In this document: positions 1 to 64,000 of the stretch, piece after piece | Layout: each line of letters starts with the position of its first letter | How positions within the stretch are numbered: position 1 is the stretch's first letter | Assembly (NCBI RefSeq): GCF_002979865.1 | Contig: NZ_PCPZ01000001.1 | Coordinates: forward strand, 186,001 to 250,000 | Direction of reading: 5' to 3' | From: Arthrobacter sp. MYb214 | GTDB lineage: Bacteria > Actinomycetota > Actinomycetes > Actinomycetales > Micrococcaceae | Length of the DNA: 64,000 bases | Notes under the pieces: generated by a model | What the model was told of the DNA's origin: nothing | What the model saw: the letters and a program-made list of their open reading frames with translations, nothing else | Databases searched by the model: none | Made by a program: the position numbers and the translations under genes

Positions 1-320
1 CTGATTTTGAGTCCTACGAGAAATTCCATGGCTATCAGGTCCAGGATCCGCATGTTCATCTGAACAATGACACTGAAACCGGCGTCGAAGTCATGTGCAC
101 TGTATCTCTGGATGCATTAGGCGCCGCTACTCTGCGCGGTCAGCTAGATGCTATGGGCAATTCCGTGATCATGTCACCGGTAAACCAGCTTGAAGAAGAC
201 ACTTACCGTTGGCGCGTACATGTGCATGTCCCGGAGTCTGAAAAAGCCTTGGACCTGATCAAGAAATACGGTGACCCAGTGAATATCAGCGTCACCGATC
301 TGTGCACCCACGATGGCTGA
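1..320 (+). CDS. DAK2/FakA-like protein, C-terminal end (5' partial)
   Basis: The reading frame is already open at base 3 and ends with TGA at 318-320, so only about the last 105 residues of a longer protein are present. The fragment has the alternating hydrophobic pattern and a WRVHVHV strand near its end, as in the C-terminal domain of DAK2-domain proteins related to the fatty acid kinase subunit FakA (YloV). In many actinobacteria that gene directly precedes recG, as here. The stop codon overlaps the recG start by 8 bases, which suggests translational coupling. The kinase/DAK2 part lies outside the window, so the assignment leans on gene order. Confidence 0.7.
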   Translation, partial: DFESYEKFHGYQVQDPHVHLNNDTETGVEVMCTVSLDALGAATLRGQLDAMGNSVIMSPVNQLEEDTYRWRVHVHVPESEKALDLIKKYGDPVNISVTDLCTHDG

Positions 321-2499
321 AACAACGTTGACAACGTTTGAGAATGCAGAACTCTCAACATTCCTCGGAAATAAGAACGCCACCGCGCTGGAAAAGGCAT
401 TCGGCTACAGCACAGTGGGGGAGTTCCTCTGGCATTTTCCGCGGCGCTATGTCGAAGTAGGCGAACTTACGCCGATTTCAGAGCTTCCCTTTGACGAGCA
501 CGTCACCGTTGTAGCCCAGGTGGTCAACGTTAGCCAGCGACAGATGCACTCGCGTCGCGGTTTCATTTTTGAAGTGACCGTTAGCGATGAGCTCAGTGCA
601 GGTGGCCAAGAGCTGAAGATGACCTTCTTCAATGGTTACCAAGCCCGAACGGACCTGGATATTGGAACTATTGCAATGTTCAGCGGCAAGGTTGGCTGGT
701 ACCAAGACCATCTGCAGCTGAGCCAGCCCGAATACGCGATCCTAGATGAGGCATCACAAGCGGATCCGCGCCCTATCCCGATCTATCCGGCTTCGGCGAA
801 GATGCCGAATAAGCGCATCAGGGATTTGATGGCGTTGTTGATGGAACAATTCACAGATCAGAATCTTCCTGAATTTCTTCCAGCAGAACTGCTACGCACC
901 CATCATTACCCAGTACGCCATCAAGCGTTCATGGATCGACATTTTCCCAAAGAAATCAAGCAGGCTTACGTGGCTCGACAGCGCTTTGCCTTTGAAGAAG
1001 CCTTCATGCTGCAGCTGGCATTAGGGGAACACGGTCGCCAGCTGGGAGCGCAGAAAGCTATCGCGCGTCCACAGGTGCCAGGACGACTGGCCGATAAATT
1101 TGATGCCATCCTGCCGTTTACCCTGACTGAAGACCAGCTCCTTGTCGGAGAACAAATCTCTGCCGATCTGGCACAGCCACATCCGATGCATCGGTTGCTG
1201 CAAGGAGAGGTGGGCTCCGGCAAGACCATTGTCGCGCTACGCGCCATCTTGCAGGTGATCGATGCCGGAGGACAGGCGGCGCTCCTAGCGCCGACAGAAG
1301 TCCTGGCCGCCCAGCACTATGCGTCTATCAAGAAGATGCTTGGCAACCTTGCAGAACCCGGATTGTTCGGCGAAGGTGAAGGAACTGGAGTCGCGCTCCT
1401 GACAGGTTCGGCAAAAACTGCACAGCGTCGCGAAGCTCTATTAGGTATTGCCAGCGGTGAAACAGGACTGGTGATTGGGACGCATGCCCTGCTGGGCGAT
1501 CAGGTGCAATTTGCTGAACTTGGCCTAGTCGTCGTGGATGAGCAACATCGTTTTGGCGTTGAACAGCGCGATGCCTTGCGGGCTAAGGCGGCCGGCTCTG
1601 TTCCGCATACCCTGGTCATGACCGCTACGCCGATCCCGAGAACCGTCGCTATGACCGTGTTCGGCGATTTGGACACGTCGACAATCAAGCGCCTGCCCGC
1701 GGGGCGCGCACCGATCCAAACGCATATTGTGCCCATGCAGCTGACCGGTTTCCGGGACAGGTTGTTCTCAAGGATCATTGAGGAAGTCGGGAAGGGCCAC
1801 CAAGTCTATGTGGTGTGTCCAAGAATTTCGGACACGACAGCGGAACAAGGCGTTCTCCTAGCGACCTATGAAGATTCTGCCGGACAAACCATGAGCGTCG
1901 AAGCCATGCAGGAGTTGCTGGGTGGGATGCCTGAATTTGTTGGGATACGTACCGAAGCGCTGCACTCGCAACTGGATGCAGCAGACAAGCAAGAAACCAT
2001 GGATTCCTTTGCACGTGGCGAAATTGACGTGCTGATTTCTACGACTGTCATTGAAGTCGGTGTTGACGTTCATAATGCGACGTTGATGGTGATCATGGAC
2101 GCTGAGCGCTTTGGCATCTCGCAGCTCCACCAGCTGCGTGGCCGCGTAGGCCGTGGCGGATTTCCCGGGACGTGCCTCATGACCACATGGTTGGACGCGG
2201 ACCATCCGTCGGTAGGACGATTGAAGACGATCGAGTCAACAATCGATGGCTTTGAGCTAGCTGAAGCAGACTTGGCGGAACGCAAAGAAGGAAACATCCT
2301 CGGCGTTCAGCAATCGGGTAGCCGATCGTCGTTGCGGGAACTGAGCATCATCAAGGACCGCTCGCTTATTGAGCGGGCTAGAACCGATGCGGGTCTCCTC
2401 CTTGCCGATGGCAACTGGGGACGTCAACACCCCGGACTCCTGGCGGTTGCCGGGAATTGGCTTGATGAATCCACCAAAGAATATTTGAATAAGAACTGA
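313..2499 (+). CDS. recG: ATP-dependent DNA helicase RecG
   Basis: This 728-residue protein is full length for RecG, the branch-migrating helicase that remodels stalled replication forks and Holliday junctions in the cytoplasm. An OB-fold wedge domain occupies roughly residues 60-150. The helicase core follows, with Walker A GEVGSGKT at 298-305, the DEQH box at 409-412, and motif VI with QLRGRVGRG about two thirds along. The TATPIPRT motif III is also visible. The ATG overlaps the end of the upstream DAK2-type gene, and rsmD follows after 19 bases, so the three are probably one transcript. No anomalies were seen. Confidence 0.97.
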   Translation: MAETTLTTFENAELSTFLGNKNATALEKAFGYSTVGEFLWHFPRRYVEVGELTPISELPFDEHVTVVAQVVNVSQRQMHSRRGFIFEVTVSDELSAGGQELKMTFFNGYQARTDLDIGTIAMFSGKVGWYQDHLQLSQPEYAILDEASQADPRPIPIYPASAKMPNKRIRDLMALLMEQFTDQNLPEFLPAELLRTHHYPVRHQAFMDRHFPKEIKQAYVARQRFAFEEAFMLQLALGEHGRQLGAQKAIARPQVPGRLADKFDAILPFTLTEDQLLVGEQISADLAQPHPMHRLLQGEVGSGKTIVALRAILQVIDAGGQAALLAPTEVLAAQHYASIKKMLGNLAEPGLFGEGEGTGVALLTGSAKTAQRREALLGIASGETGLVIGTHALLGDQVQFAELGLVVVDEQHRFGVEQRDALRAKAAGSVPHTLVMTATPIPRTVAMTVFGDLDTSTIKRLPAGRAPIQTHIVPMQLTGFRDRLFSRIIEEVGKGHQVYVVCPRISDTTAEQGVLLATYEDSAGQTMSVEAMQELLGGMPEFVGIRTEALHSQLDAADKQETMDSFARGEIDVLISTTVIEVGVDVHNATLMVIMDAERFGISQLHQLRGRVGRGGFPGTCLMTTWLDADHPSVGRLKTIESTIDGFELAEADLAERKEGNILGVQQSGSRSSLRELSIIKDRSLIERARTDAGLLLADGNWGRQHPGLLAVAGNWLDESTKEYLNKN

Positions 2500-2518
2500 T
2501 TGAAGGTAGATCTAGGCA

Positions 2519-3103
2519 ATGAGCCGAATAATCGCTGGAGCCGCTGGCGGGCGTCCCCTGAAGTCCGTACCTGGTGATGCAACACGCCCTACAACGGACC
2601 GGGTCAAAGAGGCTCTCTTCTCCCGTTTGGAAAGCTGGGATATCCTCTCTGGCGCACGAGTACTGGATCTCTTTGCAGGATCAGGGTCGCTAGGCGTCGA
2701 GACAGCCAGCCGCGGGGCGCGGCAGGTTGTTCTGGTAGAAAAGGCGCCCAAAGCGGTCTCTGTTTGCCAGCAAAATGCGGCACTGGTGAATAAGGTTCTG
2801 AAGACCGATACAGTGACGGTTCAGCGTGGGAGTGTTGATAGCGTCCTCGATGGGTATTACAACGCGGTTTCGGGAGTGCCCAGCAAGACCTTTGACGTGG
2901 TCTTGCTGGATCCTCCTTACCCGCTGACTGAAGAAGAACTAGCTGTCACGCTCGAGAAGATATCCAGAATCCTAGCTGAAGATGCCACCGTGATCGTCGA
3001 GCGTTCCGGTCGTTCACCAGAACCAACATGGCCGAGCGCCATGGAGAAGTTCGCCGACAAGAAATATGGCGAAACGCACCTATGGTTTGCAGAACCCATC
3101 TAG
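2519..3103 (+). CDS. rsmD: 16S rRNA (guanine(966)-N2)-methyltransferase RsmD
   Basis: A 194-residue SAM-dependent methyltransferase that modifies G966 of 16S rRNA. The N-terminus MSRIIAGAAGGRPL followed by TRPTTDRVKEALFS is typical of RsmD. The SAM-binding loop is VLDLFAGSGSLGVE and the catalytic motif IV is LLDPPYPL. It lies 19 bases after recG with an AAGG-type ribosome site just upstream. Its 3' end overlaps by 24 bases the 3' end of the convergent spermidine-synthase-like gene, so no intergenic terminator can exist between them. Confidence 0.96.
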   Translation: MSRIIAGAAGGRPLKSVPGDATRPTTDRVKEALFSRLESWDILSGARVLDLFAGSGSLGVETASRGARQVVLVEKAPKAVSVCQQNAALVNKVLKTDTVTVQRGSVDSVLDGYYNAVSGVPSKTFDVVLLDPPYPLTEEELAVTLEKISRILAEDATVIVERSGRSPEPTWPSAMEKFADKKYGETHLWFAEPI

Positions 3104-3862
3104 ATCCATCGAATGGCGAACCTCTGACGGGTATGGTCCCGCTGCCTGGCATTGGAGTATTAGATCGTCCCGGAATCGTTGGCGGGACGCTGTCAATATC
3201 AAGTTCCCGGGGAAGCGCTTGGTAAACATTTCCGGACTTGAACTCAGCATCACGAATTCAAAGCTGGAACCTGCTGCCTGAATTTGAGAACAGGTGAAAT
3301 CCAAGGGAGGATCATCGCCAATGTTCACGAACAGCAATCCGTCATTGGCCAACGAATTCTTGAGTTCTGCATAGTAGCCGTCGGTGGTGAGGTGTTCTGG
3401 TGCGTCCGGCCCAGAGAAGATATCCAGTACGATGACGTCAAACTTTTCATCGGCCAGTTGTTCAGCAAGCACGCTCCTTGCATCGGCAACAATTGGAGAC
3501 AGGTCGCAGCCTTGAGGCAAAGGCAGATGCGTGAGAACGAAATCAAGAAGTTCCCGCTCAATGTCTACCGCTACGTGAGTACTCGAGGGATAAACCACAC
3601 TCGCCCAGCGAGCCAGGGTCAAGGCGCCTGCGCCGAGATGCAGCATCTTCATTGGACGCTCTTCTGGGCGCAGGACCTTCAGATGATTGGCAATGCGTGC
3701 GAGATATTCGTAAAAGACTTCTTCAGGATGCGAAAGATTGACATGCGACTGGGGTGCGCCGCCGATGGTGAGTATTTTTGACCCGGGGACCAAGTCATCG
3801 TCGTAAATCGTGGCGTGTTCCTGGACGAAACCAAGCCACCGTTTAGCCAGCTTTCCTGTCAA
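3080..3862 (-). CDS. Spermidine-synthase-like methyltransferase-fold protein
   Basis: 260 residues with a Rossmann methyltransferase fold of the spermidine-synthase type. The SAM/dcSAM-binding motif is MLHLGAGALTLARW (about residues 73-86), an acidic D-I-E follows at the end of strand 2, and LDIFSGPDAPEHL stands where polyamine synthases carry their catalytic Asp. Actinobacterial proteins of this kind are often annotated as spermidine synthase, but many lack proven aminopropyltransferase activity, so the substrate is left open. The start is TTG and overlaps the stop of the upstream aminotransferase gene as TTGA, indicating coupled translation. The 3' end overlaps rsmD. Confidence 0.75.
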   Translation of the reverse strand: MTGKLAKRWLGFVQEHATIYDDDLVPGSKILTIGGAPQSHVNLSHPEEVFYEYLARIANHLKVLRPEERPMKMLHLGAGALTLARWASVVYPSSTHVAVDIERELLDFVLTHLPLPQGCDLSPIVADARSVLAEQLADEKFDVIVLDIFSGPDAPEHLTTDGYYAELKNSLANDGLLFVNIGDDPPLDFTCSQIQAAGSSFEFVMLSSSPEMFTKRFPGNLILTASRQRFRDDLILQCQAAGPYPSEVRHSMDLDGFCKP

Positions 3863-5070
3863 TTGGAGAGCACCTCTGGCAGGCGCTGCAATCGCTGAAC
3901 TGCATCGGAAATCACGTCAGGCTTTTTGCAGAAGGCGAAGCGCAGTAGGCCCTGGTAGTCATTTCGGTTTTCGGGATGGACAAAGGCCGACATCGGTATC
4001 GCCGCAACTCCGAGGTGCTCGGGCATCATTCGTGCCACTTCAGCAGCATCATTCAATTCAAAGCCACGTACATCAGCAACCAAGAAGTAGGTACCCTTTG
4101 GGCGAATCACCGGGATGCCAGCTGTTTCCAGACCTGATGCGAGAATTTCTCCCGACTGTCCGAGATCGGCGGCGAAGCGCTCAAAGAAGGCGTCTGGAAG
4201 TTGCAGGGCTTGCGCGACGGCAGGTTGGAAAGCTGGGCCCGAGGAGTAGGTCAGGAACTGTTTCACTGTACGGACAGCAGTAATCAGTTGGCGAGGACCG
4301 GTTGCCCAGCCTACTTTCCAGCCGGTAAAGGAGAAAGACTTGCCCGCTGAAGAAATGGTAATGGTTCGTTCTGATCCACCAGGCAAGCTCGCGATGGGAA
4401 CATGCCGCACACCGAAAGTCAGATGTTCATAGACTTCATCGGCGATGACGATGCAGTCGTGCTGATGTGCCAGGGCAATGATTTCTTGGAGCCCTGAAAC
4501 ATCTAATACGGTGCCAGTTGGATTATGGGGATTGTTCACGAGGATTACCCGCGTCTGGTCAGTGACCGTACGCCGAAGTTCATCCAAATCTGGTTCGAAA
4601 TTCGGAGCCTTGAGCTGAACGACCTTATGCACAGCGTTGGTCAACCCAATCATGGCTGCATAGGAATCGTAATAAGGCTCAAAGGTCACAACTTCATCGC
4701 CAGGTTCCAGGAAAGCCAGCAGAGAAGCGGCGATGGCTTCAGTTGCGCCTGTGGAAACGACAATCTCAGTCTCCGGGTCAAGCTTCAACGAATAGAACCG
4801 TTCCTGATGCGCAGCGATAGCTTCGCGGAGGTTCAGGGTCCCTGAACCTGGTGCGTATTGGTTAGCGCCATTTTGAATTGCGTCGATGGCAATTTGCTTG
4901 ATTTCTGGTGGACCCTCGGAATCGGGAAACCCCTGGCCTAGATTGATGGCCTTGTGATGATTCGCTAATGCGGTGATTTCTTCAAAGATCGTCACTCCGG
5001 GCTGTCCATTGGAATCTAGTAGGTTGGCACCATATGCGGTTCGCTGCCATGGAGTGAATTCAATGCTCAT
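3859..5070 (-). CDS. PLP-dependent class I/II aminotransferase (DapC-like)
   Basis: 403 residues of fold-type I aminotransferase. Hallmarks are NLGQGFPDSEGP near the N-terminus, NNPHNPTGTV with the cofactor-contacting Asn, DEVYEHL, the Schiff-base lysine at about residue 244 in SSAGKSFSFTGWK, and a C-terminal RFAFCK with the carboxylate-binding Arg. The overall sequence resembles the actinobacterial proteins annotated as N-succinyldiaminopimelate aminotransferase (lysine and peptidoglycan precursor synthesis), but kynurenine or methionine aminotransferase relatives look alike, so substrate is uncertain. It is the first gene of a two-gene minus-strand unit, divergent from coaD. Confidence 0.85.
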   Translation of the reverse strand: MSIEFTPWQRTAYGANLLDSNGQPGVTIFEEITALANHHKAINLGQGFPDSEGPPEIKQIAIDAIQNGANQYAPGSGTLNLREAIAAHQERFYSLKLDPETEIVVSTGATEAIAASLLAFLEPGDEVVTFEPYYDSYAAMIGLTNAVHKVVQLKAPNFEPDLDELRRTVTDQTRVILVNNPHNPTGTVLDVSGLQEIIALAHQHDCIVIADEVYEHLTFGVRHVPIASLPGGSERTITISSAGKSFSFTGWKVGWATGPRQLITAVRTVKQFLTYSSGPAFQPAVAQALQLPDAFFERFAADLGQSGEILASGLETAGIPVIRPKGTYFLVADVRGFELNDAAEVARMMPEHLGVAAIPMSAFVHPENRNDYQGLLRFAFCKKPDVISDAVQRLQRLPEVLSN

Positions 5071-5121
5071 GAGTCCATTATCGTCTTGTACAGAGGAACG
5101 AGGGTATTAAGTCATGGAATC

Positions 5122-5151
5122 TTTACGAGACATTCACACCAGATCGCTAAT
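5122..5151 (+). promoter_or_regulatory. Possible promoter of coaD
   Basis: TTTACG at 5122-5127 and GCTAAT at 5146-5151 are separated by 18 bases, giving a plausible housekeeping promoter with a leader of about 23 bases before the coaD ATG. No good Shine-Dalgarno sequence precedes that ATG. The 110-base region is shared with the divergent aminotransferase gene. Weak consensus match. Confidence 0.3.
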
Positions 5152-5180
5152 TTGACATGAGTTCTTGATAGATTCAGTTC

Positions 5181-5651
5181 ATGCGAAGAGCGGTATGCCC
5201 GGGTTCTTTTGACCCAATTCATAATGGACACGTCGAAATCATTGCGCGTGCGGCGAGCCTTTTTGATGAGGTGATCGTGGCAGTGTCCACGAATTACTCC
5301 AAGAAGTATCGCTTCAGCGAAGACGAACGAGTCGCCATGGTGGAAGAAACTGTCGGTGGACTGCGTGGGGTTTCCGCTGTGCCGATGGGCCAGGGGCTGC
5401 TAGCTGATTTCTGCAAGGAGCAGGGAGCGGAAGCAATCGTCAAGGGATTGCGTAGCACTGTTGACTACGCCTATGAGATTCCCATGGCCACGATGAATCG
5501 GCATCTCACCGGTGTTGAAACGGTCTTCCTCCAGGCCGATACGCGATACACGCATCTTTCCTCATCTCTGCTCAAGGAAGTACAGGCTCTTGGCGGGGAC
5601 GTCGATGAATACTTCCCGCGCGCTGTAATAAAGAGGCTTACTCATCCGTAG
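5181..5651 (+). CDS. coaD: Pantetheine-phosphate adenylyltransferase (CoaD)
   Basis: 156 residues, the normal length for bacterial PPAT, which transfers AMP from ATP to 4'-phosphopantetheine in coenzyme A synthesis. The start MRRAVCPGSFDP and the nucleotidyltransferase signature HNGH at residues 14-17 are diagnostic. The second ATP motif is present as THLSSSLLKE near residue 125-135. The gene normally follows rsmD closely in actinobacteria; here a minus-strand gene pair lies between them. The galU gene follows after 55 bases on the same strand. Confidence 0.97.
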   Translation: MRRAVCPGSFDPIHNGHVEIIARAASLFDEVIVAVSTNYSKKYRFSEDERVAMVEETVGGLRGVSAVPMGQGLLADFCKEQGAEAIVKGLRSTVDYAYEIPMATMNRHLTGVETVFLQADTRYTHLSSSLLKEVQALGGDVDEYFPRAVIKRLTHP

Positions 5652-5706
5652 GTAGTTGCGCAATACAGTCGCCACTAACTAATCCGAAGATAGGGGATTC
5701 AACACT

Positions 5707-6609
5707 ATGTCTGCACCTCGCGCCATTACTAAAGCGGTCATTCCGGCAGCCGGTTTAGGGACACGATTCCTTCCAGCAACAAAAGCAATGCCCAAGGAAA
5801 TGCTCCCAGTTGTAGACAAGCCAGCGATTCAATATGTTGTCGCCGAAGCTGCTCGTGCTGGGCTTAATGATGTCCTGATGATTACCGGACGAAACAAGCG
5901 CGCTCTTGAAGACCATTTTGATCGTGTTCCGTCACTGGAAGCTTCTCTGGAAGCAAAGGGTGATACGAAGAAGCTCGCGCTGGTGCAAGATGCCACAGCG
6001 TTGGGGGATATCCATTACGTACGGCAACGCGATCCTCGCGGGCTGGGTCATGCAGTCCTATGTGCCAAGCAACATGTAGGCGATGAACCATTTGCGGTTC
6101 TTCTCGGCGATGACTTGATCCATGAAGATGATGACTTGCTTTCTTCCATGATTGACATTCAAAAGTCGACTGGCGGTTCAGTTATTGCTCTGATGGAAGT
6201 TGATCCAAAACAAATCAGTGCTTATGGATGTGCAGATGTGTCCCGGGTAGCGGACGCCGACTACGTCAAAGTTAATGGGTTGGTTGAGAAGCCGAGCGTT
6301 GAAGAAGCACCGAGTAATCTAGCTGTCATTGGACGTTATTTACTGCATCCCCGTGTATTCGAGATTCTGAAGCACACGGCTCCCGGACGGGGCAATGAAA
6401 TTCAGTTAACGGATGCTCTCCAAGAGTTGGCGACTGCCGACGGCGAGGGAGCTGGTGTCCACGCTGTAGTTTTCCGAGGTCGACGCTACGACACCGGCGA
6501 CAAACTAAGTTATTTGCAAGCGAACATTACCCTTGCTGTGGAGAACGAAGAACTTGGGGCCAACTTGAAGACTTGGCTGAAGAATTTCGTCAGAACTCTA
6601 GAAGACTAG
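5707..6609 (+). CDS. galU: UTP-glucose-1-phosphate uridylyltransferase
   Basis: 300 residues, full length for GalU, which makes UDP-glucose from UTP and glucose-1-phosphate for wall glycopolymers and glycolipids. The nucleotide-binding motif GLGTRFLPATKAMPKEMLP starts near residue 16, VEKP occurs at about 198, and the sugar-binding region with GRGNEIQLTDAL near 230. A strong Rho-independent terminator follows, so galU forms the end of a transcript that may start at coaD. It opens the wall polymer locus and probably supplies its sugar donor. Confidence 0.96.
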   Translation: MSAPRAITKAVIPAAGLGTRFLPATKAMPKEMLPVVDKPAIQYVVAEAARAGLNDVLMITGRNKRALEDHFDRVPSLEASLEAKGDTKKLALVQDATALGDIHYVRQRDPRGLGHAVLCAKQHVGDEPFAVLLGDDLIHEDDDLLSSMIDIQKSTGGSVIALMEVDPKQISAYGCADVSRVADADYVKVNGLVEKPSVEEAPSNLAVIGRYLLHPRVFEILKHTAPGRGNEIQLTDALQELATADGEGAGVHAVVFRGRRYDTGDKLSYLQANITLAVENEELGANLKTWLKNFVRTLED

Positions 6610-6620
6610 TTCTTGACCTA

Positions 6621-6661
6621 GGCTACTCAGGATAATCACATTTATCTTGGGTAGTCTTTTT
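6621..6661 (+). terminator. Rho-independent terminator after galU
   Basis: A 14-bp stem without mismatches (three G-U pairs) pairs 6621-6634 with 6643-6656 around an 8-base loop and runs directly into five T residues. It lies 11 bases after the galU stop and separates galU from the LCP gene. Confidence 0.85.
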
Positions 6662-6723
6662 CATTGCGCGAAGTCACCCCGGCTGTCGTTGACTTTGGGG
6701 GATCGTTGCCCGGTGGAGTAGGA

Positions 6724-7794
6724 ATGAGAATAGTGCAAGACCAAGATTCAGTCTTTTTGTCGCGGAGTGCGCGGACTCGATCTGAACGTCGGAAAAAGAA
6801 GAGAACACAAGGCGTTGTCGTGTCTGTAGTTGTGGTGCTCCTGGTGGCAGTGCTCAGTGCAGGCTATGTTCTTTTTGATCTGCAGCGACAGTTCAATACA
6901 AAATCCAATACCGTGGCTTTAGGATTTTCAGACGCCGAGGAACAAGCTCGCCCTGTCAAGGATCCTGAAGATAAGTCCATGAATGTCTTATTACTGGGCG
7001 TCGATCATGCAGATGAAGGTACAGCCAATGCTCAAGCTCTTGATGAGGCTGTATCGCAACGTAGCGATTCGATGATGCTTGTTCATATCCCTGAAGACCG
7101 CTCACAGGTCTATGTTATGTCGATGGTTCGAGATATGTATGTGGAGATTCCTGGGCATGGGATGAACAAGCTCAATGCTGCGATATCGCTTGGCGGGGTC
7201 CCCCTATTGATGCAAACGATTGAAGGACTTCTTCAAACCAAGCTTGATCATGTAGCCATGGTTGATTTCGAAGGGTTCCGTGAATTATCGACTGCTCTCG
7301 GTGGGGTGACTGTCAATAATGAGATCCCATTCACGGCAAACGACACGGACTATTTCTACCCAGCCGGCGACATCACACTGGAGGGCGATCGCGCACTTCG
7401 ATTTGTGCGTGAGCGAAAGTCGTTTACCAATGGTGATTACCAACGTGTCGCGAATCAACGCAAGTTCATCGCTGCAGCAGCAAATCAGGTGCTCTCCTCA
7501 GGAACATTAACTAACCCTGTCAAGCTGTACGACATCGTCGACAAGGTATCTCCTTATCTGACCTTTGACGACGACTTTGATGCCGCAACATTGGTCGGAC
7601 TTGGACTGCAACTCAAAAATGTGGACACGGAGAATATGGAGATGTTCACCATGCCAACCGCTGGTACATCGACTAGCGCGGATGGGCAATCGATAGAATT
7701 GGCAAGCGAACTCGCTATTGCTCAAATTAGCGATGCTTTGCAAGGCGATGCAATGGCTGACTACCTTCACGAAAACCCGCCTGAAACACCGTAA
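6724..7794 (+). CDS. LytR-CpsA-Psr (LCP) family wall polymer ligase
   Basis: 356 residues from the ATG at 6724, which has GGTGGAG 6 bases upstream; an in-frame TTG at 6664 is less likely. A basic cytoplasmic N-terminus (SERRKKKR) is followed by one membrane segment, then an extracellular LCP domain with MNVLLLGVD, RSDSMMLVHI, SMVRDMYVEIPG, KLNAA and RFVRERKS motifs. LCP proteins transfer lipid-linked teichoic acids or other anionic polymers to peptidoglycan. Its place between galU and the ABC exporter genes fits attachment of the polymer made by this locus. Confidence 0.93.
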   Translation: MRIVQDQDSVFLSRSARTRSERRKKKRTQGVVVSVVVVLLVAVLSAGYVLFDLQRQFNTKSNTVALGFSDAEEQARPVKDPEDKSMNVLLLGVDHADEGTANAQALDEAVSQRSDSMMLVHIPEDRSQVYVMSMVRDMYVEIPGHGMNKLNAAISLGGVPLLMQTIEGLLQTKLDHVAMVDFEGFRELSTALGGVTVNNEIPFTANDTDYFYPAGDITLEGDRALRFVRERKSFTNGDYQRVANQRKFIAAAANQVLSSGTLTNPVKLYDIVDKVSPYLTFDDDFDAATLVGLGLQLKNVDTENMEMFTMPTAGTSTSADGQSIELASELAIAQISDALQGDAMADYLHENPPETP

Positions 7795-7795
7795 A

Positions 7796-7863
7796 TAGTA
7801 GATGTGGGATGTACTACATCATGCTGAAGAGCGAAAACCAAAAGAACAGCACTCCATCTACTA
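7796..7863. repeat. 9-bp inverted repeat upstream of the exporter genes
   Basis: TAGTAGATG at 7796-7804 is matched by its exact reverse complement at 7855-7863, 50 bases apart, within the 136-base gap between the LCP gene and the exporter permease. It could be an operator or the base of a long RNA structure; no T-run follows. Confidence 0.4.
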
Positions 7864-7930
7864 GACTTTGTACATCTATGCTTAGCCGATAATGCATCAA
7901 GTAGCATTCGAACAAGAGGACATAATTCGC

Positions 7931-8779
7931 ATGACAGTTGCAGATGAGGCCGAAAAATACGGCTTGCACCGTGTTGGTGCAAGGCCGACATTGGCCAACT
8001 ATCTGAAGCAGACATGGCAACGCCGCGAGTTCATTTATGAACTGGCTAAAGCACGCGTCCAATCCCAGAACCAGAAAAATCGCTTGGGCATGATCTGGAT
8101 TGTCTTGAAGCCGACTTTCAACGCACTCATGTATGGATTCATATTTGGCGTGTTGCAGGGGCCAAATAAGGCACCGGATTTCCCAGTTTTCGTCATCATT
8201 GGTGTCTTCTTGTTTGAGTTCTTCACTACATCCATGAATGGTGGAGCAAAATCGATTACTGGGAATAAATCCTTGGTGCAGTCCCTTGCGTTCCCTCGGT
8301 TATCTCTGCCGGTAGCGCAAGTAACTCAGAATTTCCTAACGCTGATGCCAATGCTGGCCGTAATGTTCATTTACGCGATGATCCTGGGAACGACACCAAA
8401 ATGGACATGGCTTGGCATCATACCGCTGCTAGCTTTGTTCACAGTATTCAACATGGGCATTGCACTAATCTGTGCTCGCGTCACTGTGCACGTTCGAGAC
8501 TTCACGCAGATTTTGCCTCTTGTAGGTCGTGTTCTGTTCTATACGTCAGGCGTCCTATTTAGTGCCGATCGTTTGCTGAGCCATTGGCCTTGGATGATAG
8601 CAATTTTCGACATTCACCCCCTCTATCAAACTCTTCAAATTGCTCGTGGACTGGTGATGAACCAGGCCGAATATGATTCTTGGGCATGGTGGGTGGTCGG
8701 CGGTTGGTCACTCGCTACACTTGCATTTGGCTTACTTTACTTCTGGAAGGCTGAGGAGCGTTACGGTCGTGCGAATTAG
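7931..8779 (+). CDS. ABC-2 type polysaccharide/teichoic acid exporter permease (TagG-like)
   Basis: 282 residues from the ATG at 7931, preceded by AGAGGA; an upstream ATG at 7892 has no ribosome site. The cytoplasmic N-terminus leads into RVQSQNQKNRLGMIW, the entry of the ABC-2 membrane domain, followed by about six hydrophobic segments. Family members (TagG, Wzm, RfbA) move undecaprenyl-linked teichoic acid or O-antigen across the membrane. The ATPase gene overlaps its end by 11 bases, so the two subunits are translationally coupled. Confidence 0.9.
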   Translation: MTVADEAEKYGLHRVGARPTLANYLKQTWQRREFIYELAKARVQSQNQKNRLGMIWIVLKPTFNALMYGFIFGVLQGPNKAPDFPVFVIIGVFLFEFFTTSMNGGAKSITGNKSLVQSLAFPRLSLPVAQVTQNFLTLMPMLAVMFIYAMILGTTPKWTWLGIIPLLALFTVFNMGIALICARVTVHVRDFTQILPLVGRVLFYTSGVLFSADRLLSHWPWMIAIFDIHPLYQTLQIARGLVMNQAEYDSWAWWVVGGWSLATLAFGLLYFWKAEERYGRAN

Positions 8780-9656
8780 TTTTGACGATCTGATTAATCC
8801 AGATCTCCACCCTGAATATGAACCCGCACCTATCTTCTCTGATGACACGTCATTTATTGATGTGGTTCAACCTGAGGATATTGAAAATTCAAGGCTCAAT
8901 ATCAATGAGTCACGGCAACCAGTAGTGATCGTAGACAACCTTCATGTTAAATATGAAGTGTTCTCGAGTGGTAAGGCAGTTGGCAACGCAGGCGCAAGAA
9001 GACTTCTGCAGCCACAGTTGAAAGGTGTACGAACCGTACATGCGCTAAAAGGTATTACTTTTGTTGCGTATGAGAACGAATCCATAGGTGTAATCGGTTC
9101 GAACGGCTCCGGCAAGTCGACTTTGCTAAAAGCAATTACTGGTCTAACCCCACCTTCCAGCGGCGCGGTCTATGCACGTTCGCGCCCAAGTCTGCTTGGA
9201 GTGGGGGCAGCCCTGATCCCGGATCTATCCGGCGATAAGAATATCACCCTGGGCGGGCTTGCGCTGGGCTATAGCCGTGAGCAAGTAGAAGAAATGCGAG
9301 ACGAAATAACTCGTTTTGCAGAGCTGCAGGAATTTATTGATCTCCCGATGAATACTTATTCATCGGGTATGAGCGCAAGATTAAAATTTGCTATCGCTGC
9401 GTCCAAAAAGCACGATATTTTGATTGTCGACGAGGCATTGGCGGTCGGAGATGCAAAGTTCCGCAAACGAAGCGAAGCGAAGATTCGCGAAATTCGAGAC
9501 AGTGCAGGCACTATTTTCAACGTTTCGCACTCTATGAGTTCGATCAAGGAAACTTGCAATCGAGTTATCTGGATCGAGAAAGGTGTCCAAATGATGGATG
9601 GCGATCCGGACACGGTGATCAAGGAATACCAGAAGCATCTGAAAGCGAAGAAATAA
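8769..9656 (+). CDS. ABC exporter ATP-binding protein (TagH/Wzt-like)
   Basis: 295 residues from the GTG at 8769, chosen because GAGGAG lies about 9 bases upstream and because it gives an 11-base overlap with the permease. An acidic extension of about 50 residues precedes the nucleotide-binding domain. Walker A GSNGSGKST lies at 110-118, the ABC signature YSSGMSARLKFA near 198, Walker B ILIVDEALAVGD near 220, and the H-loop in NVSHSM near 255. It energises export of the wall polymer with the upstream permease. There is no long C-terminal domain, unlike Bacillus TagH. Confidence 0.92.
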   Translation: MRISFDDLINPDLHPEYEPAPIFSDDTSFIDVVQPEDIENSRLNINESRQPVVIVDNLHVKYEVFSSGKAVGNAGARRLLQPQLKGVRTVHALKGITFVAYENESIGVIGSNGSGKSTLLKAITGLTPPSSGAVYARSRPSLLGVGAALIPDLSGDKNITLGGLALGYSREQVEEMRDEITRFAELQEFIDLPMNTYSSGMSARLKFAIAASKKHDILIVDEALAVGDAKFRKRSEAKIREIRDSAGTIFNVSHSMSSIKETCNRVIWIEKGVQMMDGDPDTVIKEYQKHLKAKK

Positions 9657-9663
9657 GGCCCGA

Positions 9664-10701
9664 ATGACTGAATTTCCTGGCGTCACTTATGTCATGCCTG
9701 TGCTCAATGAAGCGGCCTATCTGGAAGAGGCAGTGAGCTCGATCCTGGCACAAGAGTATGCAGGTGAGAAGGAATTGGTTCTAGCGCTAGGCCCTAGCCA
9801 AGATTCTACTAACGATGTTGCCAAGCGGCTGTCGGCAGCGGACTCGCGAATCATTCTTGTTGACAACCCCTTGGGTAGGACTCCGATTGCGCTTAACCTG
9901 GCCATTCGTGCTTCTAGCATGCCGATTGTCATTCGTGTCGATGCTCATAGTGAAATTCCAATGCATTACACGCGACGCGGTGTGGAGACTCTCTTTCGTG
10001 TGAATGCGCACGACGTCGGGGGACTGATGGACGCCAAGGGGCGTACACCCGTCCAGCGCGGAATCGCAGCTGCGTACCATTCGAAATTCGGTTTTGGCGG
10101 ACCTGCTTACCATTCGGGTGCACCGGAAGGTCCTTCTGAATCGGCCTATCTGGGAATCTTCCGACGCGAAGTATTCGACGAAGTCGGTTATTATAACGAA
10201 GAACTTTGGCGTGCCCAGGACTGGGAGCTATGCCTCCGCATTCGCCAGGCGGGACATACGGTTTGGTTCGACCCAGAGCTAAAGGTCGGATACTACCCTC
10301 GCGAGAACTTCGGAGCGTTAATCAGCCAGTCCATGGCCTCTGGGACATGGCGGGCGGAAATTGCGCGGCGCTTCCCCGAAGGTAAGTCGTTGCGCCATGA
10401 TATTCCACCACTATTGCTCTTGGGGGTTGCAACGGGACTGGCTGCAACTGTAATTGAGCCACTAGTCCGCGAAGCAGCCCCAACTGGTGTGAGCGTAGTT
10501 TTGAACTTGGCCAAGGCCGTGCCTGCGGTCTATGCAGTGATCGCGTTGGCTGCGGGGCTGACTAGCAACGCGAAAGGATTGAAAGACAAGTTGCTGGCAG
10601 CATGTGCTTTCCCCGCAATCCATTTGCCTTGGGCTTTTGGATACATCAAGGGCCGTTTTTGCGGGGCAGCCGGCACTGTCGACAAAGGGCGCGTTAGGTA
10701 A
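9664..10701 (+). CDS. Family 2 glycosyltransferase with C-terminal membrane segments
   Basis: 345 residues. The GT-A nucleotide-binding fold starts at once with VTYVMPVLNEAAYLEEAVSS, and the metal-binding acidic motif is VIRVDAHSEIP near residue 90. An ExoA-like arrangement follows (SAYLGIFRREVFDEVGYYNE, then WRAQDWELC). The last 100 residues contain two or three hydrophobic segments that should anchor the enzyme to the inner face of the membrane. It begins 7 bases after the ABC ATPase gene and is followed within 3 bases by the CDP-alcohol phosphotransferase gene, so it probably adds a sugar to the lipid-linked wall polymer. Sugar and acceptor cannot be told. Confidence 0.88.
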   Translation: MTEFPGVTYVMPVLNEAAYLEEAVSSILAQEYAGEKELVLALGPSQDSTNDVAKRLSAADSRIILVDNPLGRTPIALNLAIRASSMPIVIRVDAHSEIPMHYTRRGVETLFRVNAHDVGGLMDAKGRTPVQRGIAAAYHSKFGFGGPAYHSGAPEGPSESAYLGIFRREVFDEVGYYNEELWRAQDWELCLRIRQAGHTVWFDPELKVGYYPRENFGALISQSMASGTWRAEIARRFPEGKSLRHDIPPLLLLGVATGLAATVIEPLVREAAPTGVSVVLNLAKAVPAVYAVIALAAGLTSNAKGLKDKLLAACAFPAIHLPWAFGYIKGRFCGAAGTVDKGRVR

Positions 10702-10703
10702 TC

Positions 10704-11522
10704 ATGGTTGAACGTCCAAAGAATCCAACGCTCGAACAGCTGCGTGCGGTCTGCCAACCTCCGGAAGTCCGTGCGCGTAAGAATGCCGAGCACTGGACAG
10801 CTGAGCTGTACCTGCGCCATATCTCCATTTACCTCACCGCAATACTGGTGCGCACGCGTATCAGTGCCAATGGCGTTACCGGCTTGATGATTCTTGCGGG
10901 TTGGTGCATGTCCCTAGCGCTGTTGATCCCTGGCATCTGGGGACCGTTGCTGGCAGTAATCTTGTCGCAGCTCCAGCTGTATTTTGACTGTTCTGACGGA
11001 GAAGTCGCACGTTGGAGGGGAACTCAATCTCCCCGCGGTATTTTCATTGACATGGTTGGGCACCACACAACAGAGGCGCTGATCCCAATTGCTTTGGGCT
11101 ACCGGGTCTTCATAGAACTGTCTGCGGATGATTCCTCAGTTGAGCAGGCCTGGCCTACACTGTTCATGGCCGCTTGCCTGTCGGTTCTTCTGGTCCTGAA
11201 CCGTTCGCAGTCACTCATGGTTCATGCGGCCAGAGGCATGGCGGGTCTCGGGAAATTGCCGGATACCGCCGCCGCCAGATCTGTTCCAACAACTTCACTC
11301 GTTGGAAAGCTGCGTTCCTTGGCTCGCTTCTTGCCATTCCATAAGCTACTGCACGCAGTGGAACTATCGCTGATCATTCTTGGATGCTCAATTATCTCCG
11401 TAATCGTTGGTATTCCAGGAGTCGCTGAAAAGTGGATGATCTGGATCCTGTTGCCTGCATGCGTCTTGGTGAACTTTGGGCATTTCCTTTCCAATATGGC
11501 CTCGTCCCGACTCAAAGCATAG
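10704..11522 (+). CDS. CDP-alcohol phosphatidyltransferase family protein
   Basis: 272-residue integral membrane protein with the CDP-alcohol phosphotransferase signature: D95, D98, G99, A102, R103, G112 and D116 fit DxxDGxxAR-x8-GxxxDxxxD, but the last position is H120 rather than Asp. Hydrophobic helices flank the motif. The family moves a phosphoalcohol from a CDP-linked donor to an acceptor alcohol, as in phospholipid or inositol-phosphate synthesis. Inside a wall polymer locus it may add a phosphoalcohol unit to the polymer or its linkage lipid. The histidine is either a subfamily trait or a change in activity. Confidence 0.82.
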   Translation: MVERPKNPTLEQLRAVCQPPEVRARKNAEHWTAELYLRHISIYLTAILVRTRISANGVTGLMILAGWCMSLALLIPGIWGPLLAVILSQLQLYFDCSDGEVARWRGTQSPRGIFIDMVGHHTTEALIPIALGYRVFIELSADDSSVEQAWPTLFMAACLSVLLVLNRSQSLMVHAARGMAGLGKLPDTAAARSVPTTSLVGKLRSLARFLPFHKLLHAVELSLIILGCSIISVIVGIPGVAEKWMIWILLPACVLVNFGHFLSNMASSRLKA

Positions 11523-11562
11523 TTTGACCTAATTCCGTATATCCCACCGCCTTAGAGGACAA

Positions 11563-12453
11563 ATGCCTGCAGAGATCAAGCCGACCATCGGCGTAGTTGT
11601 GTTGACCATGGGTAACCGCCCGGTTGAGCTCCGACGCGCCCTGGCATCTTTGCTGGCCCAACGTTCAGTGCAGATTGACGCTGTAGTCGTAGGCAACGGA
11701 TGGGATCCAACGGATATCCCTGAAGGGATCAAGACTCATTTTCTTCCAGAGAACTTAGGCATTCCGGCCGGCCGCAATGCTGGAGTGAACCAGATCAATG
11801 GCGAATACTTGTGCTTCCTCGATGACGATTCATGGTTCATCGATGAAGACTTCTTGATTACGGCTGTCGAACGGTTCAAGCATTACCCTCGCATGGGGCT
11901 ATTGCAGCCGCGCATCACTGATCCGGAAAACGAAGACCAGAATCCACGACGTTGGATCCCGCGCTTGAAAAAACGAACGGCAGTGGAACCAAGCAAAGTT
12001 TTCCACGTGGGGGAAACTTGCCTAGTGACTACCCGCAGAATTTTTGATTCCACGGGTGGCTGGGCAGGGGGATTCTGGTACGCGCATGAAGGCATCGAAC
12101 TTGCCTGGCGTGTATGGGACACCGGCACTTACGTCTGGTATGCCGGCGACATGCAGATTGGCCATCCAATCGTGGATCCACGACGCCACGACGAGTTCTA
12201 TCGTTTGAATGCCCGAAACCGGGTATGGCTGGCTCGCCGTAACTTGCCCGTGCCGCTGCGTTGGATCTATCCAACAACCTGGATGCTCATTGAGTGCTTG
12301 CGGCTGCGACACAACAAAAGCGCGGTGTCCCAGTACATAGCCGGATGGCGGGCAGGTTGGACCGGAAGCCCCTGGTACCGTGAACCACGGCCTAAACTTA
12401 GATGGAAAACAATAGTTCGCATGACCCTCGCGGGTCGTCTGCCTATTATCTAA
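11563..12453 (+). CDS. Family 2 glycosyltransferase (rhamnosyl/galactofuranosyl type)
   Basis: 296 residues with a GT-A fold: IGVVVLTMGNRPVELRRAL at the N-terminus, ENLGIPAGRNAGV, and the metal-binding CFLDDDSWF near residue 90. The middle WAGGFWYAHEGIELAWRVWD corresponds to the acceptor/base region of GT2 enzymes. No membrane helix is obvious. The start has AGAGGA 5 bases upstream. It sits between the CDP-alcohol phosphotransferase and tagD genes, all on one strand with short gaps, and probably acts on the same polymer. Donor sugar is not readable from sequence. Confidence 0.88.
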   Translation: MPAEIKPTIGVVVLTMGNRPVELRRALASLLAQRSVQIDAVVVGNGWDPTDIPEGIKTHFLPENLGIPAGRNAGVNQINGEYLCFLDDDSWFIDEDFLITAVERFKHYPRMGLLQPRITDPENEDQNPRRWIPRLKKRTAVEPSKVFHVGETCLVTTRRIFDSTGGWAGGFWYAHEGIELAWRVWDTGTYVWYAGDMQIGHPIVDPRRHDEFYRLNARNRVWLARRNLPVPLRWIYPTTWMLIECLRLRHNKSAVSQYIAGWRAGWTGSPWYREPRPKLRWKTIVRMTLAGRLPII

Positions 12454-12519
12454 CGACGAATACAAGTAAGCGCCACCAGCTAAGCAAGCGAAGCTATTAC
12501 CTTACTTCGAAAGGGACCC

Positions 12520-12981
12520 ATGACTAAAACTGTTTTGACGTACGGAACTTTTGACCTGTTCCATATCGGCCACCTGAATATCCTGAAGCGTCTCAAGGAG
12601 AAGGGCGACCGCCTAGTTGTTGGCGTATCCACTGATGAGTTCAACGCCATCAAGGGCAAGAAGCCTGTAGTTCCTTTCGAACAGCGTCTCGAGATCGTCC
12701 AGGCCATCAAATACGTAGACCTCGCCATTCCCGAAGAGAACTGGGAACAGAAACGTACTGACATCAAGAAGTACGATGCAAAGGTCTTCGGCATCGGCGA
12801 AGACTGGAAGGGCAAGTTTGACGACCTCGGTGATGAGGTCGAAGTTGTCTACCTTCCACGTACCTCCGGTATCTCGACAACCGAAATGAAACGTGTCCTG
12901 AGCGAGTTCGATGAGCGACACGTCACGTCGTTAAAGAACACATTGGACACTTTGAGCCAGATCGTGAAGGAACTGAGCTAG
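12520..12981 (+). CDS. tagD: Glycerol-3-phosphate cytidylyltransferase
   Basis: 153 residues. The N-terminus KTVLTYGTFDLFHIGHLNIL carries the HxGH nucleotidyltransferase motif at 15-18, and RTSGISTTEMKR is the second nucleotide-binding motif. The enzyme makes CDP-glycerol from CTP and glycerol-3-phosphate, the donor for poly(glycerol phosphate) teichoic acid. It is about 25 residues longer than the Bacillus enzyme, through a C-terminal helical extension. AAAGGGA precedes the ATG. Its presence beside three CDP-glycerol transferase-type genes shows that glycerol phosphate is a component of the polymer. Confidence 0.95.
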   Translation: MTKTVLTYGTFDLFHIGHLNILKRLKEKGDRLVVGVSTDEFNAIKGKKPVVPFEQRLEIVQAIKYVDLAIPEENWEQKRTDIKKYDAKVFGIGEDWKGKFDDLGDEVEVVYLPRTSGISTTEMKRVLSEFDERHVTSLKNTLDTLSQIVKELS

Positions 12982-13029
12982 TAAACTCGTTTAGTTGTAA
13001 GTTGTTGTTTTCGAGATTTGAAAGTACTC

Positions 13030-14307
13030 ATGGCTAGCGAGCACATCACAGACTCCATCAAGTCCAGCGTAAAGGGCGCCCTGCAAAAAGTGGGGCGACG
13101 TCCGGAAGCAAAACGGATATCCCGTCTGATGGGGCTAACCGGTCGCCCGTCGGCCAATGTGAATGTCGGTGTATCCAATATTCCGGTACCAGGATCTGTA
13201 GCGGTTTACTTCGGAGATGGCGCTGACAAGATCTATCAGGTGACTCAGTGGCTTCCGGTGCTTGAAGAACTGCATGAGAAAGAAGAAATACTACTGGTCT
13301 TCCGTACTTTGAGTGCTTTCAAAGCAGCGGAGAAATTTACCGACCTGCCAAGGATCTATGTACGCCGATTGACTGATCTCATGGATCTGTATGATGACAA
13401 TGACCTGAAGCTGGTCATATACACCAACAATTCGCGCACGAATTTCCAGTCCCTGGATCACCCAAGGCTTGTTCACGTGCATGTAAACCATGGTGAGAGC
13501 GACAAACTCTCGATGGTTTCGAATAAGGCCAAGGCCTACGACAAGGTTTTTGTCGCAGGCCCTGCCGCCATCAAGCGCCACGAGGCAATGTTGATTGACT
13601 TCGAGCTCAACAAATTGGAAGTCACCGGTCGTCCGCAGCTGGATATCAACTTCGAACTCGAATTGGAACCAAGCGAGAAGTTCGATGTCATGTATGCGCC
13701 GACGTGGGAAGGGGAAAACGAAGACAACAACTACACCTCGTTGGACAAATACGGTGTTGCCATTGTCGAGTCATTGTTGGAGAACCCTTCTTGGCGCGTC
13801 GTCTACAAGCCCCACCCACGAATCCAGGAAAGCAATACTCCTGGCGTAGCTCAGGCACACGCACGCATTCTGGAAATGATCGAAGCTGCCAATGAAGCCG
13901 GCGCAGAGCACGTGATATCCGAACAGGGCAATATCTTGGCCATGTTCGAGTCGACCGATGCGCTGATTACCGATGTTTCCAGCGTAGGCCTGGACTACCT
14001 GTACCTCCACCCGGGCAATCCGTTAGTCATTTCCGACCGACGTACCAACCGCGAAATTCTTCACCGCGATGCACCAGTTGCGCAGGCCTGCCACGTAGTA
14101 GACCAAGATAGCGTGAAGAACGTTGGAGACCTGCTCGCCGATGCACTGACTTGTGACGGACACAAGGATCAGCGCATTGAAATGCGCCAGTTCTACTTTG
14201 GCGAGCTGAACCGAGGCGATTCAACTAAGCGATTCCAGGACGTCATTCAGAAGCTGATTCTTGAACGTCAAGGAAAGCTGGAGAACTTCCGGGGTTGGCA
14301 CAGCTAG
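13030..14307 (+). CDS. CDP-glycerol glycerophosphotransferase family protein
   Basis: 425 residues from the ATG at 13030 (an in-frame TTG lies at 13018; neither has a strong ribosome site). After a basic N-terminus the protein shows the GT-B-like TagF/TagB pattern: HVNHGESDKL with the presumed catalytic His, MYAPTWEGE, VYKPHPR, and ITDVSSVGLDYLYL in the donor-binding site. The last motif differs from the usual TDYSS. Family members add glycerol phosphate from CDP-glycerol to a lipid-linked acceptor, as primer or polymerase. It closely resembles the protein encoded at 19637-20851. The hairpin after it is split by an insertion sequence. Confidence 0.85.
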   Translation: MASEHITDSIKSSVKGALQKVGRRPEAKRISRLMGLTGRPSANVNVGVSNIPVPGSVAVYFGDGADKIYQVTQWLPVLEELHEKEEILLVFRTLSAFKAAEKFTDLPRIYVRRLTDLMDLYDDNDLKLVIYTNNSRTNFQSLDHPRLVHVHVNHGESDKLSMVSNKAKAYDKVFVAGPAAIKRHEAMLIDFELNKLEVTGRPQLDINFELELEPSEKFDVMYAPTWEGENEDNNYTSLDKYGVAIVESLLENPSWRVVYKPHPRIQESNTPGVAQAHARILEMIEAANEAGAEHVISEQGNILAMFESTDALITDVSSVGLDYLYLHPGNPLVISDRRTNREILHRDAPVAQACHVVDQDSVKNVGDLLADALTCDGHKDQRIEMRQFYFGELNRGDSTKRFQDVIQKLILERQGKLENFRGWHS

Positions 14308-14391
14308 AGTTCCGCTGACTCCTTGGTCCCAATTCGTACTATTCGAATGAACTGGGTCCCAAAAGTTGGACGAGCTAAATAATAGTCCTGC

Positions 14392-15234
14392 TTAGGCTGC
14401 AAGGGTATGGCATCGATATTCCATCGGTGTCATACCCTTCAGTCGTTCCTGACGCCGACTGACGTTGTACCAATCGATGTACGTCTCAATCTCCACCTTG
14501 AGATCCTCGAAATCTGCGAAGTGCTCTCCATGGAACATCTCCGACTTGAGATGACCGAAGAAATTCTCCATGACCGAGTTGTCGAGGCAGTTCCTTTTAC
14601 GAGACATGGACTGCACCGCACCATGCTCCTGCAGCAAAGCCTTCCACGACCAATGCTGATACTGGAATCCTTGATCCGTATGGACCAGCAGCTTCTTGTC
14701 GAAATCTTTCGAACCTAAGGCTTGAGCCAAGCTCTGATTAGTGAACGCCGTAGTTGGTGACGAAGCGATCGTGTAGCTCAAGATGCTGTGGTCAAACAGA
14801 TCCATGATGGGAGACAAATACAGTTTCTCCTGGTCAACCCTGAACTCGGTCACGTCACTGACGTAAACAGTGTCCGGTGTATCAACGTCAAAGTGCCGCG
14901 CGAACAGGTTTTCAGCGATCTTGCTCTGCTCGCCCTGGTACGAGTTGTAGCGTCGCTTAGGGCGCGCTTTGGACTGAAAATTTAGGATTCTCATGAGCTT
15001 ACGGACCAGCTTCATGCCGATGGCCCATCCTTGAGCGCGCAGGTCCATGTGGACTCTTCGGTACCCGTAGCGTCGTTTGCTGTTCTCAAACGACGTGGTG
15101 ATGGCTGCTTTGAGGTCCGCATACGGATCTGTCTGATCCATCAACTTCAGATGGTAGTAATAGGTTGACCTGGCTAAGCCAGCTACGGCCAGTAGGTCTG
15201 CGAGGTCGTGTTCTGACTTGAGGGTGACAATCAC
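14392..15234 (-). CDS. IS3-family transposase OrfB (DDE catalytic subunit)
   Basis: 280 residues from a GTG at 15234. The retroviral-integrase-like core shows YVSDVTEFRV (first Asp), LVHTDQGFQYQ (second Asp), and NCLDNSVMENFFGHLKSEMF (catalytic Glu), followed by a YNSRR-like tail (WYNVSRRQERL). An N-terminal helix-turn-helix region precedes it. The frame is open upstream through the end of orfA in the -1 frame, so the active product is probably an OrfA-OrfB fusion made by frameshifting rather than this free protein. Confidence 0.95.
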   Translation of the reverse strand: MIVTLKSEHDLADLLAVAGLARSTYYYHLKLMDQTDPYADLKAAITTSFENSKRRYGYRRVHMDLRAQGWAIGMKLVRKLMRILNFQSKARPKRRYNSYQGEQSKIAENLFARHFDVDTPDTVYVSDVTEFRVDQEKLYLSPIMDLFDHSILSYTIASSPTTAFTNQSLAQALGSKDFDKKLLVHTDQGFQYQHWSWKALLQEHGAVQSMSRKRNCLDNSVMENFFGHLKSEMFHGEHFADFEDLKVEIETYIDWYNVSRRQERLKGMTPMEYRCHTLAA

Positions 15235-15242
15235 CTGGGTTT

Positions 15243-15725
15243 TCAGCGATGCCCCTGATCCCTCAAGTCTCGGAGTTTTTCCAGGTAAGCGACCTTGGCT
15301 AGCAGTCGTTTATTTTCTTGGCGGAGCTTGTCTTCTTCGCTCAAAGGCGATTTAGGTACGGAGCCTTTTGGGCGTCCTTTAGGTTTGGGCATCAGTGCGT
15401 CGTCGCCGCCTTTTCGCCATAACCGCACCCAATCGGCAACCAACACGTCGGAACTGACGTTGAACTTCGCGGCAAGTTCCATGGCAGTTTCACCTGCAAG
15501 GAACCGGTCAACGATTTCCTTCTTGGTCTCGAAGGAATACTGCTTTTTTGCTGGTTTCACCATGAGGCATAGCCTGCCATGTAACCGCCACTGATTGTAG
15601 AGGCGCTTGCTCGCGGATGTACCGACTTTAATCACTGATGCCACAGACCTATATCCATAGCCTTGCTCGAAGAGTTCCACGAGTTGCTCGCGTTGGTACT
15701 CGGATAGTGTGCTTCGTGCGTGCAT
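15243..15725 (-). CDS. IS3-family transposase OrfA (DNA-binding subunit)
   Basis: 160 residues with two helix-turn-helix regions (LVELFEQGYGYRSVASVIK near the N-terminus, and IVDRFLAGETAMELAAKF in the middle) and a C-terminal leucine-rich coiled coil (EDKLRQENKRLLAKVAYLEKLRDL) used for multimerisation. This layout matches OrfA of IS150-type elements, which binds the terminal inverted repeats. Its TGA lies 9 bases before the free orfB start. Confidence 0.93.
   Translation of the reverse strand: MHARSTLSEYQREQLVELFEQGYGYRSVASVIKVGTSASKRLYNQWRLHGRLCLMVKPAKKQYSFETKKEIVDRFLAGETAMELAAKFNVSSDVLVADWVRLWRKGGDDALMPKPKGRPKGSVPKSPLSEEDKLRQENKRLLAKVAYLEKLRDLRDQGHR
15275..15282 (-). other. Probable -1 ribosomal frameshift site in orfA
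   Basis: On the minus strand GGAAAAAC lies near the end of orfA. Slipping back one base here enters the orfB frame, which stays open from before this run to the orfB stop. IS3 elements normally make their transposase by -1 slippage on such A-rich runs. Confidence 0.5.
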
Positions 15726-16047
15726 GAAAATGCTCCCCTAAAGTTGTTGACTTTTACAGTCCAACTTTCGGGGAGCGGTTCAGAATTGGGACCAATTGCT
15801 TTAAGCGCCAGATAATGACAACGCTCCAGTCGAAGCAGACTCTATGGTCATTTGCAGGTGTCCGTGGCGGTTTCAAACTGATTCGAGAGCCCACGGGCGG
15901 TAATCTTAGACTGTGGATCACATGAAATGACGGCCACTGCCGTGTGGTGCTAGCGGCCTATTCATGTTGTACACGCGTGATTTCCAAGCTGTTCCGCTGA
16001 ACGACTTACGCGGGGGATAGCAGCTAAAACATTGAAGGACACTATTC

Positions 16048-19000
16048 GTGGCAGTTGAAATTCGAGCTATGCAAGACTTGGCGCAGTCAGCGATGCAGAC
16101 TTTGCGTACCCAGCGGTTGAAGCGCAAAAAGTATCGCTACTACAGCGGCTACCAAGAGCTGAACCTTGCAATTCGTGATGAAGTTCTGCATCTGGACGCT
16201 ACCGTTGCCCACCCCGTGCAATCAGTTTCGGTATTACACGGTAGCCACATCGTTCTTTCTGTTGCGCCACTTCCGGTTGATCTAGTCAAGAATGGTCACG
16301 ATGAATCCCATCGAATCCATGCTGAGATCTCTCTGGATCCCCTTCTTGATCGGTGGCAAGGCTATCGCGAACTCGCTTCCAGTGACGAAGAGCCGGAATC
16401 CAGCGTTCCTGATTCGGATGACGCAGATGACAACCAAGTGACTCTAGAAAATGACCTGTACGCCGGTACGGTTCGTCTTGCACTGACCTTCAGCTCCGAA
16501 TTCGATCAATTGCCTCCGGGAATCGCATGGTTGCAGCTAACTGAAGACGGTGAACTGCTCAGGCGCAAAGAGGTCCGGGAACGGATCGACGCCGGGGAAC
16601 TAATCCTCAACGGCCCTGTTATCGCCCACCGTATTCTGGGGCGGTTCTCGTCGACTACTTTTAGCCATGACACGGTCTATAATTCAGGCGAACGCAGCGT
16701 AGGACTTTATATCAATAAGAAGGCCGAAGTGGCTTTGGCCCTGAACCGCCCTCTACGCTTCAAATATCGAATTCGTACTGACATCACCCGGATCCACGAC
16801 GGCATGCTGTCGTTGGGCGGAGTTCTGGAAACGCAGAGCGACCGGTTGTCCTCAGTCACTTTGCAACTGGTTGGACGTAAATCGGAATTTGCAGTTGAAG
16901 TTCCAGCGGAGCTGGTTTTCGACGAAAAGCATGCAGCAAAGCGCTTTGGACGTGCTATCTACAGCTGGTCTGCAACCCTGGATTTCAAATCTGCTGACTG
17001 GGAGGCGATCGATCGTGGCGATAACTACGATCTCTATCTGCTGGCGACTTCGAATTCCAGCGGTGAGCTTGCACGCATTCGAGTGACTCGTACCCCGTTT
17101 GCCGTGCGCAGCACGACGCGTGCAGATGCGGTGACAATCGGTGAAAAGACTCTAGCGATTTCTCCGTATTTCACCTTCAAAGCAAAATCAACATCGGTGA
17201 TTCTGGAAGTGTTCGACAAAGAAGCCTTTGCCGTACTTGCTAACGCTAAACAGCGCAGTTTCCCAATCAGCCAGCCATCGGATTCGAAGCCGATTTGGAT
17301 CGTCGGCGAACTATCCTACAAGGCTCAGGACAACGGGCTGCATCTGTTCAAATACCTGCGCAAAGAACGCTCAGATATTGATGCATACTATGTCATCGAT
17401 GAGAAAGCTCCCGATTTGCGGAATTTCGATTCCATGGATCACGTCGTTTTCCATGGCAGCAAAGAACATTTTGAATTGGCTATTCGTGCGCAACGAGTCA
17501 TCGGCACGCACCATGCCGATTACTTGTACCCAACAAGGCACCATAGCTTCTCGTCGCGTTGCCGCGCTACTCGGGTGTTCTTGCAGCATGGCGTCATGGG
17601 AACCAAATGGATGGTTCCCAACTACGGCAAGAATTCACCTGGCTTTGCGACGGACCTTTTCATGGTTTCCTCTGAGCGCGAGAAGCAGTACATCGTTAAG
17701 GACTTCCTCTACTCGCCTGGCGAAGTCAAGGTCACCGGGCTATCGCGGTTCGATTCCTTGCTGGCGACGGATTTGAGTGTTAACGAGAACATGCTCCTGA
17801 TCATCCCAACGTGGCGTGATTGGTTGCAGAATGAGGAAGTTTTCCTAGAATCGGACTACCTCGAGCAATGGAAAAACCTGCTTAATTCGGCGGAACTTGC
17901 AGAATTAGTCCAGAGGTATGGCCTGGAAGTTGTTTTCTGCCTCCATCCCAACATGATGCAATTCAGGGATCATTTTGCTGGCGCGCCCGCTCGACTAATT
18001 GTCCAAGGTGAAATTGACGTCCAGGAACTAATCAAGACCGCGGCAATCATGGTCACGGATTACTCCTCAGTGAACTTTGACTTCAGCTTCCTGCACAAGC
18101 CTGTTCACTACTACCAGTTCGATCGCTCTCGCTTCTTGGGACCGAGCGGATCGCATTTGAACTTGGACGACGAATTGCCAGGCCGCATTGCCTTTGACGC
18201 AGAAACATTGCTGGATGATCTTTCACGTACCCTGCAACGAGGGAAAGCCATGGAAGACAAGTACCGCCAACGTGCTGACGTGTTCATGACCCATCGGGAC
18301 CAAAACAATTCGCAACGCATAACGGAAGAAATCGAGCGAGCCGAGCTGCGCGGCAGACCCAACGTTGGCTGGCGTGCCGAATTGCCGGTTAAGTTGAAGA
18401 ACAAGTTCCGTAGGAACAAGCGGTACTTTGACGTCATGCGCAAGCTATACAAGTTGTACAAGCTTGCTCCCATGGAAGAAGACCTCATCGTCTTCGAATC
18501 AGGTCTCGGGAATCAGTACGGCGACTCTCCTCGGTATATTTACGAGGAATTGCTGCGACAAGGTGACACACGTCGCAAGGTATGGGTTTACTCGGGAAAG
18601 CACCGCTTCTCCGATCCTTTGACGACTACCGTTAAGCGATTGTCACCGGAATATTTCTGGCACCTCGCACGGGCAAAATACTGGGTGAATAACCAGAGCT
18701 TCCCGCACTATGTGAAGCGTCGCGCGAAGGGAGTGTTCCTGCAGACCTGGCACGGAACACCACTCAAGCAGATGGCACTCGATGTTCGCGAAGTTCAAGG
18801 CCGCGATGAGGGGTATCTTGAGCGTGTTACACGAGCAACGCGCCAATGGACGCACCTCATTTCGCCTTCTCGCTACACTAGCGAAATCATGCGATCCGCC
18901 TATGCATTCTCAGGCGAAGCCGTGGAGCTTGGCTATCCCCGAAACGACATCTTGACCGGTACCGACGTTGCTGAGCAAGAAAAGCGTGTACGTGATGAGC

Positions 19001-19560
19001 TTGCGATACCCCCAGGAATCAAGACCGTACTTTACGCGCCGACATTCCGTGACGATGCGGCTTCAAGCCGCGGTAAATTCAGATTCGACCTGCCAATGGA
19101 TCTGGAGGAGTTCGACCGTCGTTTTGGCGAAGACACCATCTTGATGTTGCGCATGCATGTGCTGGTATCAAATGCCGTGTCGATTCCGGAGAGCCTGCGG
19201 CACCGCATTATCGATGTCTCGAGTCATCCAGATATTCAGGAACTGTACCTTGCTTCTGATGTATTGATTACTGATTATTCGTCGGTGTTCTTCGACTACT
19301 CGCTGTTGCGACGACCAATTATCTTCTATGCCTACGATCTGGAGAACTACCGGGACAATCTGCGTGGTTTCTATTTGGACTACGAGAGTGCGTTGCCTGG
19401 CCCAATTGTTGAAGAAGAGAGCGACCTTTGGGATGCACTATCGTCAGCCTTGGCGGGGGCTGATCTGCCAGGGGTGAATCGAGACGAATTCATTGAAAAG
19501 TTTGCCCCAAATGATGACGGACATGCCGCGCGGCGCGTTGTTGAGCGCTTCTTCAAATAA
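16048..19560 (+). CDS. Tandem CDP-glycerol glycerophosphotransferase (two catalytic domains)
   Basis: 1170 residues from a GTG at 16048 with GAAGGA 8 bases upstream. Residues 1-410 form a strand-rich region of unknown function with an acidic linker near 115-135. The first Glyphos_transf domain (about 412-775) has HG at 514-515 in LQHGVMGTKW and TDYSS at 670-674. The second (about 809-1170) has HG at 902-903 in TWHGTPLKQ and TDYSS at 1075-1079. Each set matches the catalytic His and donor-binding motifs of TagF, so both halves look active. Bacterial TagF has one such domain. The two heads may add different units or prime and extend the same chain. Probably peripheral on the inner membrane. Confidence 0.88.
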   Translation: MAVEIRAMQDLAQSAMQTLRTQRLKRKKYRYYSGYQELNLAIRDEVLHLDATVAHPVQSVSVLHGSHIVLSVAPLPVDLVKNGHDESHRIHAEISLDPLLDRWQGYRELASSDEEPESSVPDSDDADDNQVTLENDLYAGTVRLALTFSSEFDQLPPGIAWLQLTEDGELLRRKEVRERIDAGELILNGPVIAHRILGRFSSTTFSHDTVYNSGERSVGLYINKKAEVALALNRPLRFKYRIRTDITRIHDGMLSLGGVLETQSDRLSSVTLQLVGRKSEFAVEVPAELVFDEKHAAKRFGRAIYSWSATLDFKSADWEAIDRGDNYDLYLLATSNSSGELARIRVTRTPFAVRSTTRADAVTIGEKTLAISPYFTFKAKSTSVILEVFDKEAFAVLANAKQRSFPISQPSDSKPIWIVGELSYKAQDNGLHLFKYLRKERSDIDAYYVIDEKAPDLRNFDSMDHVVFHGSKEHFELAIRAQRVIGTHHADYLYPTRHHSFSSRCRATRVFLQHGVMGTKWMVPNYGKNSPGFATDLFMVSSEREKQYIVKDFLYSPGEVKVTGLSRFDSLLATDLSVNENMLLIIPTWRDWLQNEEVFLESDYLEQWKNLLNSAELAELVQRYGLEVVFCLHPNMMQFRDHFAGAPARLIVQGEIDVQELIKTAAIMVTDYSSVNFDFSFLHKPVHYYQFDRSRFLGPSGSHLNLDDELPGRIAFDAETLLDDLSRTLQRGKAMEDKYRQRADVFMTHRDQNNSQRITEEIERAELRGRPNVGWRAELPVKLKNKFRRNKRYFDVMRKLYKLYKLAPMEEDLIVFESGLGNQYGDSPRYIYEELLRQGDTRRKVWVYSGKHRFSDPLTTTVKRLSPEYFWHLARAKYWVNNQSFPHYVKRRAKGVFLQTWHGTPLKQMALDVREVQGRDEGYLERVTRATRQWTHLISPSRYTSEIMRSAYAFSGEAVELGYPRNDILTGTDVAEQEKRVRDELAIPPGIKTVLYAPTFRDDAASSRGKFRFDLPMDLEEFDRRFGEDTILMLRMHVLVSNAVSIPESLRHRIIDVSSHPDIQELYLASDVLITDYSSVFFDYSLLRRPIIFYAYDLENYRDNLRGFYLDYESALPGPIVEEESDLWDALSSALAGADLPGVNRDEFIEKFAPNDDGHAARRVVERFFK

Positions 19561-19587
19561 GGAAGACACCGCAGCTTATTGAAATTG

Positions 19588-19618
19588 TGTTGCCGGGCCT
19601 CTTGCAGGCCCGGCACCA
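19588..19618. terminator. Bidirectional hairpin between convergent glycerophosphotransferase genes
   Basis: TGCCGGGCCT at 19591-19600 pairs perfectly with 19606-19615 around a 5-base loop, and the stem extends outward with one mismatch. It lies between two convergent stop codons. There is no clear T-run on either side. Confidence 0.6.
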
Positions 19619-19636
19619 CTATGCTGCTGAAGCTGG

Positions 19637-20851
19637 CTAGTGATCAGTGACGCTGTCTTCTTGCACTAGCGCCAGCGTTTCTGCAATGAAACGTTGCATG
19701 CTGGCACCGGGAGAAACGTCGCCAAAGTAGTAATTGACCAGTCCTCGTAGCTGCGGGTTGTTGCCGGCCAAGGCTTCTCGCGCCAGCCGGCTGATTTCCG
19801 TTGCCGCCGCAACTGTAAGGGCAGGCACCTGTTGCAGCGCTGGAGATTCATCAACGGTAGCCTCGGTGGACACCGGTTGCGTCACGAACATTGGTTTCCC
19901 TGTCGCCAAAAAGTCATAAGCAACTGCGGAAATGTCAGTCACGCAAAGGTCAGCAGCCGACCACTGCCAGCCCCAGTGGGTCGAGTCATCGAAAATGAAT
20001 TGGGCTGCCGAAGTTTCGTTGTGCACCCTCAGCTGTTTTCGGATTCTTTCTACGCCTTGCCCATAGGGTTTCGCACCCAGTCCAGAACGTGGATGGGGAC
20101 GAAAAATGACGTTGAATCCACCGTCCTTGATCAGGGCGTCAATTAATTGTTCACCGTGGGATAGTACTGAGCCATAATTCATGGAAGGCCGGTCGCCTTC
20201 CCACGTTGGGGCATAGAGAAGCGTTGGCAGTTCCTTATTCAGGTCCACCGGCGACGCATAATCCACATCTATTTGCGGACGCCCAATTAACCGGCATCGC
20301 AACGAAGCGTCGAAATTGCGCAAGTGATTTACGAGGCGATCTCTAGCTGCTTCACCGGCTGAAAATACATAATCGTAGGCCTTGAGCTGGTTGGACCACA
20401 TGTAGGCTTTTTCGCTTTCGCCATGGCAGATGAAGACATGATTAGGCGCATTGAACCGCATGATTTGAAAGTTCCGGATATTTTGATTCACGTAGAACAC
20501 CACACGTAGATCCTGGGAATGCATGAATCGCTCAACATCTTCCACGGCGGGGGCGAAGTGAATCGGTAGCGGACATTCCTTGCGCAGTGACAGCGCAGTA
20601 TCAGGACTTCGCACGATGATTACCACCGGCACGAATTCTGCCAAGGCTAAAAGCGGTTCGTACCATTGCCTGATCTGGTAGGCGTTGGCCATCTCATCGG
20701 GAAAGTGCAGCGCTACCTTGTACCGGTCAGCGTCCACGGGCAGGTGACGTAGTTCTGTGGCGTGGTTCTGAATGAACTTCAGGTGTCGCCGTGTCTCAAA
20801 GCGCGATTGCACTTTCTTGACGACGCTATTGACGGTTCGTAACACTTTCAC
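19637..20851 (-). CDS. CDP-glycerol glycerophosphotransferase family protein
   Basis: 404 residues from a GTG at 20851, chosen because GAGGG lies 7 bases upstream; the frame stays open to 21001 but the added residues look non-coding. Motifs parallel the protein at 13030-14307: FICHGESEKAYM, LLYAPTWEGDRPSMNYGS, IFRPHPRSG and CVTDISAVAYDFLA. The last replaces the family's TDYSS. It is probably a paralogue acting on glycerol-phosphate polymer, but encoded on the opposite strand to the rest of the locus. Substrate and step are unknown. Divergent from the DUF177-rpmF genes across about 290 bases. Confidence 0.8.
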   Translation of the reverse strand: MKVLRTVNSVVKKVQSRFETRRHLKFIQNHATELRHLPVDADRYKVALHFPDEMANAYQIRQWYEPLLALAEFVPVVIIVRSPDTALSLRKECPLPIHFAPAVEDVERFMHSQDLRVVFYVNQNIRNFQIMRFNAPNHVFICHGESEKAYMWSNQLKAYDYVFSAGEAARDRLVNHLRNFDASLRCRLIGRPQIDVDYASPVDLNKELPTLLYAPTWEGDRPSMNYGSVLSHGEQLIDALIKDGGFNVIFRPHPRSGLGAKPYGQGVERIRKQLRVHNETSAAQFIFDDSTHWGWQWSAADLCVTDISAVAYDFLATGKPMFVTQPVSTEATVDESPALQQVPALTVAAATEISRLAREALAGNNPQLRGLVNYYFGDVSPGASMQRFIAETLALVQEDSVTDH

Positions 20852-21092
20852 AGAGAATCCCTCACCACTTAATTCGAAGCATGACCAAGCATAATTCGCT
20901 GGGCAGGCTTTCTTCGGGACGTTTGCTATAAGCCGTTTTGCGTCGCGCTCGCCCCTGGCGCTATTCCGATTCTTCTTTGAAGTCCGCGGCGCGGATTGCA
21001 AGGTCGGGAATGTTGGACTAGCAACGCGTGCAAGTAGGGATTGGCAGGTCGTCTACGATATGCTGTGGTGAGTGCAACACCGGCATCGAGCT

Positions 21093-21140
21093 CTGAAAAC
21101 TGGTTTCAGTTTGGGAACTTGGGCTACGGCAAGCTAAGAT
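21093..21140 (+). promoter_or_regulatory. Probable promoter of the DUF177-rpmF operon with upstream palindrome
   Basis: TTGGGA at 21111-21116 and TAAGAT at 21135-21140, 18 bases apart, make a reasonable housekeeping promoter with transcription expected from about 21147. Immediately upstream, 21093-21109 is a 6-bp-arm inverted repeat (CTGAAA ... TTTCAG) that could bind a regulator of the divergent genes. Confidence 0.45.
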
Positions 21141-21143
21141 GAA

Positions 21144-21794
21144 ATGTCGGACTATGTTTCTATAGGAGTCATCATTAGCGAAAAGCGTTCTGATCGATCG
21201 TCACACGGCGAACTCGATCGCAACTCGCCTCTGGTTTTTTCAACCAGGGAGCTCGGCCGTTCGCCTGGCTCAATGAAAACTCTCAATGAGCAGGTTTCGG
21301 CACCCGCAGATGTGGGAAATGCACTCATCGGTATTCGTGGAGGATCTGAGCTTGACTTAGATCTTCGCTTTGAAGCCGTGCATGAAGGAATTCTGGTATC
21401 GGGTACCGCTACAGCGCAAATCGCTGGGGAATGTGGACGATGCTTGGAGCCCATCGAGTACGACTTCGAGGCTGATATTCAAGAGCTCTTCTATTATGAA
21501 GAGAGCGAAGAATTCGAAGACGATGATGATGTGGATCAGTATTGGGTGGTCGGTGACTTGATTGACATCGATCCGGTAGTACGGAGCGCAGTGGTTACCG
21601 CCCTGCCGTTCCAGCCGGTTTGCCGGGAAGATTGCTTGGGGCTCTGCAGTGAATGCGGAATCAGTCTCAACGATGACCCTCAGCATGATCATGAGATTCT
21701 GGATCCACGTTGGGCAGCGCTAGCGCAGCTGTCCGACATTGTCGCAGAGGATGCGACAAATGATAAAACGTCAGACAAGAGAGAAGAGAAGTAG
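21144..21794 (+). CDS. DUF177 (YceD-like) protein
   Basis: DUF177 proteins are small proteins encoded directly before rpmF in most bacteria and are linked to rRNA/ribosome maturation. The conserved core begins at [17 protein letters not shown], and the family cysteines appear as CGRCLEP, and C-x3-C-x2-LC-x2-CG ([19 protein letters not shown]), probably metal binding. The coordinates use the first ATG (216 residues), but the predicted transcription start lies just downstream of it, and AGGAG at 21164-21168 is followed 5 bases later by an in-frame ATT at 21174, so the true start may be a non-standard codon. rpmF follows after 2 bases. Confidence 0.88.
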
Positions 21795-21796
21795 TC

Positions 21797-22000
21797 GTGG
21801 CTGTTCCAAAGCGGAAGATGTCCCGTGCGAATACTCGTGCCCGCCGTTCTCAGTGGAAGGCTACCGCACCGAACCTGGTGAAGACCGTTGAAAACGGTCG
21901 CGTAACCTACAGCCTGCCTCACCAGGCTAAGGTTGTCACCGACTCGGCTGGTACCGAATTGTTCCTTGAGTACAAGGGTCGCAAGGTCGCAGACGTCTAA
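21797..22000 (+). CDS. rpmF: 50S ribosomal protein L32
   Basis: 67 residues from a GTG. The N-terminus [21 protein letters not shown] is diagnostic for L32. No cysteines are present, so this is the zinc-free form, common in actinobacteria. It is sandwiched between DUF177 and rnc with gaps of only 2 and 3 bases, the classic actinobacterial order. Confidence 0.97.
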
Positions 22001-22003
22001 GAC

Positions 22004-22702
22004 ATGTCTTCAAAAGAAGAACTTATGAAGCGTCTCGGAATCAATATTGATTCCGAGACGTTTCGTCTTGCATTTACCCACCGCTCATATTCCTATGAGA
22101 ACGGTGGCATTCCAACGAATGAACGCCTTGAATTCTTAGGTGATTCAATTCTTGGCTTCTGCGTTGCAGAATACCTATACGCAACTTTCCCGAATTTGCC
22201 AGAAGGCGATCTCGCGAAGCGGCGAGCGGCTATTGTCAGTACCCGCGCCTTGGCGATCATTGCCCGTGATTTGGAAGTGGGGGAGCACCTGCTCCTAGGA
22301 CGTGGGGAAGCCCAGTCCAACGGAGCCAATAAATCCTCCATTCTGGCAGACACCATGGAAGCAATTCTTGGGGCCACCTACTTGGTTCAAGGCATGGAAG
22401 CTGCGCGTTCGTTTGTGCTTCGCTTCGTCACTCCACTGCTGGAAGATCATCGGCTGCTGGGCGCGACGACTGACTGGAAAACTGTAATCCAGGAAGAAGT
22501 AGCCTCCCAAAAGCTAGGCGAGATGCACTACCAGGTCACTGGTTCCGGTCCTGACCACGCACGCACTTACCTTGCCGAACTCCGCATCGGAAACGAGGGA
22601 TACGGCCAGGGGCATGGGCCATCCAAGAAGGAAGCTGAGCAGGAAGCGGCACACAAGACTTGGCTGTTGCTGCATCCAGGTGAGCAACTACCTAAGGGAT
22701 AG
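22004..22702 (+). CDS. rnc: Ribonuclease III
   Basis: 232 residues. The catalytic domain carries the signature ERLEFLGDSILGF near residues 40-52, and the second acidic cluster in DTMEAILGATYL near 115-127. A double-stranded RNA-binding domain occupies about 160-225, ending in GPSKKEAEQEAAHKTWLLL. The enzyme processes rRNA precursors and degrades dsRNA. It starts 3 bases after rpmF and is followed after 10 bases by mutM. Confidence 0.97.
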   Translation: MSSKEELMKRLGINIDSETFRLAFTHRSYSYENGGIPTNERLEFLGDSILGFCVAEYLYATFPNLPEGDLAKRRAAIVSTRALAIIARDLEVGEHLLLGRGEAQSNGANKSSILADTMEAILGATYLVQGMEAARSFVLRFVTPLLEDHRLLGATTDWKTVIQEEVASQKLGEMHYQVTGSGPDHARTYLAELRIGNEGYGQGHGPSKKEAEQEAAHKTWLLLHPGEQLPKG

Positions 22703-22712
22703 CGTTTAGTTC

Positions 22713-23642
22713 ATGCCAGAACTGCCAGAAGTTGAAGTGGTCCGAGAAGGACTGGATAAGTGGGTTCGCACTCGAACGGTACTAACCGCTCAAGTGCTGG
22801 ACCCGCGGTCCGTCCGCCGTCATACCGACGGCGTTGAAGATTTTGAACAGACATTGAGCGGTTGCTCTATCGCTTCCGTGGTTCGCCGGGGCAAGTTCCT
22901 CTGGATGGACCTCGAAGGCCTTTCAACTCCGGCAGCATTGGTTGCCCACCTCGGCATGAGCGGCCAACTTCTTGTCGAAGAACCTGATGCTCACGATGAG
23001 AAACATCTAAAAGTCAGGCTCTCACTCAGCGAGAGATCTGATTTCCCCAGCGAACTGCGTTTCGTAGACCAGCGAATCTTTGGGGGAATGTTTATCTCCC
23101 CACTGGTTGCAACAACCGATGGGTTGCCTGCCGGAGCCGGGTCGCTAAAAGCATCGATCCCACAGGCGGCTGCTCACATTGCCCGAGACGTGATAGATCC
23201 TCACCGCAAGCCCGAAGACCTGTACGTCGCGCTTCGCAAAAAGACGACAGAACTCAAGAGAGCCATTCTGGACCAGGGGATCATTTCCGGAGTCGGCAAC
23301 ATCTATGCGGATGAAGCACTTTGGCAAGCAGGCCTTTCAGGTTTGCGCAATACTGGCACTATCAGGCGTCCAGAAGTGCAACGCCTCAATGATGCTTTGG
23401 TTGATGTGATGACACGCGCCCTCGCCGCTGGTGGTACGAGCTTCGATTCTCTGTACGTGAATGTTAACGGCGCTAGCGGTTATTTCTCCAGGTCCTTGAA
23501 CGCCTACGGGCGCGAAGGCAAAGCCTGTTTGCGTTGCAGAGAAAACGGCCGTGAATCTCTGATTAGACGTGATCCTTTTATGGGCCGTTCTTCCTACAAC
23601 TGTCCCGTGTGCCAGCCGCGACCACGCCGAACAAGACGTTAG
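22713..23642 (+). CDS. mutM: Formamidopyrimidine-DNA glycosylase
   Basis: 309 residues. The processed N-terminus PELPEVEVVREGL provides the catalytic proline and glutamate. GKFLWM holds the conserved lysine. The helix-two-turn-helix region contains GVGNIYADEALW, and the C-terminus has a CLRC ... CPVC zinc finger with the intervening Arg loop. It excises 8-oxoguanine and ring-opened purines. It is slightly longer than the usual 270-290 residues because of an insertion before the H2TH region and an Arg-rich tail. Same transcript as rnc by spacing. Confidence 0.96.
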   Translation: MPELPEVEVVREGLDKWVRTRTVLTAQVLDPRSVRRHTDGVEDFEQTLSGCSIASVVRRGKFLWMDLEGLSTPAALVAHLGMSGQLLVEEPDAHDEKHLKVRLSLSERSDFPSELRFVDQRIFGGMFISPLVATTDGLPAGAGSLKASIPQAAAHIARDVIDPHRKPEDLYVALRKKTTELKRAILDQGIISGVGNIYADEALWQAGLSGLRNTGTIRRPEVQRLNDALVDVMTRALAAGGTSFDSLYVNVNGASGYFSRSLNAYGREGKACLRCRENGRESLIRRDPFMGRSSYNCPVCQPRPRRTRR

Positions 23643-23668
23643 CTGGCACATCAGGAGCTTTCCTCAAG

Positions 23669-24484
23669 CTATGCAATCTGCGATTTGAGCACTTGTTCAT
23701 TGAACGGCGCCCAAGTGTCAACAGCCCACTGGCCAAAGCCTTTATCGGTGAGAGTCACGCAGGCCAGACGATGCTCCGGGTCTACCCAGAGGAATGTACC
23801 GGACTGACCAAAATGCCCGAAAGTGGTACCTGGATGGCTTGCGCCTGTCCAGTGCGGCGCTTTGGACGATCGGATCTCAAACCCGAGTCCCCAGTCATTC
23901 GGGTTCTGCCGGCCATAGCCGGGCAGAATTCCAGCGAGGTTCTCGAAATGCACACGCGTTGCCTCGCTCAATGTTTCTTGCGCCACGATAGTTGGGGTCA
24001 AAAGTTCGGCAGCGAATTTTGCCAGGTCGGCAGCGGTGGATCGGCCATCCTTTGCGCAGCTGCCGGCAATTTCTGTATCAGCCATCCCCAGGGGAGCGAA
24101 GACCGCTTCCTGGGCATACTGGGCCATGCTGATTCTGGTCTGTTGTTCCAGATGCTCTGCGAGCTTTTCAAAGCCGTAGTTGGAGTATCCGCGTTTAGTC
24201 CCTACAGCAAAGCGGATGGTTTCCGAATCAAAATCGTAGCCTGCGGTGTGCGCCAACAGGTGGTGCACGGTTGAACCCTCTGGCCCTGCAGGGTCTTCGA
24301 GGGTGATGGCTTCTTCTTCCAGAGCAACCAAGAACGTGTAGGCACTGAGCAACTTGGTCACCGAAGCCAAGGGGTAAACACGTGCAGTATCGCCGTGCTG
24401 GTCAACGATTGCACCATTGCCGTTCACCACCACGGATACCGCGTTGTCACTTGGCCACTGGTCAATCTGCGTCAGAATGCTCAT
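23669..24484 (-). CDS. Beta-lactamase-fold serine hydrolase
   Basis: 271 residues from the ATG at 24484 with GAGGG about 12 bases upstream; a GTG at 24568 would add 28 doubtful residues. The class C/esterase motifs are visible: SVTK at 41-44 (nucleophile and Lys), YSN at 100-102, and HFG at 224-226 in place of KTG. There is no signal peptide, so it is probably cytoplasmic and more likely an esterase or peptidase than a resistance enzyme. Convergent with mutM and divergent from smc. Confidence 0.85.
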   Translation of the reverse strand: MSILTQIDQWPSDNAVSVVVNGNGAIVDQHGDTARVYPLASVTKLLSAYTFLVALEEEAITLEDPAGPEGSTVHHLLAHTAGYDFDSETIRFAVGTKRGYSNYGFEKLAEHLEQQTRISMAQYAQEAVFAPLGMADTEIAGSCAKDGRSTAADLAKFAAELLTPTIVAQETLSEATRVHFENLAGILPGYGRQNPNDWGLGFEIRSSKAPHWTGASHPGTTFGHFGQSGTFLWVDPEHRLACVTLTDKGFGQWAVDTWAPFNEQVLKSQIA

Positions 24485-24633
24485 AGAATGATCTATCCCT
24501 CGATTTTCTTCCTCGGATTTTGCGAGCACAACCAGATAATCCCCAGTGCGCTTCGCTAGAATTGCCACAAGGATTGGGTTTGATTGCCCAACCCAACTTT
24601 AGCGATTTGGCCCAAACATAGGAACTTCACGCC

Positions 24634-27600
24634 GTGCATCTCAAGACTCTCACCGTTCGCGGATTCAAGTCTTTCGCATCGGCGACCACTTTTGAGTTTG
24701 AACCGGGTGTCACGGCTGTTGTAGGACCTAACGGTTCCGGCAAGTCCAATGTGGTTGACGCGCTGTCCTGGGTCATGGGTGAACAGGGTGCCAAGACGCT
24801 TCGCGGCGGCAAGATGGAAGACGTGATCTTTGCTGGCACTTCTGGCCGCCCACCACTGGGCCGTGCCCATGTGTCCCTGACAATCGATAACTCTGATGGC
24901 CAGCTGCCTATCGACTACGCAGAAGTCACTATCTCCCGCACGCTGTTCCGTACTGGTGGCTCCGAATACGCCATTAATGGAAGTTCGTGCCGTCTTCTGG
25001 ACATTCAAGAGCTGCTTTCGGATTCCGGTCTGGGTCGAGAAATGCATGTCATTGTCGGACAGGGGCAGCTGGACCGCATCCTGCACGCTACTGCTGAAGA
25101 TCGGCGTGGCTTCATCGAGGAAGCGGCCGGCGTGCTCAAGCACCGCCGGCGCAAGGAGAAAACCCTGCGCAAGCTTCAAGCGATGCAAGGAAATCTGGAT
25201 CGCCTTGAAGATTTGAGCGCCGAGGTTCGCCGCCAATTGGCTCCGTTGGGACGGCAAGCGAAAATCGCTCGCCGTGCGCAGACGGTGCAGCTCGATGTCA
25301 GGGATGCAAAGTCCCGCCTGCTGGCAGATGATTTGGTCACACTGAACAACAAGCTTGCCCAGGATATTGATGACGAATCCAAGATCCAAGCTCAGCAAGA
25401 AGACGCTGCGGCACGCCTGGAACGCATCAAGAAGCACATCGCTGAACTGACTGCCCAGATGGAAACCATTACCCCGCGACTGGTTCAGATCCAGGAAACG
25501 TGGGTTTCGTTGAGCACGCAGGCAGAGCGTTATCGATCGCTGGCCGCGTTGGCTCGTGAACGCGGGAAATTGCTGGAAAGCAATGAAACCCATTTCGATT
25601 CCAGCCGAGATCCTGAGCGTTTGGAAGCTCAAGCTGAGCGAATGAGCGAAGAACTTGAGGAACTTGAAGAAGCTCTTGAAGACCGCCACGAGATTCTTGC
25701 CGAAGCTGTAGAGGCTAAAGAGCAGGCCGAGGAAGCATCACGCGCCGAACAGCAGCGAATGGCTGCCATGCTCCGTGCCGCAGCGGACCGTCGAGAAGGC
25801 ATGTCACGGCTCGCCTCGCAGGTGGCTTCCGCACGCAGCCGTGTCGACGTGACCCGGGCCGAAATATCCCGACTCCAGGAAAGCGTCCAGTCCTTCGACT
25901 CGGACCTTGAACTGGATTTGCGCTCTCACGCAGAAGTTGCCAGTGATCTTGAAAAACAATTGGCTGGCGAAGCCCAACTGAATATCGATTTTGAGAGTTC
26001 AGATCGGGAACACGCAGCATTGTCAGAAGAGCACAATGCCGATAGCCAGCGTGAACGCGAGCTATCGGTGCGTGTTTCCGGATTGCGTGCTCGCCTTGAA
26101 GCCCTGAAGCTGAACTCCAAACCAGATGATCAGTCGTCACAGCTTCTTGGATCAACATCCGGACTGCTCCTCGGTCGTTTGGGGGAGCTGATTACGGTTA
26201 ATCCGGGATATGAACAGGCCATCGCCGCGATTTTGCGTGACAGTGCCGAAGCTTTGGTAGCCAAGAACCTCGGTGATGCGTTGGATCTCATCGAGGACCT
26301 CCAACAGCAGCAGGCCAGCCAGGTATTCCTGCACGCCGAAGTTCTGCCAAGTGGTGCAAAGGCTACTGCAATGCCTAATGCCGTCAGCGCTCGTGAAGTT
26401 GTAGCTGCCGATGGCCCGCTGGACAGCTTGCTTGATCAGCTTCTTGTTGGCCATTACATCATTGAGGAAATGAGCCAAGCACCTGCGGCCTTGGTGCAGA
26501 ACCCATCTGCGCTGCTCACCACCTTGGATGGCATCACGGTTTCGGCAGTCCGCAGTTCCGTGGGGGACTCAGCAGGCGCTTCCCTGATCGCGCAGCAGGC
26601 CTTAGTGGAGCAGACGGAAACTGAACTCTCCCAGTGCCAGGAAGAACTTTCCACAGTCGAGCAAAGATTGGCTCAGCGGGGACCAGAGCTTTCCATCGCT
26701 CAGCAACAGCGAGATGAAGCCCTGTCGGCGCTGGCTGAATCTGAGGCCACCATTGATGAATTGTCGTCGTATCTGGCACGTCTTGGACAGAAACTTCGCA
26801 GCGCGCGATCGGACAAAGCCAAGCTGGAAGAAAAGCTCGAAGCAACGCTGGAGAAGCTCGAAATCGAGCAGGAATCTCTGGAAGAGATTACCGAGCGCAT
26901 GGAGCTAGCTTCAACGGATCAAGATGAAGAAACCGTTGATGACGCGGCACGAGCAGCTCTTGCAGATGCTGCAGCCGCGGCACGACAGCAGGAATTAGAA
27001 GCCCGTCTTGCCTTGCGCAGTAGTGAAGAGCGCGTTTCTGCGTTGCGTTCGCGCGTTGAGGGTCTGCGCCGCACTGCGGCAGCTGAGCGCAATCACCGTG
27101 AAGTTGCAGCTCGTCGAGCGGAGCAGCGCAAGGCGCAAGCGGCCAATGCGATCCGTATTGAGCAAGCCGCTGAGCGCGTCCTGCGTTTCATTGAAGTATC
27201 GGTATCGATGGCAGGCCAAGAACGCCAAGTGCTGGCCGGCAAGAAATCCGAACTGGAATCCATGCTGGGCAGCCAACGCAAGGAAGCGGAGCAGCTCTCC
27301 GCCGAGCTGGCCCGTCTTGCTGATGCTGTGCATCGTGATGAGATGGCCCGTGCGGAACTGCGGATGCGCATCGAAAATCTTGAGACCAAGGCCCTGGAAG
27401 AACTGGGATACACCCCTGATCACCTCATCGCCAACTACGGTCCAGACCAGTTGATTCCGGAGGCCCTCGACGAAGATGACAAGTGGGGCGCGCTGCGGCA
27501 AAACGTTGATGAAGAAGGCAATCCTGTCGGCACCCGGGCATATGATCGCGTCGAGCAGGAAAAGCGGCTGAAGAAGGCCGAACGCGACCTGGCGGCCTTG

Positions 27601-28206
27601 GGCAAAGTCAATCCGTTGGCACTTGAAGAGTTCGCTGCTTTGGAGGAACGCCATAAGTTCCTCTCCGGCCAGCTCGAGGATTTGAAGAAGTCCCGAGGGG
27701 ATTTGCAGCAGATCATTGCCGACGTTGATTCCCACGTCGAGCGGGTGTTCACCGAGGCCTACAACGACACCGCCGTTCAGTTCAGGCGGATCTTCGATCG
27801 CCTCTTCCCAGGCGGCGAGGGCCAGTTGGTGCTCACCGATCCCGAAAATATGCTCACCACAGGCATCGAGGTGGAAGCACGTCCGGCCGGCAAGAAGATC
27901 AAGCGGCTCTCGCTGCTCTCCGGTGGCGAGCGTTCGCTGACTGCTGTCGCGTTGCTGGTCGCCATCTTCAAGGCTCGCCCGTCGCCGTTCTACGTGATGG
28001 ACGAAGTGGAGGCGGCCTTGGACGATATGAATTTGGGACGCCTGATCACGATCTTCGAAGAGCTGCGCGAGTCATCGCAGCTGATTGTGATTACCCACCA
28101 GAAGAAGACCATGGAAGTAGCTGATGCCCTGTACGGCGTCACTATGCGCGGAGACGGGGTTTCTACAGTGATTAGCCAGAAAATGGAACGAGCTGTGACG
28201 ACGTAG
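24634..28206 (+). CDS. smc: Chromosome segregation protein SMC
   Basis: 1190 residues from a GTG, normal for bacterial SMC. The N-terminal Walker A is GPNGSGKSN at 31-39, with VMGEQGAKTLRGGKM after it. Two long coiled coils (about 170-490 and 680-1020) flank a hinge near 505-650. The C-terminal head has the signature LSLLSGGERSLTA near 1090 and Walker B FYVMDEVEAALDD near 1120. SMC with ScpAB organises and resolves sister chromosomes. It is in the usual rnc-mutM-smc order, with one minus-strand gene inserted before it. Confidence 0.97.
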   Translation: MHLKTLTVRGFKSFASATTFEFEPGVTAVVGPNGSGKSNVVDALSWVMGEQGAKTLRGGKMEDVIFAGTSGRPPLGRAHVSLTIDNSDGQLPIDYAEVTISRTLFRTGGSEYAINGSSCRLLDIQELLSDSGLGREMHVIVGQGQLDRILHATAEDRRGFIEEAAGVLKHRRRKEKTLRKLQAMQGNLDRLEDLSAEVRRQLAPLGRQAKIARRAQTVQLDVRDAKSRLLADDLVTLNNKLAQDIDDESKIQAQQEDAAARLERIKKHIAELTAQMETITPRLVQIQETWVSLSTQAERYRSLAALARERGKLLESNETHFDSSRDPERLEAQAERMSEELEELEEALEDRHEILAEAVEAKEQAEEASRAEQQRMAAMLRAAADRREGMSRLASQVASARSRVDVTRAEISRLQESVQSFDSDLELDLRSHAEVASDLEKQLAGEAQLNIDFESSDREHAALSEEHNADSQRERELSVRVSGLRARLEALKLNSKPDDQSSQLLGSTSGLLLGRLGELITVNPGYEQAIAAILRDSAEALVAKNLGDALDLIEDLQQQQASQVFLHAEVLPSGAKATAMPNAVSAREVVAADGPLDSLLDQLLVGHYIIEEMSQAPAALVQNPSALLTTLDGITVSAVRSSVGDSAGASLIAQQALVEQTETELSQCQEELSTVEQRLAQRGPELSIAQQQRDEALSALAESEATIDELSSYLARLGQKLRSARSDKAKLEEKLEATLEKLEIEQESLEEITERMELASTDQDEETVDDAARAALADAAAAARQQELEARLALRSSEERVSALRSRVEGLRRTAAAERNHREVAARRAEQRKAQAANAIRIEQAAERVLRFIEVSVSMAGQERQVLAGKKSELESMLGSQRKEAEQLSAELARLADAVHRDEMARAELRMRIENLETKALEELGYTPDHLIANYGPDQLIPEALDEDDKWGALRQNVDEEGNPVGTRAYDRVEQEKRLKKAERDLAALGKVNPLALEEFAALEERHKFLSGQLEDLKKSRGDLQQIIADVDSHVERVFTEAYNDTAVQFRRIFDRLFPGGEGQLVLTDPENMLTTGIEVEARPAGKKIKRLSLLSGGERSLTAVALLVAIFKARPSPFYVMDEVEAALDDMNLGRLITIFEELRESSQLIVITHQKKTMEVADALYGVTMRGDGVSTVISQKMERAVTT

Positions 28207-28280
28207 CTATTGCGGTAAAGTAGGGATTTGCAGGGGCGAACTTGCATGCTCCGTAATTCACTGTCTCTACTGAGGATGAC

Positions 28281-29726
28281 ATGGCATTTTTCCGTAAACG
28301 TATCAATGATAACCCTGCTGTTTCGAAGAGTCCTGCACATCGGGAAACAGGGGAGGAGGATGTCCTCCCGAGCGGGTCGATGCTCCAGGGATCTTCTCCA
28401 TTGGTGAGTGTGGTTATTCCCGTTTATAACGCCATGCCGTTCCTTACGGAACTGCTTAATTCTCTGGAAGCCCAGGACCTGGAACCAGAAGAATTTGAAG
28501 TCATTGCAGTGGATGATGGCTCGACGGATTTTGGCGGAGAGATTTTGGATGTCTATGCGAAGCGAAATTCGAACTTCATCGCCTTGCATCAAGAGAACAG
28601 TGGTTGGCCGGGCAAGCCGCGCAATGTAGGCATTGAGAATGCGCGTGGAGAATATGTTTTCTTCATCGACAGTGATGACCGGCTCGGTCCCCAAGCGCTC
28701 AGGCGCATGACTTCATTTGCGCTGGAGCATGACGTGGATGTCCTCGTTCCGAAAATGGTCGGTTTGGACGGCCGGAGAATTCAAGCGAAGCTGTTTGAAA
28801 AAACAATTCTCGATGTGGACTACGACTTCATTCTGCGGACCCTTTCGCCGCAAAAGATGATCCGGCGACGGCTTCTCAATTCGCATGGCATCCGCTTTGT
28901 CGAAGAAAAAGTCAGGCTTGAAGATGGCATCGCCATGGTCGAAGCCTATTCCGCTGCTCAGCGAATAAGCATCCTGGGCGATTACAACTACTACGAGATC
29001 CGGCTAAGGTCGGACGGCCAAAATATTAGTACGCAGCAAATCGATCCTGCCGGTTACGTAGGTTCCTTGACCAAGATCGCGGAAACTATCGCGACGTACA
29101 CTGGGCCGGATCTGGAAGTGGCCAGGAAGCGCATTGCCGGATTGTTCGTTCGCAAGGGTTTGCGTTTCTATGACGGACAACGTTTCCTGCGTTATACCGC
29201 CGAACAGCGCGCAGCATGGATGTCGAGCCACAAGAGTTTCTTGGAAACCTTCCATCTGGATAATTCTGCAGCGCTCTTCAAACCGCAAGAGGCAAAGCTG
29301 GTCGACGCCATCCTCGCCGGCGGCTTGGAATACCTGGAGCAGCTTGCCCAGAATAAAATGGAAGCTGAGAAAGCGCCTGCAGTTGTTTCGGTCGAGAATA
29401 CTGCTGAACGCATCTGTCTGGTCGTCGATTTTCCAGTCTCGGGACCGTCGCCAATCGGCATTCATATAAGGGATCGAGACACCGAAACCGTGGCAAGAGG
29501 CGAGCTTGCAGTTGACGAAAGCGGATCGCGGCTCACTGCATCTTTCCCGCGTGCCGCCGTGCTTGAATCGATTTCTCGCTTGGGCAACATCTTCATCGAG
29601 TATCAGGGCGTTCCTGCAAAGCGGATCAGGATGGGGAAAAGCGTTGCGAGCCAGGAATTCTCGGGTTTGCTGGTCTACGCAACGGCCAATGGATATATGA
29701 GCATAGATGCTCGCCAAGCTAAGTAG
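28281..29726 (+). CDS. Family 2 glycosyltransferase
   Basis: 481 residues. A disordered N-terminus of about 40 residues precedes the GT-A domain, with VSVVIPVYNAMPFLTELL, AVDDGSTD, PRNVGIENARGEY and the metal-binding FFIDSDDR (about residues 125-132). The catalytic domain ends near residue 230; the remaining part resembles the helical and beta regions that follow GT2 domains in teichoic acid glycosyltransferases such as TarS/TarP, but I cannot align it with confidence. GAGGA lies just before the ATG. It is 75 bases after smc and convergent with the lysozyme gene; it may decorate wall polymer. Confidence 0.85.
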   Translation: MAFFRKRINDNPAVSKSPAHRETGEEDVLPSGSMLQGSSPLVSVVIPVYNAMPFLTELLNSLEAQDLEPEEFEVIAVDDGSTDFGGEILDVYAKRNSNFIALHQENSGWPGKPRNVGIENARGEYVFFIDSDDRLGPQALRRMTSFALEHDVDVLVPKMVGLDGRRIQAKLFEKTILDVDYDFILRTLSPQKMIRRRLLNSHGIRFVEEKVRLEDGIAMVEAYSAAQRISILGDYNYYEIRLRSDGQNISTQQIDPAGYVGSLTKIAETIATYTGPDLEVARKRIAGLFVRKGLRFYDGQRFLRYTAEQRAAWMSSHKSFLETFHLDNSAALFKPQEAKLVDAILAGGLEYLEQLAQNKMEAEKAPAVVSVENTAERICLVVDFPVSGPSPIGIHIRDRDTETVARGELAVDESGSRLTASFPRAAVLESISRLGNIFIEYQGVPAKRIRMGKSVASQEFSGLLVYATANGYMSIDARQAK

Positions 29727-29791
29727 CACCGCGCTATAGGGAGCCGGGGTGCCAGCCTTCCCTGGGACAGGCTCCCTCCTGCAGAACACAG

Positions 29792-29831
29792 AGAGGCTCG
29801 TAGTTGCCTCAAACAGCAACTACGAGCCTCT
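29792..29831. terminator. Bidirectional hairpin between glycosyltransferase and lysozyme genes
   Basis: A perfect 16-bp stem pairs 29792-29807 with 29816-29831 around an 8-base loop. A weaker 7-bp stem (GGGAGCC ... GGCTCCC) lies just upstream near 29740-29776. Both sit between convergent genes. Confidence 0.7.
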
Positions 29832-29862
29832 GTGCAGCTAGGCGAACCCTAACTCGCAACGC

Positions 29863-32082
29863 CTACGAACACGTATTGAGGGTTCCGTCATTTCGGTAGG
29901 CAACAGTCTCGTCGAGAACCAGCGGACCACCTATGAGCACGTTAGTCCAACCTTCCATGCCGGTCAGCGCTGAGCCTATGGACTTAGGCAGGCAGGACTT
30001 TTTAGCCAGCAGCATTGGCGCGCCGTTGTAGCCTGCAGCAACGGCACCGCTCAGTCCGTCGGGGAAGCTCTTGCCGTTGGCAATGAACTGGCGCTGCGCA
30101 CCATTTGGCCAGAAGGCCTTGGCGATGACAGCACTGGTGTCATAACGCGTTTCTCCGCCGTAGCGAGCGATCCTGGCATTCGGAAGCGCTTTTCGGATCT
30201 CGTTTTCCGCATTTCTGGAGATCGCCAGTGGTCCACCAGCCAAGTACACGGTGGAGGGATTCAGGCGCTTGAGCTGCTTCAAGATGGTGCTTGGCACGTA
30301 TTTCTTGCTGCTCAGCAGCAATGGAGCCTTGCGGTCTGCCGCGACAGCTGCCATGGACAGGGCATCAGGGAACGAGCGTCCAGATGCCACAAACACGTTC
30401 TTTGCAGAAGACCAATTCGTAGCAATCTCTGCGCTGGTTCCATAGCGCGTGTTTCCTGCTTCTCGGGATACCGGTGCATACTTCTTCAGCTGCGTGAACG
30501 TCTTGCTGCTGACTGCGGTTGGGCCACCTGCAATGATGATGCGGGACGGATTGAGCCGCTTGATTTCCGCAGCCACTGCGCTCGGCAGATAGGCCTGCTT
30601 GGTCAGCAACAGCGGTGCATTGTGGCGGTTGGCCAGCGAGGTAACTGATAGTGCGTCAGCGAAGTGCTCGCCGGAAGCCACGACAACAGTTTTGGCCCCG
30701 TAGGGGAAGGTGTGCTTGGAGATCGCAACAGGCGTTCCATAGCGGTTGGAGCCAGACATGCGTGATGGGCCCAAGCGGGTCGGCCAGACATCCATATTGC
30801 CAAAGTAGCTGGTAGTCAGCTTGTACTGCGTGCTGCGGCGGTTCTTCGCAAAGTCGCGCAGCGACGTCAGATCGCCGTTCCACACGTTGGCATCCACATT
30901 CTTCGTTGACCCCAACAAATTGGAGTTGGAAGAATACTGCCAGACATTGAACGTGGTCCAGCCTTCAGGAAGTTCGCGGGGATTCTTCGCAACGTCAGCG
31001 GTGGGGAAGATCGAGACGTGCAGTGGCCAGGACTTGAACGCTACAGAATCGCCCGTGCACTCATCCCACCACGACTGGGCCGTGTAGATCATCGGCAGGC
31101 GACCGGTCTTGGCCTTGACAGTATTGCCGAAGTCCTTCATCCAGGTAACCAATTGGGAGGGCGTCATGCCGTAGCACATATCGCCCTTGCCCTGCGGATA
31201 AGCGGTCTTGTTGTACGGGTTCCACTCGATATCCAGCAGTGGGGGCATGGTGTACCCGTCATTGGTCCAACCGCCACCGTTGGCCATGAATTCCCTGGCC
31301 TGAACGGCACCGGAAGAATGGGCAGGCATGGCGAAATGGTACGCACCGCGAATCAGGCCGGCATTGCGCGACTTGGTGTAGTTCTGGCTGAAATTCGGGT
31401 CCTTGTACAAGGAAGAAGGCCACGACTGGGTGGCCTTGATGTAGGCGAAACGTGCCCCGTTTGTCTTGGCAGTGGACCAGTCCACGTCGCCCTGATGGCG
31501 GGAAACATCGATCCCAAGGGTGCCGGGTGGACGCCAGGTCCGCAACTCATCAAGTGAAGCCGGCGCACCCACCTGGAACGGAACGGATGCCGCAGAATCA
31601 TTTGAAGACAGCTTCGCGAGATCCGCTAGCTCGTCCATGGTAGGGATCGTCGCGTCACCGGTTTCGGCAATTCGCTTGGCTCCCTGGCCCAGCTGGGCAT
31701 CGAGGTGCTCGAGCTCCATTTCGGCCAGCGCCTTGTCGGCTAGCCGTACGCGTTCTTTCTTGGAAAGATCATCGTCTTTGGACAGTGCCTTGGAAATTTC
31801 TTCAGCTGCTGGAGTGGCAATAGCAGCCGGCGCACTTGGTGCTGGCGCCTCGGACTCAACTTCGCTGGTGCTGGTCCCAGTGGCCTCGGCCTCGCGAGAC
31901 GGCGTAGACGATGGTTCCGGCGCATCAGCCACGGTAGCAGTGGGCGAGGGAGACTGAACAGTTTGAGCGGAGGGCTCTTCTGTTGGCGAGGCGAACCCCG
32001 GACCAGCAGAAAGCGGGATGGAAAGTGCGGCTATAACCGCAATTGATAGAGCTTTGGATCGTCGCGTCCGGATAGCCGGCAT
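29863..32082 (-). CDS. Secreted GH25 lysozyme with three cell-wall-binding type 2 repeats
   Basis: 739 residues. A basic signal peptide (about 1-32, ending in GPGFASP) is followed by a Ser/Pro/Thr-rich spacer and an acidic helical segment to about 185. The GH25 muramidase domain spans about 188-410, with LGIDVSRHQGDVDW at its start (catalytic Asp 192), YHFAMPA, and PLLDIEW carrying the acidic pair. The C-terminal 290 residues hold three repeats of the CW_binding_2 type, each with xRYGT/D, ASGxxFxDALS and AGGPxAxS patterns. The enzyme should cleave peptidoglycan glycan strands outside the cell, for remodelling or separation. Confidence 0.93.
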   Translation of the reverse strand: MPAIRTRRSKALSIAVIAALSIPLSAGPGFASPTEEPSAQTVQSPSPTATVADAPEPSSTPSREAEATGTSTSEVESEAPAPSAPAAIATPAAEEISKALSKDDDLSKKERVRLADKALAEMELEHLDAQLGQGAKRIAETGDATIPTMDELADLAKLSSNDSAASVPFQVGAPASLDELRTWRPPGTLGIDVSRHQGDVDWSTAKTNGARFAYIKATQSWPSSLYKDPNFSQNYTKSRNAGLIRGAYHFAMPAHSSGAVQAREFMANGGGWTNDGYTMPPLLDIEWNPYNKTAYPQGKGDMCYGMTPSQLVTWMKDFGNTVKAKTGRLPMIYTAQSWWDECTGDSVAFKSWPLHVSIFPTADVAKNPRELPEGWTTFNVWQYSSNSNLLGSTKNVDANVWNGDLTSLRDFAKNRRSTQYKLTTSYFGNMDVWPTRLGPSRMSGSNRYGTPVAISKHTFPYGAKTVVVASGEHFADALSVTSLANRHNAPLLLTKQAYLPSAVAAEIKRLNPSRIIIAGGPTAVSSKTFTQLKKYAPVSREAGNTRYGTSAEIATNWSSAKNVFVASGRSFPDALSMAAVAADRKAPLLLSSKKYVPSTILKQLKRLNPSTVYLAGGPLAISRNAENEIRKALPNARIARYGGETRYDTSAVIAKAFWPNGAQRQFIANGKSFPDGLSGAVAAGYNGAPMLLAKKSCLPKSIGSALTGMEGWTNVLIGGPLVLDETVAYRNDGTLNTCS

Positions 32083-32131
32083 GGATTCCCCTGAATAATC
32101 GAGTGCAAGTGAAATGGCGAAAGCCTTTGCT

Positions 32132-32159
32132 AGTATATCTACCCGATGTTTCCCGGCAA
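32132..32159 (-). promoter_or_regulatory. Probable promoter of the GH25 lysozyme gene
   Basis: On the minus strand TTGCCG (32154-32159) and TATACT (32132-32137) are 16 bases apart, about 50 bases before the ATG. A 7-bp inverted repeat (TTCCCGG ... CCGGGAA, about 32150-32170) overlaps the -35 box and could be an operator. Confidence 0.5.
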
Positions 32160-32217
32160 GATTCCGGGAATTAATATCGCCGCCGATGCCAAGGGAAATC
32201 TAAAACTGCGGAATTGC

Positions 32218-33453
32218 TTAATCGGCCAATTCCACCGGTTTTATTGTCTTTGGAACCAACAGCCAGGCAATCACTCCGACCAGGCCCACGACAGCCGAAA
32301 TGTTGAAGGCCAATTGGAAGCTGATCATGTCGGCCATGGCCCCGGCCAGCAGCGGGCCGATGATGGAGCCTAGATCGGTGCACATCTGGAATCCGGCCAG
32401 TGCCTTGCCGCCGTTGCGGCCGGAACCAATCACGTCAGCCACGGACGCTTGCTGTGCTGGGCCCAGCAGCCCGCCGCCAATGCCTGCCAGGACCGAGAAG
32501 ACGATGAAGCCAGCCAGGGACGTCGAATACCCCATCGCGCCAATGGACACGAGCAGGACACTCATGCCAATGACCACGGGGATCTTGCGTCCAATGCTGT
32601 CTGTCAGGCGACCGGAGAACACCAGTGCGCAACCATTGCCGATGGCAAACACCGTCATGGAGATTCCGGCGGCCGTGGCACCCATGGTTTGGCCGAACAC
32701 GGCCAAGGCGAAAAGCGGGATCATGCTGTTGCGCACGCCGAACGCCAGCCAGCCGTAGCTGAACCCGGAGAACAATGCCGCCCGGTAGGCGGGGGAGACC
32801 AGCGCCTCGCGGGTGGTCACCACTTCAATATCGGAATGCCTTGATCGCGGGTTTGCCGCATCTGCATCCAGATCGCGGCGACGGCCCAAGGCCATGTAGA
32901 CCACGCCTGCGGCAATCACCAGGGCGGTACCGTAAATCAAGAACGGAATACGCATGCCCAGCGGGGCAAGCAAGGTTCCAAGAACCGGGCCGAAGACGTT
33001 GCCCAAGAGGAATGAGCCGGCGTACAAGCCTGAGATGCGTCCACGGGATTTCTCCGGAGCCAGGCGCGCAATTAATGCCATCGCTGAAATGGTGAACATG
33101 GTCGAACCGAACCCGCCCAGTCCACGAGCAATCAATAGCTGCGTATAGTCCTGGACCACCGCGCAAAGCAAAGTCGATACCGCAACCAGCAGAACGCCAG
33201 TGACGTAGATCTTGGGCTCGCCGAGCTTGCCTACCAGAACGCCTGCTACCGGTGCGAAAATCAAACGGGTAAAGGCGAAAATGCTGACAATAATCGTGGC
33301 GGCCGCATTGCCGACATCAAAGCTCACTGCATACTGGGGCAAGATGGGGGCGATGAGCCCGAAACCCAATGCGATGATGAATGCCGCAACCAGCAATACG
33401 CTGATCTCTTGGGGGATGGGCGCCTTGGCAGCACGGGTGGTTTTCAATGCCAT
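32218..33453 (-). CDS. Major facilitator superfamily transporter
   Basis: 411 residues from the ATG at 33453 (MALKTTRAAK); the frame is open further upstream but without coding character. About twelve hydrophobic segments are visible. Motif A appears after the second helix as GVLVGKLGEPKIYV, and again in the second half as GRLTDSIGRKIPV. The sequence is of the drug/metabolite efflux type, with a charged loop (RRRDLDADAANPRSRHSD) between the halves. Substrate is unknown. It is transcribed in the same direction as the lysozyme gene, 135 bases upstream of that gene's start. Confidence 0.88.
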   Translation of the reverse strand: MALKTTRAAKAPIPQEISVLLVAAFIIALGFGLIAPILPQYAVSFDVGNAAATIIVSIFAFTRLIFAPVAGVLVGKLGEPKIYVTGVLLVAVSTLLCAVVQDYTQLLIARGLGGFGSTMFTISAMALIARLAPEKSRGRISGLYAGSFLLGNVFGPVLGTLLAPLGMRIPFLIYGTALVIAAGVVYMALGRRRDLDADAANPRSRHSDIEVVTTREALVSPAYRAALFSGFSYGWLAFGVRNSMIPLFALAVFGQTMGATAAGISMTVFAIGNGCALVFSGRLTDSIGRKIPVVIGMSVLLVSIGAMGYSTSLAGFIVFSVLAGIGGGLLGPAQQASVADVIGSGRNGGKALAGFQMCTDLGSIIGPLLAGAMADMISFQLAFNISAVVGLVGVIAWLLVPKTIKPVELAD

Positions 33454-33629
33454 ATCAATTGAACAGATGGTTCTGCCGCTCAGCGAGCAGTAACCCTCAG
33501 CCTTTCTGGAACGACGAGCGGGGCTAAGCAACCCACCTGCCAGTCTAGCCTTGAATGCAAAATGTGCTGATGCTGGTGCTGCCTGCCATATGATCCCTAA
33601 ATCGTTGGAGATATGAGACGATTTAGAGC

Positions 33630-34811
33630 GTGTCTGATTCGCTTATATTAACCATCATCATTGTCGCGGTTGTTGCCGTGGTGGCCATTGGCGTCATTGC
33701 CTTCGTCACCAAGGGCCGCAAGCCCAAGACTCCGTATACGTCAGAGCGCGATGCAGACGACTTGCCAGCTGGCCAGAGCGCTGAGGGCGATACTGATGCC
33801 GCAGCGGACACTGCCGGTGCAAGCGATGCGCCTGTCGCGGTCCAAGAGCCTGCCGCACCTGCTGCGCCACAGCTCGATGTTCCAGAACCAGTGCAGGGCC
33901 GTCTGGCCCGGCTGCGTGCGCGACTGACCAAATCCAACAGCATGTTCTCCAAGGGCCTGCTGGCCCTGCTCAGCCAAGACTCGATTGACGAGGATGTCTG
34001 GGAAGAGATTGAAGAAAATCTGCTGATGGCAGACCTGGGTACCGAGCCTGCGCTTGAGCTTGTTGACGCACTGCGTGAACGAGTGAAGATTGAAGGCAGC
34101 AAGGACCCGGCTCGCGTCAAGGCAATGCTTCGCGAGGAACTGCTCAAGCTGGTGGATCCTAGCCTGGACCGCAGCTACCTGCCTGAACCGCATCCGGACC
34201 GCCCAAGCATCATCATGGTGGTCGGGGTCAACGGTGTTGGCAAGACCACCACCATCGGCAAGCTGGCGCGAGTACTCGTTGCGGAAGACAAGGACGTCCT
34301 GCTGGGCGCCGCCGATACCTTCCGTGCCGCCGCCGCCGAGCAGCTGGCTACCTGGGGCGACCGCGTGGGCGTGCCTACCGTGCGTTCCGAGATCGACGGC
34401 GCCGACCCGGCCTCCGTTGCCTTTGAAGCCGTTTCCGCGGGCATCGAGCAGGAAGTCGACATTGTCATGATCGACACCGCCGGCCGCCTGCAGAACAAGG
34501 TCGGCCTGATGGACGAGCTGGGCAAGATCAAGCGTGTGGTCGAGAAGAAGGCCACCATTGACGAAGTCCTGCTGGTGCTCGATGCGACTACCGGGCAGAA
34601 CGGCCTGCAGCAGGCCAAGGTCTTCTCCGAGGTTGTCAACGTTTCGGGTATCGTGCTGACCAAGCTCGATGGCACGGCCAAGGGCGGCATCGTCGTGGCT
34701 ATCCAGCGTCAGCTCGGTGTTCCGGTAAAGCTCGTGGGATTGGGCGAGGGCCCGGATGATCTCGCGCCATTCAATCCGGAAGACTTCGTGGACGCACTGC
34801 TCGAAGGCTAA
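33630..34811 (+). CDS. ftsY: Signal recognition particle receptor FtsY
   Basis: 393 residues from a GTG. A single N-terminal hydrophobic segment (about residues 3-22) and an acidic Ala-rich linker precede the NG domain. The GTPase motifs are GVNGVGKTTT near 199-208, DTFRAAAAEQL, DTAGRLQNK, and TKLDGTAKGG near 348. It docks ribosome-SRP complexes at the membrane. Direct membrane insertion by the N-terminal helix is typical of actinobacterial FtsY. In related genomes ffh follows closely; here it is about 21 kb away. Confidence 0.97.
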   Translation: MSDSLILTIIIVAVVAVVAIGVIAFVTKGRKPKTPYTSERDADDLPAGQSAEGDTDAAADTAGASDAPVAVQEPAAPAAPQLDVPEPVQGRLARLRARLTKSNSMFSKGLLALLSQDSIDEDVWEEIEENLLMADLGTEPALELVDALRERVKIEGSKDPARVKAMLREELLKLVDPSLDRSYLPEPHPDRPSIIMVVGVNGVGKTTTIGKLARVLVAEDKDVLLGAADTFRAAAAEQLATWGDRVGVPTVRSEIDGADPASVAFEAVSAGIEQEVDIVMIDTAGRLQNKVGLMDELGKIKRVVEKKATIDEVLLVLDATTGQNGLQQAKVFSEVVNVSGIVLTKLDGTAKGGIVVAIQRQLGVPVKLVGLGEGPDDLAPFNPEDFVDALLEG

Positions 34812-34831
34812 TCGATAATTCCATATTTCCT

Positions 34832-34870
34832 GATCTCCCCGCCATTTGAAATGGCGGGGAGATCTTGTTT
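34832..34870 (+). terminator. Rho-independent terminator after ftsY
   Basis: A perfect 14-bp stem pairs 34832-34845 with 34851-34864 around a 5-base loop, followed by TTGTTT. It begins 21 bases after the ftsY stop. Confidence 0.85.
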
Positions 34871-35249
34871 AAGCGGGCGCTGCGCATCTGCAATTCCTGC
34901 ACAGAGCGGTTTTGTTCCTGTTGGGCCATCGGCGCACACAGGGCTTGGGATCAAGGAAATCTTGCAGTGAGGTCGATCACACCGCCTGATTCCGGGTCCG
35001 GAGCTTTCCTTGGAACCCCCGCGGAAAAGATCAAGTCAGCGAGCGAATAGAACTTTCCCGGCGCCTTCTGGCCGCAGCTCGCCCAAGGAAGCAGTGACCA
35101 GCGTTACAGAAAACGTCCAGACTGCTTGGGTAAAGATGTTTTCTGGGGAAGTGTGTCCCTTCAATCTGTACGCACTGCATGAGGGATACTCCGGTTGGTT
35201 CTGGATGCCCCCGTGCGGTCAGACCAGCCGGTAAAGGATCCATCCAGAA
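34871..35249. other. Gene-free stretch upstream of the O-acetyltransferase gene
   Basis: No convincing coding sequence or RNA gene is visible in these 379 bases. A short frame near 35010-35234 lacks a ribosome site and family character. The stretch presumably contains the promoter of the acyltransferase gene, though no clear -35/-10 pair was found; AAAGGA lies about 15 bases before its GTG. Confidence 0.5.
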
Positions 35250-37382
35250 GTGTCGTCGAACCAAGACCTGCCCATACCAGTCAAGCAGGACCCTAAGCCC
35301 AGGGCTTTCCGCATGGACATCCAGGGCCTGCGCGCCATCGCCGTAGGTGTTGTCGTGCTGTACCACTTCTGGGGGCACTATCTGCCCGGCGGCTTCGTCG
35401 GAGTCGACGTGTTCTTCGTGATCTCGGGATTCCTGATCACTTCGCATCTGCTCGCCAAGCCGCCGAAGAACATTGGCGATGTCGTCAATTTCTGGATGAG
35501 GCGAGTCAAGCGGCTGGTCCCTGCCTCCTTCTTGGTGATCCTGGCCAGCGTCTTAGGCATCTGGTTCTTCGCACCGTCCACGGTGTGGCAGGACTGGGGG
35601 CTGCAAGCGATGGCCGCGACGTTCTACTTCCAGAACTGGTACCTGGCACTGACCAAGGTCGATTACCTTGCCGAAGGCGAAGCTCCAAGCCCCTTCCAGC
35701 ATTTCTGGTCCCTGTCTGCAGAAGAGCAGTTCTATTTCTTATGGCCAATTCTGATCGGCGTGCTGATCTTAGCCGCAATCAAGTCCGGAATCAAGCCGGC
35801 AACCGCCGCGTTGGCCGGAATCAGCGCCGTCTTCTTGATTTCCTTCGGATACTCGCTATACGCAACCGCGACTGAACCGGGCAGCGCGTACTTCTCGACC
35901 TTTACCCGAGTCTGGGAATTCTCGGCAGGCGCCCTGGTGGCGGCTTTGGGAGCGCGTGCGCATGCGGCCAAGAAGGATGCGATGAGCTTGATCGGGTCGT
36001 GGGGCGGAGTCCTTGCCATCGCATTCAGCGCGGTGGCCTTTACCGGGCAGATGCCGTTCCCCGGATACATCGCAGCGATTCCCGTATTCGGCACCGCACT
36101 GATCCTGCTCTGCCATTCCACGCATAAGTACTCGCCGAACATGTTCTTGAGCAGCAAGCCGTTCCAGTTCTTCGGTGACAATTCCTATGCCATCTACCTC
36201 TGGCATTGGCCGCTATTGATCCTGATGCCGTTCATGGTGGATGACTTCAAATGGCCCCAGAAGATCATTGCCCTGGCCTTGACGCTGGTTTTGGCTGTTT
36301 TGACGCAGAAGCTTGTCGAGGTTCGATTCCGTAAGTTCATTGACGCCTCGGTACTGCTCACGGCGCCACGCTTCCTTGCCACGGGCAGCCTCGTCTTGGC
36401 TTTGGTTGCCGGAGCTTTCTACCTCAACACCGAACGCATTATCAATGACGCCCAAGACGTCGACAAGGCCTTGGCCCAGGTCGAAAAGGAGCTGGGCGAA
36501 GACTGCTTCGGTGCCGCGTCGCTCAGTGAATCATGCGGTGAAGCAGTGAATATCGAGACGGCCTACCAGCCGGTGGCTCCCGCCCCGGTAGTTGCGAAGA
36601 CCGACAAGCCGGTTGTCTACAAGGATGATTGCTTCGCCAGCCAGGACGCCGACTACAAGGACCGCCCGGTATGCAACTACGGTGATGGCAAGATCAAGGT
36701 AGCACTGGTTGGAAACTCGCATGCAGGCCAGTGGATTCCTGCCTTGGAACCGATGGCGAAGAAGAATGGCTGGAGTATTGATACCTATTTGGCCAGCCGT
36801 TGCGCCGTCATGGGCGAACCCCAGGTCTTTGACTCCGAGGCACGGGAAAAGGGCTGCGCTGATTATGGCAGCTGGGTGACCAAGCAGATCGAAAAGGAAG
36901 ACTATGATCTGGTGATCAGCTCCAACCGCCAGTCCCTTCCGGTTTCCGGATACGAAATGGAAAACACCGCTGAGCCTGCCCAGCAGGCCTACGAAAAGAT
37001 TCTCCAGGACTGGGCCGGCACCGGCGCCGCTGTAGCGGTCATCCGGGATACGTCCTTCCCGGGGGAGACCGTGGAGAATGTGCCTGACTGCGTGGCCTCC
37101 AGCGATGGCGAATTCAGCGAATGCAGTGGCGAGGCGAAGCAATGGATCCCGGTGGATCCGCAGGTAGATGCGGTGAAGGCCCTGGACAAGCCGAATATTA
37201 TTGATGTGGACATGAATGACCAACTGTGCGAGGACGGACGCTGCTTTGCGGTAGTCGGTGGCATTGTGGCCTATTGGGACCACTCGCACTTGACCGAAAC
37301 CTTTGCCGAGTCCCTGTCCCAGACCCTGGAATCCCGGCTGAAGAAGGAACTGGATTCGAAGGAACTGTTCCCGGCAGCATAG
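35250..37382 (+). CDS. Membrane acyltransferase 3 fused to SGNH domain (OafA-like O-acetylase)
   Basis: 710 residues from a GTG. The N-terminal acyltransferase-3 domain (about 20-390) has the R-x10-H motif in RAIAVGVVVLYHFWGH, then GGFVGVDVFFVISGFLI and about ten membrane helices. A linker leads to a C-terminal extracytoplasmic SGNH domain (about 480-705) with nucleophile S490 in VGNSHAGQW and D677/H680 in DHSHL. Such two-domain enzymes move acetyl groups across the membrane and place them on cell-surface glycans. The likely targets are peptidoglycan or the wall polymer made by the 5.7-20.9 kb locus. Confidence 0.92.
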   Translation: MSSNQDLPIPVKQDPKPRAFRMDIQGLRAIAVGVVVLYHFWGHYLPGGFVGVDVFFVISGFLITSHLLAKPPKNIGDVVNFWMRRVKRLVPASFLVILASVLGIWFFAPSTVWQDWGLQAMAATFYFQNWYLALTKVDYLAEGEAPSPFQHFWSLSAEEQFYFLWPILIGVLILAAIKSGIKPATAALAGISAVFLISFGYSLYATATEPGSAYFSTFTRVWEFSAGALVAALGARAHAAKKDAMSLIGSWGGVLAIAFSAVAFTGQMPFPGYIAAIPVFGTALILLCHSTHKYSPNMFLSSKPFQFFGDNSYAIYLWHWPLLILMPFMVDDFKWPQKIIALALTLVLAVLTQKLVEVRFRKFIDASVLLTAPRFLATGSLVLALVAGAFYLNTERIINDAQDVDKALAQVEKELGEDCFGAASLSESCGEAVNIETAYQPVAPAPVVAKTDKPVVYKDDCFASQDADYKDRPVCNYGDGKIKVALVGNSHAGQWIPALEPMAKKNGWSIDTYLASRCAVMGEPQVFDSEAREKGCADYGSWVTKQIEKEDYDLVISSNRQSLPVSGYEMENTAEPAQQAYEKILQDWAGTGAAVAVIRDTSFPGETVENVPDCVASSDGEFSECSGEAKQWIPVDPQVDAVKALDKPNIIDVDMNDQLCEDGRCFAVVGGIVAYWDHSHLTETFAESLSQTLESRLKKELDSKELFPAA

Positions 37383-37403
37383 GGCTTTGCGGCACCTTGC
37401 TCG

Positions 37404-37454
37404 ATAGGCTCTGGCTTCAACGCATTAATTGCGTTGGGGCCAGAGCCTATTTTT
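37404..37454. terminator. Bidirectional terminator between acyltransferase and glycosylase genes
   Basis: 37404-37424 pairs with 37430-37450 around a TTAAT loop, with a 12-bp perfect lower stem and a bulged upper part, followed by TTTTG on the plus strand. The stop codon of the convergent glycosylase gene (37447-37449) lies inside the right arm. Confidence 0.8.
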
Positions 37455-38121
37455 GTTTCCTAATGCCCGTGACTGCCCCGGGAGCATCGCGGCCCGGGCG
37501 AAATGCGGAAACGCTTGGCTCATCGGGCAGCCAGAATCGCCAGGGGAACTGCGGACCGCCGGCTATCCCCGCGACGCCAACGCGGGGTCCAGTGCGCAAA
37601 GCTTCCGGGAGACCAGGGGCAGCATGGAGGGTAAAGGGGGCAGCGAACAGATCCAGCCCGTCATGTTCCAGTCTTGTGAGGCCCAATGCGGTGGCCAAGT
37701 TCCCCGGTCCACGGGCCAGCTGGATTTCCGGGATGGGATTGCGGGCGTAGCGGATGGGCCGCTTCTCCAGTCTTCGTGCGTGGGCCAGGTCGGCGCCGGA
37801 AATAATTTCGCCAGAACGTATCAGCACCCCGGACGCAGCTCCTGGTGGTGAGCAGACGAAATTCAGGGCGTAGTGCATTCCATAGGTGAAGTACACGTAC
37901 GCGTGCCCGGGTTCCAGGAACATGGACGCGTTGCGTTCGGTTTTCCTGTCCTTCGAGTGGCTGCCCGGGTCATAGGGCCCTGCGGTTCCCAGGCCCATGT
38001 ACGCTTCGGTTTCGGTGATGCGCACGCTGACCGGTCCGTCAATGGAATCCACGGTGAGCGTGGCCCCGAGCAACCGGGGCGCAACGTCCAGGGCATCGGG
38101 CAAGAAGAAAGATCGGTCCAT
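37447..38121 (-). CDS. DNA-3-methyladenine glycosylase (AAG/MPG family)
   Basis: 224 residues from the ATG at 38121, a normal length for bacterial AAG-type enzymes. ITETEAYMG contains the conserved catalytic-site Glu, YVYFTYGMHYALNFVC matches the family core strand, and ARGPGNLATALG the substrate pocket. It excises alkylated purines such as 3-methyladenine and hypoxanthine in base excision repair. The frame stays open upstream to 38598, but that part overlaps the antisense lipoprotein gene and is a shadow. It has no evident operon partner. Confidence 0.93.
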   Translation of the reverse strand: MDRSFFLPDALDVAPRLLGATLTVDSIDGPVSVRITETEAYMGLGTAGPYDPGSHSKDRKTERNASMFLEPGHAYVYFTYGMHYALNFVCSPPGAASGVLIRSGEIISGADLAHARRLEKRPIRYARNPIPEIQLARGPGNLATALGLTRLEHDGLDLFAAPFTLHAAPGLPEALRTGPRVGVAGIAGGPQFPWRFWLPDEPSVSAFRPGRDAPGAVTGIRKQK

Positions 38122-38230
38122 GCTTCCAGTGTGCCTGCTCCAGCTAAATTGTCCCCGGCCCCTGTAAGGATCATGGGTACTTGAAACTTGGGGGTTCAAG
38201 CAACTCGCACTCGTGAAATGGGGAATGAGC

Positions 38231-38890
38231 ATGAAAAGGTTCTTAGCAACTGCAACCGCACTGGCCGGAATTTTATCGATGGCTGCCTGCGGGGTATCGG
38301 CAGAAGAGTTCGAGGCTGCGCAAGCCTCGAGCGCAGCAATATCTGCTGAAAAGGAAGCACTGCAAGCCCAGCTGGCAGAAACCGAAACGCAATTGGCCCT
38401 GGCCAACGAAGAAGCAGCAGAGCTTCGCGCAGCCGAGGAAGAACGCGCAGCAGCCGCAGAAGCCCAGAAGGCACGCAAGGCGAAGGAAAAGGAAGACAGG
38501 GAAGCTGAGGCCGCGGCGGAAAAAACCAAGGCCAACAAGGCCAAGAAGGTCACTAAGCGGGCTCTGGCGCAAATCGTGAAGCAACCGGACTCGCACATTG
38601 ATGAGAACGTGATTCTCTACGGCCTGGTCACCCAGTTCGACTCCGCGACCGGTCCCTGCACCTTCCGTGCCGAGCTGAGCCACGCGCAGGTGGGCAAATA
38701 CGACTACGAGCACAATTCGATGTTCACTGCCGGTGACGGCCTGGAGGACTGCGAGGCGCTGGATGACATCGTGGCAGAGGACATTGTCCAAATCACCGCT
38801 ACGGTGACCGGATCCCTGAGCTACGACACGACCATCGGCGGATCCACTACGGTGCCGAAGTTCCAGGTCGTGAAGATCAAGCGGCTATAG
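38231..38890 (+). CDS. Predicted lipoprotein with charged helical segment
   Basis: 219 residues from the ATG at 38231, which has GGGGA 7 bases upstream; two earlier in-frame starts (38213, 38225) are less well placed. The signal peptide ends in a lipobox, LSMAACG, so the mature protein should be tethered to the outer face of the membrane by Cys20. Residues 25-115 are an Ala/Glu/Lys-rich helix, probably coiled coil. The C-terminal 100 residues (VILYGLVTQFDSATGPCTFRAEL ...) look like a small beta domain with two cysteines. No function can be assigned. Confidence 0.8.
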   Translation: MKRFLATATALAGILSMAACGVSAEEFEAAQASSAAISAEKEALQAQLAETETQLALANEEAAELRAAEEERAAAAEAQKARKAKEKEDREAEAAAEKTKANKAKKVTKRALAQIVKQPDSHIDENVILYGLVTQFDSATGPCTFRAELSHAQVGKYDYEHNSMFTAGDGLEDCEALDDIVAEDIVQITATVTGSLSYDTTIGGSTTVPKFQVVKIKRL

Positions 38891-38913
38891 CCGCTGCCGG
38901 CGTCCACCTTGCC

Positions 38914-38963
38914 AGCCCGGCATCAGCAGAAAGCACTTTCTGCTGATGCCGGGCTGTTCTTTT
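38914..38963 (+). terminator. Strong Rho-independent terminator after the lipoprotein gene
   Basis: A 20-base arm (38914-38933) is perfectly complementary to 38936-38955, then GTTCTTTTT follows. It starts 23 bases after the lipoprotein stop. Confidence 0.9.
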
Positions 38964-39151
38964 TGACCGTCGGCCAGCAGTACCGTGAACTGTTCGAAAC
39001 GGCGGCGAAACATTGCCGAGAAGCAAACGTTACCCCCGGCAGGAACTTGATACACAGCGGAAACGAAGCAGCGCGTGTTCGGAAACATCGGGCGCGTTAG
39101 ATAGTCATAACACCACCGATACACCGAATACCTTGAGGGGAAGTGATCCAG

Positions 39152-40372
39152 ATGGAGTTGGATGTAGCCAGCTTATGGATCCTGATAGCTGCCGCACTCG
39201 TATTGCTGATGACACCGGCACTGGGACTTTTCTACGGCGGCATGACTCGCGCCACCGGCGTGGTGAACATGATGCTGATGAGTTTCTCCGCCGCGGCGAT
39301 CACCGCCGTTGTCTGGGTGCTCTGGGGCTACTCGTTCTCCGCCGGGGAACCAGCCATCGCCGGAATCGTCGGCAATCCAATCAGCGACTTTGCCATGCAC
39401 AACACCGAGCAGTCCGAATTGCTCGCCGCCGGATTCGCCGGTACCTTCGCCATGATCTCGGTAGCCATCATCTCCGGAGCCATCGCCGACCGTGCCCGCT
39501 TTGCGCCATGGCTGTTCTTCGTCCCGCTGTGGGTCACCCTGGTGTACGCACCGGTGGCCTTCTGGGTCTGGGGTGGAGGGTTGCTCTCAGCAGACGGATT
39601 CCTGGGCAGCATCTTCGGCGAAGCCATTGACTTCGCCGGCGGCGCAGTGGTCCACACCAACGCGGGTATCGCAGCCCTGGTCCTGGCCCTGAAGCTGGGC
39701 CAGCGCCACAACTTCCACGATCGTCCGCAGCCGCACAACACCCCGCTGGTCATGCTCGGTGCCGGCCTGCTGTGGTTCGGCTGGTTCGGTTTCAATGCCG
39801 GTGCGGCGACCACCGTCGAGCAGGCTGGACTCATCTGGGTCAACACCCTGGCAGCTCCGGGTGCGGCCGTCCTTGGCTGGATCCTGGTTGAGAAGCTTCG
39901 CGGTTCCCGCCCCAGCTCGCTGGGTGTCGCCTCCGGCCTGGTGGCCGGCCTGGTCGCCATCACCCCTTCTTGCGCAGATGTCGCCCCCTGGGCCGCGATG
40001 CTGCTGGGCGTCCTGGCTGGCGCCGGGGCAGCCTGGGCAGTGAACCTGAAATGGAAGCTGGGCTACGACGACTCGCTGGACGTTGTCGGCGTGCACCTGG
40101 TCGCCGGCTTGATCGGAACCCTGTTCCTGGGCTTCTTCGCCCTGCCAACCGAGGAGAGCGCTGGCGGACTGTTCTACGGCGGAGGCGTCGCCCAGCTGAT
40201 CGCCCAGGCAGCCACCCTGATTGTGGTCATGGTCTTCTCCGCGGTGATGACCTGGGTCATCGCCACGGTCATTGGAAAGTTCAGCCCATGGCGTGTCGCG
40301 GCAGATATCGAAATTGCCGGGATCGACGAGGCGGAGCACAACGAAAATGGATACCAGCTGGTTTCCAAGTAA
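39152..40372 (+). CDS. amt: Ammonium transporter (Amt family)
   Basis: 406 residues from the ATG at 39152; a GTG 9 bases earlier is nearly on top of the AGGGG ribosome site. Eleven membrane helices are visible. Family hallmarks are GLFYGGM near the N-terminus, FAGTFAMISVAIISGA, DFAGGAVVHTNAGIAALVLAL with the first pore His, WFGWFGFNAGA, and GVHLVAGLIGTL with the second pore His. It conducts ammonium across the membrane under nitrogen limitation. No glnK gene follows, unlike many amt loci; the next gene is a catalase. Confidence 0.95.
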   Translation: MELDVASLWILIAAALVLLMTPALGLFYGGMTRATGVVNMMLMSFSAAAITAVVWVLWGYSFSAGEPAIAGIVGNPISDFAMHNTEQSELLAAGFAGTFAMISVAIISGAIADRARFAPWLFFVPLWVTLVYAPVAFWVWGGGLLSADGFLGSIFGEAIDFAGGAVVHTNAGIAALVLALKLGQRHNFHDRPQPHNTPLVMLGAGLLWFGWFGFNAGAATTVEQAGLIWVNTLAAPGAAVLGWILVEKLRGSRPSSLGVASGLVAGLVAITPSCADVAPWAAMLLGVLAGAGAAWAVNLKWKLGYDDSLDVVGVHLVAGLIGTLFLGFFALPTEESAGGLFYGGGVAQLIAQAATLIVVMVFSAVMTWVIATVIGKFSPWRVAADIEIAGIDEAEHNENGYQLVSK

Positions 40373-40438
40373 GGAGCGGAATCTGGAAAATAACGCAACA
40401 CAAGCACGAGGGGCAGGGCGTTTCTGAAACGTCCTACC

Positions 40439-40475
40439 AGGACCGCCGGTGGGCCATGCAGCCACCGGCGGTCCT
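40439..40475. terminator. Hairpin after amt
   Basis: A perfect 14-bp GC-rich stem pairs 40439-40452 with 40462-40475 around a 9-base loop, 66 bases after the amt stop. There is no T-run. Confidence 0.6.
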
Positions 40476-40606
40476 GGCGTGTTCACGCCCGGTGGCGGGC
40501 ACATGTGTAAATCATGGGAATCGCCTAGTGCGCTGGCATCAGCGGTGCACCGGCCCCTAGCGTGGCATTCACCAGCCGATTATTCCCAAGCAGCTAGGAG
40601 AGTGCC

Positions 40607-42709
40607 ATGGCCAGCGAACCACAACAGCAAGCAAGCCCGGGAGGGGAACCGGTCTTGTCCGGCCCCGGCCAGGACAGCGAATTCCTGACCACCAACCAGG
40701 GAGCTCCCGTCAGCGATACCGACCACTCGCTGAAAGCCGGAGAGCGCGGGCCCACGTTGCTGCAGGATCACCACCTGCGCGAGAAGATCATGCATTTCGA
40801 CCACGAGCGGATTCCGGAGCGCGTGGTCCATGCCCGCGGGGCTGGCGCCCACGGCTCCTTCATCAGCTACGGCAACGCCTCCGAGCTGTGCCGGGCCGAT
40901 TTCCTCAAGCCGGGCAAGCAGACCCGGGTCTTCGTGCGGTTCTCCACCGTGGTCGGTTCCCGCGGCTCGATGGACACCGCCCGCGATACCCGCGGCTTTG
41001 CCACGAAGTTCTATACCGAAGAGGGCATTTTCGACCTGGTGGGCAACAACATCCCGGTGTTCTTCATCCAGGACGGCATCAAGTTCCCGGATCTGGTCCA
41101 TGCCGCGAAGCCGCACCCGGATACCGAGATCCCGCAGGCGCAATCGGCCCACGATACCTTCTGGGATTTCGTCTCCCTGCATACCCCTGCCCAAGCCCAC
41201 GTGATGTGGCAGATGAGCGACCGCGCGATACCCCGCTCGCTGCGCATGATGGAAGGCTTCGGCGTGCACACTTTCCGCATGGTCAACGAGGCGGGCAAAG
41301 CGTCCCTGGTGAAGTTCCATTGGAAGCCCAAGCTCGGCGTGCACTCGCTGGCCTGGGAAGAGTCCCAGCTGGCCGCCGGCGCGGATCCGGACTTCCACCG
41401 CCGCGATCTGGCCGAAGCCATTGATGCCGGCGCCTACCCCGAATGGGAACTGGGCGTGCAGATTTTCCCCGATGACGGCTCGGGGGTCTTCGAGGGCATC
41501 GACCTGCTGGATCCGACGAAATTCGTGCCAGAAGAGCTGGCCCCGGTCCAGCCGCTGGGCAAGATGGTGCTGGACCGCAACCCGGAGAACTACTTCGCGC
41601 AGACCGAGCAGGTGGCCTTCCACCCCGGGCATCTGGTTCCGGGCATCGATATCAGCGACGACCCGCTACTGCAGGCGCGGCTCTTCTCCTACCTGGACAC
41701 CCAGCTGACCCGCTTGGGCGGACCGAACTTCGCGCAGATCCCGATCAACTCGCCGAACTCGCCGGTCAACGACATGTTCCGCGACGGTTTCCACCAGCAC
41801 CGGGTGCCCAAGGGCATCGCGCCGTACAAGCCGAACTCGCTGGATGGCGGCTGTCCGTACATGTCGCAGGTGGTTTCTGGCCAGCAGCCTCCGCTGGACT
41901 TCCCGCAGCCTGTGGCCTCCGGGAAGAAGGTGCGTTCCGAGCCGGCCAGCTTCTCGGACCACTACAGCCAGGCCCGCTTGTTCTACATCAGCCTCTCGGC
42001 CGTGGAGCGCGCCCACGTGCAGCAGGCCTACTCCTTTGAGCTGGGCAAGTGCACCGATACCGCGATCCGCCAGCGGCAGGTGGAATGCCTGGCGAAGATC
42101 GATACCCAGCTGGCCGCCGGGGTGGCCCAGGCACTGGGCCTGCCGGCGCCGGCCGCAGTGCAGCTGGATGATCCGGTGGCCAGCCCCGCGCTGTCCCAGA
42201 TCGGGAAATCCTGGCCGGTGGACGGGCGCAAGGTCGGGGTGGTGTTCAACAGCGGAAACCACCAGCATGTGCCGGCAATAGCCCTGGCGCTGGCCGAACG
42301 GGGCATGTCCCCGCTGCTCGTTTCGGCCTCCGGCGGCGAGGTGGCCCCGGACCTGCCCATTGACCGCACCTACCTGACGGCGCGCTCCATCGAATTCGAT
42401 GCGCTGGTGCTCGTCGGCCCGCTGCCGCCGGCCCCGGACGCCGCGGTTGCGCTGGATGCCAAGGCCGGCGCCCTGGGCGCAGGCGGGGTTCCCATCGACC
42501 CGCGCGTGGCATTGCTGGTCGCGGAGGCCTACCGGCACAACAAGGCCATCATCACCCTGGACGGGCTCTCCGATGGCTTGCTGCAAGCGGTGGGCTTGGA
42601 GGATGACGCGCCGGGTATCGCACTGGTCGAGCTTTCGGCGGTGGCCGAAAGCGCGGAGCAGCTGCTGTCCACCCACCGCGCGTGGGAGCGTTTCCCGGTC
42701 GCCGAGTAG
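40607..42709 (+). CDS. katE: Large-subunit monofunctional catalase (HPII type)
   Basis: 700 residues, in the range of clade 2 catalases. Catalytic His75 lies in ERVVHARGAGAHG, the Asn in DLVGNNIPVFFIQD, and the haem-ligand Tyr362 in RLFSYLDTQLTRLG. The extra C-terminal flavodoxin/GATase-like domain (about 550-700) begins at GRKVGVVFNSGNH. It degrades hydrogen peroxide in the cytoplasm, and such enzymes are usually stationary-phase or general-stress induced. TAGGAGAG precedes the ATG. Neighbouring CsbD-like, flavin-fold and BrkB-type genes suggest a stress gene group. Confidence 0.96.
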   Translation: MASEPQQQASPGGEPVLSGPGQDSEFLTTNQGAPVSDTDHSLKAGERGPTLLQDHHLREKIMHFDHERIPERVVHARGAGAHGSFISYGNASELCRADFLKPGKQTRVFVRFSTVVGSRGSMDTARDTRGFATKFYTEEGIFDLVGNNIPVFFIQDGIKFPDLVHAAKPHPDTEIPQAQSAHDTFWDFVSLHTPAQAHVMWQMSDRAIPRSLRMMEGFGVHTFRMVNEAGKASLVKFHWKPKLGVHSLAWEESQLAAGADPDFHRRDLAEAIDAGAYPEWELGVQIFPDDGSGVFEGIDLLDPTKFVPEELAPVQPLGKMVLDRNPENYFAQTEQVAFHPGHLVPGIDISDDPLLQARLFSYLDTQLTRLGGPNFAQIPINSPNSPVNDMFRDGFHQHRVPKGIAPYKPNSLDGGCPYMSQVVSGQQPPLDFPQPVASGKKVRSEPASFSDHYSQARLFYISLSAVERAHVQQAYSFELGKCTDTAIRQRQVECLAKIDTQLAAGVAQALGLPAPAAVQLDDPVASPALSQIGKSWPVDGRKVGVVFNSGNHQHVPAIALALAERGMSPLLVSASGGEVAPDLPIDRTYLTARSIEFDALVLVGPLPPAPDAAVALDAKAGALGAGGVPIDPRVALLVAEAYRHNKAIITLDGLSDGLLQAVGLEDDAPGIALVELSAVAESAEQLLSTHRAWERFPVAE

Positions 42710-42736
42710 CAGCGCGGCCCCGCTGGCCTAGCAGGT

Positions 42737-42774
42737 GGCGCGGCAGGTGCATGATCCGGTGCGCCTGCCGCGCC
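42737..42774. terminator. Hairpin after the catalase gene
   Basis: 42737-42750 pairs with 42761-42774 (14 bp, one G-U pair) around a 10-base loop, 27 bases after the catalase stop. No T-run. Confidence 0.55.
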
Positions 42775-42829
42775 AGCCTGGGCCGGCGGCAATCAACTGG
42801 CACAGATCGCTGATGAAAAGAGGTGCAAG

Positions 42830-43960
42830 ATGCCTTCAGGAACCGATAGCCATGCCGGGAACGGGAACGCGGCCGAAACCGCTGCCAAGGCCCGGCACGC
42901 TCCTGGACCCGATGCCGAATCCAAACCCGATTCCCCGCCGGATATGCACTCCAGGTCATGGAAATACGCGGCCAAGCGCTCCATCAGGGAATTCTCCCGG
43001 AAGAAATGCACGGATATGGCGGCCTCGCTGACCTATTTCGCGATGCTCTCCATCTTCCCGGCCCTGCTGGCGGTAGTCTCCCTGCTCGGAGTTGCCGGCC
43101 AGGCGGAGAACATGACCCGCAACATCCTCTCGCTGATCGAGGAACTGGCCAGCAAGGAAGTGGTCGAAACCCTGCGCCAGCCCATCGAGCAGCTGGCCTC
43201 GGCCCCGTCGGCAGGCCTGGCCCTGATTGCCGGTCTGCTCGGTGCGCTATGGAGCGCCTCGGGGTATGTCGGGGCGTTCGGACGGGCCATGAACCAGATC
43301 TACGAGGTGGCCGAAGGCCGGCCGTTCTACAAGCTGCGCCCGCTGATGCTGCTGCTGACACTGGTGCTTCTTGTGGCCGTGTCCGTGCTGGGGATGCTGC
43401 TGATCGTCTCCGGTCCGCTGGCCCAGGCGCTGGGCAACGCCATGGGGCTGGGCGAGGGCGCGGTGGCGATATGGAATATCGCCAAATGGCCGGTGATCGT
43501 GCTGTGCGCGATTGTGCTGGTGGCAGTGCTCTACTATGGGGCTCCCAATGTGAAGCAACCGAAGTTCCGCTGGATCAGCCTCGGCTCGGCCATCGCGCTG
43601 CTCGTGCTGGCGGTGGCGACCGTCGGCTTCTTCTTCTACGTTTCGAACTTCGGCAACTACAACAAGACCTACGGCGCCATCGGCGGGGTCATCGTGCTGC
43701 TGCTGTGGCTGTGGATCGCCAACCTGTCGCTGCTGTTCGGCGCGGTCTTCGACGCGGAAGCCGAGCGCGGGCGCCAGCTGCAGGCGGGGATTGCCGCCGA
43801 GCGCTCGGTCCAGCTTCCGCCGCGGGATACCAAGGCCAGCATGAAGCAGGAGGAAAAAGAAGAGCAGGACATCAGCGACGGGCGGCAGCTGCGTTTCGCC
43901 AGCGAGCTGGACGCCGAAGAGCAAGCGGATCCGGATTCCAGGCGGAACCCGGAAAGCTGA
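42830..43960 (+). CDS. YihY/BrkB family inner membrane protein
   Basis: 376 residues. A polar N-terminus of about 40 residues leads to REFSRKKCTDMAASLTYFAMLSIFPALLA, the family's characteristic first membrane region. About six hydrophobic segments follow, ending with GGVIVLLLWLWIANLSLLFGAVFDAE, the conserved last helix. The C-terminal 65 residues are charged and presumably cytoplasmic. Often called ribonuclease BN by old annotation, but the family has no nuclease motif; it may be a transporter or envelope factor. It starts 120 bases after the catalase gene. Confidence 0.9.
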   Translation: MPSGTDSHAGNGNAAETAAKARHAPGPDAESKPDSPPDMHSRSWKYAAKRSIREFSRKKCTDMAASLTYFAMLSIFPALLAVVSLLGVAGQAENMTRNILSLIEELASKEVVETLRQPIEQLASAPSAGLALIAGLLGALWSASGYVGAFGRAMNQIYEVAEGRPFYKLRPLMLLLTLVLLVAVSVLGMLLIVSGPLAQALGNAMGLGEGAVAIWNIAKWPVIVLCAIVLVAVLYYGAPNVKQPKFRWISLGSAIALLVLAVATVGFFFYVSNFGNYNKTYGAIGGVIVLLLWLWIANLSLLFGAVFDAEAERGRQLQAGIAAERSVQLPPRDTKASMKQEEKEEQDISDGRQLRFASELDAEEQADPDSRRNPES

Positions 43961-44061
43961 GCAGGAGCCGAAGCTGGCCATCGCCTGACGCCCCTTGGCG
44001 CGGGCCGGCACCTCGGTAGCGTGTGAAACAACCAGATCATTCCAAGACAAAGGAGCTCATC

Positions 44062-44538
44062 ATGGCCAACGACGAGGCAAGCAAAGTCATCAGCATCATC
44101 CAGGACCTGCGGATCGCCATGGTCTCAACCCTCAGCGCTGGACGGCTGGCCAGCCGGCCCCTGACGCTGATTGAAGCCACCGACGAAGGAGAACTCTGGT
44201 TCTTCTCTGCCGCCGACGCCGGGATTGTCCAGGAAATCCGGGCCCAGGGACTGGTCAATGCCGCGTTCAGCGGATCCAAGGCGTGGGTGTCGGTCAGCGG
44301 CCACGCCGAGGTGGTGCTCGATGTCGCCAAGAAGAAGGAACTGTGGAACGCCGCGGTGGAGACCTTCGCCAGCGAAGGCCCGGAATCTGCGCAGACTGTG
44401 CTGCTGCGCGTCGATGCCGACTCCGCCGAATACTGGGAGAACCCCGGCGGGGCGGCGAGCCTGGTGGCCGGCTGGGTGAAGCAGAAGCTCACCGGAAAAC
44501 CTGCCGAGCCCGGGGACTCGAACAGCGTCGAACTCTAG
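44062..44538 (+). CDS. Pyridoxamine 5'-phosphate oxidase-fold (general stress 26-like) protein
   Basis: 158 residues from the ATG at 44062 with AAGGAG 6 bases upstream. The split-barrel flavin-binding fold is recognised by IAMVSTLSAGRLASRPLTLIEATDEGELWFFSAAD, KAWVSVSGHAEVVLD and the C-terminal YWENPGGAASLVAGWVKQKLTG. This pattern matches small proteins related to Bacillus general stress protein 26, which bind FMN/FAD or F420 and have poorly known substrates. Its placement after catalase and before CsbD fits a stress role. Confidence 0.87.
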   Translation: MANDEASKVISIIQDLRIAMVSTLSAGRLASRPLTLIEATDEGELWFFSAADAGIVQEIRAQGLVNAAFSGSKAWVSVSGHAEVVLDVAKKKELWNAAVETFASEGPESAQTVLLRVDADSAEYWENPGGAASLVAGWVKQKLTGKPAEPGDSNSVEL

Positions 44539-44555
44539 GGCGCCGAAAACCGGCA

Positions 44556-44643
44556 ACGGCCGCTGCTCCGAATTCCCGGAGCAGCGGCCGTATCGCTGTG
44601 CACAGAGCTATGCCCCATGGATTCGTATCCATGGGGCATAGCT
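44556..44643. terminator. Two adjacent strong hairpins between convergent stress genes
   Basis: The first stem is 15 bp (44556-44570 with 44577-44591). The second is 16 bp (44606-44621 with 44628-44643). Both are perfect with 6-base loops and lie between the convergent PNPOx-fold and CsbD genes; each may serve one direction. No T-runs. Confidence 0.7.
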
Positions 44644-44654
44644 GGTGGTGCGGT

Positions 44655-44846
44655 TTAGGACAGGTCGTCCTTGACATCCTTGGCGGCGTCCTTGACGTGT
44701 TCTCCTGCTTGCTTTGCCTTGGCGGCGGCCTGGTCCTTCACCCCTTCGGCTTGCAGGCGCTCATTATCAGTGGCATCGCCGTAGGCCTCCTTGGCCTTGC
44801 CAGATGCTTCCTGGGCCTTGTTCTGGATCTTGTCTCCAATTCCCAT
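44655..44846 (-). CDS. CsbD family stress protein
   Basis: 63 residues from the ATG at 44846 with AGGAGG about 8 bases upstream. MGIGDKIQNKAQEASGKAKEAYGDATDN is the CsbD-like motif, followed by a Lys/Ala/Glu-rich helix. These small, abundant hydrophilic proteins are induced by general stress in Bacillus (sigma-B) and in many other bacteria; molecular function is unknown. Confidence 0.92.
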   Translation of the reverse strand: MGIGDKIQNKAQEASGKAKEAYGDATDNERLQAEGVKDQAAAKAKQAGEHVKDAAKDVKDDLS

Positions 44847-45106
44847 GATTCTTACCTCCTGTGTGGATCTGGTTACTGACAATTTGAACTATAGGGCAGA
44901 TTGCAAATCGGGGTCCCGAAGCTGAAAGTTTGCTTGCGGCCAACTTTACAGATCATCAAAGCGCCGCCGTCGCGGCGGCCAATCCCATAAGCTGCCTCGC
45001 CGCGTTGCGCTGTCCTTTGCGGTTATCAGGAGTCATTCAGCTGGGCCGGGCACGAATGGGCCGTGACCTAGACTGGCCAAAAGTTCCGCGCAGAGAAGGA
45101 GAGTCG

Positions 45107-46168
45107 ATGGACCAGTGGCCGGTGTCGTTTAGTGCAGCCGAACCAGGATCCCGCCCCCGCAACAGCGAGTCATGGTGGGGCGCCGAAGTCGCGGTGCGTG
45201 CGGCCGCCGTGCGCTGCGAGGGCAACCCGGAAGCGATGCTGCGTACGCTGGAAAGCTCGGGGGAGGAACCTCCGGTGCCAGCGGCCGGACAGACCCAGCG
45301 CCTGTGGGAACTGCTGGCCTCCGTGGCCGCCACCGACCTGGTCGCGGCCAGGACGCTGGAACCGCATTTGGATGCCGCGGGAATCCTGAGCCAGGCGGGC
45401 ATGTCGTGGCCGGGCGGCACTGCATGGGGCGTTTTCGCTGCGCAGCCGCCCAACGCCACCCTGGAAGCCGTTCGCCAGTCCGGCGGGGGATGGGAGCTGA
45501 ATGGCATCAAGCCCTGGTGCTCGTTGGCCGCGCAGCTGACGCATGCCCTGGTCACCGCCCCCACGCCCGATGGTGGCCGGCTGTTCATGGTTTCCTTGCG
45601 GCATCCGGGCGTTGAACCGGTACCGGATGCCTGGGTCAGCCGCGGCATGGCGCAGCTGCCCAGCGGCAGCGTGAACTTCACCGGCGTGCCGGCCCAACCG
45701 GTGCAAGACGCCGGCTGGTACCTGTCCCGTCCCGGGTTCGCTGTCGGGGGCGTTGGCGTCGCCGCCTGCTGGTTCGGGGCAGCGGTGGGAATCTACCGCC
45801 ATCTGCTGCGCAGCGCCCAAGCGCGCACCCCGGATCAGCTGGCCCTGGCTTGGCTCGGCGAAGCAGACCGCTTGCTGGCCGGCTGCGCCGCGCTGCTGGA
45901 ACAGGCCGCCGGGCTGGCCGATGCCGGAACGCTGGATGCCATTTCGGCCCATCGGATCCGCGGCCAGGTGGCCGGGGCCTGCGAGCGGGTGTTGCAGCTC
46001 AGCGGCCAAGCCACCGGCCCGGGCCCGCTGACCGCCGATGAGGAGCATGCGCGGCGCGCAGCAGATCTGGGCATCTATCTGCGCCAGCACCACGCGGCCC
46101 GCGACGACGCGGCGCTGGGCCAGTTGATTGCGGACCGCGCCGGAACGGAAAGTGGCAGCGCATGGTGA
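45107..46168 (+). CDS. Acyl-CoA dehydrogenase-like flavoprotein
   Basis: 353 residues from the ATG at 45107 (AGAAGGAGAG upstream). The middle shows the acyl-CoA dehydrogenase pattern: WGVFAAQPP, GWELNGIKPWCSLAAQLTHALV for the beta domain, then GVGVAACWFGAA and a helical C-terminal domain. It is shorter than typical family members (about 380-400), mainly at the N-terminus. The usual catalytic Glu region is not evident; the C-terminus reads DLGIYLRQHHAARDDAALG instead. It may oxidise a carrier- or sugar-linked substrate rather than an acyl-CoA. Its stop overlaps the next gene by 7 bases, so the following two genes are probably in one operon with it. Confidence 0.8.
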   Translation: MDQWPVSFSAAEPGSRPRNSESWWGAEVAVRAAAVRCEGNPEAMLRTLESSGEEPPVPAAGQTQRLWELLASVAATDLVAARTLEPHLDAAGILSQAGMSWPGGTAWGVFAAQPPNATLEAVRQSGGGWELNGIKPWCSLAAQLTHALVTAPTPDGGRLFMVSLRHPGVEPVPDAWVSRGMAQLPSGSVNFTGVPAQPVQDAGWYLSRPGFAVGGVGVAACWFGAAVGIYRHLLRSAQARTPDQLALAWLGEADRLLAGCAALLEQAAGLADAGTLDAISAHRIRGQVAGACERVLQLSGQATGPGPLTADEEHARRAADLGIYLRQHHAARDDAALGQLIADRAGTESGSAW

Positions 46169-47532
46169 ACTTCTCGCATCAGGACCAGGGAACATCTGCA
46201 AGCTGCTGGCAGCAGGCTGGGCTTGAGCGGATCGCCGCACTGGATCCGGAGAAGCTCTTCCACGCAATCGCATCGGTGGTTGTCCTGGCCGCCCACCCGG
46301 ATGACGAGACGCTGGGAGCCGGAGGGCTGATCCGCATGGCCCTTGGCCGGGGGATCGATGTCCACGTGATCGTCTGCAGCTTCGGGGAAGCCTCGCATCC
46401 GGATTCCACCACACACTCCCCAGCCCAGTTGGCCGCGCTGCGCCAGGCCGAGCTGGCCGAGGCCATGGACACGCTGCGCGCACAAGGACCGCGCAGCGGA
46501 ACGCTGCATCTGCACTGCTTGGGCCTGGGCGACGGGAAACTCGAAGCGCAGCAGGAGCCGATCCGCGCAGCCCTTGAGCAGCACGCCGGCGAGCGCTGCC
46601 TGATCGCCAGCACCTACCGCGGCGACGGGCACCCGGACCACGAAATCCTGGGCCTGCTCGCCGCGGACTGGGCCCTGGCGCACAATGCCTGCCATCTGGA
46701 ATTCCCCATCTGGTTCTGGCACTGGGCGCAACCGGGCCGGCAGCCCAGCTTCAGGCATTGGCGCCGGCTGGCCCTGGATGCATCCAGCGCGGATGCCAAG
46801 GCCCGCGCCCTGGAGGCCCACCGTTCCCAAACCCGGCCGCTCTCCGCCCTGCCAGGAGACGAGGTCCTCCTTAGCGAAGGCTTCCTTCAGCATTTTTCCC
46901 GCGGCGCCGAGATCTTCCGCGCCACCTGGCCTGGCCACAAGGACGCCGCGTCGGCTCCGGTGGTGTTCGAGGAGCTCTACGGGCAGCGCGAAGATCCGTG
47001 GGAGTACCGCAGCAGCCGCTATGAGCAGCGCAAGCAGCAGATCCTGCTCGCCTCCCTGCCCCGGGAGCAGTATGCGGCGGTTCTGGAGCTGGGATGCTCC
47101 ATCGGGGTGCAGAGCGCCGAGCTGGCCCGCCGCAGCACCAGCCTGCTGGCGGTGGATGCCAGCGCTACCGCGTTAGCCCAGGCCCGGCGTGCCGTGGCCG
47201 GAATGGAGCATGTCAGCTTGCTGCAGGCCACGGTGCCTCGGCAATTTCCGCAGTTGGAGCCGGGAAGCGTGCAGCTGGTAGTGCTCAGCGAGATCGGCTA
47301 TTTCCTGGCCGCCGACGAATTGGAGCAGGTGCTCGCCGCCAGTGCCGCCGCACTGGAAGCCGGCGGAGAGCTGGTGCTCTGCCATTGGCTGCATCCCATT
47401 GAAGGCTGGCCGCTGGACGGGGAGGATGTGCACCGGATGGCGGGAGACCTGGGGTGGGAGCGCATCGTGGAGCATCGCGAGGCCGATTTCCTGCTTGAAA
47501 TACTGAGCAAGCCCGCTGGTGCCCATGGGTAG
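46162..47532 (+). CDS. PIG-L deacetylase fused to a class I SAM methyltransferase
   Basis: 456 residues. The N-terminal PIG-L domain (about 35-250) has the zinc motif AHPDDE at 44-49 and HPDH at 157-160, as in N-acetylglucosaminyl deacetylases such as MshB. The C-terminal half (about 270-450) is a Rossmann methyltransferase with VLELGCSIGVQSAELA near 308-322 and an acidic residue after LLAVD. A nodulation NodS-like product or a sugar N-methyltransferase is possible by analogy, but unproven. The ATG lies inside the end of the acyl-CoA-dehydrogenase-like gene, and the next gene starts before its stop. Confidence 0.88.
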   Translation: MVNFSHQDQGTSASCWQQAGLERIAALDPEKLFHAIASVVVLAAHPDDETLGAGGLIRMALGRGIDVHVIVCSFGEASHPDSTTHSPAQLAALRQAELAEAMDTLRAQGPRSGTLHLHCLGLGDGKLEAQQEPIRAALEQHAGERCLIASTYRGDGHPDHEILGLLAADWALAHNACHLEFPIWFWHWAQPGRQPSFRHWRRLALDASSADAKARALEAHRSQTRPLSALPGDEVLLSEGFLQHFSRGAEIFRATWPGHKDAASAPVVFEELYGQREDPWEYRSSRYEQRKQQILLASLPREQYAAVLELGCSIGVQSAELARRSTSLLAVDASATALAQARRAVAGMEHVSLLQATVPRQFPQLEPGSVQLVVLSEIGYFLAADELEQVLAASAAALEAGGELVLCHWLHPIEGWPLDGEDVHRMAGDLGWERIVEHREADFLLEILSKPAGAHG

Positions 47533-48259
47533 GCAGCTGGCGGCCATGGCGGTCATCATCCCGGCCCATGACGAGGAAGAACGCCTGGGCCGTTGCCTGG
47601 ATTCGGTGCGTGCGGCCATGGACCGGTTGGCGTGTGCCCGCCCGCAGGTGCAGGTCCGGGCCATCGTGGTTGCCGATAGCTGCACCGACGGCACGGTACA
47701 GGTTGCCCAGCGGCAGATTAGCGCAGATCAGCGGATCAGCTTGCTGCAGGCCAGCTTCGGCAATGTCGGAGCCAGCCGGGCTGCCGGGGCGCGCCACGCC
47801 CTGGCCAGCTTCGGCGCGGACGCGGACCCGAGCGCCATCTGGCTGGCCAGCACCGACGCGGATACCTGCGTCGCCGAGCATTGGCTGGAGGGCTTTGCCA
47901 CCCTGCACGCCGGCGGGGCCGATGCGGTGGCCGGAACCGTGGAACCGGACCGCGGCGAACTCGATGAGCATATCTTCGCCTTATGGGAGCAGGCCTACCA
48001 GCCGATCGAGGGGCATGGCCATATCCACGGCGCGAACTTCGGAGTGTGCGCTGCTGCCTACCTGGATGTTGGAGGCTTCGAGCCCTTGGCGGCCCGGGAG
48101 GATGTGGCCTTGGTCGAGGCGCTGCGCCGCGCCGGCTACCGGGTCCAGGCCACGGCCCGCCTGCAGGCGATCACCTCGGGGCGCTTGCGCGGGCGGTTGC
48201 GCGAGGGCTTCGCGGACTATCTTGCCGCGCTGGATCACCAGATGCTCCACGCCCGGTAG
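47525..48259 (+). CDS. Family 2 glycosyltransferase
   Basis: About 244 residues from the ATG at 47525; GTG 47519 and ATG 47546 are alternatives. The GT-A fold shows AVIIPAHDEEERLGRCLDSV, VADSCTDGT, and the metal-binding WLASTDADTCV near residue 117. HGANFGVCAAAYLDVGGFEPLAAREDVAL matches the acceptor region of GT2 enzymes. No membrane segment is present. It overlaps the PIG-L/methyltransferase gene by 8 bases and is followed by a terminator, closing the three-gene unit. It presumably supplies the sugar that the neighbour deacetylates and methylates. Confidence 0.88.
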   Translation: MGRQLAAMAVIIPAHDEEERLGRCLDSVRAAMDRLACARPQVQVRAIVVADSCTDGTVQVAQRQISADQRISLLQASFGNVGASRAAGARHALASFGADADPSAIWLASTDADTCVAEHWLEGFATLHAGGADAVAGTVEPDRGELDEHIFALWEQAYQPIEGHGHIHGANFGVCAAAYLDVGGFEPLAAREDVALVEALRRAGYRVQATARLQAITSGRLRGRLREGFADYLAALDHQMLHAR

Positions 48260-48294
48260 CGCCCAAGTAAGCGGTCCCGGTCCCTGGCATAGGA

Positions 48295-48341
48295 ACAGCC
48301 CCCGGGGAATCTGCGCGGATGCGCGATTTCCCGGGGGCTGT
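48295..48341 (+). terminator. Hairpin ending the acyl-CoA dehydrogenase/PIG-L/glycosyltransferase unit
   Basis: An approximately 20-bp GC-rich stem with a small mismatch pairs 48295-48316 with 48320-48341, 35 bases after the glycosyltransferase stop. Confidence 0.7.
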
Positions 48342-48364
48342 GCCCGTTGCGGCGGTGCTTGCGG

Positions 48365-48808
48365 TTACACGCTGCTGCCGGACTCCTGCGTGGCGTACCT
48401 GTGTCCCAGCTTGCTGGCGTCGAAAGCCGGAACCGCGTGGGCGAGCGCAGTGTATTGCCAGTACTTCACACGGAATGCAGCCATTCCGCTGTGCTCGGCC
48501 TGGCCGAACAGATCCTTGATCTTGCTGCGCGGCGCGCTGGCCTGAACCACTTCCAAGACTGGAGACGGCTCGGAAATGTGCAAGAACTTCAGTTCCTCGG
48601 TCTGCGGTTCAACCATCGCGACCAGCACCGGCCGCTTGTGCACCGAGACCAGGCCCATCACATCATCGAGCGCTTCCAAAGGCTGTGTCATGACCACTGG
48701 CATTCCTTGGGTCCAGCCATAGCTGCTCAGATGCCTTCTTCCCTCGCGTGATCCCAGCAGCTCTGCTACGCGCAACGCGGTCTGGGACCTGACTAGCCTT
48801 CCTGGCAT
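48365..48808 (-). CDS. Protein of unknown function
   Basis: 147 residues with GGAGGG about 8 bases before the ATG, so the gene is probably real. I do not recognise a family. The N-terminus (GRLVRSQTALRVAELLGSREGRRHLSSYG) looks like a short helical DNA-binding-like region, followed by alternating strands (MVEPQTEELKFLHI) and a C-terminal helical part. There is no signal peptide or membrane helix. It stands alone between two convergent/tandem transcription units; the 242 bases upstream include a short AT-rich palindrome near 48934-48947. Confidence 0.65.
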   Translation of the reverse strand: MPGRLVRSQTALRVAELLGSREGRRHLSSYGWTQGMPVVMTQPLEALDDVMGLVSVHKRPVLVAMVEPQTEELKFLHISEPSPVLEVVQASAPRSKIKDLFGQAEHSGMAAFRVKYWQYTALAHAVPAFDASKLGHRYATQESGSSV

Positions 48809-49050
48809 GTGAACTACCCTCCACTTCTAGACGATACTTCTCACTTCAACAATGCAGTTATCTGTCCCTCCGGACTGGGCAGCGTGGCCCTTGAAATGCG
48901 CTGTGGACCCTGCGGCCAGCGGTGGGGGACTCGATAAAAAATTATCATTGGCCCACCAAGTTGTTGCGAACAGGCTGCGATTCTGAGGAAATTCCCAGAC
49001 TTTATTCTCTACTAGTCAGTATCCCTATTCAGCTACCGTGGTTGCGAGGC

Positions 49051-50478
49051 TCAGTGCCGCCCAAGATCACGCAGCGCCCGGTGCGCCGCATGCCAGCCGG
49101 CCATGCCATGCACCCCGCCGCCCGGAGGGGTGGAGGAGGAGCACAGGTACAGTCCCGGCACGCCCAGCGAATAGGGATTCAGCGAGGGCGAGGGGCGGAA
49201 GAACTGCTGGGTGCCGGCCAGTGATCCGCCGCCGATATCCCCGCCGACCAGATTCGGATTCCAGGCCTGCAGCTGCGCCGGGCCGGTGACTACCCGCTGC
49301 ACGATCCGGTCCTTGAAGTCCGGCGCGAACCGCTGGATCTGCGCATCGATCAGCGCCCCGGCATCCCCGCTGTAGCCTTGGGGCACGTGGGCGTAGGACC
49401 AGATGATTTGGCAGCCGGCCGGGGCGCGCGAGGCATCGGCGCTCGAAGGCTGGACCACCATCACGAATGGGCGTTCGGGCATTGACCCGGCGGCGACCTG
49501 GCGCTCGGCCCGGGCCAGCTCGGCGGCATCGCCGATCACATGCACGGTGCCGGCCTGCGCGGTGCGCGCATCCTTCCAGGGAATCGGCCCATCGAGCAGG
49601 TAGTCCACCTTGTAGGCCGCGGTGCCATAGCGCCAGCGCTCGAACCGCCGGCGCAGTCGTGCCGGGAGCTGGTCGCCGGCGAGCTGCACCGCCTGGCGGG
49701 GCGTGGCATCCAGGAAGGTGAGGTCCGCGTCGGGAAGCTGCGCGAGGTGACTGATCTGGTGCCCGGTATGGATCTGCACCCCCAGCCCGTCGAGCACCCG
49801 CAGCAGCGCGTCGATGATGCTGCCGGTGCCGCCGTGCGCCACCGGCCAGCCCCAGGATTGGCCCAAGGCCCCGAAGAGCGCGCCGAATCCCGAGGTGAAC
49901 GGGTGGGAGAGCGGCAGCATGGAATGCGCGCTGGATCCGGCGAAGAGCGCCGCGGCCTGCCGGGTCCGGAACGCGGCGGAAGCCAGCAGCTTCGCCGGCG
50001 GCAGCGCGCGCAGCCCGAAGCGTGCCATGAGCACCGGATGCGGCGGGATGCCCAGCAGCGGGCTGGTGGCGTTGTCCAGGATCTCCTGCGGATGGCGCAC
50101 CAGCGGGTCATGCAGCAGCTGCCAGATCTTCCGGTCGGCGGGGAACTGCGCCATGGTGGCTTCCAGGTCCTGGTGCAGGAAGACCGACTCGGCGTCGTCC
50201 AGCGGGTGGGCCAGCGGATAGGTGTGGAAATCCCACTGCAGCCCATGGCCGGGCAGATCGAAATGCGCGAAGGCGCGGCTGCCATAGGCGAAGGGGTGGG
50301 CGGCAGCTCCCAGGTCCACGATGGTGCCTTCGCCCAGCGTGCTGCCGGAGGCCGCGGCACCGCCGGGACGGGCATTGCGCTCGAAGACCTGGACATCGAA
50401 TCCCTGCTCGGCCAAAACCGCCGCGGCGACCAGCCCATTGGGGCCGGCGCCAACAATGTTCGCTTTCCTGCCGGTCAT
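49051..50478 (-). CDS. Phytoene-desaturase-like FAD/NAD(P) oxidoreductase
   Basis: 475 residues. The FAD-binding motif is IVGAGPNGLVAAAVLAEQG at 8-26 with an acidic residue in VFERNARPGG. The C-terminus has GDIGGGSLAGTQQFFRPSP and LYLCSSSTPPGGGVHGMAG, both typical of the carotenoid desaturase/retinol saturase-type family (COG1233). No other carotenoid genes are near, so a pigment role is not implied. Its ATG overlaps the upstream gene's stop as ATGA, making a coupled pair. Confidence 0.9.
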   Translation of the reverse strand: MTGRKANIVGAGPNGLVAAAVLAEQGFDVQVFERNARPGGAAASGSTLGEGTIVDLGAAAHPFAYGSRAFAHFDLPGHGLQWDFHTYPLAHPLDDAESVFLHQDLEATMAQFPADRKIWQLLHDPLVRHPQEILDNATSPLLGIPPHPVLMARFGLRALPPAKLLASAAFRTRQAAALFAGSSAHSMLPLSHPFTSGFGALFGALGQSWGWPVAHGGTGSIIDALLRVLDGLGVQIHTGHQISHLAQLPDADLTFLDATPRQAVQLAGDQLPARLRRRFERWRYGTAAYKVDYLLDGPIPWKDARTAQAGTVHVIGDAAELARAERQVAAGSMPERPFVMVVQPSSADASRAPAGCQIIWSYAHVPQGYSGDAGALIDAQIQRFAPDFKDRIVQRVVTGPAQLQAWNPNLVGGDIGGGSLAGTQQFFRPSPSLNPYSLGVPGLYLCSSSTPPGGGVHGMAGWHAAHRALRDLGRH

Positions 50479-51005
50479 GGGCGGTGTTCCCCCTGTCCAT
50501 CGTTCACTGGCGGGGCGAAGCGCTCGGGCCAGGTTTCGTCGCTGAGCGCCTTGAGCTGGCTGATCTGCGACTCTGCGCGGTGCGACAGGTCCTGCAGCAG
50601 CGCCTGGTCCAGGCGCGGATCATGGGGCAGCATCAGCAGCAGCGTCTGCCACATGCGCAGCTTGGCATTGAGCAGCCCGGTGAGCACATCGAGCTGCACC
50701 TGCGCGGCGGCCAGCTTGCGCATGCGCAGCGGATTGAACGGGTTGACGTGCCCGGCGAGCTTGGCCGCCGGAGCGAGCAGGCGGGCCATCGGCCGCTTGG
50801 TGCAGCCCAGCCGGTCCATGATCCGTTTCAGGTCATCCTGATCCGCTTTGACCTGCTGGTGCAGCGATTCGAAACGCTGGGCATAGGCGGTGTCCGCCCA
50901 GGTGCCGTGGGCGGCCTTGAAGTGGTTCAGCCCCGATTCGGAACCCAGCAGGTGCTCGCTCAGGTACCGGTGCAAGGTCGTCTGGTCGATGGTGTTGTGC
51001 GGCAT
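50475..51005 (-). CDS. Helical protein of unknown function
   Basis: 176 residues from the ATG at 51005 with AAGGAC upstream. It is all-helical by composition. The opening LHRYLSEHLLGSESGLNHFKAAHG and the DQDDLKRIMDRLG segment recall small uncharacterised actinobacterial proteins that I know only as hypothetical. Coupled by ATGA overlap to the desaturase-like gene, so the two may work together. A decayed relative of its N-terminal region lies at 53664-53762. Confidence 0.72.
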   Translation of the reverse strand: MPHNTIDQTTLHRYLSEHLLGSESGLNHFKAAHGTWADTAYAQRFESLHQQVKADQDDLKRIMDRLGCTKRPMARLLAPAAKLAGHVNPFNPLRMRKLAAAQVQLDVLTGLLNAKLRMWQTLLLMLPHDPRLDQALLQDLSHRAESQISQLKALSDETWPERFAPPVNDGQGEHRP

Positions 51006-51125
51006 GGGCCCGTCCTTAGTTCTCGCCTGGGGTCGCAGTCTTCTGCTGGCTGAAACGCTAGGGCACCGGCCGCCGCTGGCCAATGGCCGGACGCTGATCC
51101 GCAGGCAGCACCCAGCATCCGGCGG

Positions 51126-51740
51126 CTAGGGGGCCGGGAAAGGCCGGGCTTTGAGCAGCCGCGCCAGATGCGCCGCGTTGCGCGTGGCGATCTGCGTGGC
51201 GTTGGCCGTGACCTGCGGGGTCTGGTCCAGATCCTGGTAGTCGATGGTGTGCATGGCCTGCCCCACCCAATAGGTGGAGCCCTGGGCCGGCAGGGTGAAC
51301 CCGACATCGGCCAGGCCCTGGCCCAGATCCGCAATCACGTGGTGCGCGCCGTCCTCATTGCCCACCACGGCCACCGCGCCCACCTTGCCGAAGAGGATCG
51401 GGCGGCCCTGCTCGTCGGTCTGGGACAACTCGGCATCCAGCCGCTCCAGCACCCGCTGGGCCAGACTCGAGGGGTGGCCCAGCCAGATCGGGGTGGCCAG
51501 CACCAGGATGTCCGCGGCCAGCAGCTTCTGCCGGATCCCCGGCCACTGGTCGCCGCCTCCCATGTCCTTGAGCACTCCGGGCTTCACGTCGAAATCGGCA
51601 ATGCGCAGGATCTCGGAGTGGACCTGGTGCCCCGTGAATTCCGCCGCCACCTGCCGGGCCAGCAGATCGCTGCTGGAGGCTTTGGGCGAAGGGGAAAGGG
51701 TGCAGACCAGGATCAGTGCATTAATCGGTGTCTGGGCCAT
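51126..51740 (-). CDS. Flavodoxin-fold NAD(P)H-dependent FMN reductase
   Basis: 204 residues from the ATG at 51740, which has AAGGA 9 bases upstream. The N-terminus ALILVCTLSPSPKASSSDLLA is the phosphate-binding loop of the flavodoxin-like fold, ADILVLATPIWLGHPSSLAQRVLERLDA is the second FMN-contacting segment, and AVAVVGNEDGAHHVIADL the third. Family members reduce flavins or quinones with NAD(P)H. It belongs to a minus-strand group with the cyclodeaminase-like gene 43 bases upstream. Confidence 0.88.
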   Translation of the reverse strand: MAQTPINALILVCTLSPSPKASSSDLLARQVAAEFTGHQVHSEILRIADFDVKPGVLKDMGGGDQWPGIRQKLLAADILVLATPIWLGHPSSLAQRVLERLDAELSQTDEQGRPILFGKVGAVAVVGNEDGAHHVIADLGQGLADVGFTLPAQGSTYWVGQAMHTIDYQDLDQTPQVTANATQIATRNAAHLARLLKARPFPAP

Positions 51741-51783
51741 GGCTATCATTCCTTGTCATCGAGGGTGCTCCCGGGCAGCCGGA

Positions 51784-52419
51784 TCAGCGCTTGATGCGTG
51801 CATCAACGCGTGCGGCCAGCTGCGTGGCGGTCTGCATCGCCCGCTCCAGCGATGCTGCGGTATCCCATAATCCGGAGTGCTGCGCGTGTGCCGGGCCGAA
51901 GGGCAGCTGGGACAGGTCGTAGCGCAGGTTGCTGCTGGCGGCCTGCAGCACTGCGCGGACCATGCCCAGCGCTGCGGCGACATCGGCCACCAATTGCGGT
52001 TTCGCATGCTGGTCAAGCCAGCGCAGTTCATTCACTGCGGTCATGGCCAGCGCGCCGAGTGCGGCCGAGGATTTCGCGGCCTGCAAGCAGGCCGCGGCGA
52101 GCTGGCGGTCGCGCTGCTCCGAGGGCGGTTGCGCGGACGCTTCCCCGAAATCCGCGGAGGCCTTGGCATCCCGGTCGGCCAGGCCCAGCGCGTCGATCCG
52201 CAGCTGCTTGGCCCGGGCCTGCAGGCCGGCGAGCTCTGCCTGTGCGGGTCCGGAGGCCGAGACGTAGCCGGCGGACATGGACATCAGCGCGGCGGCAGCA
52301 CCGAGCATTAGTGCCGCCGCCGCTCCGCCGCCCGGATTCCCGTCCGACTCGGCCAGTTCTTCAAGCCAGGGTCCTATGCGCGCCTCGCTGATCGGACGCT
52401 GCGGGCCGCTATTCGCCAT
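51784..52419 (-). CDS. Cyclodeaminase/cyclohydrolase family protein
   Basis: 211 residues, all helical, with the family signature GNPGGGAAAALMLGAAAALMSMSA near residues 27-50. This domain is found in formiminotransferase-cyclodeaminase (histidine-folate metabolism) and in methenyl-THF cyclohydrolases such as FchA. Here it stands alone without a formiminotransferase gene, so the exact folate reaction is open. Its start overlaps the upstream small gene by 11 bases. Confidence 0.85.
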   Translation of the reverse strand: MANSGPQRPISEARIGPWLEELAESDGNPGGGAAAALMLGAAAALMSMSAGYVSASGPAQAELAGLQARAKQLRIDALGLADRDAKASADFGEASAQPPSEQRDRQLAAACLQAAKSSAALGALAMTAVNELRWLDQHAKPQLVADVAAALGMVRAVLQAASSNLRYDLSQLPFGPAHAQHSGLWDTAASLERAMQTATQLAARVDARIKR

Positions 52420-52612
52420 GCCCCTGGTCTTGGCTCATCGAGCCTTCACCGGGCGGGGTTTCGCCCGGCGGCACCGAACCGCCCGGCTCCAGTCCGGTAA
52501 TCAGTTGCTGCTCTGGGTCGGGGTTGGAGGTGGCTGCGGCTTCGCGATTGGCCTCTTGGGCTTCATCCAACTGTGCGTCGGGCTGCGACGCGGAGGATTC
52601 CTGCGGGTCCAT
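52409..52612 (-). CDS. Small acidic Pro/Gly-rich protein (DUF6480-like)
   Basis: 67 residues with TAGGAGC 7 bases before the ATG. It is rich in Gln, Glu, Pro and Gly. The C-terminal NPDPEQQLITGLEPGGSVPPGETPP is the kind of motif seen in short actinobacterial proteins annotated DUF6480; this is from memory. Probably intrinsically disordered. The stop overlaps the cyclodeaminase-like gene by 11 bases. Confidence 0.65.
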   Translation of the reverse strand: MDPQESSASQPDAQLDEAQEANREAAATSNPDPEQQLITGLEPGGSVPPGETPPGEGSMSQDQGHGE

Positions 52613-52753
52613 CGGCTGCTCCTATCTGCATCTGGGCTGCGGGCTGGGGATCCAGCCCTTGTCCGCTCACGCTAGGCCAGGGCCCCGGCGGGCTCAACAG
52701 CACCGGGCGATTCACACGGAACGCACGGATTGCGGTGCGCTGCCTGCCGGAAT

Positions 52754-53479
52754 TCAGCTGGCCGGAGGCAGTCCAGGCGCCAAGTGCTTGAGCACTGCGG
52801 CGTGCAGGCGCGCATCGGCCAGCAAGCGGAAATGCCCCAGTGTAGGCAGCTTGATGTTGGTGGCTCCGGCCAGGTCGCAGCCGCCCGGGATGTGCGGGTC
52901 GAAGCTGCTGTAGATGGAGATGATCCGGGAATTCACGCTCAGGTTGGCCGAGAGCTTGAGCAGGCCCTGGTCGTTGGGCGACAGAGAACGCAGGGAGCGG
53001 ACCGGCGCATAGCGTGCATAGCGCGAACCGGAGAAGGGGGTGCCAATGGCGATCATCCGATTGATCCGGTAGCCCTGCGGCGAGGCGGACATCAGGTACT
53101 TGCCGATCAGACCGCCCTTGCTGTGCGCCACCAGCACCGCATCGTCGAGCTGCGCCCGGCCCAGGTAGCTGGAGACCACCTGGGACATCTCCGGCACCGT
53201 GCCGCGGTTGAAGCCGAGCTGCGGGATCACGTGCACCGGGTGACCGGCCTGGTGCAGCGCGTCGGCCAGCGGGAGCAGGAATTTCCAGGATTCCCAGATA
53301 CCCGGAATCAGCACCACCGGTTCGGCTGCCGGATGGCTGCCGGAGCGCAGCCGGCCGGCCTCCGTACCTGGCAGCAGCGAACGCAGCTGCCAGGCACCGG
53401 CATAGAGATAATCCTGCAGCCAGGCGCGGGACAATACCGCCCACCGCGACAGCCTGCTGGACAGGGTGCTGGTCTCCAC
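52754..53479 (-). CDS. Alpha/beta-hydrolase, lipase-like
   Basis: 241 residues from a GTG at 53479 with AAGGAG 5 bases upstream; longer versions to 53680 lack coding character. VVLIPGIWESWKFLLPLADAL is the oxyanion strand/loop, and the nucleophile elbow is LVAHSKGGLIGKYL with Ser in AHSKG. A Asp-containing SFDPHIP and the final GHFRLL supply the likely catalytic acid and His. It resembles the triacylglycerol-lipase/PGAP1-like group. No signal peptide is seen. Confidence 0.85.
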   Translation of the reverse strand: METSTLSSRLSRWAVLSRAWLQDYLYAGAWQLRSLLPGTEAGRLRSGSHPAAEPVVLIPGIWESWKFLLPLADALHQAGHPVHVIPQLGFNRGTVPEMSQVVSSYLGRAQLDDAVLVAHSKGGLIGKYLMSASPQGYRINRMIAIGTPFSGSRYARYAPVRSLRSLSPNDQGLLKLSANLSVNSRIISIYSSFDPHIPGGCDLAGATNIKLPTLGHFRLLADARLHAAVLKHLAPGLPPAS

Positions 53480-53663
53480 CGGTGCTCCTTTGCTGCGTGT
53501 TGCGCTGTGGGACCGGTTGCGCCGCGGCGCGGTCCCAAGAGCATTATCACCACATGAGTAGGGCTGAGTCCGGCAGCGACATCGCCCGGCCAGGGAAATT
53601 CCGGGACTCGGGCCGCCCGCCAGACCGCTGCCGCGGCGAGCTGAAGCCCTCTTCACGGCCCAT

Positions 53664-53762
53664 GCCAGCCCACATGCCATGTGGGGGCTTGAAATGCTTC
53701 AGCCCGAATCCGGTCCCTAACAGGTGCTGGCTGGGATGGCGAGGCATGGTGCTTTGGCGGAT
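53664..53762 (-). pseudogene. Decayed fragment related to the 50475-51005 protein
   Basis: Read on the minus strand, this stretch encodes SQHLLGTGFGLKHFKPPHG and flanking residues, clearly alike SEHLLGSESGLNHFKAAHG of the protein at 50475-51005, about half identical over 27 residues. Similarity fades on both sides, there is no ribosome site, and the downstream frame is Arg/Pro-rich nonsense. It looks like the remnant of a duplicated gene. The rest of the 53480-53983 interval holds nothing else I can support. Confidence 0.55.
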
Positions 53763-53983
53763 TCCAGGGTGCGTCGGGCCTCGCCCAGGTCCCGAAACCG
53801 CATCGAACCGGTGCTGGATTTCCACGCGCGTGGCGTGGCCGCGATGGCGCAGGGGGGAAAGCAGTGGTGCATGGAATCCTCACGCTGCTGAAGATGGCTT
53901 CAACTAGCCATGGATTAATCATCGTGCCGGGGCTATTCTGAGGTTCTGTTGAGTAGTTGCAGTTTTTGGGGGACTGGCAAGTT

Positions 53984-55966
53984 ATGAAACGACAACATCA
54001 TGGTTTAAGCAGCTCTGTGCCGCGCGGCGTTTTGGGGAATGGCCGGCGGCTTCCGTATGGGGCGCTGGCCATTGCAGCGGCCTTCGCTTTAAGCAGTGCA
54101 TTGGCTTGGCCCGGGGCGGCCGGTGCAGTGCCAGCCAGAGCCCAATCAAGCACACTGGCCTTTCCCGCCGCGCCAGCGCCGGCGCTCGGGAGCGAGCCTG
54201 TCACCGCACCGGATCTGGGCGGAACATCCGCTATCCAAGTCCTCGGACTGAGTTCACTTGGCGGAAGGACCGGAGGGTCCGCGCCCGACCCGCTGGCCCA
54301 CGTGGCCGCCAATCGGGCGGCGATGACAGCAAAGACAAGTCCTGGAGCGCTGGCACAGCCCGCGCCGCTAGCTGCCGACCAGGGCATCCGTCCGGCAATG
54401 CTGAGCCCTGGTCTGCTATTGGAGCATCCAGTGGCCACCCGCCGGATTTCCAGCCCGTACGGTTGGAGGTTCAACCCGACCGGGTTCGGCCGCCAAATCC
54501 ATATCGGCCAGGACTATCCAATTTCCTGCGGTTCGCCCGTGCGCGCTAGCGAGTCGGGCCGGGTGGTCGTCGCGGGCTGGGCCGGGCATTCGGGCCAGCG
54601 CGTCACCATTGACCACGGGCATGAGGTGCAGACCGGATACAGCCACAACTCGCTCTTGCTCGTCAGAGTGGGCGAGCTTGTCGTCCAAGGCCAGATCATC
54701 GCCCTGGCCGGGACCACCGGCAACTCCACGGGGTGCCATGTGCACTTCGAGGTCATCGTCAATGGCCAATGGCATAATCCGCGCAACTACCTGCCTTCAG
54801 GCGGAGGGCAGCGCCAGGCATTGTTCGCTTCGACGCAATTTGCAGTCGATGCCGGCAGCGCGATCCGCCATCAACCGGCAACAGGAAGAAGCGGGCAGTA
54901 CGCCGGGGCGGCCAGGCATCACGGATCGACCCGAACGGAGCATCCAGCGCCGCCGAAGACCACGAGGCACTCCCACGCGGATCCGCTCCAGCCGCCAGCG
55001 GCGAGCAAGAAGAAACAAGCCGCGCCAGCCAAGCCGAAGGCCCAGCCGAAAAAGGAATCCGGCAAGCTCCGCCCGACCCCGCGTCCCGCGCACCCGGCAC
55101 CAGAGCCGAGCAAGACGCCTAAGCCGAGCGAGACACCCGAGCCACCACAAAAGTTGAATACCGGAAGCCCGAAGGCCACGCCATCTGCATCAGCGTCACC
55201 AGCACCCGTTTCGGCCAAGCCGAGCGCGCCGAGCGCAGCGCCGACGCCCAGCACTGCACCAGTTGCTGAGCCGAGCCCGTCGACGGCGCCGACCGCCTCG
55301 CCAAGTCCTTCGGCACTACCTTCCAGCGTGTCGCCATCAGCTCCGGATAGCGTTCCGGAGGCAACGGAATCGACCAACTCCACGCCAACCTCTGAACCAA
55401 CCCAAGTGCCTGGACCCAGCGAGGAAACTGGCGTCGAGCCCCGGGAGGACCAGGGCCCAGGCGGTAAGGATGCTCCAGCCAGCGAGGAACCCACCGACCC
55501 TGCAGCTCGTGTCGAGCGCCAAATAGGTGCAGCCCAACCCAAGACCGTGGACTTGCAAGCACAAGAGCCGGAGAAGAAACCGCCAGTGGCCAAGGCCCTG
55601 CCACCGGCCAAGTCCACAACTGCGAAAAAGCCGGCCGCGAAGGAAGTACCGGCTGAAAAGTCCAAGCCCGAGGTCGCGGTGCCGGCTGCCAAAAAGCAGG
55701 CCAAGCCGCCAGTGAAGCCCAAGGCCCCGGCCCCGGCCAAGCCTAAAGTTGCAGCGCCCGTGAAGCAGGTAGCCAAGGCGCCGGTTGCAACCCTGCCCAA
55801 GCCCAAGCCTGCTATCGCAGCGCCGGCTGTGCAGAAAACTGTCCCGGCACCGGCCAAGCCGAAGCCTCAGGCGACAGCCGCGGTGAAGTCCAAGGCGGCG
55901 GTCCCGGCGAAGCTCCCGCAGGCGCCGGCTGCGGCCGCAGCACCTGCCAGCGAGGCCAAGCCGTAG
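53984..55966 (+). CDS. Secreted M23 metallopeptidase with long low-complexity tail
   Basis: 660 residues from the ATG at 53984. A signal peptide (about 1-45, ending AGAVPARAQ) leads to a spacer and an M23/LytM domain at about 150-270. Zinc ligands H173 and D177 lie in HIGQDYPISCGSP, and H252-x-H254 in CHVHFEV, so the enzyme is probably active as a peptidoglycan endopeptidase. Residues 270-660 are almost entirely Pro, Ala, Lys, Ser and Thr: first PSxTP-like, then PAKPKAxAPAKP-like repeats. Such a basic tail may thread through or bind the wall polyanion. Confidence 0.9.
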   Translation: MKRQHHGLSSSVPRGVLGNGRRLPYGALAIAAAFALSSALAWPGAAGAVPARAQSSTLAFPAAPAPALGSEPVTAPDLGGTSAIQVLGLSSLGGRTGGSAPDPLAHVAANRAAMTAKTSPGALAQPAPLAADQGIRPAMLSPGLLLEHPVATRRISSPYGWRFNPTGFGRQIHIGQDYPISCGSPVRASESGRVVVAGWAGHSGQRVTIDHGHEVQTGYSHNSLLLVRVGELVVQGQIIALAGTTGNSTGCHVHFEVIVNGQWHNPRNYLPSGGGQRQALFASTQFAVDAGSAIRHQPATGRSGQYAGAARHHGSTRTEHPAPPKTTRHSHADPLQPPAASKKKQAAPAKPKAQPKKESGKLRPTPRPAHPAPEPSKTPKPSETPEPPQKLNTGSPKATPSASASPAPVSAKPSAPSAAPTPSTAPVAEPSPSTAPTASPSPSALPSSVSPSAPDSVPEATESTNSTPTSEPTQVPGPSEETGVEPREDQGPGGKDAPASEEPTDPAARVERQIGAAQPKTVDLQAQEPEKKPPVAKALPPAKSTTAKKPAAKEVPAEKSKPEVAVPAAKKQAKPPVKPKAPAPAKPKVAAPVKQVAKAPVATLPKPKPAIAAPAVQKTVPAPAKPKPQATAAVKSKAAVPAKLPQAPAAAAAPASEAKP

Positions 55967-55990
55967 TCCGTGGCTGCCCGGTTCCTTGAT

Positions 55991-56020
55991 GCTGCTCCCG
56001 TCCCTTTGGACGGGAGCAGC
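55991..56020. terminator. Hairpin after the M23 peptidase gene
   Basis: A perfect 13-bp stem pairs 55991-56003 with 56008-56020 around a CTTT loop, 25 bases after the stop. No T-run. Confidence 0.65.
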
Positions 56021-56160
56021 GTGGCGCTGGGGAAGAGACAACGGGTGAAACGCTGCACAGCTGGTTAGTCCAGCGCCCGATTATTGATATTCTTGGGAGT
56101 TGAGTCCTGTGCGATTTTCCAATGCGCACCACAAGACCTATCGAAAGAAGTGCCCGGCAC

Positions 56161-57726
56161 GTGTTTAATTCACTTTCCGATCGCCTGACAGCAACCTTCA
56201 AGAACCTGCGCGGCAAGGGCCGCCTGACTGAAGCGGATATCGACGGTACCGCACGCGAGATCCGCCGCGCCCTGCTTGACGCCGACGTTGCCGTACCGGT
56301 GGTCCGCGGCTTCGTGGCCCAGGTGAAGGAACGCGCTCTGGGTGCCGAGGTCTCCGAGTCGCTGAACCCGGGCCAGCAGGTCGTCAAGATCGTCAACGAG
56401 GAACTCGTTGGCATCCTGGGCGGGGAAACCCGCCGCCTGAACCTGGCTAAGAACCCGCCGACGGTGATCATGCTCGCCGGCCTGCAGGGTGCCGGCAAGA
56501 CCACCCTGGCCGGCAAGCTGGCCAAGCACCTGAAGTCCGAGGGCCACACCCCGTTGCTGGTGGCCTGCGACCTCCAGCGCCCCAACGCCGTCAAGCAGCT
56601 GCAGATCAACGGCGAGCGTGCCGGGGTGCCGGTCTACGCACCGCACCCGGGCGTCTCCTCGGAATTCGACACCGCCACCGGCGACCCGGTAGCGGTAGCC
56701 CGCGACGGCGTCGCCGAGGCCAAGGCCAAGCTGCACGACATCGTGATTGTCGATACCGCCGGCCGCTTGGGCGTGGACACCGAGATGATGGCCCAGGCCG
56801 CGAACATCCGCGCCGCCATCAACCCGGATGAAGTCCTCTTCGTCATCGACGCGATGATCGGCCAGGACGCGGTCAACACCGCCCAGGCCTTCCACGAGGG
56901 CGTCGACTTCACCGGTGTCGTGCTCTCCAAGCTCGATGGCGATGCCCGCGGCGGCGCCGCCCTGTCGGTCGCCTCGGTCACCGGCAAGCCGGTCATGTTC
57001 GCCTCCACCGGCGAGAACCTGGACGACTTCGAGATCTTCCACCCGGACCGCATGGCTTCGCGCATCCTGGACATGGGCGATGTGATGACGCTCATCGAGC
57101 AGGCCGAGAAGAACTGGGACAAGACCGAAGCCGAGCGCATGGCGAAGAAATTCGCCGACCAGGAAGACTTCACCCTGGACGACTTCCTGGCCCAGATGGC
57201 CCAGATCAAGAAGATGGGCTCGATGAAGAAGCTGCTGGGCATGATGCCCGGCGCGCAGATCTCCCGCCAGCAGCTCGAGCAGTTCGACGAACGCCAGATC
57301 GACCGCGTTGAGGCCATCGTCCGTTCGATGACCCAGCACGAGCGCGTGGCTCCGAAGATCATCAACGGCTCCCGCCGCGCGCGTATCGCCAAGGGTTCGG
57401 GCGTTTCGGTCTCCGAGGTGAACCAGATGCTGGAGCGTTTCGCCGAAGCGCAGAAGATGATGAAGAAGATGGCTGCCGGCGGCGGCATCCCGGGCATGCC
57501 GGGGGCCGGCAAGGGCGCTGCCCGCAAGGCGAAGGCCAAGGGCAAGGGCAAGAAGCAGCAGAAGTTCGGCAACCCGGCCAAGGCCGCGCAGGCCGAGCTG
57601 GAGGCCAAGAACAAGAAGGCCGCCGCCCCGAGCGGTGCCGCCTTCGGGCAGGGCGCCAACCAGGACTTCGATCCTTCGAGCCTGAACCTGCCGGCGGGCT
57701 TCGAAAAGTACCTTGGCAACAAGTAG
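56161..57726 (+). CDS. ffh: Signal recognition particle protein Ffh
   Basis: 521 residues from the GTG at 56161 (VFNSLSDRLTATFKNL), with AAAGAAG about 10 bases upstream. The NG domain carries LQGAGKTTLAGKLA near 107-120, CDLQRPNAVKQL, DTAGRLGVD and SKLDGDARGG. The Met-rich M domain (about 325-440, with MGSMKKLLGMMPG and SRRARIAKGSG) binds 4.5S RNA and signal peptides. A Lys/Gly-rich C-terminal extension (KAKAKGKGKKQQKF) is typical of actinobacteria. Together with FtsY it targets membrane proteins. Confidence 0.97.
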   Translation: MFNSLSDRLTATFKNLRGKGRLTEADIDGTAREIRRALLDADVAVPVVRGFVAQVKERALGAEVSESLNPGQQVVKIVNEELVGILGGETRRLNLAKNPPTVIMLAGLQGAGKTTLAGKLAKHLKSEGHTPLLVACDLQRPNAVKQLQINGERAGVPVYAPHPGVSSEFDTATGDPVAVARDGVAEAKAKLHDIVIVDTAGRLGVDTEMMAQAANIRAAINPDEVLFVIDAMIGQDAVNTAQAFHEGVDFTGVVLSKLDGDARGGAALSVASVTGKPVMFASTGENLDDFEIFHPDRMASRILDMGDVMTLIEQAEKNWDKTEAERMAKKFADQEDFTLDDFLAQMAQIKKMGSMKKLLGMMPGAQISRQQLEQFDERQIDRVEAIVRSMTQHERVAPKIINGSRRARIAKGSGVSVSEVNQMLERFAEAQKMMKKMAAGGGIPGMPGAGKGAARKAKAKGKGKKQQKFGNPAKAAQAELEAKNKKAAAPSGAAFGQGANQDFDPSSLNLPAGFEKYLGNK

Positions 57727-58936
57727 CAACCAGTCCTTGCAGGGCGGCGACCAGGAGCACACGCTGGTCGCCGCCCTGACTCTTTTCTTCGAAGAACCCC
57801 AGGCGCAGCAGGCCGAGGCCACGGTCCGCGAGCTGCTGGCCGCCCGCGAAGTGATCTCGCTGGTCTCCGTGCCGGTGCCCTGGAACGGGCTGGCGATGAT
57901 CGAGGCCAGCCTGGCGGTGAACCACGAGGGGCTCTTGCTGCTTGCTGGCCCCGCGGGCGCCATCAGGCTGGGCCAGCAGGTCGAGGACTTCGCGCTGGCG
58001 CTGAAGCTGGGCACCGGTGCGCTGTACGTCGACCAGGACGACGCCGAGGTGCAAACCGGGGAGCCCATCGAGGATCCGCGGCTCGACGCCATGCCGCCGG
58101 GGCGGACCGTGGCCATCGGCGCGCTGAACGAGCCGGACATGGGGGTGTGGGCCGCCGCGAGCAAAACCAGCTGGCAGCTCCTGCCGCCGGAATCCGCCGG
58201 CGCCGCCGTGGCCGTGCACGAAGGCTTCCTGGTGGGCGGCGTGCTGGCTGCCAGCCAGCATCCGGCGATCATGCTCAGCCGCACCGGCGCGCGCTTCACC
58301 GCGAGCTTCTGGTTCGACAAGCAGCCGGCCAAGCTCGGCGGGCACCCGGCCTGGGTGCACATCTGGCCGGTCGCGGCCAGCCCCGCCTTCTGGCCGCAGG
58401 CCTCAACACCCGCCCGGCGCGAACTGGACTGGCTGCTCGCCAACCAGGACAGCGTCGATGGCCAGGAACTCGACGAGCTGGCCGGGCTTCTGGTCGGCGC
58501 CGAGCACATCGAGCGGCTCAAGCAGGCGCTGGTGGGCACCGGCAGCCTGCAGTCGGCCCAGCGGGTGCTGGAGACCTTCGGGCATCCACCGGTCCTGGCC
58601 CGCTATCTGGAAGACGCCGATCTTCCCGAGGGCGCGCGGCGGATCGAACCGGTGTCAATGGCCAGGGCAGTGGGCCGTGCACTGATCACCGAATCCCGCA
58701 CCTCCGGTGCCAGGCCGCGATGGTACAACACGTTGTCGTGGAAACCCGCCGCGCAGCTGGCGCTGGGGCTCATCGAGGCCCTGGTATTCTCGCTGGTGCT
58801 TGCGGCCACCCATTGGCAGCAGCCCTGGGCGCCACCCTGGGTGATCTTGCTGTTGCTGGTGCTCGGCTTTGTTGATGCCACCGGGAATACCGTCCTCGGC
58901 GCGGTCCGCTGGTTCCGCGCCCGGCGCCGGCGCTAG
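57713..58936 (+). CDS. Membrane-anchored protein of unknown function
   Basis: 407 residues from a TTG at 57713, overlapping the ffh end by 14 bases; no other start is better. Residues 15-330 are a soluble alpha/beta region with no motif I recognise. Two hydrophobic helices close the protein (about 350-372 and 378-400), ending in an Arg-rich tail (RARRRR). In related actinobacteria a gene of unknown function often follows ffh, which fits a real gene, but I cannot name a role. Codon use is as GC-rich as ffh. Confidence 0.7.
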   Translation: MATSSNQSLQGGDQEHTLVAALTLFFEEPQAQQAEATVRELLAAREVISLVSVPVPWNGLAMIEASLAVNHEGLLLLAGPAGAIRLGQQVEDFALALKLGTGALYVDQDDAEVQTGEPIEDPRLDAMPPGRTVAIGALNEPDMGVWAAASKTSWQLLPPESAGAAVAVHEGFLVGGVLAASQHPAIMLSRTGARFTASFWFDKQPAKLGGHPAWVHIWPVAASPAFWPQASTPARRELDWLLANQDSVDGQELDELAGLLVGAEHIERLKQALVGTGSLQSAQRVLETFGHPPVLARYLEDADLPEGARRIEPVSMARAVGRALITESRTSGARPRWYNTLSWKPAAQLALGLIEALVFSLVLAATHWQQPWAPPWVILLLLVLGFVDATGNTVLGAVRWFRARRRR

Positions 58937-59035
58937 CGCCAGGCAACCACCCGAGCGCTGCCTGCCAGGACGGCACGGGTTACCGCCTATGATTGACTTA
59001 TCGCCATATCCAATTAACCAAAGGGGTTACTTTTC

Positions 59036-60229
59036 GTGGATTCAACCGGGTTCAACTACCTCAACCTAGAGTTCATTTTCATGGGCGACAAGCCTGAATC
59101 TGCACAACTGGTACGCACCGCGCTGGCCGATCGCCGCCTGCTGGGTTTCATCGGCGGAGCTGTTGAGCGCGAGAACTCCACTGAAGTAGCCGCCGAGGTG
59201 GCCACGGTGAGCGAAGCCCGCGATGCGGTGCTCTACCGCATCGATGCCAAGGGCAAGTTGCGCGAAGGCTCGCGCGTGACCAAACTGGTCCACGAACTGA
59301 AGAACTCCACCGGGGCCGATTACGTACTGGTGGACGGGGACGAAATTGACGGCCCCACCCCGGATGACGAGCAGCTCGGCGAGTACGGCGGCACCAACGA
59401 GCTGCTGCACGGGCCAAAGCTCAAGGGTTCCGAGCTGGTGCTGGCAGCGGGCTTTGCCGAGAACGAGATCACGGTTTGGGAGAACGCATCCGGCCTGATG
59501 GCCATGCCCAAGGAACCGGTCTATGCCCCGAGCATCTCGCGCTCGAACCGCCCGTACCTGTGCTTGGACCGTACCGGCAATGCCATTACCGCAACCATCG
59601 AGGCCAAGGGCTCGCGCCGGACCATGTTCGGTTCCTCGGTGTCCATGGTGGTGGACCTGGAACGCACGGCAATCCTGGAACCGGAAGCCGGTTCGCCGGC
59701 AGCGGTGCGCCTGGAGGAGCTCAACAGCTTGCTCTTTGGCTGGGACGAAGAAGAAATGCAGATCATCGAGCAGCTGATTTCGGATCCGGCCGACCGCGCC
59801 GAGGCCCAGCAGCTGCTGTGCAGCAGCGGGGACCTGAAGGACATGAAGCGCCTGGTCGCGCTCTTCGGCTTCGATCCGCGCAGCATCGATTACCTCACCG
59901 GCCGCCCGCTGCCCGAAGACCGAAGGGTGATCACCACCGGCGGCCCGTTCAAGACCTTGAAGTCCGCATTGGCTGAGCAGGAGCGCGAGGCCACGGGCCT
60001 GGAACGGCTGCTGTACCGGCACAACTGGAATCCGAAAGCGCTGATGGGTTCGGGTGCCGCCGTACTGGCCTCCGGCGCGGCAGCGCACCTGGTCCTGGCC
60101 AAGAGCGGCAAGTTCGCCTGGTTCCCCAAGCCGGCGCGCCAGCTGCTGATGCTGGCCTGGTACGCCGATGGCGCCTTCTATCTGGGCAAGGGCATCGTCG
60201 ATGCGCTGAAGGCCAAGAACAAGAGCTAG
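59036..60229 (+). CDS. Protein of unknown function
   Basis: 397 residues from a GTG at 59036 with AAGGGG about 9 bases upstream. I recognise no family. The N-terminal 150 residues alternate helices and strands with many acidic residues (VLVDGDEIDGPTPDDEQ). A central part has GFDPRSIDYLTGRPLPEDRR. A Gly/Ala-rich hydrophobic stretch (GSGAAVLASGAAAHLVL, about 335-352) and a second near 370-390 could be membrane-associated. It forms its own unit, closed by a strong terminator. Confidence 0.7.
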   Translation: MDSTGFNYLNLEFIFMGDKPESAQLVRTALADRRLLGFIGGAVERENSTEVAAEVATVSEARDAVLYRIDAKGKLREGSRVTKLVHELKNSTGADYVLVDGDEIDGPTPDDEQLGEYGGTNELLHGPKLKGSELVLAAGFAENEITVWENASGLMAMPKEPVYAPSISRSNRPYLCLDRTGNAITATIEAKGSRRTMFGSSVSMVVDLERTAILEPEAGSPAAVRLEELNSLLFGWDEEEMQIIEQLISDPADRAEAQQLLCSSGDLKDMKRLVALFGFDPRSIDYLTGRPLPEDRRVITTGGPFKTLKSALAEQEREATGLERLLYRHNWNPKALMGSGAAVLASGAAAHLVLAKSGKFAWFPKPARQLLMLAWYADGAFYLGKGIVDALKAKNKS

Positions 60230-60249
60230 GCGCTCACCGCAGGCAAAGG

Positions 60250-60300
60250 ACAGCCCGGCGGGAAGCTGGATCCGCTTCCCGCCGGGCTGTCTTCTGCTTT
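60250..60300. terminator. Terminator between convergent genes
   Basis: A perfect 17-bp stem pairs 60250-60266 with 60274-60290 around a 7-base loop, then CTTCTGCTTTT on the plus strand. It lies 20 bases after the stop of the upstream gene and serves the convergent acyl-CoA synthetase gene as well. Confidence 0.85.
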
Positions 60301-60306
60301 TCGTTC

Positions 60307-62019
60307 CTAGCCGCGTTCCTTCAGCTCAGGGAAGTCGGTATCGCGGTATTCGCCGCTCGGGGTCGTGCCGGCCGCATGCTGCTCTTCCTCGGCCAGGCGC
60401 AGCTCCACGCGGCGGATCTTGCCTGAAATGGTCTTGGGCAGCGCGGAGAATTCGAGCCGCCGGATCCGCTTGTACGGCGCCAGGTGCTCGCGGCAGAAGC
60501 CGAGGATGTCCTTGGCGATCTCCGCGCCTGGCTCGACGTGCGATGCCAGCACCACAAAGGCCTTGGGCACCGAGAGCTTCAGTGGATCCGGCGAAGGCAC
60601 CACCGCCACCTCGGCCACCGCGGGATGCTCCAGGACCACTGACTCCAGCTCGAAGGGGCTGAGCTTGTAGTCGCTGGATTTGAAGATGTCGTCGGCACGC
60701 CCCACATAGGTCAAGACGCCCTCATCATCGCGTTCGGCGATATCTCCCGTGTGGTACACGCCGCCACGCAGCGCCTCGGCGGTTTTCTCCGGATCGGCGA
60801 AATAGCCCTTCATCAACCCGGCAGGCCGGGGATCCAGTCGCAGGCAGATTTCCCCGATTTCGGCCAGCTGCCCGGTGGTCGGATTGCGCAGCTCCACCGC
60901 ATAGCCCGGCATCGGGCGGCCCATCGCGCCGACCTTCACCTCGGTACCCGGCGAATTGGCAATCTGCACGGTGGTCTCGGTCTGCCCGTAGCCATCACGG
61001 ATCACCTGCCCCCACGCGGTGCGCACATGGTCGATGACCTCGGCATTCAATGGCTCGCCGGCAGAGACCAGCTTGCGCGGGGGAGTCTGCAAGCTGCCTA
61101 AGTCCGCCTGGATCAGGTAGCGCCAGACGGTGGGCGGTGCGCAGAAGCTGGTGACCTTCTCCGTATCCATCTGGTTCATCAGCGCCAGCGGATCAAAGCG
61201 CTCGTAGTTGTAGACGAAGACCGTCGCTTCGGCGATCCACGGGCCGAAGAAATTCGACCAGGCGTGCTTGCCCCACCCGGGGGACGCCACATTCAGATGG
61301 ACATCGCCTGGTTCCAGGCCGATCCAGAACATCGTTGCCAGGTGGCCGATGGTGTACGAGGTATGGGTGTGCTGGACCAGCTTCGCCAACGAGGTGGTGC
61401 CCGAGGTGAAGTAGAGCAGCATGTTCTCATCGGCCAGGGTCGGGGAGTCCAGGCGGAATTCGGCCGGAGCGTCGTGGGACTTGGCATAGTGCAAGGTCCC
61501 TTCGGCGGCCTGCCCGCGGACTTGCACGATCCGGTAGGCCCCGGGGACTGCTTCGAATTTGGCGACCTGGTCATAGCTGGTGATCACCCAGTTCGCGTTG
61601 CCGCGCTCGATGCGGTCGGCGAGGTCCGCGCTGACCAGCTGCGTGGTGGTCGGGATGATGACCGCACCGAGCTTCATGCCGGCCAGCATCACTTCCCAGA
61701 GGGCCACCTCGTTGCCCAGCATGACGATGATGGTATCGCCGCGCTGCAGGCCTTCGTCGGAAAGCCAGCGGGCCACCTGGGTGGAGCGGCGCGAAAGTTC
61801 GGCCCAGCTGTAGCGTGCCGAGCTGCCATCGGGTTCGGTGAGGATCAGTGCCGGCTCATTGGCTCGCGCCGGGTCCTTGGCTACCTCGTCGAACCAGTCG
61901 TAGGCGAAGTTGAAATCGGTGAATTCCGGCCACGTGAACTCTGCCCGGGCCCGGTCGTAGTCATCGCGTGCTGCCAGCAGCAGATCGCGTGCTGCGCGGA
62001 ACTTCTCGGTATTGCCCAT
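60307..62019 (-). CDS. AMP-dependent acyl-CoA synthetase
   Basis: 570 residues of the adenylate-forming superfamily, which activates a carboxylate with ATP and transfers it to coenzyme A. The P-loop is YFTSGTTSLAKLVQHTH (about 210-226), DGYGQTET near 343 is motif A5, YHTGDIAERDDEG and GRADDIFKSSDYKLSP the A7-A8 region, and PKTISGKIRR near 530 the A10 lysine. Overall it resembles medium-chain or aryl acyl-CoA ligases. AAAGGA precedes the ATG. It is divergent from an IclR regulator gene, the likely controller. Confidence 0.9.
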   Translation of the reverse strand: MGNTEKFRAARDLLLAARDDYDRARAEFTWPEFTDFNFAYDWFDEVAKDPARANEPALILTEPDGSSARYSWAELSRRSTQVARWLSDEGLQRGDTIIVMLGNEVALWEVMLAGMKLGAVIIPTTTQLVSADLADRIERGNANWVITSYDQVAKFEAVPGAYRIVQVRGQAAEGTLHYAKSHDAPAEFRLDSPTLADENMLLYFTSGTTSLAKLVQHTHTSYTIGHLATMFWIGLEPGDVHLNVASPGWGKHAWSNFFGPWIAEATVFVYNYERFDPLALMNQMDTEKVTSFCAPPTVWRYLIQADLGSLQTPPRKLVSAGEPLNAEVIDHVRTAWGQVIRDGYGQTETTVQIANSPGTEVKVGAMGRPMPGYAVELRNPTTGQLAEIGEICLRLDPRPAGLMKGYFADPEKTAEALRGGVYHTGDIAERDDEGVLTYVGRADDIFKSSDYKLSPFELESVVLEHPAVAEVAVVPSPDPLKLSVPKAFVVLASHVEPGAEIAKDILGFCREHLAPYKRIRRLEFSALPKTISGKIRRVELRLAEEEQHAAGTTPSGEYRDTDFPELKERG

Positions 62020-62314
62020 GGGGGTCCTTTGCGTGATGGGCGCCTGCGCCCGACAGAATTCTTCGGTCTTCAGGATTCAATATACTTCAGTGCACAGTTC
62101 TGGCGAATTGTTGCGTCACCATGCGCGGTGCAGGTGCTGAACTTCACGAATTATGTCCAGTAGCTTCCAATACGGGCATGCATAGTGACCGAACGCCCGA
62201 TCCGGCTGAACCCGCTGGCGGGGACGCTGCCGGTGGCAGGCTGGCCAAGGCGCCTGCGAGCAGTGCCGGGCAGGCAACTGGACTCGCAGTTGCCGATGGT
62301 CTAGCGTCTGGACT

Positions 62315-63118
62315 ATGCCAAAGGAAGAGACCCCCGCCAAGAAGCACAACCCCCTGTTGGTCTTGGGAAAAATCAGTTCCATCCTCGATTCCTTTTCACT
62401 GCGCCAGCCCGTGATGTCCTTGGCCGATATCCGTGAAGCAACGGATTTGCCTGCCTCCACGGTGCAGCGTCTTGTCGCGAATTTGGTGGGGCAGGGTTTC
62501 TTGGACCGCGAGGATGACGGCTTCCGCATCGGGATGAAGATGGCTTACTGGGCCGCGCCGGCGACCCGGGGGCGGGAAGTGCTGGACGTCATCAGCCCGT
62601 CGTTGCGCGAACTGCGCGACTTCACCGGGGAAACAGCCTGCCTTTTCCGTGCCGAGCAGCAATTCCGCGTGTGCGTGGGCATTGCCGAAACGCGCCACGC
62701 GCTGCGCAGGGAAATGCACTTGGGTGAGCTCGCCCCATTGCATGCCGGATCTGCCGGCCGCGTGCTGCTGGCCTGGAAGCCCGAGCTCATGCAGCGGTTG
62801 CAGGAATCTCAGCTGCAGCCGTTGACCGATGCCACGATTACCGGCATGGCCAACCTGGAAAAAGCGGTTCAGCAGACCCGCGCCGATGGCTTCGCGATCA
62901 CCACGGGGGAGCGTGAAAGCGGGGCCTCGGGACTGTCCGCACCGGTGTTCGATTCCGCGGCGGGCCTGGTGGCGGCGGTGACCATCAGCGGACCCACCCT
63001 GCGCATGCCGCGGGAGACCTGCCAGAGCTGGATCGAGCCGTTGCTGGACACTGCTGAACGGATGACCCGGCTGATCGGCGGACGCTTCCCGGGCGAAACC
63101 CACCGGCCTTCCGCCTAG
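62315..63118 (+). CDS. IclR family transcriptional regulator
   Basis: 267 residues. An N-terminal winged helix (about 18-75) with SLADIREATDLPASTVQRLVANLVGQGFL precedes the IclR effector domain (about 85-260), with LHAGSAGRVLLAWKPE and DGFAITTGERESGASGLSAPVFD as family landmarks. The protein should bind DNA as a dimer or tetramer and respond to a small carboxylate-like molecule. The 295-base divergent region before it presumably holds its operator and the promoters of both genes; I could not identify a confident palindrome there. Confidence 0.92.
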   Translation: MPKEETPAKKHNPLLVLGKISSILDSFSLRQPVMSLADIREATDLPASTVQRLVANLVGQGFLDREDDGFRIGMKMAYWAAPATRGREVLDVISPSLRELRDFTGETACLFRAEQQFRVCVGIAETRHALRREMHLGELAPLHAGSAGRVLLAWKPELMQRLQESQLQPLTDATITGMANLEKAVQQTRADGFAITTGERESGASGLSAPVFDSAAGLVAAVTISGPTLRMPRETCQSWIEPLLDTAERMTRLIGGRFPGETHRPSA

Positions 63119-63167
63119 CGCCGCCCGCCCGGTCCGAGGGCTGCGGCGGCACCAGGCAATAGCGGCT

Positions 63168-64000
63168 CTAGAGGCTGGTACCGCAATCCGGGGTGGCATC
63201 AGAGGGGATCACCCAGGCAAAGGCTTCTGCCTTGGAACGCGCCCCCTGGGCCGACTTGGAACGGTTCGGCTCGCCCAGCTCCTGCAGCAAGGATTCGGAG
63301 AGCCCGACGAGCCCGGCAAAGCGCTGCGGCGTGAGCCATGGCGGCTGGGTGGCGAACAGGATGTCCTCGCTGGAAGTGTTCCCGCTGGCTCCGGGGGCGA
63401 AAGGACAGCCTCCCAGGCCGCCGAGCGCTCCATCAACCAGGGTGGCTCCTGCCGAAATGGCTGCCAGCGTATTGGCAACACCCAGCCCCCAGGTATCGTG
63501 GCCGTGGAACACGATGCGCCGTTGCGGGGTTTCGCCGCGGACCCTGGAAATGAGCGAGGCGACCTGTGCCGGAACTGCTTGGCCCAGGGTGTCGCAGATG
63601 ACGATGTCGCAGGTGCCCTCGGCCCGTGGATCATTGGCGATCTCCAGCACGCGCTCGGCGGGGACCTGCCCCTCGAAAGGGCAGGTGAACGAGGTGGCCA
63701 GGCACAGCTGGATGCGCCCGCCGGCTTCCTGGGCATAGCGCACGGCTTCTGGCAGGGCGGCGAGGCTCGCCTCCGTGCTGCGCCCGATATTCGCCTGGTT
63801 GTGCGCATCGGAAACAGAGAGGCAATACTGGAAGTTCCGGATACCCGCCTTGGCCGCCTTGGCCACATGCCCCGGGGTCGCCACCCAGATCCAGCAGCGT
63901 TCCAGCTCGTCGGGGCGCAGCCCCCGGGCAACATCGAGGGTATTGGCCATGGTCGGCACCAGGTCGGCACGCGCCATGGAGCCGAGCTCGATTTCCTGGA
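63168..64000 (-). CDS. Hydroxymethylglutaryl-CoA lyase (5' partial)
   Basis: The frame is open to the window edge, giving about 277 C-terminal residues; the N-terminus lies beyond. It is a TIM-barrel of the HMGL/DRE family. The reading QEIELGSM before the first internal ATG matches the family's IExGSF strand. FHGHDTWGLGVAN supplies the metal-binding His pair, and GGLGGCPFAPGASGN holds the catalytic Cys loop. The enzyme cleaves HMG-CoA to acetoacetate and acetyl-CoA, the last step of leucine breakdown. It is convergent with the IclR gene; with the acyl-CoA synthetase it suggests a catabolic locus. Confidence 0.92.
   Translation of the reverse strand, partial: QEIELGSMARADLVPTMANTLDVARGLRPDELERCWIWVATPGHVAKAAKAGIRNFQYCLSVSDAHNQANIGRSTEASLAALPEAVRYAQEAGGRIQLCLATSFTCPFEGQVPAERVLEIANDPRAEGTCDIVICDTLGQAVPAQVASLISRVRGETPQRRIVFHGHDTWGLGVANTLAAISAGATLVDGALGGLGGCPFAPGASGNTSSEDILFATQPPWLTPQRFAGLVGLSESLLQELGEPNRSKSAQGARSKAEAFAWVIPSDATPDCGTSL

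Follow-up and report, generated by a model that had tools for sequence, protein, structure and literature searches.

A patchily distributed three-gene module of Arthrobacter sp. MYb214, associated with stress genes, may produce an N-methylated, oxidised amino-sugar compound

The enzymes NodC, NodB and NodS of rhizobia carry out glycosyl transfer, N-deacetylation and N-methylation in Nod-factor synthesis. In the cytosolic MshA/MshB and BshA/BshB steps, a glycosyltransferase (MshA and BshA belong to GT4) is followed by a PIG-L deacetylase. We analyzed a locus of Arthrobacter sp. MYb214 within a stretch of 64,000 nucleotides (the window; contig NZ_PCPZ01000001.1, positions 186,001–250,000), where genes of an acyl-CoA dehydrogenase (ACAD)-like protein, a PIG-L/methyltransferase fusion and a GT2 glycosyltransferase follow each other on the plus strand. 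We consider the chances about even that this trio is a cytosolic, stress-linked biosynthetic module, whose predicted product would be an N-methylated, oxidised amino-sugar compound. Acting in the cytosol, the GT2 enzyme would attach a HexNAc (guessed to be GlcNAc) to a small acceptor. Its N-acetyl group would be removed by the PIG-L domain, and the amine exposed in this way would be methylated by the NodS-like domain of the fusion; the ACAD-fold flavoprotein, most likely acting as a two-component flavin oxygenase, would then oxidise the product.

The original prediction of 7- and 8-base overlaps with a hairpin after the genes agreed with the ORF coordinates (Table 1): the ACAD-like gene and the fusion share 7 nt (46162–46168), the fusion and the GT2 gene 8 nt (47525–47532). 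First genes ending in (A/G)TGGTGA, a sequence that permits the 7-nt ACAD/PIG-L overlap seen here, were found in 52/77 named loci (from the best 80 of 305 relatives); judging from these gene ends, this junction is conserved. At the methyltransferase/GT2 junction, a 4-nt overlap was found in 47/71 named loci (best 80 of 305 relatives; starts chosen by rule). The arms of the hairpin (48292–48311 and 48325–48344) gave –46 kcal/mol and a z value of –7.5. There was no T-run at the hairpin, and it was absent from the output of the terminator scan of the window; it is therefore only a putative terminator. A stress-sigma promoter upstream of the trio was rejected: the consensus for such promoters, GTTT-N13-17-GGGWAT, had no match there and two matches in the whole window (12203 and 32148; 0.72 expected). 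The Rfam scan (gathering scores) and the tRNA scan of the window gave nothing.

Table 1. Features of the trio and its surroundings, in window coordinates
Feature	Position	Strand	Basis
KatE-type long catalase (neighbour)	40607..42709	+	Pfam Catalase 560 bits and Catalase_C
YihY/BrkB membrane protein (neighbour)	42830..43960	+	Pfam
Pyridoxamine-phosphate-oxidase-like protein (neighbour)	44059..44538	+	Pfam Pyrid_ox_like 132.7 bits
Small CsbD-like protein (neighbour)	44655..44846	-	named by eye from sequence, not by family search
ACAD-fold flavoprotein-like protein, non-canonical, operon-specific clade	45107..46168	+	ORF, 353 aa
PIG-L de-N-acetylase/SAM methyltransferase fusion	46162..47532	+	ORF, 456 aa; Pfam
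PIG-L domain, residues 40-169	46279..46668	+	Pfam PF02585, 78.8 bits, cut-off 28.2
NodS-like class I methyltransferase domain, about residues 276-450	46987..47511	+	PF05401 NodS
GT2 glycosyltransferase	47525..48259	+	ORF, 244 aa; PF00535 56.3 bits
Strong 20-bp hairpin at the operon's end, between convergent genes	48292..48344	.	folding analysis

Of 58 related genomes, 23 contained all three genes, and 33 of the other 35 contained no trio gene at the cut-offs used. The gene order of the window was kept in 78 of the 80 named actinobacterial loci, which are the best 80 of 305 relatives. The co-occurrence search proposed in the original prediction thus found the genes together and in order; the opposite outcome, genes lying mostly apart in relatives, was looked for in the same 58 genomes and 80 named loci (best 80 of 305) and was not seen. 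The trio is a real, patchily distributed module. Its genes form one conserved, mostly overlapping unit and occur jointly or not at all in the relatives searched; the original description as one unit with a PIG-L/methyltransferase fusion is borne out, and co-occurrence and conserved order rule out chance juxtaposition. Viral carriage was rejected, since none of the eight pattern matches was a relative. The module was also found in Proteobacteria, Deinococcota and one cyanobacterium, where the fusion is split; taxa with the operon include soil Actinobacteria, Deinococcus, Acinetobacter and Nostoc. In three relatives (L119, L120 and L128) PIG-L, methyltransferase and GT2 all lie within one ORF. 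Plasmid records with matches numbered 61, of which 20 were read; with 2 more, this gave 22 plasmid loci. GT2 was the least fixed partner: it was unmatched in 4/22 plasmid loci (L029, L134, L139 and L202) and displaced or on the opposite strand in further ones. The ACAD was the sole trio match in Gloeothece, and genome G026 kept the ACAD (one open frame, 447 codons) without a working PIG-L/methyltransferase.

Catalase, Ku/LigD, YihY or trehalose genes lie near the trio more often than near control stretches. In the less biased count, with queries from annotated plasmids, stress neighbours were found in 10/20 relatives' loci and 19/80 named loci (best 80 of 305 relatives) vs. 0/40 controls, supporting the stress gene neighbourhood noticed originally; in three of the ten positive relatives, the neighbourhood is the inherited one that the window itself has. 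Neighbour queries partly picked from the loci themselves, and thus biased, gave 13/20 and 28/80 (best 80 of 305) vs. 2/40, both of these controls being CsbD matches. CsbD queries matched 4/20 relatives' and 4/80 named loci (best 80 of 305), but also 2/40 control stretches. YihY was found near the module in 3/20 relatives' and 8/80 named loci (best 80 of 305), and also in Roseomonas and Sphingomonas. No external stress gene was present within the stretch compared in 61/80 named loci (best 80 of 305). On visual inspection, no gene for catalase, Ku, trehalose, CsbD or Hsp20 was seen in four 49-kb plasmid controls, whose gene tables are incomplete. Two Comamonas operons carry the four module genes between otsA and otsB. 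In A. baumannii, four genes named and ordered like those of the module are reported to be co-regulated with the otsAB trehalose genes (PMC5660220). The A. baumannii genes of PMC5660220 and PMC6240043 correspond to the module by product names and order alone, and the DNA checked was that of another A. baumannii record (L200).

The structure model of GT2 (pLDDT 96.4) had only generic GT-A/GT2 matches in Foldseek, with no donor indicated. The D, DxD and ED motifs of the GT-A fold were present, and residues D51, D55, D111, D113, E192 and D193 were invariant in 48/48 rows of alignment A5 (47 of 65 GTs and the window); the GT alignment of relatives (A2) omits L018 (contig end) and L020 (short locus, no GT found). 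In the fusion, the AHPDDE and HxDH zinc motifs were found (A44, H45, P46, D47, D48, E49 and D155, H157, D159, H160), their residues being invariant in 20/20 rows of A1 and 27/27 rows of A6 (26 of 71 fusions and the window). The PIG-L domain would de-N-acetylate an amino sugar. The methyltransferase domain matched Methyltransf_25 with 45.3 bits and PF05401 NodS with 42.6 bits (cut-off 24, exceeded), and reached 44.1 bits with the NodS equivalog model NF041650 of NCBIfam, below its cut-off of 300. Its closest solved relative by profile comparison was PDB 4isc (E 1e-57), a 164-residue chain covering the methyltransferase part only, for which the search output gave no function; NodS 3ofj had an E of 3e-20. 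The domain is nearest to NodS. Since the methyltransferase fold to which NodS belongs is a broad one, the methyl group may instead go to O or S.

In six Rubrobacter-like loci, an unrelated CE4/NodB-type deacetylase occupied the PIG-L position (6/6), and no PIG-L was found on the whole plasmid record examined. This replacement argues for sugar N-deacetylation and offers a specific, cheap handle for testing the chemistry, the operon being small enough for whole expression. The one CE4 protein tested was nearest to NodB (113 bits, below the cut-off of 240), and the one methyltransferase tested was nearest to NodS (74.6 bits, below the cut-off of 300, NF041650). The reductase of these operons was nearest to ferredoxin-NAD reductases of dioxygenases (198.9 bits vs. 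a cut-off of 650).

An envelope role for the trio is possible, at clearly lower probability than the cytosolic module: GT2 would attach HexNAc to a polymer or lipid of the envelope, deacetylation and methylation would follow, and the ACAD-like protein would act on the lipid part, so that a cell-surface glycan or glycolipid would be decorated. GT2, deacetylase and methyltransferase are frequent in envelope pathways, extra glycosyltransferases adjoin the trio in Novosphingobium and Sphingobium, and an ABC-transporter ATPase cluster recurs in 18/81 loci (the 80 named ones, best 80 of 305 relatives, and the window). However, neither the fusion nor GT2 has a membrane segment by hydropathy, the hydropathy peak of the ACAD-like protein (1.87) falls in a predicted core helix, no signal peptide was seen by eye, and the ten recurrent neighbour families named include no flippase or polymerase. 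The proteins look soluble; of the options for tailoring, a small molecule or a glycan as substrate is therefore no less likely than the glycolipid named in the original prediction.

The first protein scored barely over the Pfam cut-off for Acyl-CoA_dh_M (33.4 vs. 33.3 bits), while its structure model (pLDDT 93.5) had an ACAD fold (Foldseek E about 1e-11). The matches were DnmZ, TdsC, KijD3 and DszC as well as true ACADs, with nitrososynthases and DszC/TdsC among the top ones. The column of the YEGT glutamate contained L, V or I in 24/24 (A3) and 57/57 (A4) rows; A3 omits L015 (stop in the chosen stretch) and L019 (contig end), and A4 consists of 56 of 75 listed named ACADs and the window. S139 was invariant in the same 24/24 and 57/57 rows and aligns with the catalytic serine of the CSG motif in DszC/TdsC (S163 of DszC by counting); W176 was present in 24/24 and 56/57 rows. 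In an unrooted tree, in which DszC and nitrososynthase sequences were absent, trio, canonical and SfnB-like proteins formed three separate groups, with all trio proteins in one clade (support 100/97). Against an oxygenase, Foldseek fails to separate monooxygenases from true ACADs, and the tree sets the clade apart from both. With the glutamate missing in all aligned rows, an own deep clade and some monooxygenase-type residues, the first protein is probably neither an acyl-CoA dehydrogenase nor a desaturase of the ordinary kind; the original assignment of an acyl-CoA-dehydrogenase-like oxidase or desaturase is corrected accordingly, and an ordinary beta-oxidation role was judged unlikely because of the missing glutamate.

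It is rather unlikely that the protein is a true dehydrogenase of acyl thioesters or amino-acyl substrates whose catalytic base has moved, the product then being an N-acylated, unsaturated amino-sugar conjugate. The ACAD fold is assigned with high confidence, steroid ACAD 6wy8 ranked first in Foldseek, and ColB1, which acts on carrier-bound cysteine, was also among the matches. The glutamate, present in 6/7 canonical ACADs of the same genome, was missing in 25/25 trio-type rows; the seventh, canonical-looking ACAD (L142) has Gly in this column, so its absence alone is no proof. Against a relocated base, G214 was invariant at the putative alternative catalytic-base column, and neither an acyltransferase nor a carrier protein was among the ten neighbour families named. 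That the trio makes or recycles a mycothiol- or bacillithiol-type antioxidant, a thiol-like compound of low molecular mass, is highly improbable, and membership in these pathways was rejected: the PIG-L domain resembles MshB and BshB and the neighbourhood is rich in oxidative-stress genes, but the scores are far under the MshB, BshB1 and BshB2 cut-offs, the glycosyltransferase is GT2, not GT4, and most relatives have separate PIG-L proteins (weak matches).

Returning to the cytosolic module, a more specific and decidedly speculative version is that its product would be a new kind of stress metabolite crossing phyla: a glycoside whose amino sugar is N-methylated and N-oxidised (a nitrone, hydroxylamine or nitroso sugar) and which cells would produce when needed, to trap radicals or to protect against desiccation. 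The glycoside would perhaps be built on trehalose or its phosphate, a guess prompted by the Comamonas operons and by the co-regulation with otsAB in A. baumannii. If true, Nod-factor-like chemistry would be reused for abiotic stress. A compact operon with this wide distribution and with ties to genes of catalase, DNA end-joining and trehalose implies a widespread stress compound so far undescribed.

As the original prediction supposed, neither the family libraries used nor the open-licence literature searched yielded a match to a characterised pathway. DszC/TdsC, KijD3, DnmZ and ORF36 share with the first protein the fold, the lack of the YEGT glutamate, the CSG serine, a W before GM/GL and the SGS region; the trio protein is about 40 residues shorter, has 17–20% identity with them in Foldseek alignments and forms its own clade. 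Its C-terminus is YLRQHH, vs. the RT(H)xxHNP/HDP motif of SfnB-like rows. With MshA/MshB and BshA/BshB, the trio shares a glycosyltransferase and then a PIG-L deacetylase, whereas an N-methyltransferase and a flavoprotein stand in place of the Cys ligase. The Nod enzymes are similar in that GT2 transfer, HexNAc N-deacetylation and N-methylation are combined in one operon, the trio methyltransferase being nearest NodS and the CE4 of the tested Rubrobacter-type operon nearest NodB. Unlike in the Nod system, most operons have PIG-L in place of CE4, scores are far under the NodB and NodS equivalog cut-offs, and the 20 plasmid loci with gene annotation list no NodA-like gene. An ACAD-fold protein accompanies the trio's other enzymes, and the surroundings are those of stress rather than symbiosis; the logic of NodC, NodB and NodS would here be applied to a stress metabolite rather than to a symbiotic signal.

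The reading of open frames reproduced the coordinates and both overlaps of the three genes given in the original prediction. The parts of this trio belong to known families: Pfam clearly assigned a PIG-L domain, a NodS/Methyltransf_25 methyltransferase (MT) domain, and a family 2 glycosyltransferase (GT2) in the window proteins. The acyl-CoA-dehydrogenase-like (ACAD-like) protein was barely above the cut-off for the ACAD middle domain, and none of the three trio proteins was matched by an NCBIfam model at its cut-off. The hairpin closing the group contains no T-run. G+C content was 0.48–0.56 over the first 26 kb of the window and 0.65–0.69 beyond 42 kb, as though each half had a history of its own.

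Features of the trio and its surroundings in the window
Feature	Position	Remarks
KatE-type catalase, YihY, PNPOx-like protein		upstream of the trio; Pfam
ACAD-like ORF	45107-46168	ORF reading
PIG-L/methyltransferase ORF	46162-47532	overlaps ACAD-like gene by 7 bases
GT2 ORF	47525-48259	overlaps PIG-L/methyltransferase gene by 8 bases
Hairpin, 20-nt arms	48292-48344	-46 kcal/mol, z -7.5; ends the trio group
Conserved 147-aa protein	48365-48808	convergent with the trio; no Pfam match at E 0.01; in 7/20 relatives' loci
FAD oxidoreductase	49051-50478	after the trio, convergent; phytoene-desaturase-like by eye; matched in 4/20 relatives' loci
NADPH-dependent FMN reductase	51126-51749	after the trio, convergent; matched in 2/20 relatives' loci

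Co-occurrence was analyzed in 58 genomes (own and 57 relatives), with PIG-L/MT matches required to span both domains. Matches to PIG-L/MT, ACAD, and GT fell in an identical set of 23 genomes (ACAD versus PIG-L/MT: Fisher p 2.7e-15, kinship ignored). Neither ACAD nor GT was matched at E 1e-8 in 33 of the remaining 35, where PIG-L or MT paralogue hits were weak and partial, or absent; genome G055 had a single weak GT hit (34%, residues 5-117). G026 was the sole relative with ACAD but without PIG-L/MT (L215:7423-8945, G026:C15). There, a single open frame, 447 codons long, encodes the ACAD and contains the trio motifs KPWCSLA and YVRQHH; behind it lies a 76-codon ORF whose weak matches are to the PIG-L start (E 3e-4) and the GT profile (4e-4). 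This locus looks like a decaying operon, most of which would have been lost. The trio genes were divided over contig ends in G048, GT preceded ACAD in G040, and in G039 GT lay apart from the other two on the opposite strand. Among the best 80 of 305 relatives in the named-genome scan, all Actinobacteria, 78 had the gene order of the window, ACAD-PIG-L/MT-GT; one had GT first and one (L081) had no GT. The 7-nt ACAD/PIG-L junction reads (A/G)TGGTGA in 52 of 77 loci. As predicted, these genomic data show the trio to be one functional unit; it is not an artefact. It was present in 8 of 17 other genomes of the genus and is therefore accessory there; 13 of 119 drawn genomes of the phylum, own included, matched at E 1e-30.

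Profile HMMs were applied to 22 plasmid loci reaching beyond Actinobacteria; 20 were found via PIG-L/MT and 2 via ACAD, so the counts are informative for the partner genes. ACAD, PIG-L, MT, and GT all lay within the stretch in 15: Acinetobacter towneri, A. baumannii, Kitasatospora, Pandoraea, Nostoc, Deinococcus sp. NW-56, Bradyrhizobium, Paracoccus, Comamonas (2), Sphingomonas, Novosphingobium, Komagataeibacter, Sulfitobacter, and Sphingobium. The profile HMMs found no matching GT at the D. radiodurans, D. wulumuqiensis, and Roseomonas loci; only MT and GT were matched in Paraburkholderia, and only ACAD in Gloeothece, where a flavin reductase gene adjoins it. The Rubrobacter locus carries a CE4 deacetylase rather than PIG-L. 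In Cupriavidus, the annotated PIG-L is separate, beside a catalase, and was unmatched by the PIG-L HMM. The D. radiodurans ACAD (L029:2181-4517) has an additional N-terminal region of ~420 aa, TIM-barrel glycosidase-like by eye, that matched nothing in Pfam or among PDB sequences. Genes on the other strand lie between operon genes in D. radiodurans (helicase, L029:5237-7849) and D. wulumuqiensis (TnpB, L139:6816-8168). One mobilizable A. towneri plasmid (L022, L156) carries the operon, catalase, otsAB, tet(X), and further resistance genes.

Fusions and gene replacement provide two strong links to function. Three members of the family (L012/L119, L013/L120, and L128) have PIG-L, MT, and GT2 within a single open frame; Pfam recognized all three domains in a 770-aa fusion, and the third frame has 1129 codons (L128:8137-11523). 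The second link comes from six Rubrobacter-like loci of five genera, namely the Rubrobacter indicoceani plasmid (L131) and five others, four of its family. All six have the order CE4 (NodB-type) deacetylase, ACAD, MT, reductase, GT2, and all six CE4 genes passed PF01522. Three PIG-L queries found no match in these 16-kb loci, nor was PIG-L found across the whole R. indicoceani plasmid. In the one operon tested, the nearest models, all below cut-off, were NodB for CE4, NodS for MT, and ferredoxin-NAD reductases of dioxygenases for the reductase. An unrelated sugar deacetylase in the PIG-L position is the best evidence in this analysis for amino-sugar N-deacetylation, which we strongly infer. 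The reductase, for its part, is a hint of oxygenase-type chemistry.

The ACAD-like protein has a predicted ACAD fold (pLDDT 93.5). The fold alone leaves its function undecided because the top Foldseek hits, a steroid ACAD, the nitrososynthases DnmZ, ORF36, and KijD3, TdsC/DszC, and ordinary ACADs, have similar scores. We compared trio rows with seven canonical ACADs and four SfnB-like proteins from one genome. The column of the YEGT glutamate, present in six of the seven canonical ACADs (glycine in L142), is occupied exclusively by L, V, or I in trio rows (25/25; 24/24 and 57/57 in the 24- and 57-row alignments). At what we take to be the alternative base column, G214 is invariant in trio rows and the canonical rows have no acid either. 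S139 of the CS motif is invariant, and C138 occurs in 21/24 and 57/57 rows; DszC/TdsC resemble trio ACADs in the CS motif, the W before GM/GL, and the SG region. In an unrooted tree, trio ACADs formed one group (100/97), separate from canonical and SfnB-like rows. Our reading is that the protein works on the modified sugar as a flavin oxygenase or oxidase; in the boldest form, by analogy with nitrososynthases, it might perform N-oxidation.

The predicted stress-gene neighborhood was also recovered. Queries from annotated plasmids hit 10/20 relatives' loci (including L110-L112, which have the neighborhood in common with the window) versus 0/40 control stretches (Fisher 2.5e-6, kinship ignored), and 19/80 named loci (best 80 of 305) versus 0/40 (3e-4, kinship ignored). 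Of these controls, 39 came from those relatives and the remaining one was taken from the own genome. The neighbors were catalase, YihY, Ku, LigD, OtsA/B, topoisomerase IB, PPK2, and a PRC/DUF2382 protein. Dps, with a query drawn from the named set, lay near 17/80 named (best 80 of 305), 3/20 relatives', and 0/40 control loci. On two Comamonas plasmids, the four module genes lie between otsA and otsB. In PMC5660220, A. baumannii ACICU_02432-02435 (glycosyltransferase, SAM-dependent methyltransferase, LmbE, and acyl-CoA dehydrogenase-related; all four bear one letter in the table) were down 31- to 62-fold in two colistin-dependent mutants, as were otsAB (12- to 50-fold) and many further genes. 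A similar set adjoins blsA in PMC6240043. From names and order, both sets are inferred to be members of the trio family.

In the proposed pathway, the GT2 enzyme would transfer HexNAc to a soluble acceptor, a step of fair support; neither the fusion nor the GT protein has a membrane segment. The PIG-L domain would then N-deacetylate the amino sugar, the best supported of the chemical steps, and the NodS-like MT domain would N-methylate the freed amine, a fair proposal because it is related to NodS and fused to the deacetylase. More tentatively, with weak to fair confidence, the flavoprotein may oxidize the product. No described pathway was found to explain the trio, in line with the prediction of a pathway without a known name; the trio differs in defining features from the known systems named, whereas its pathway logic is similar to that of the Nod enzymes.
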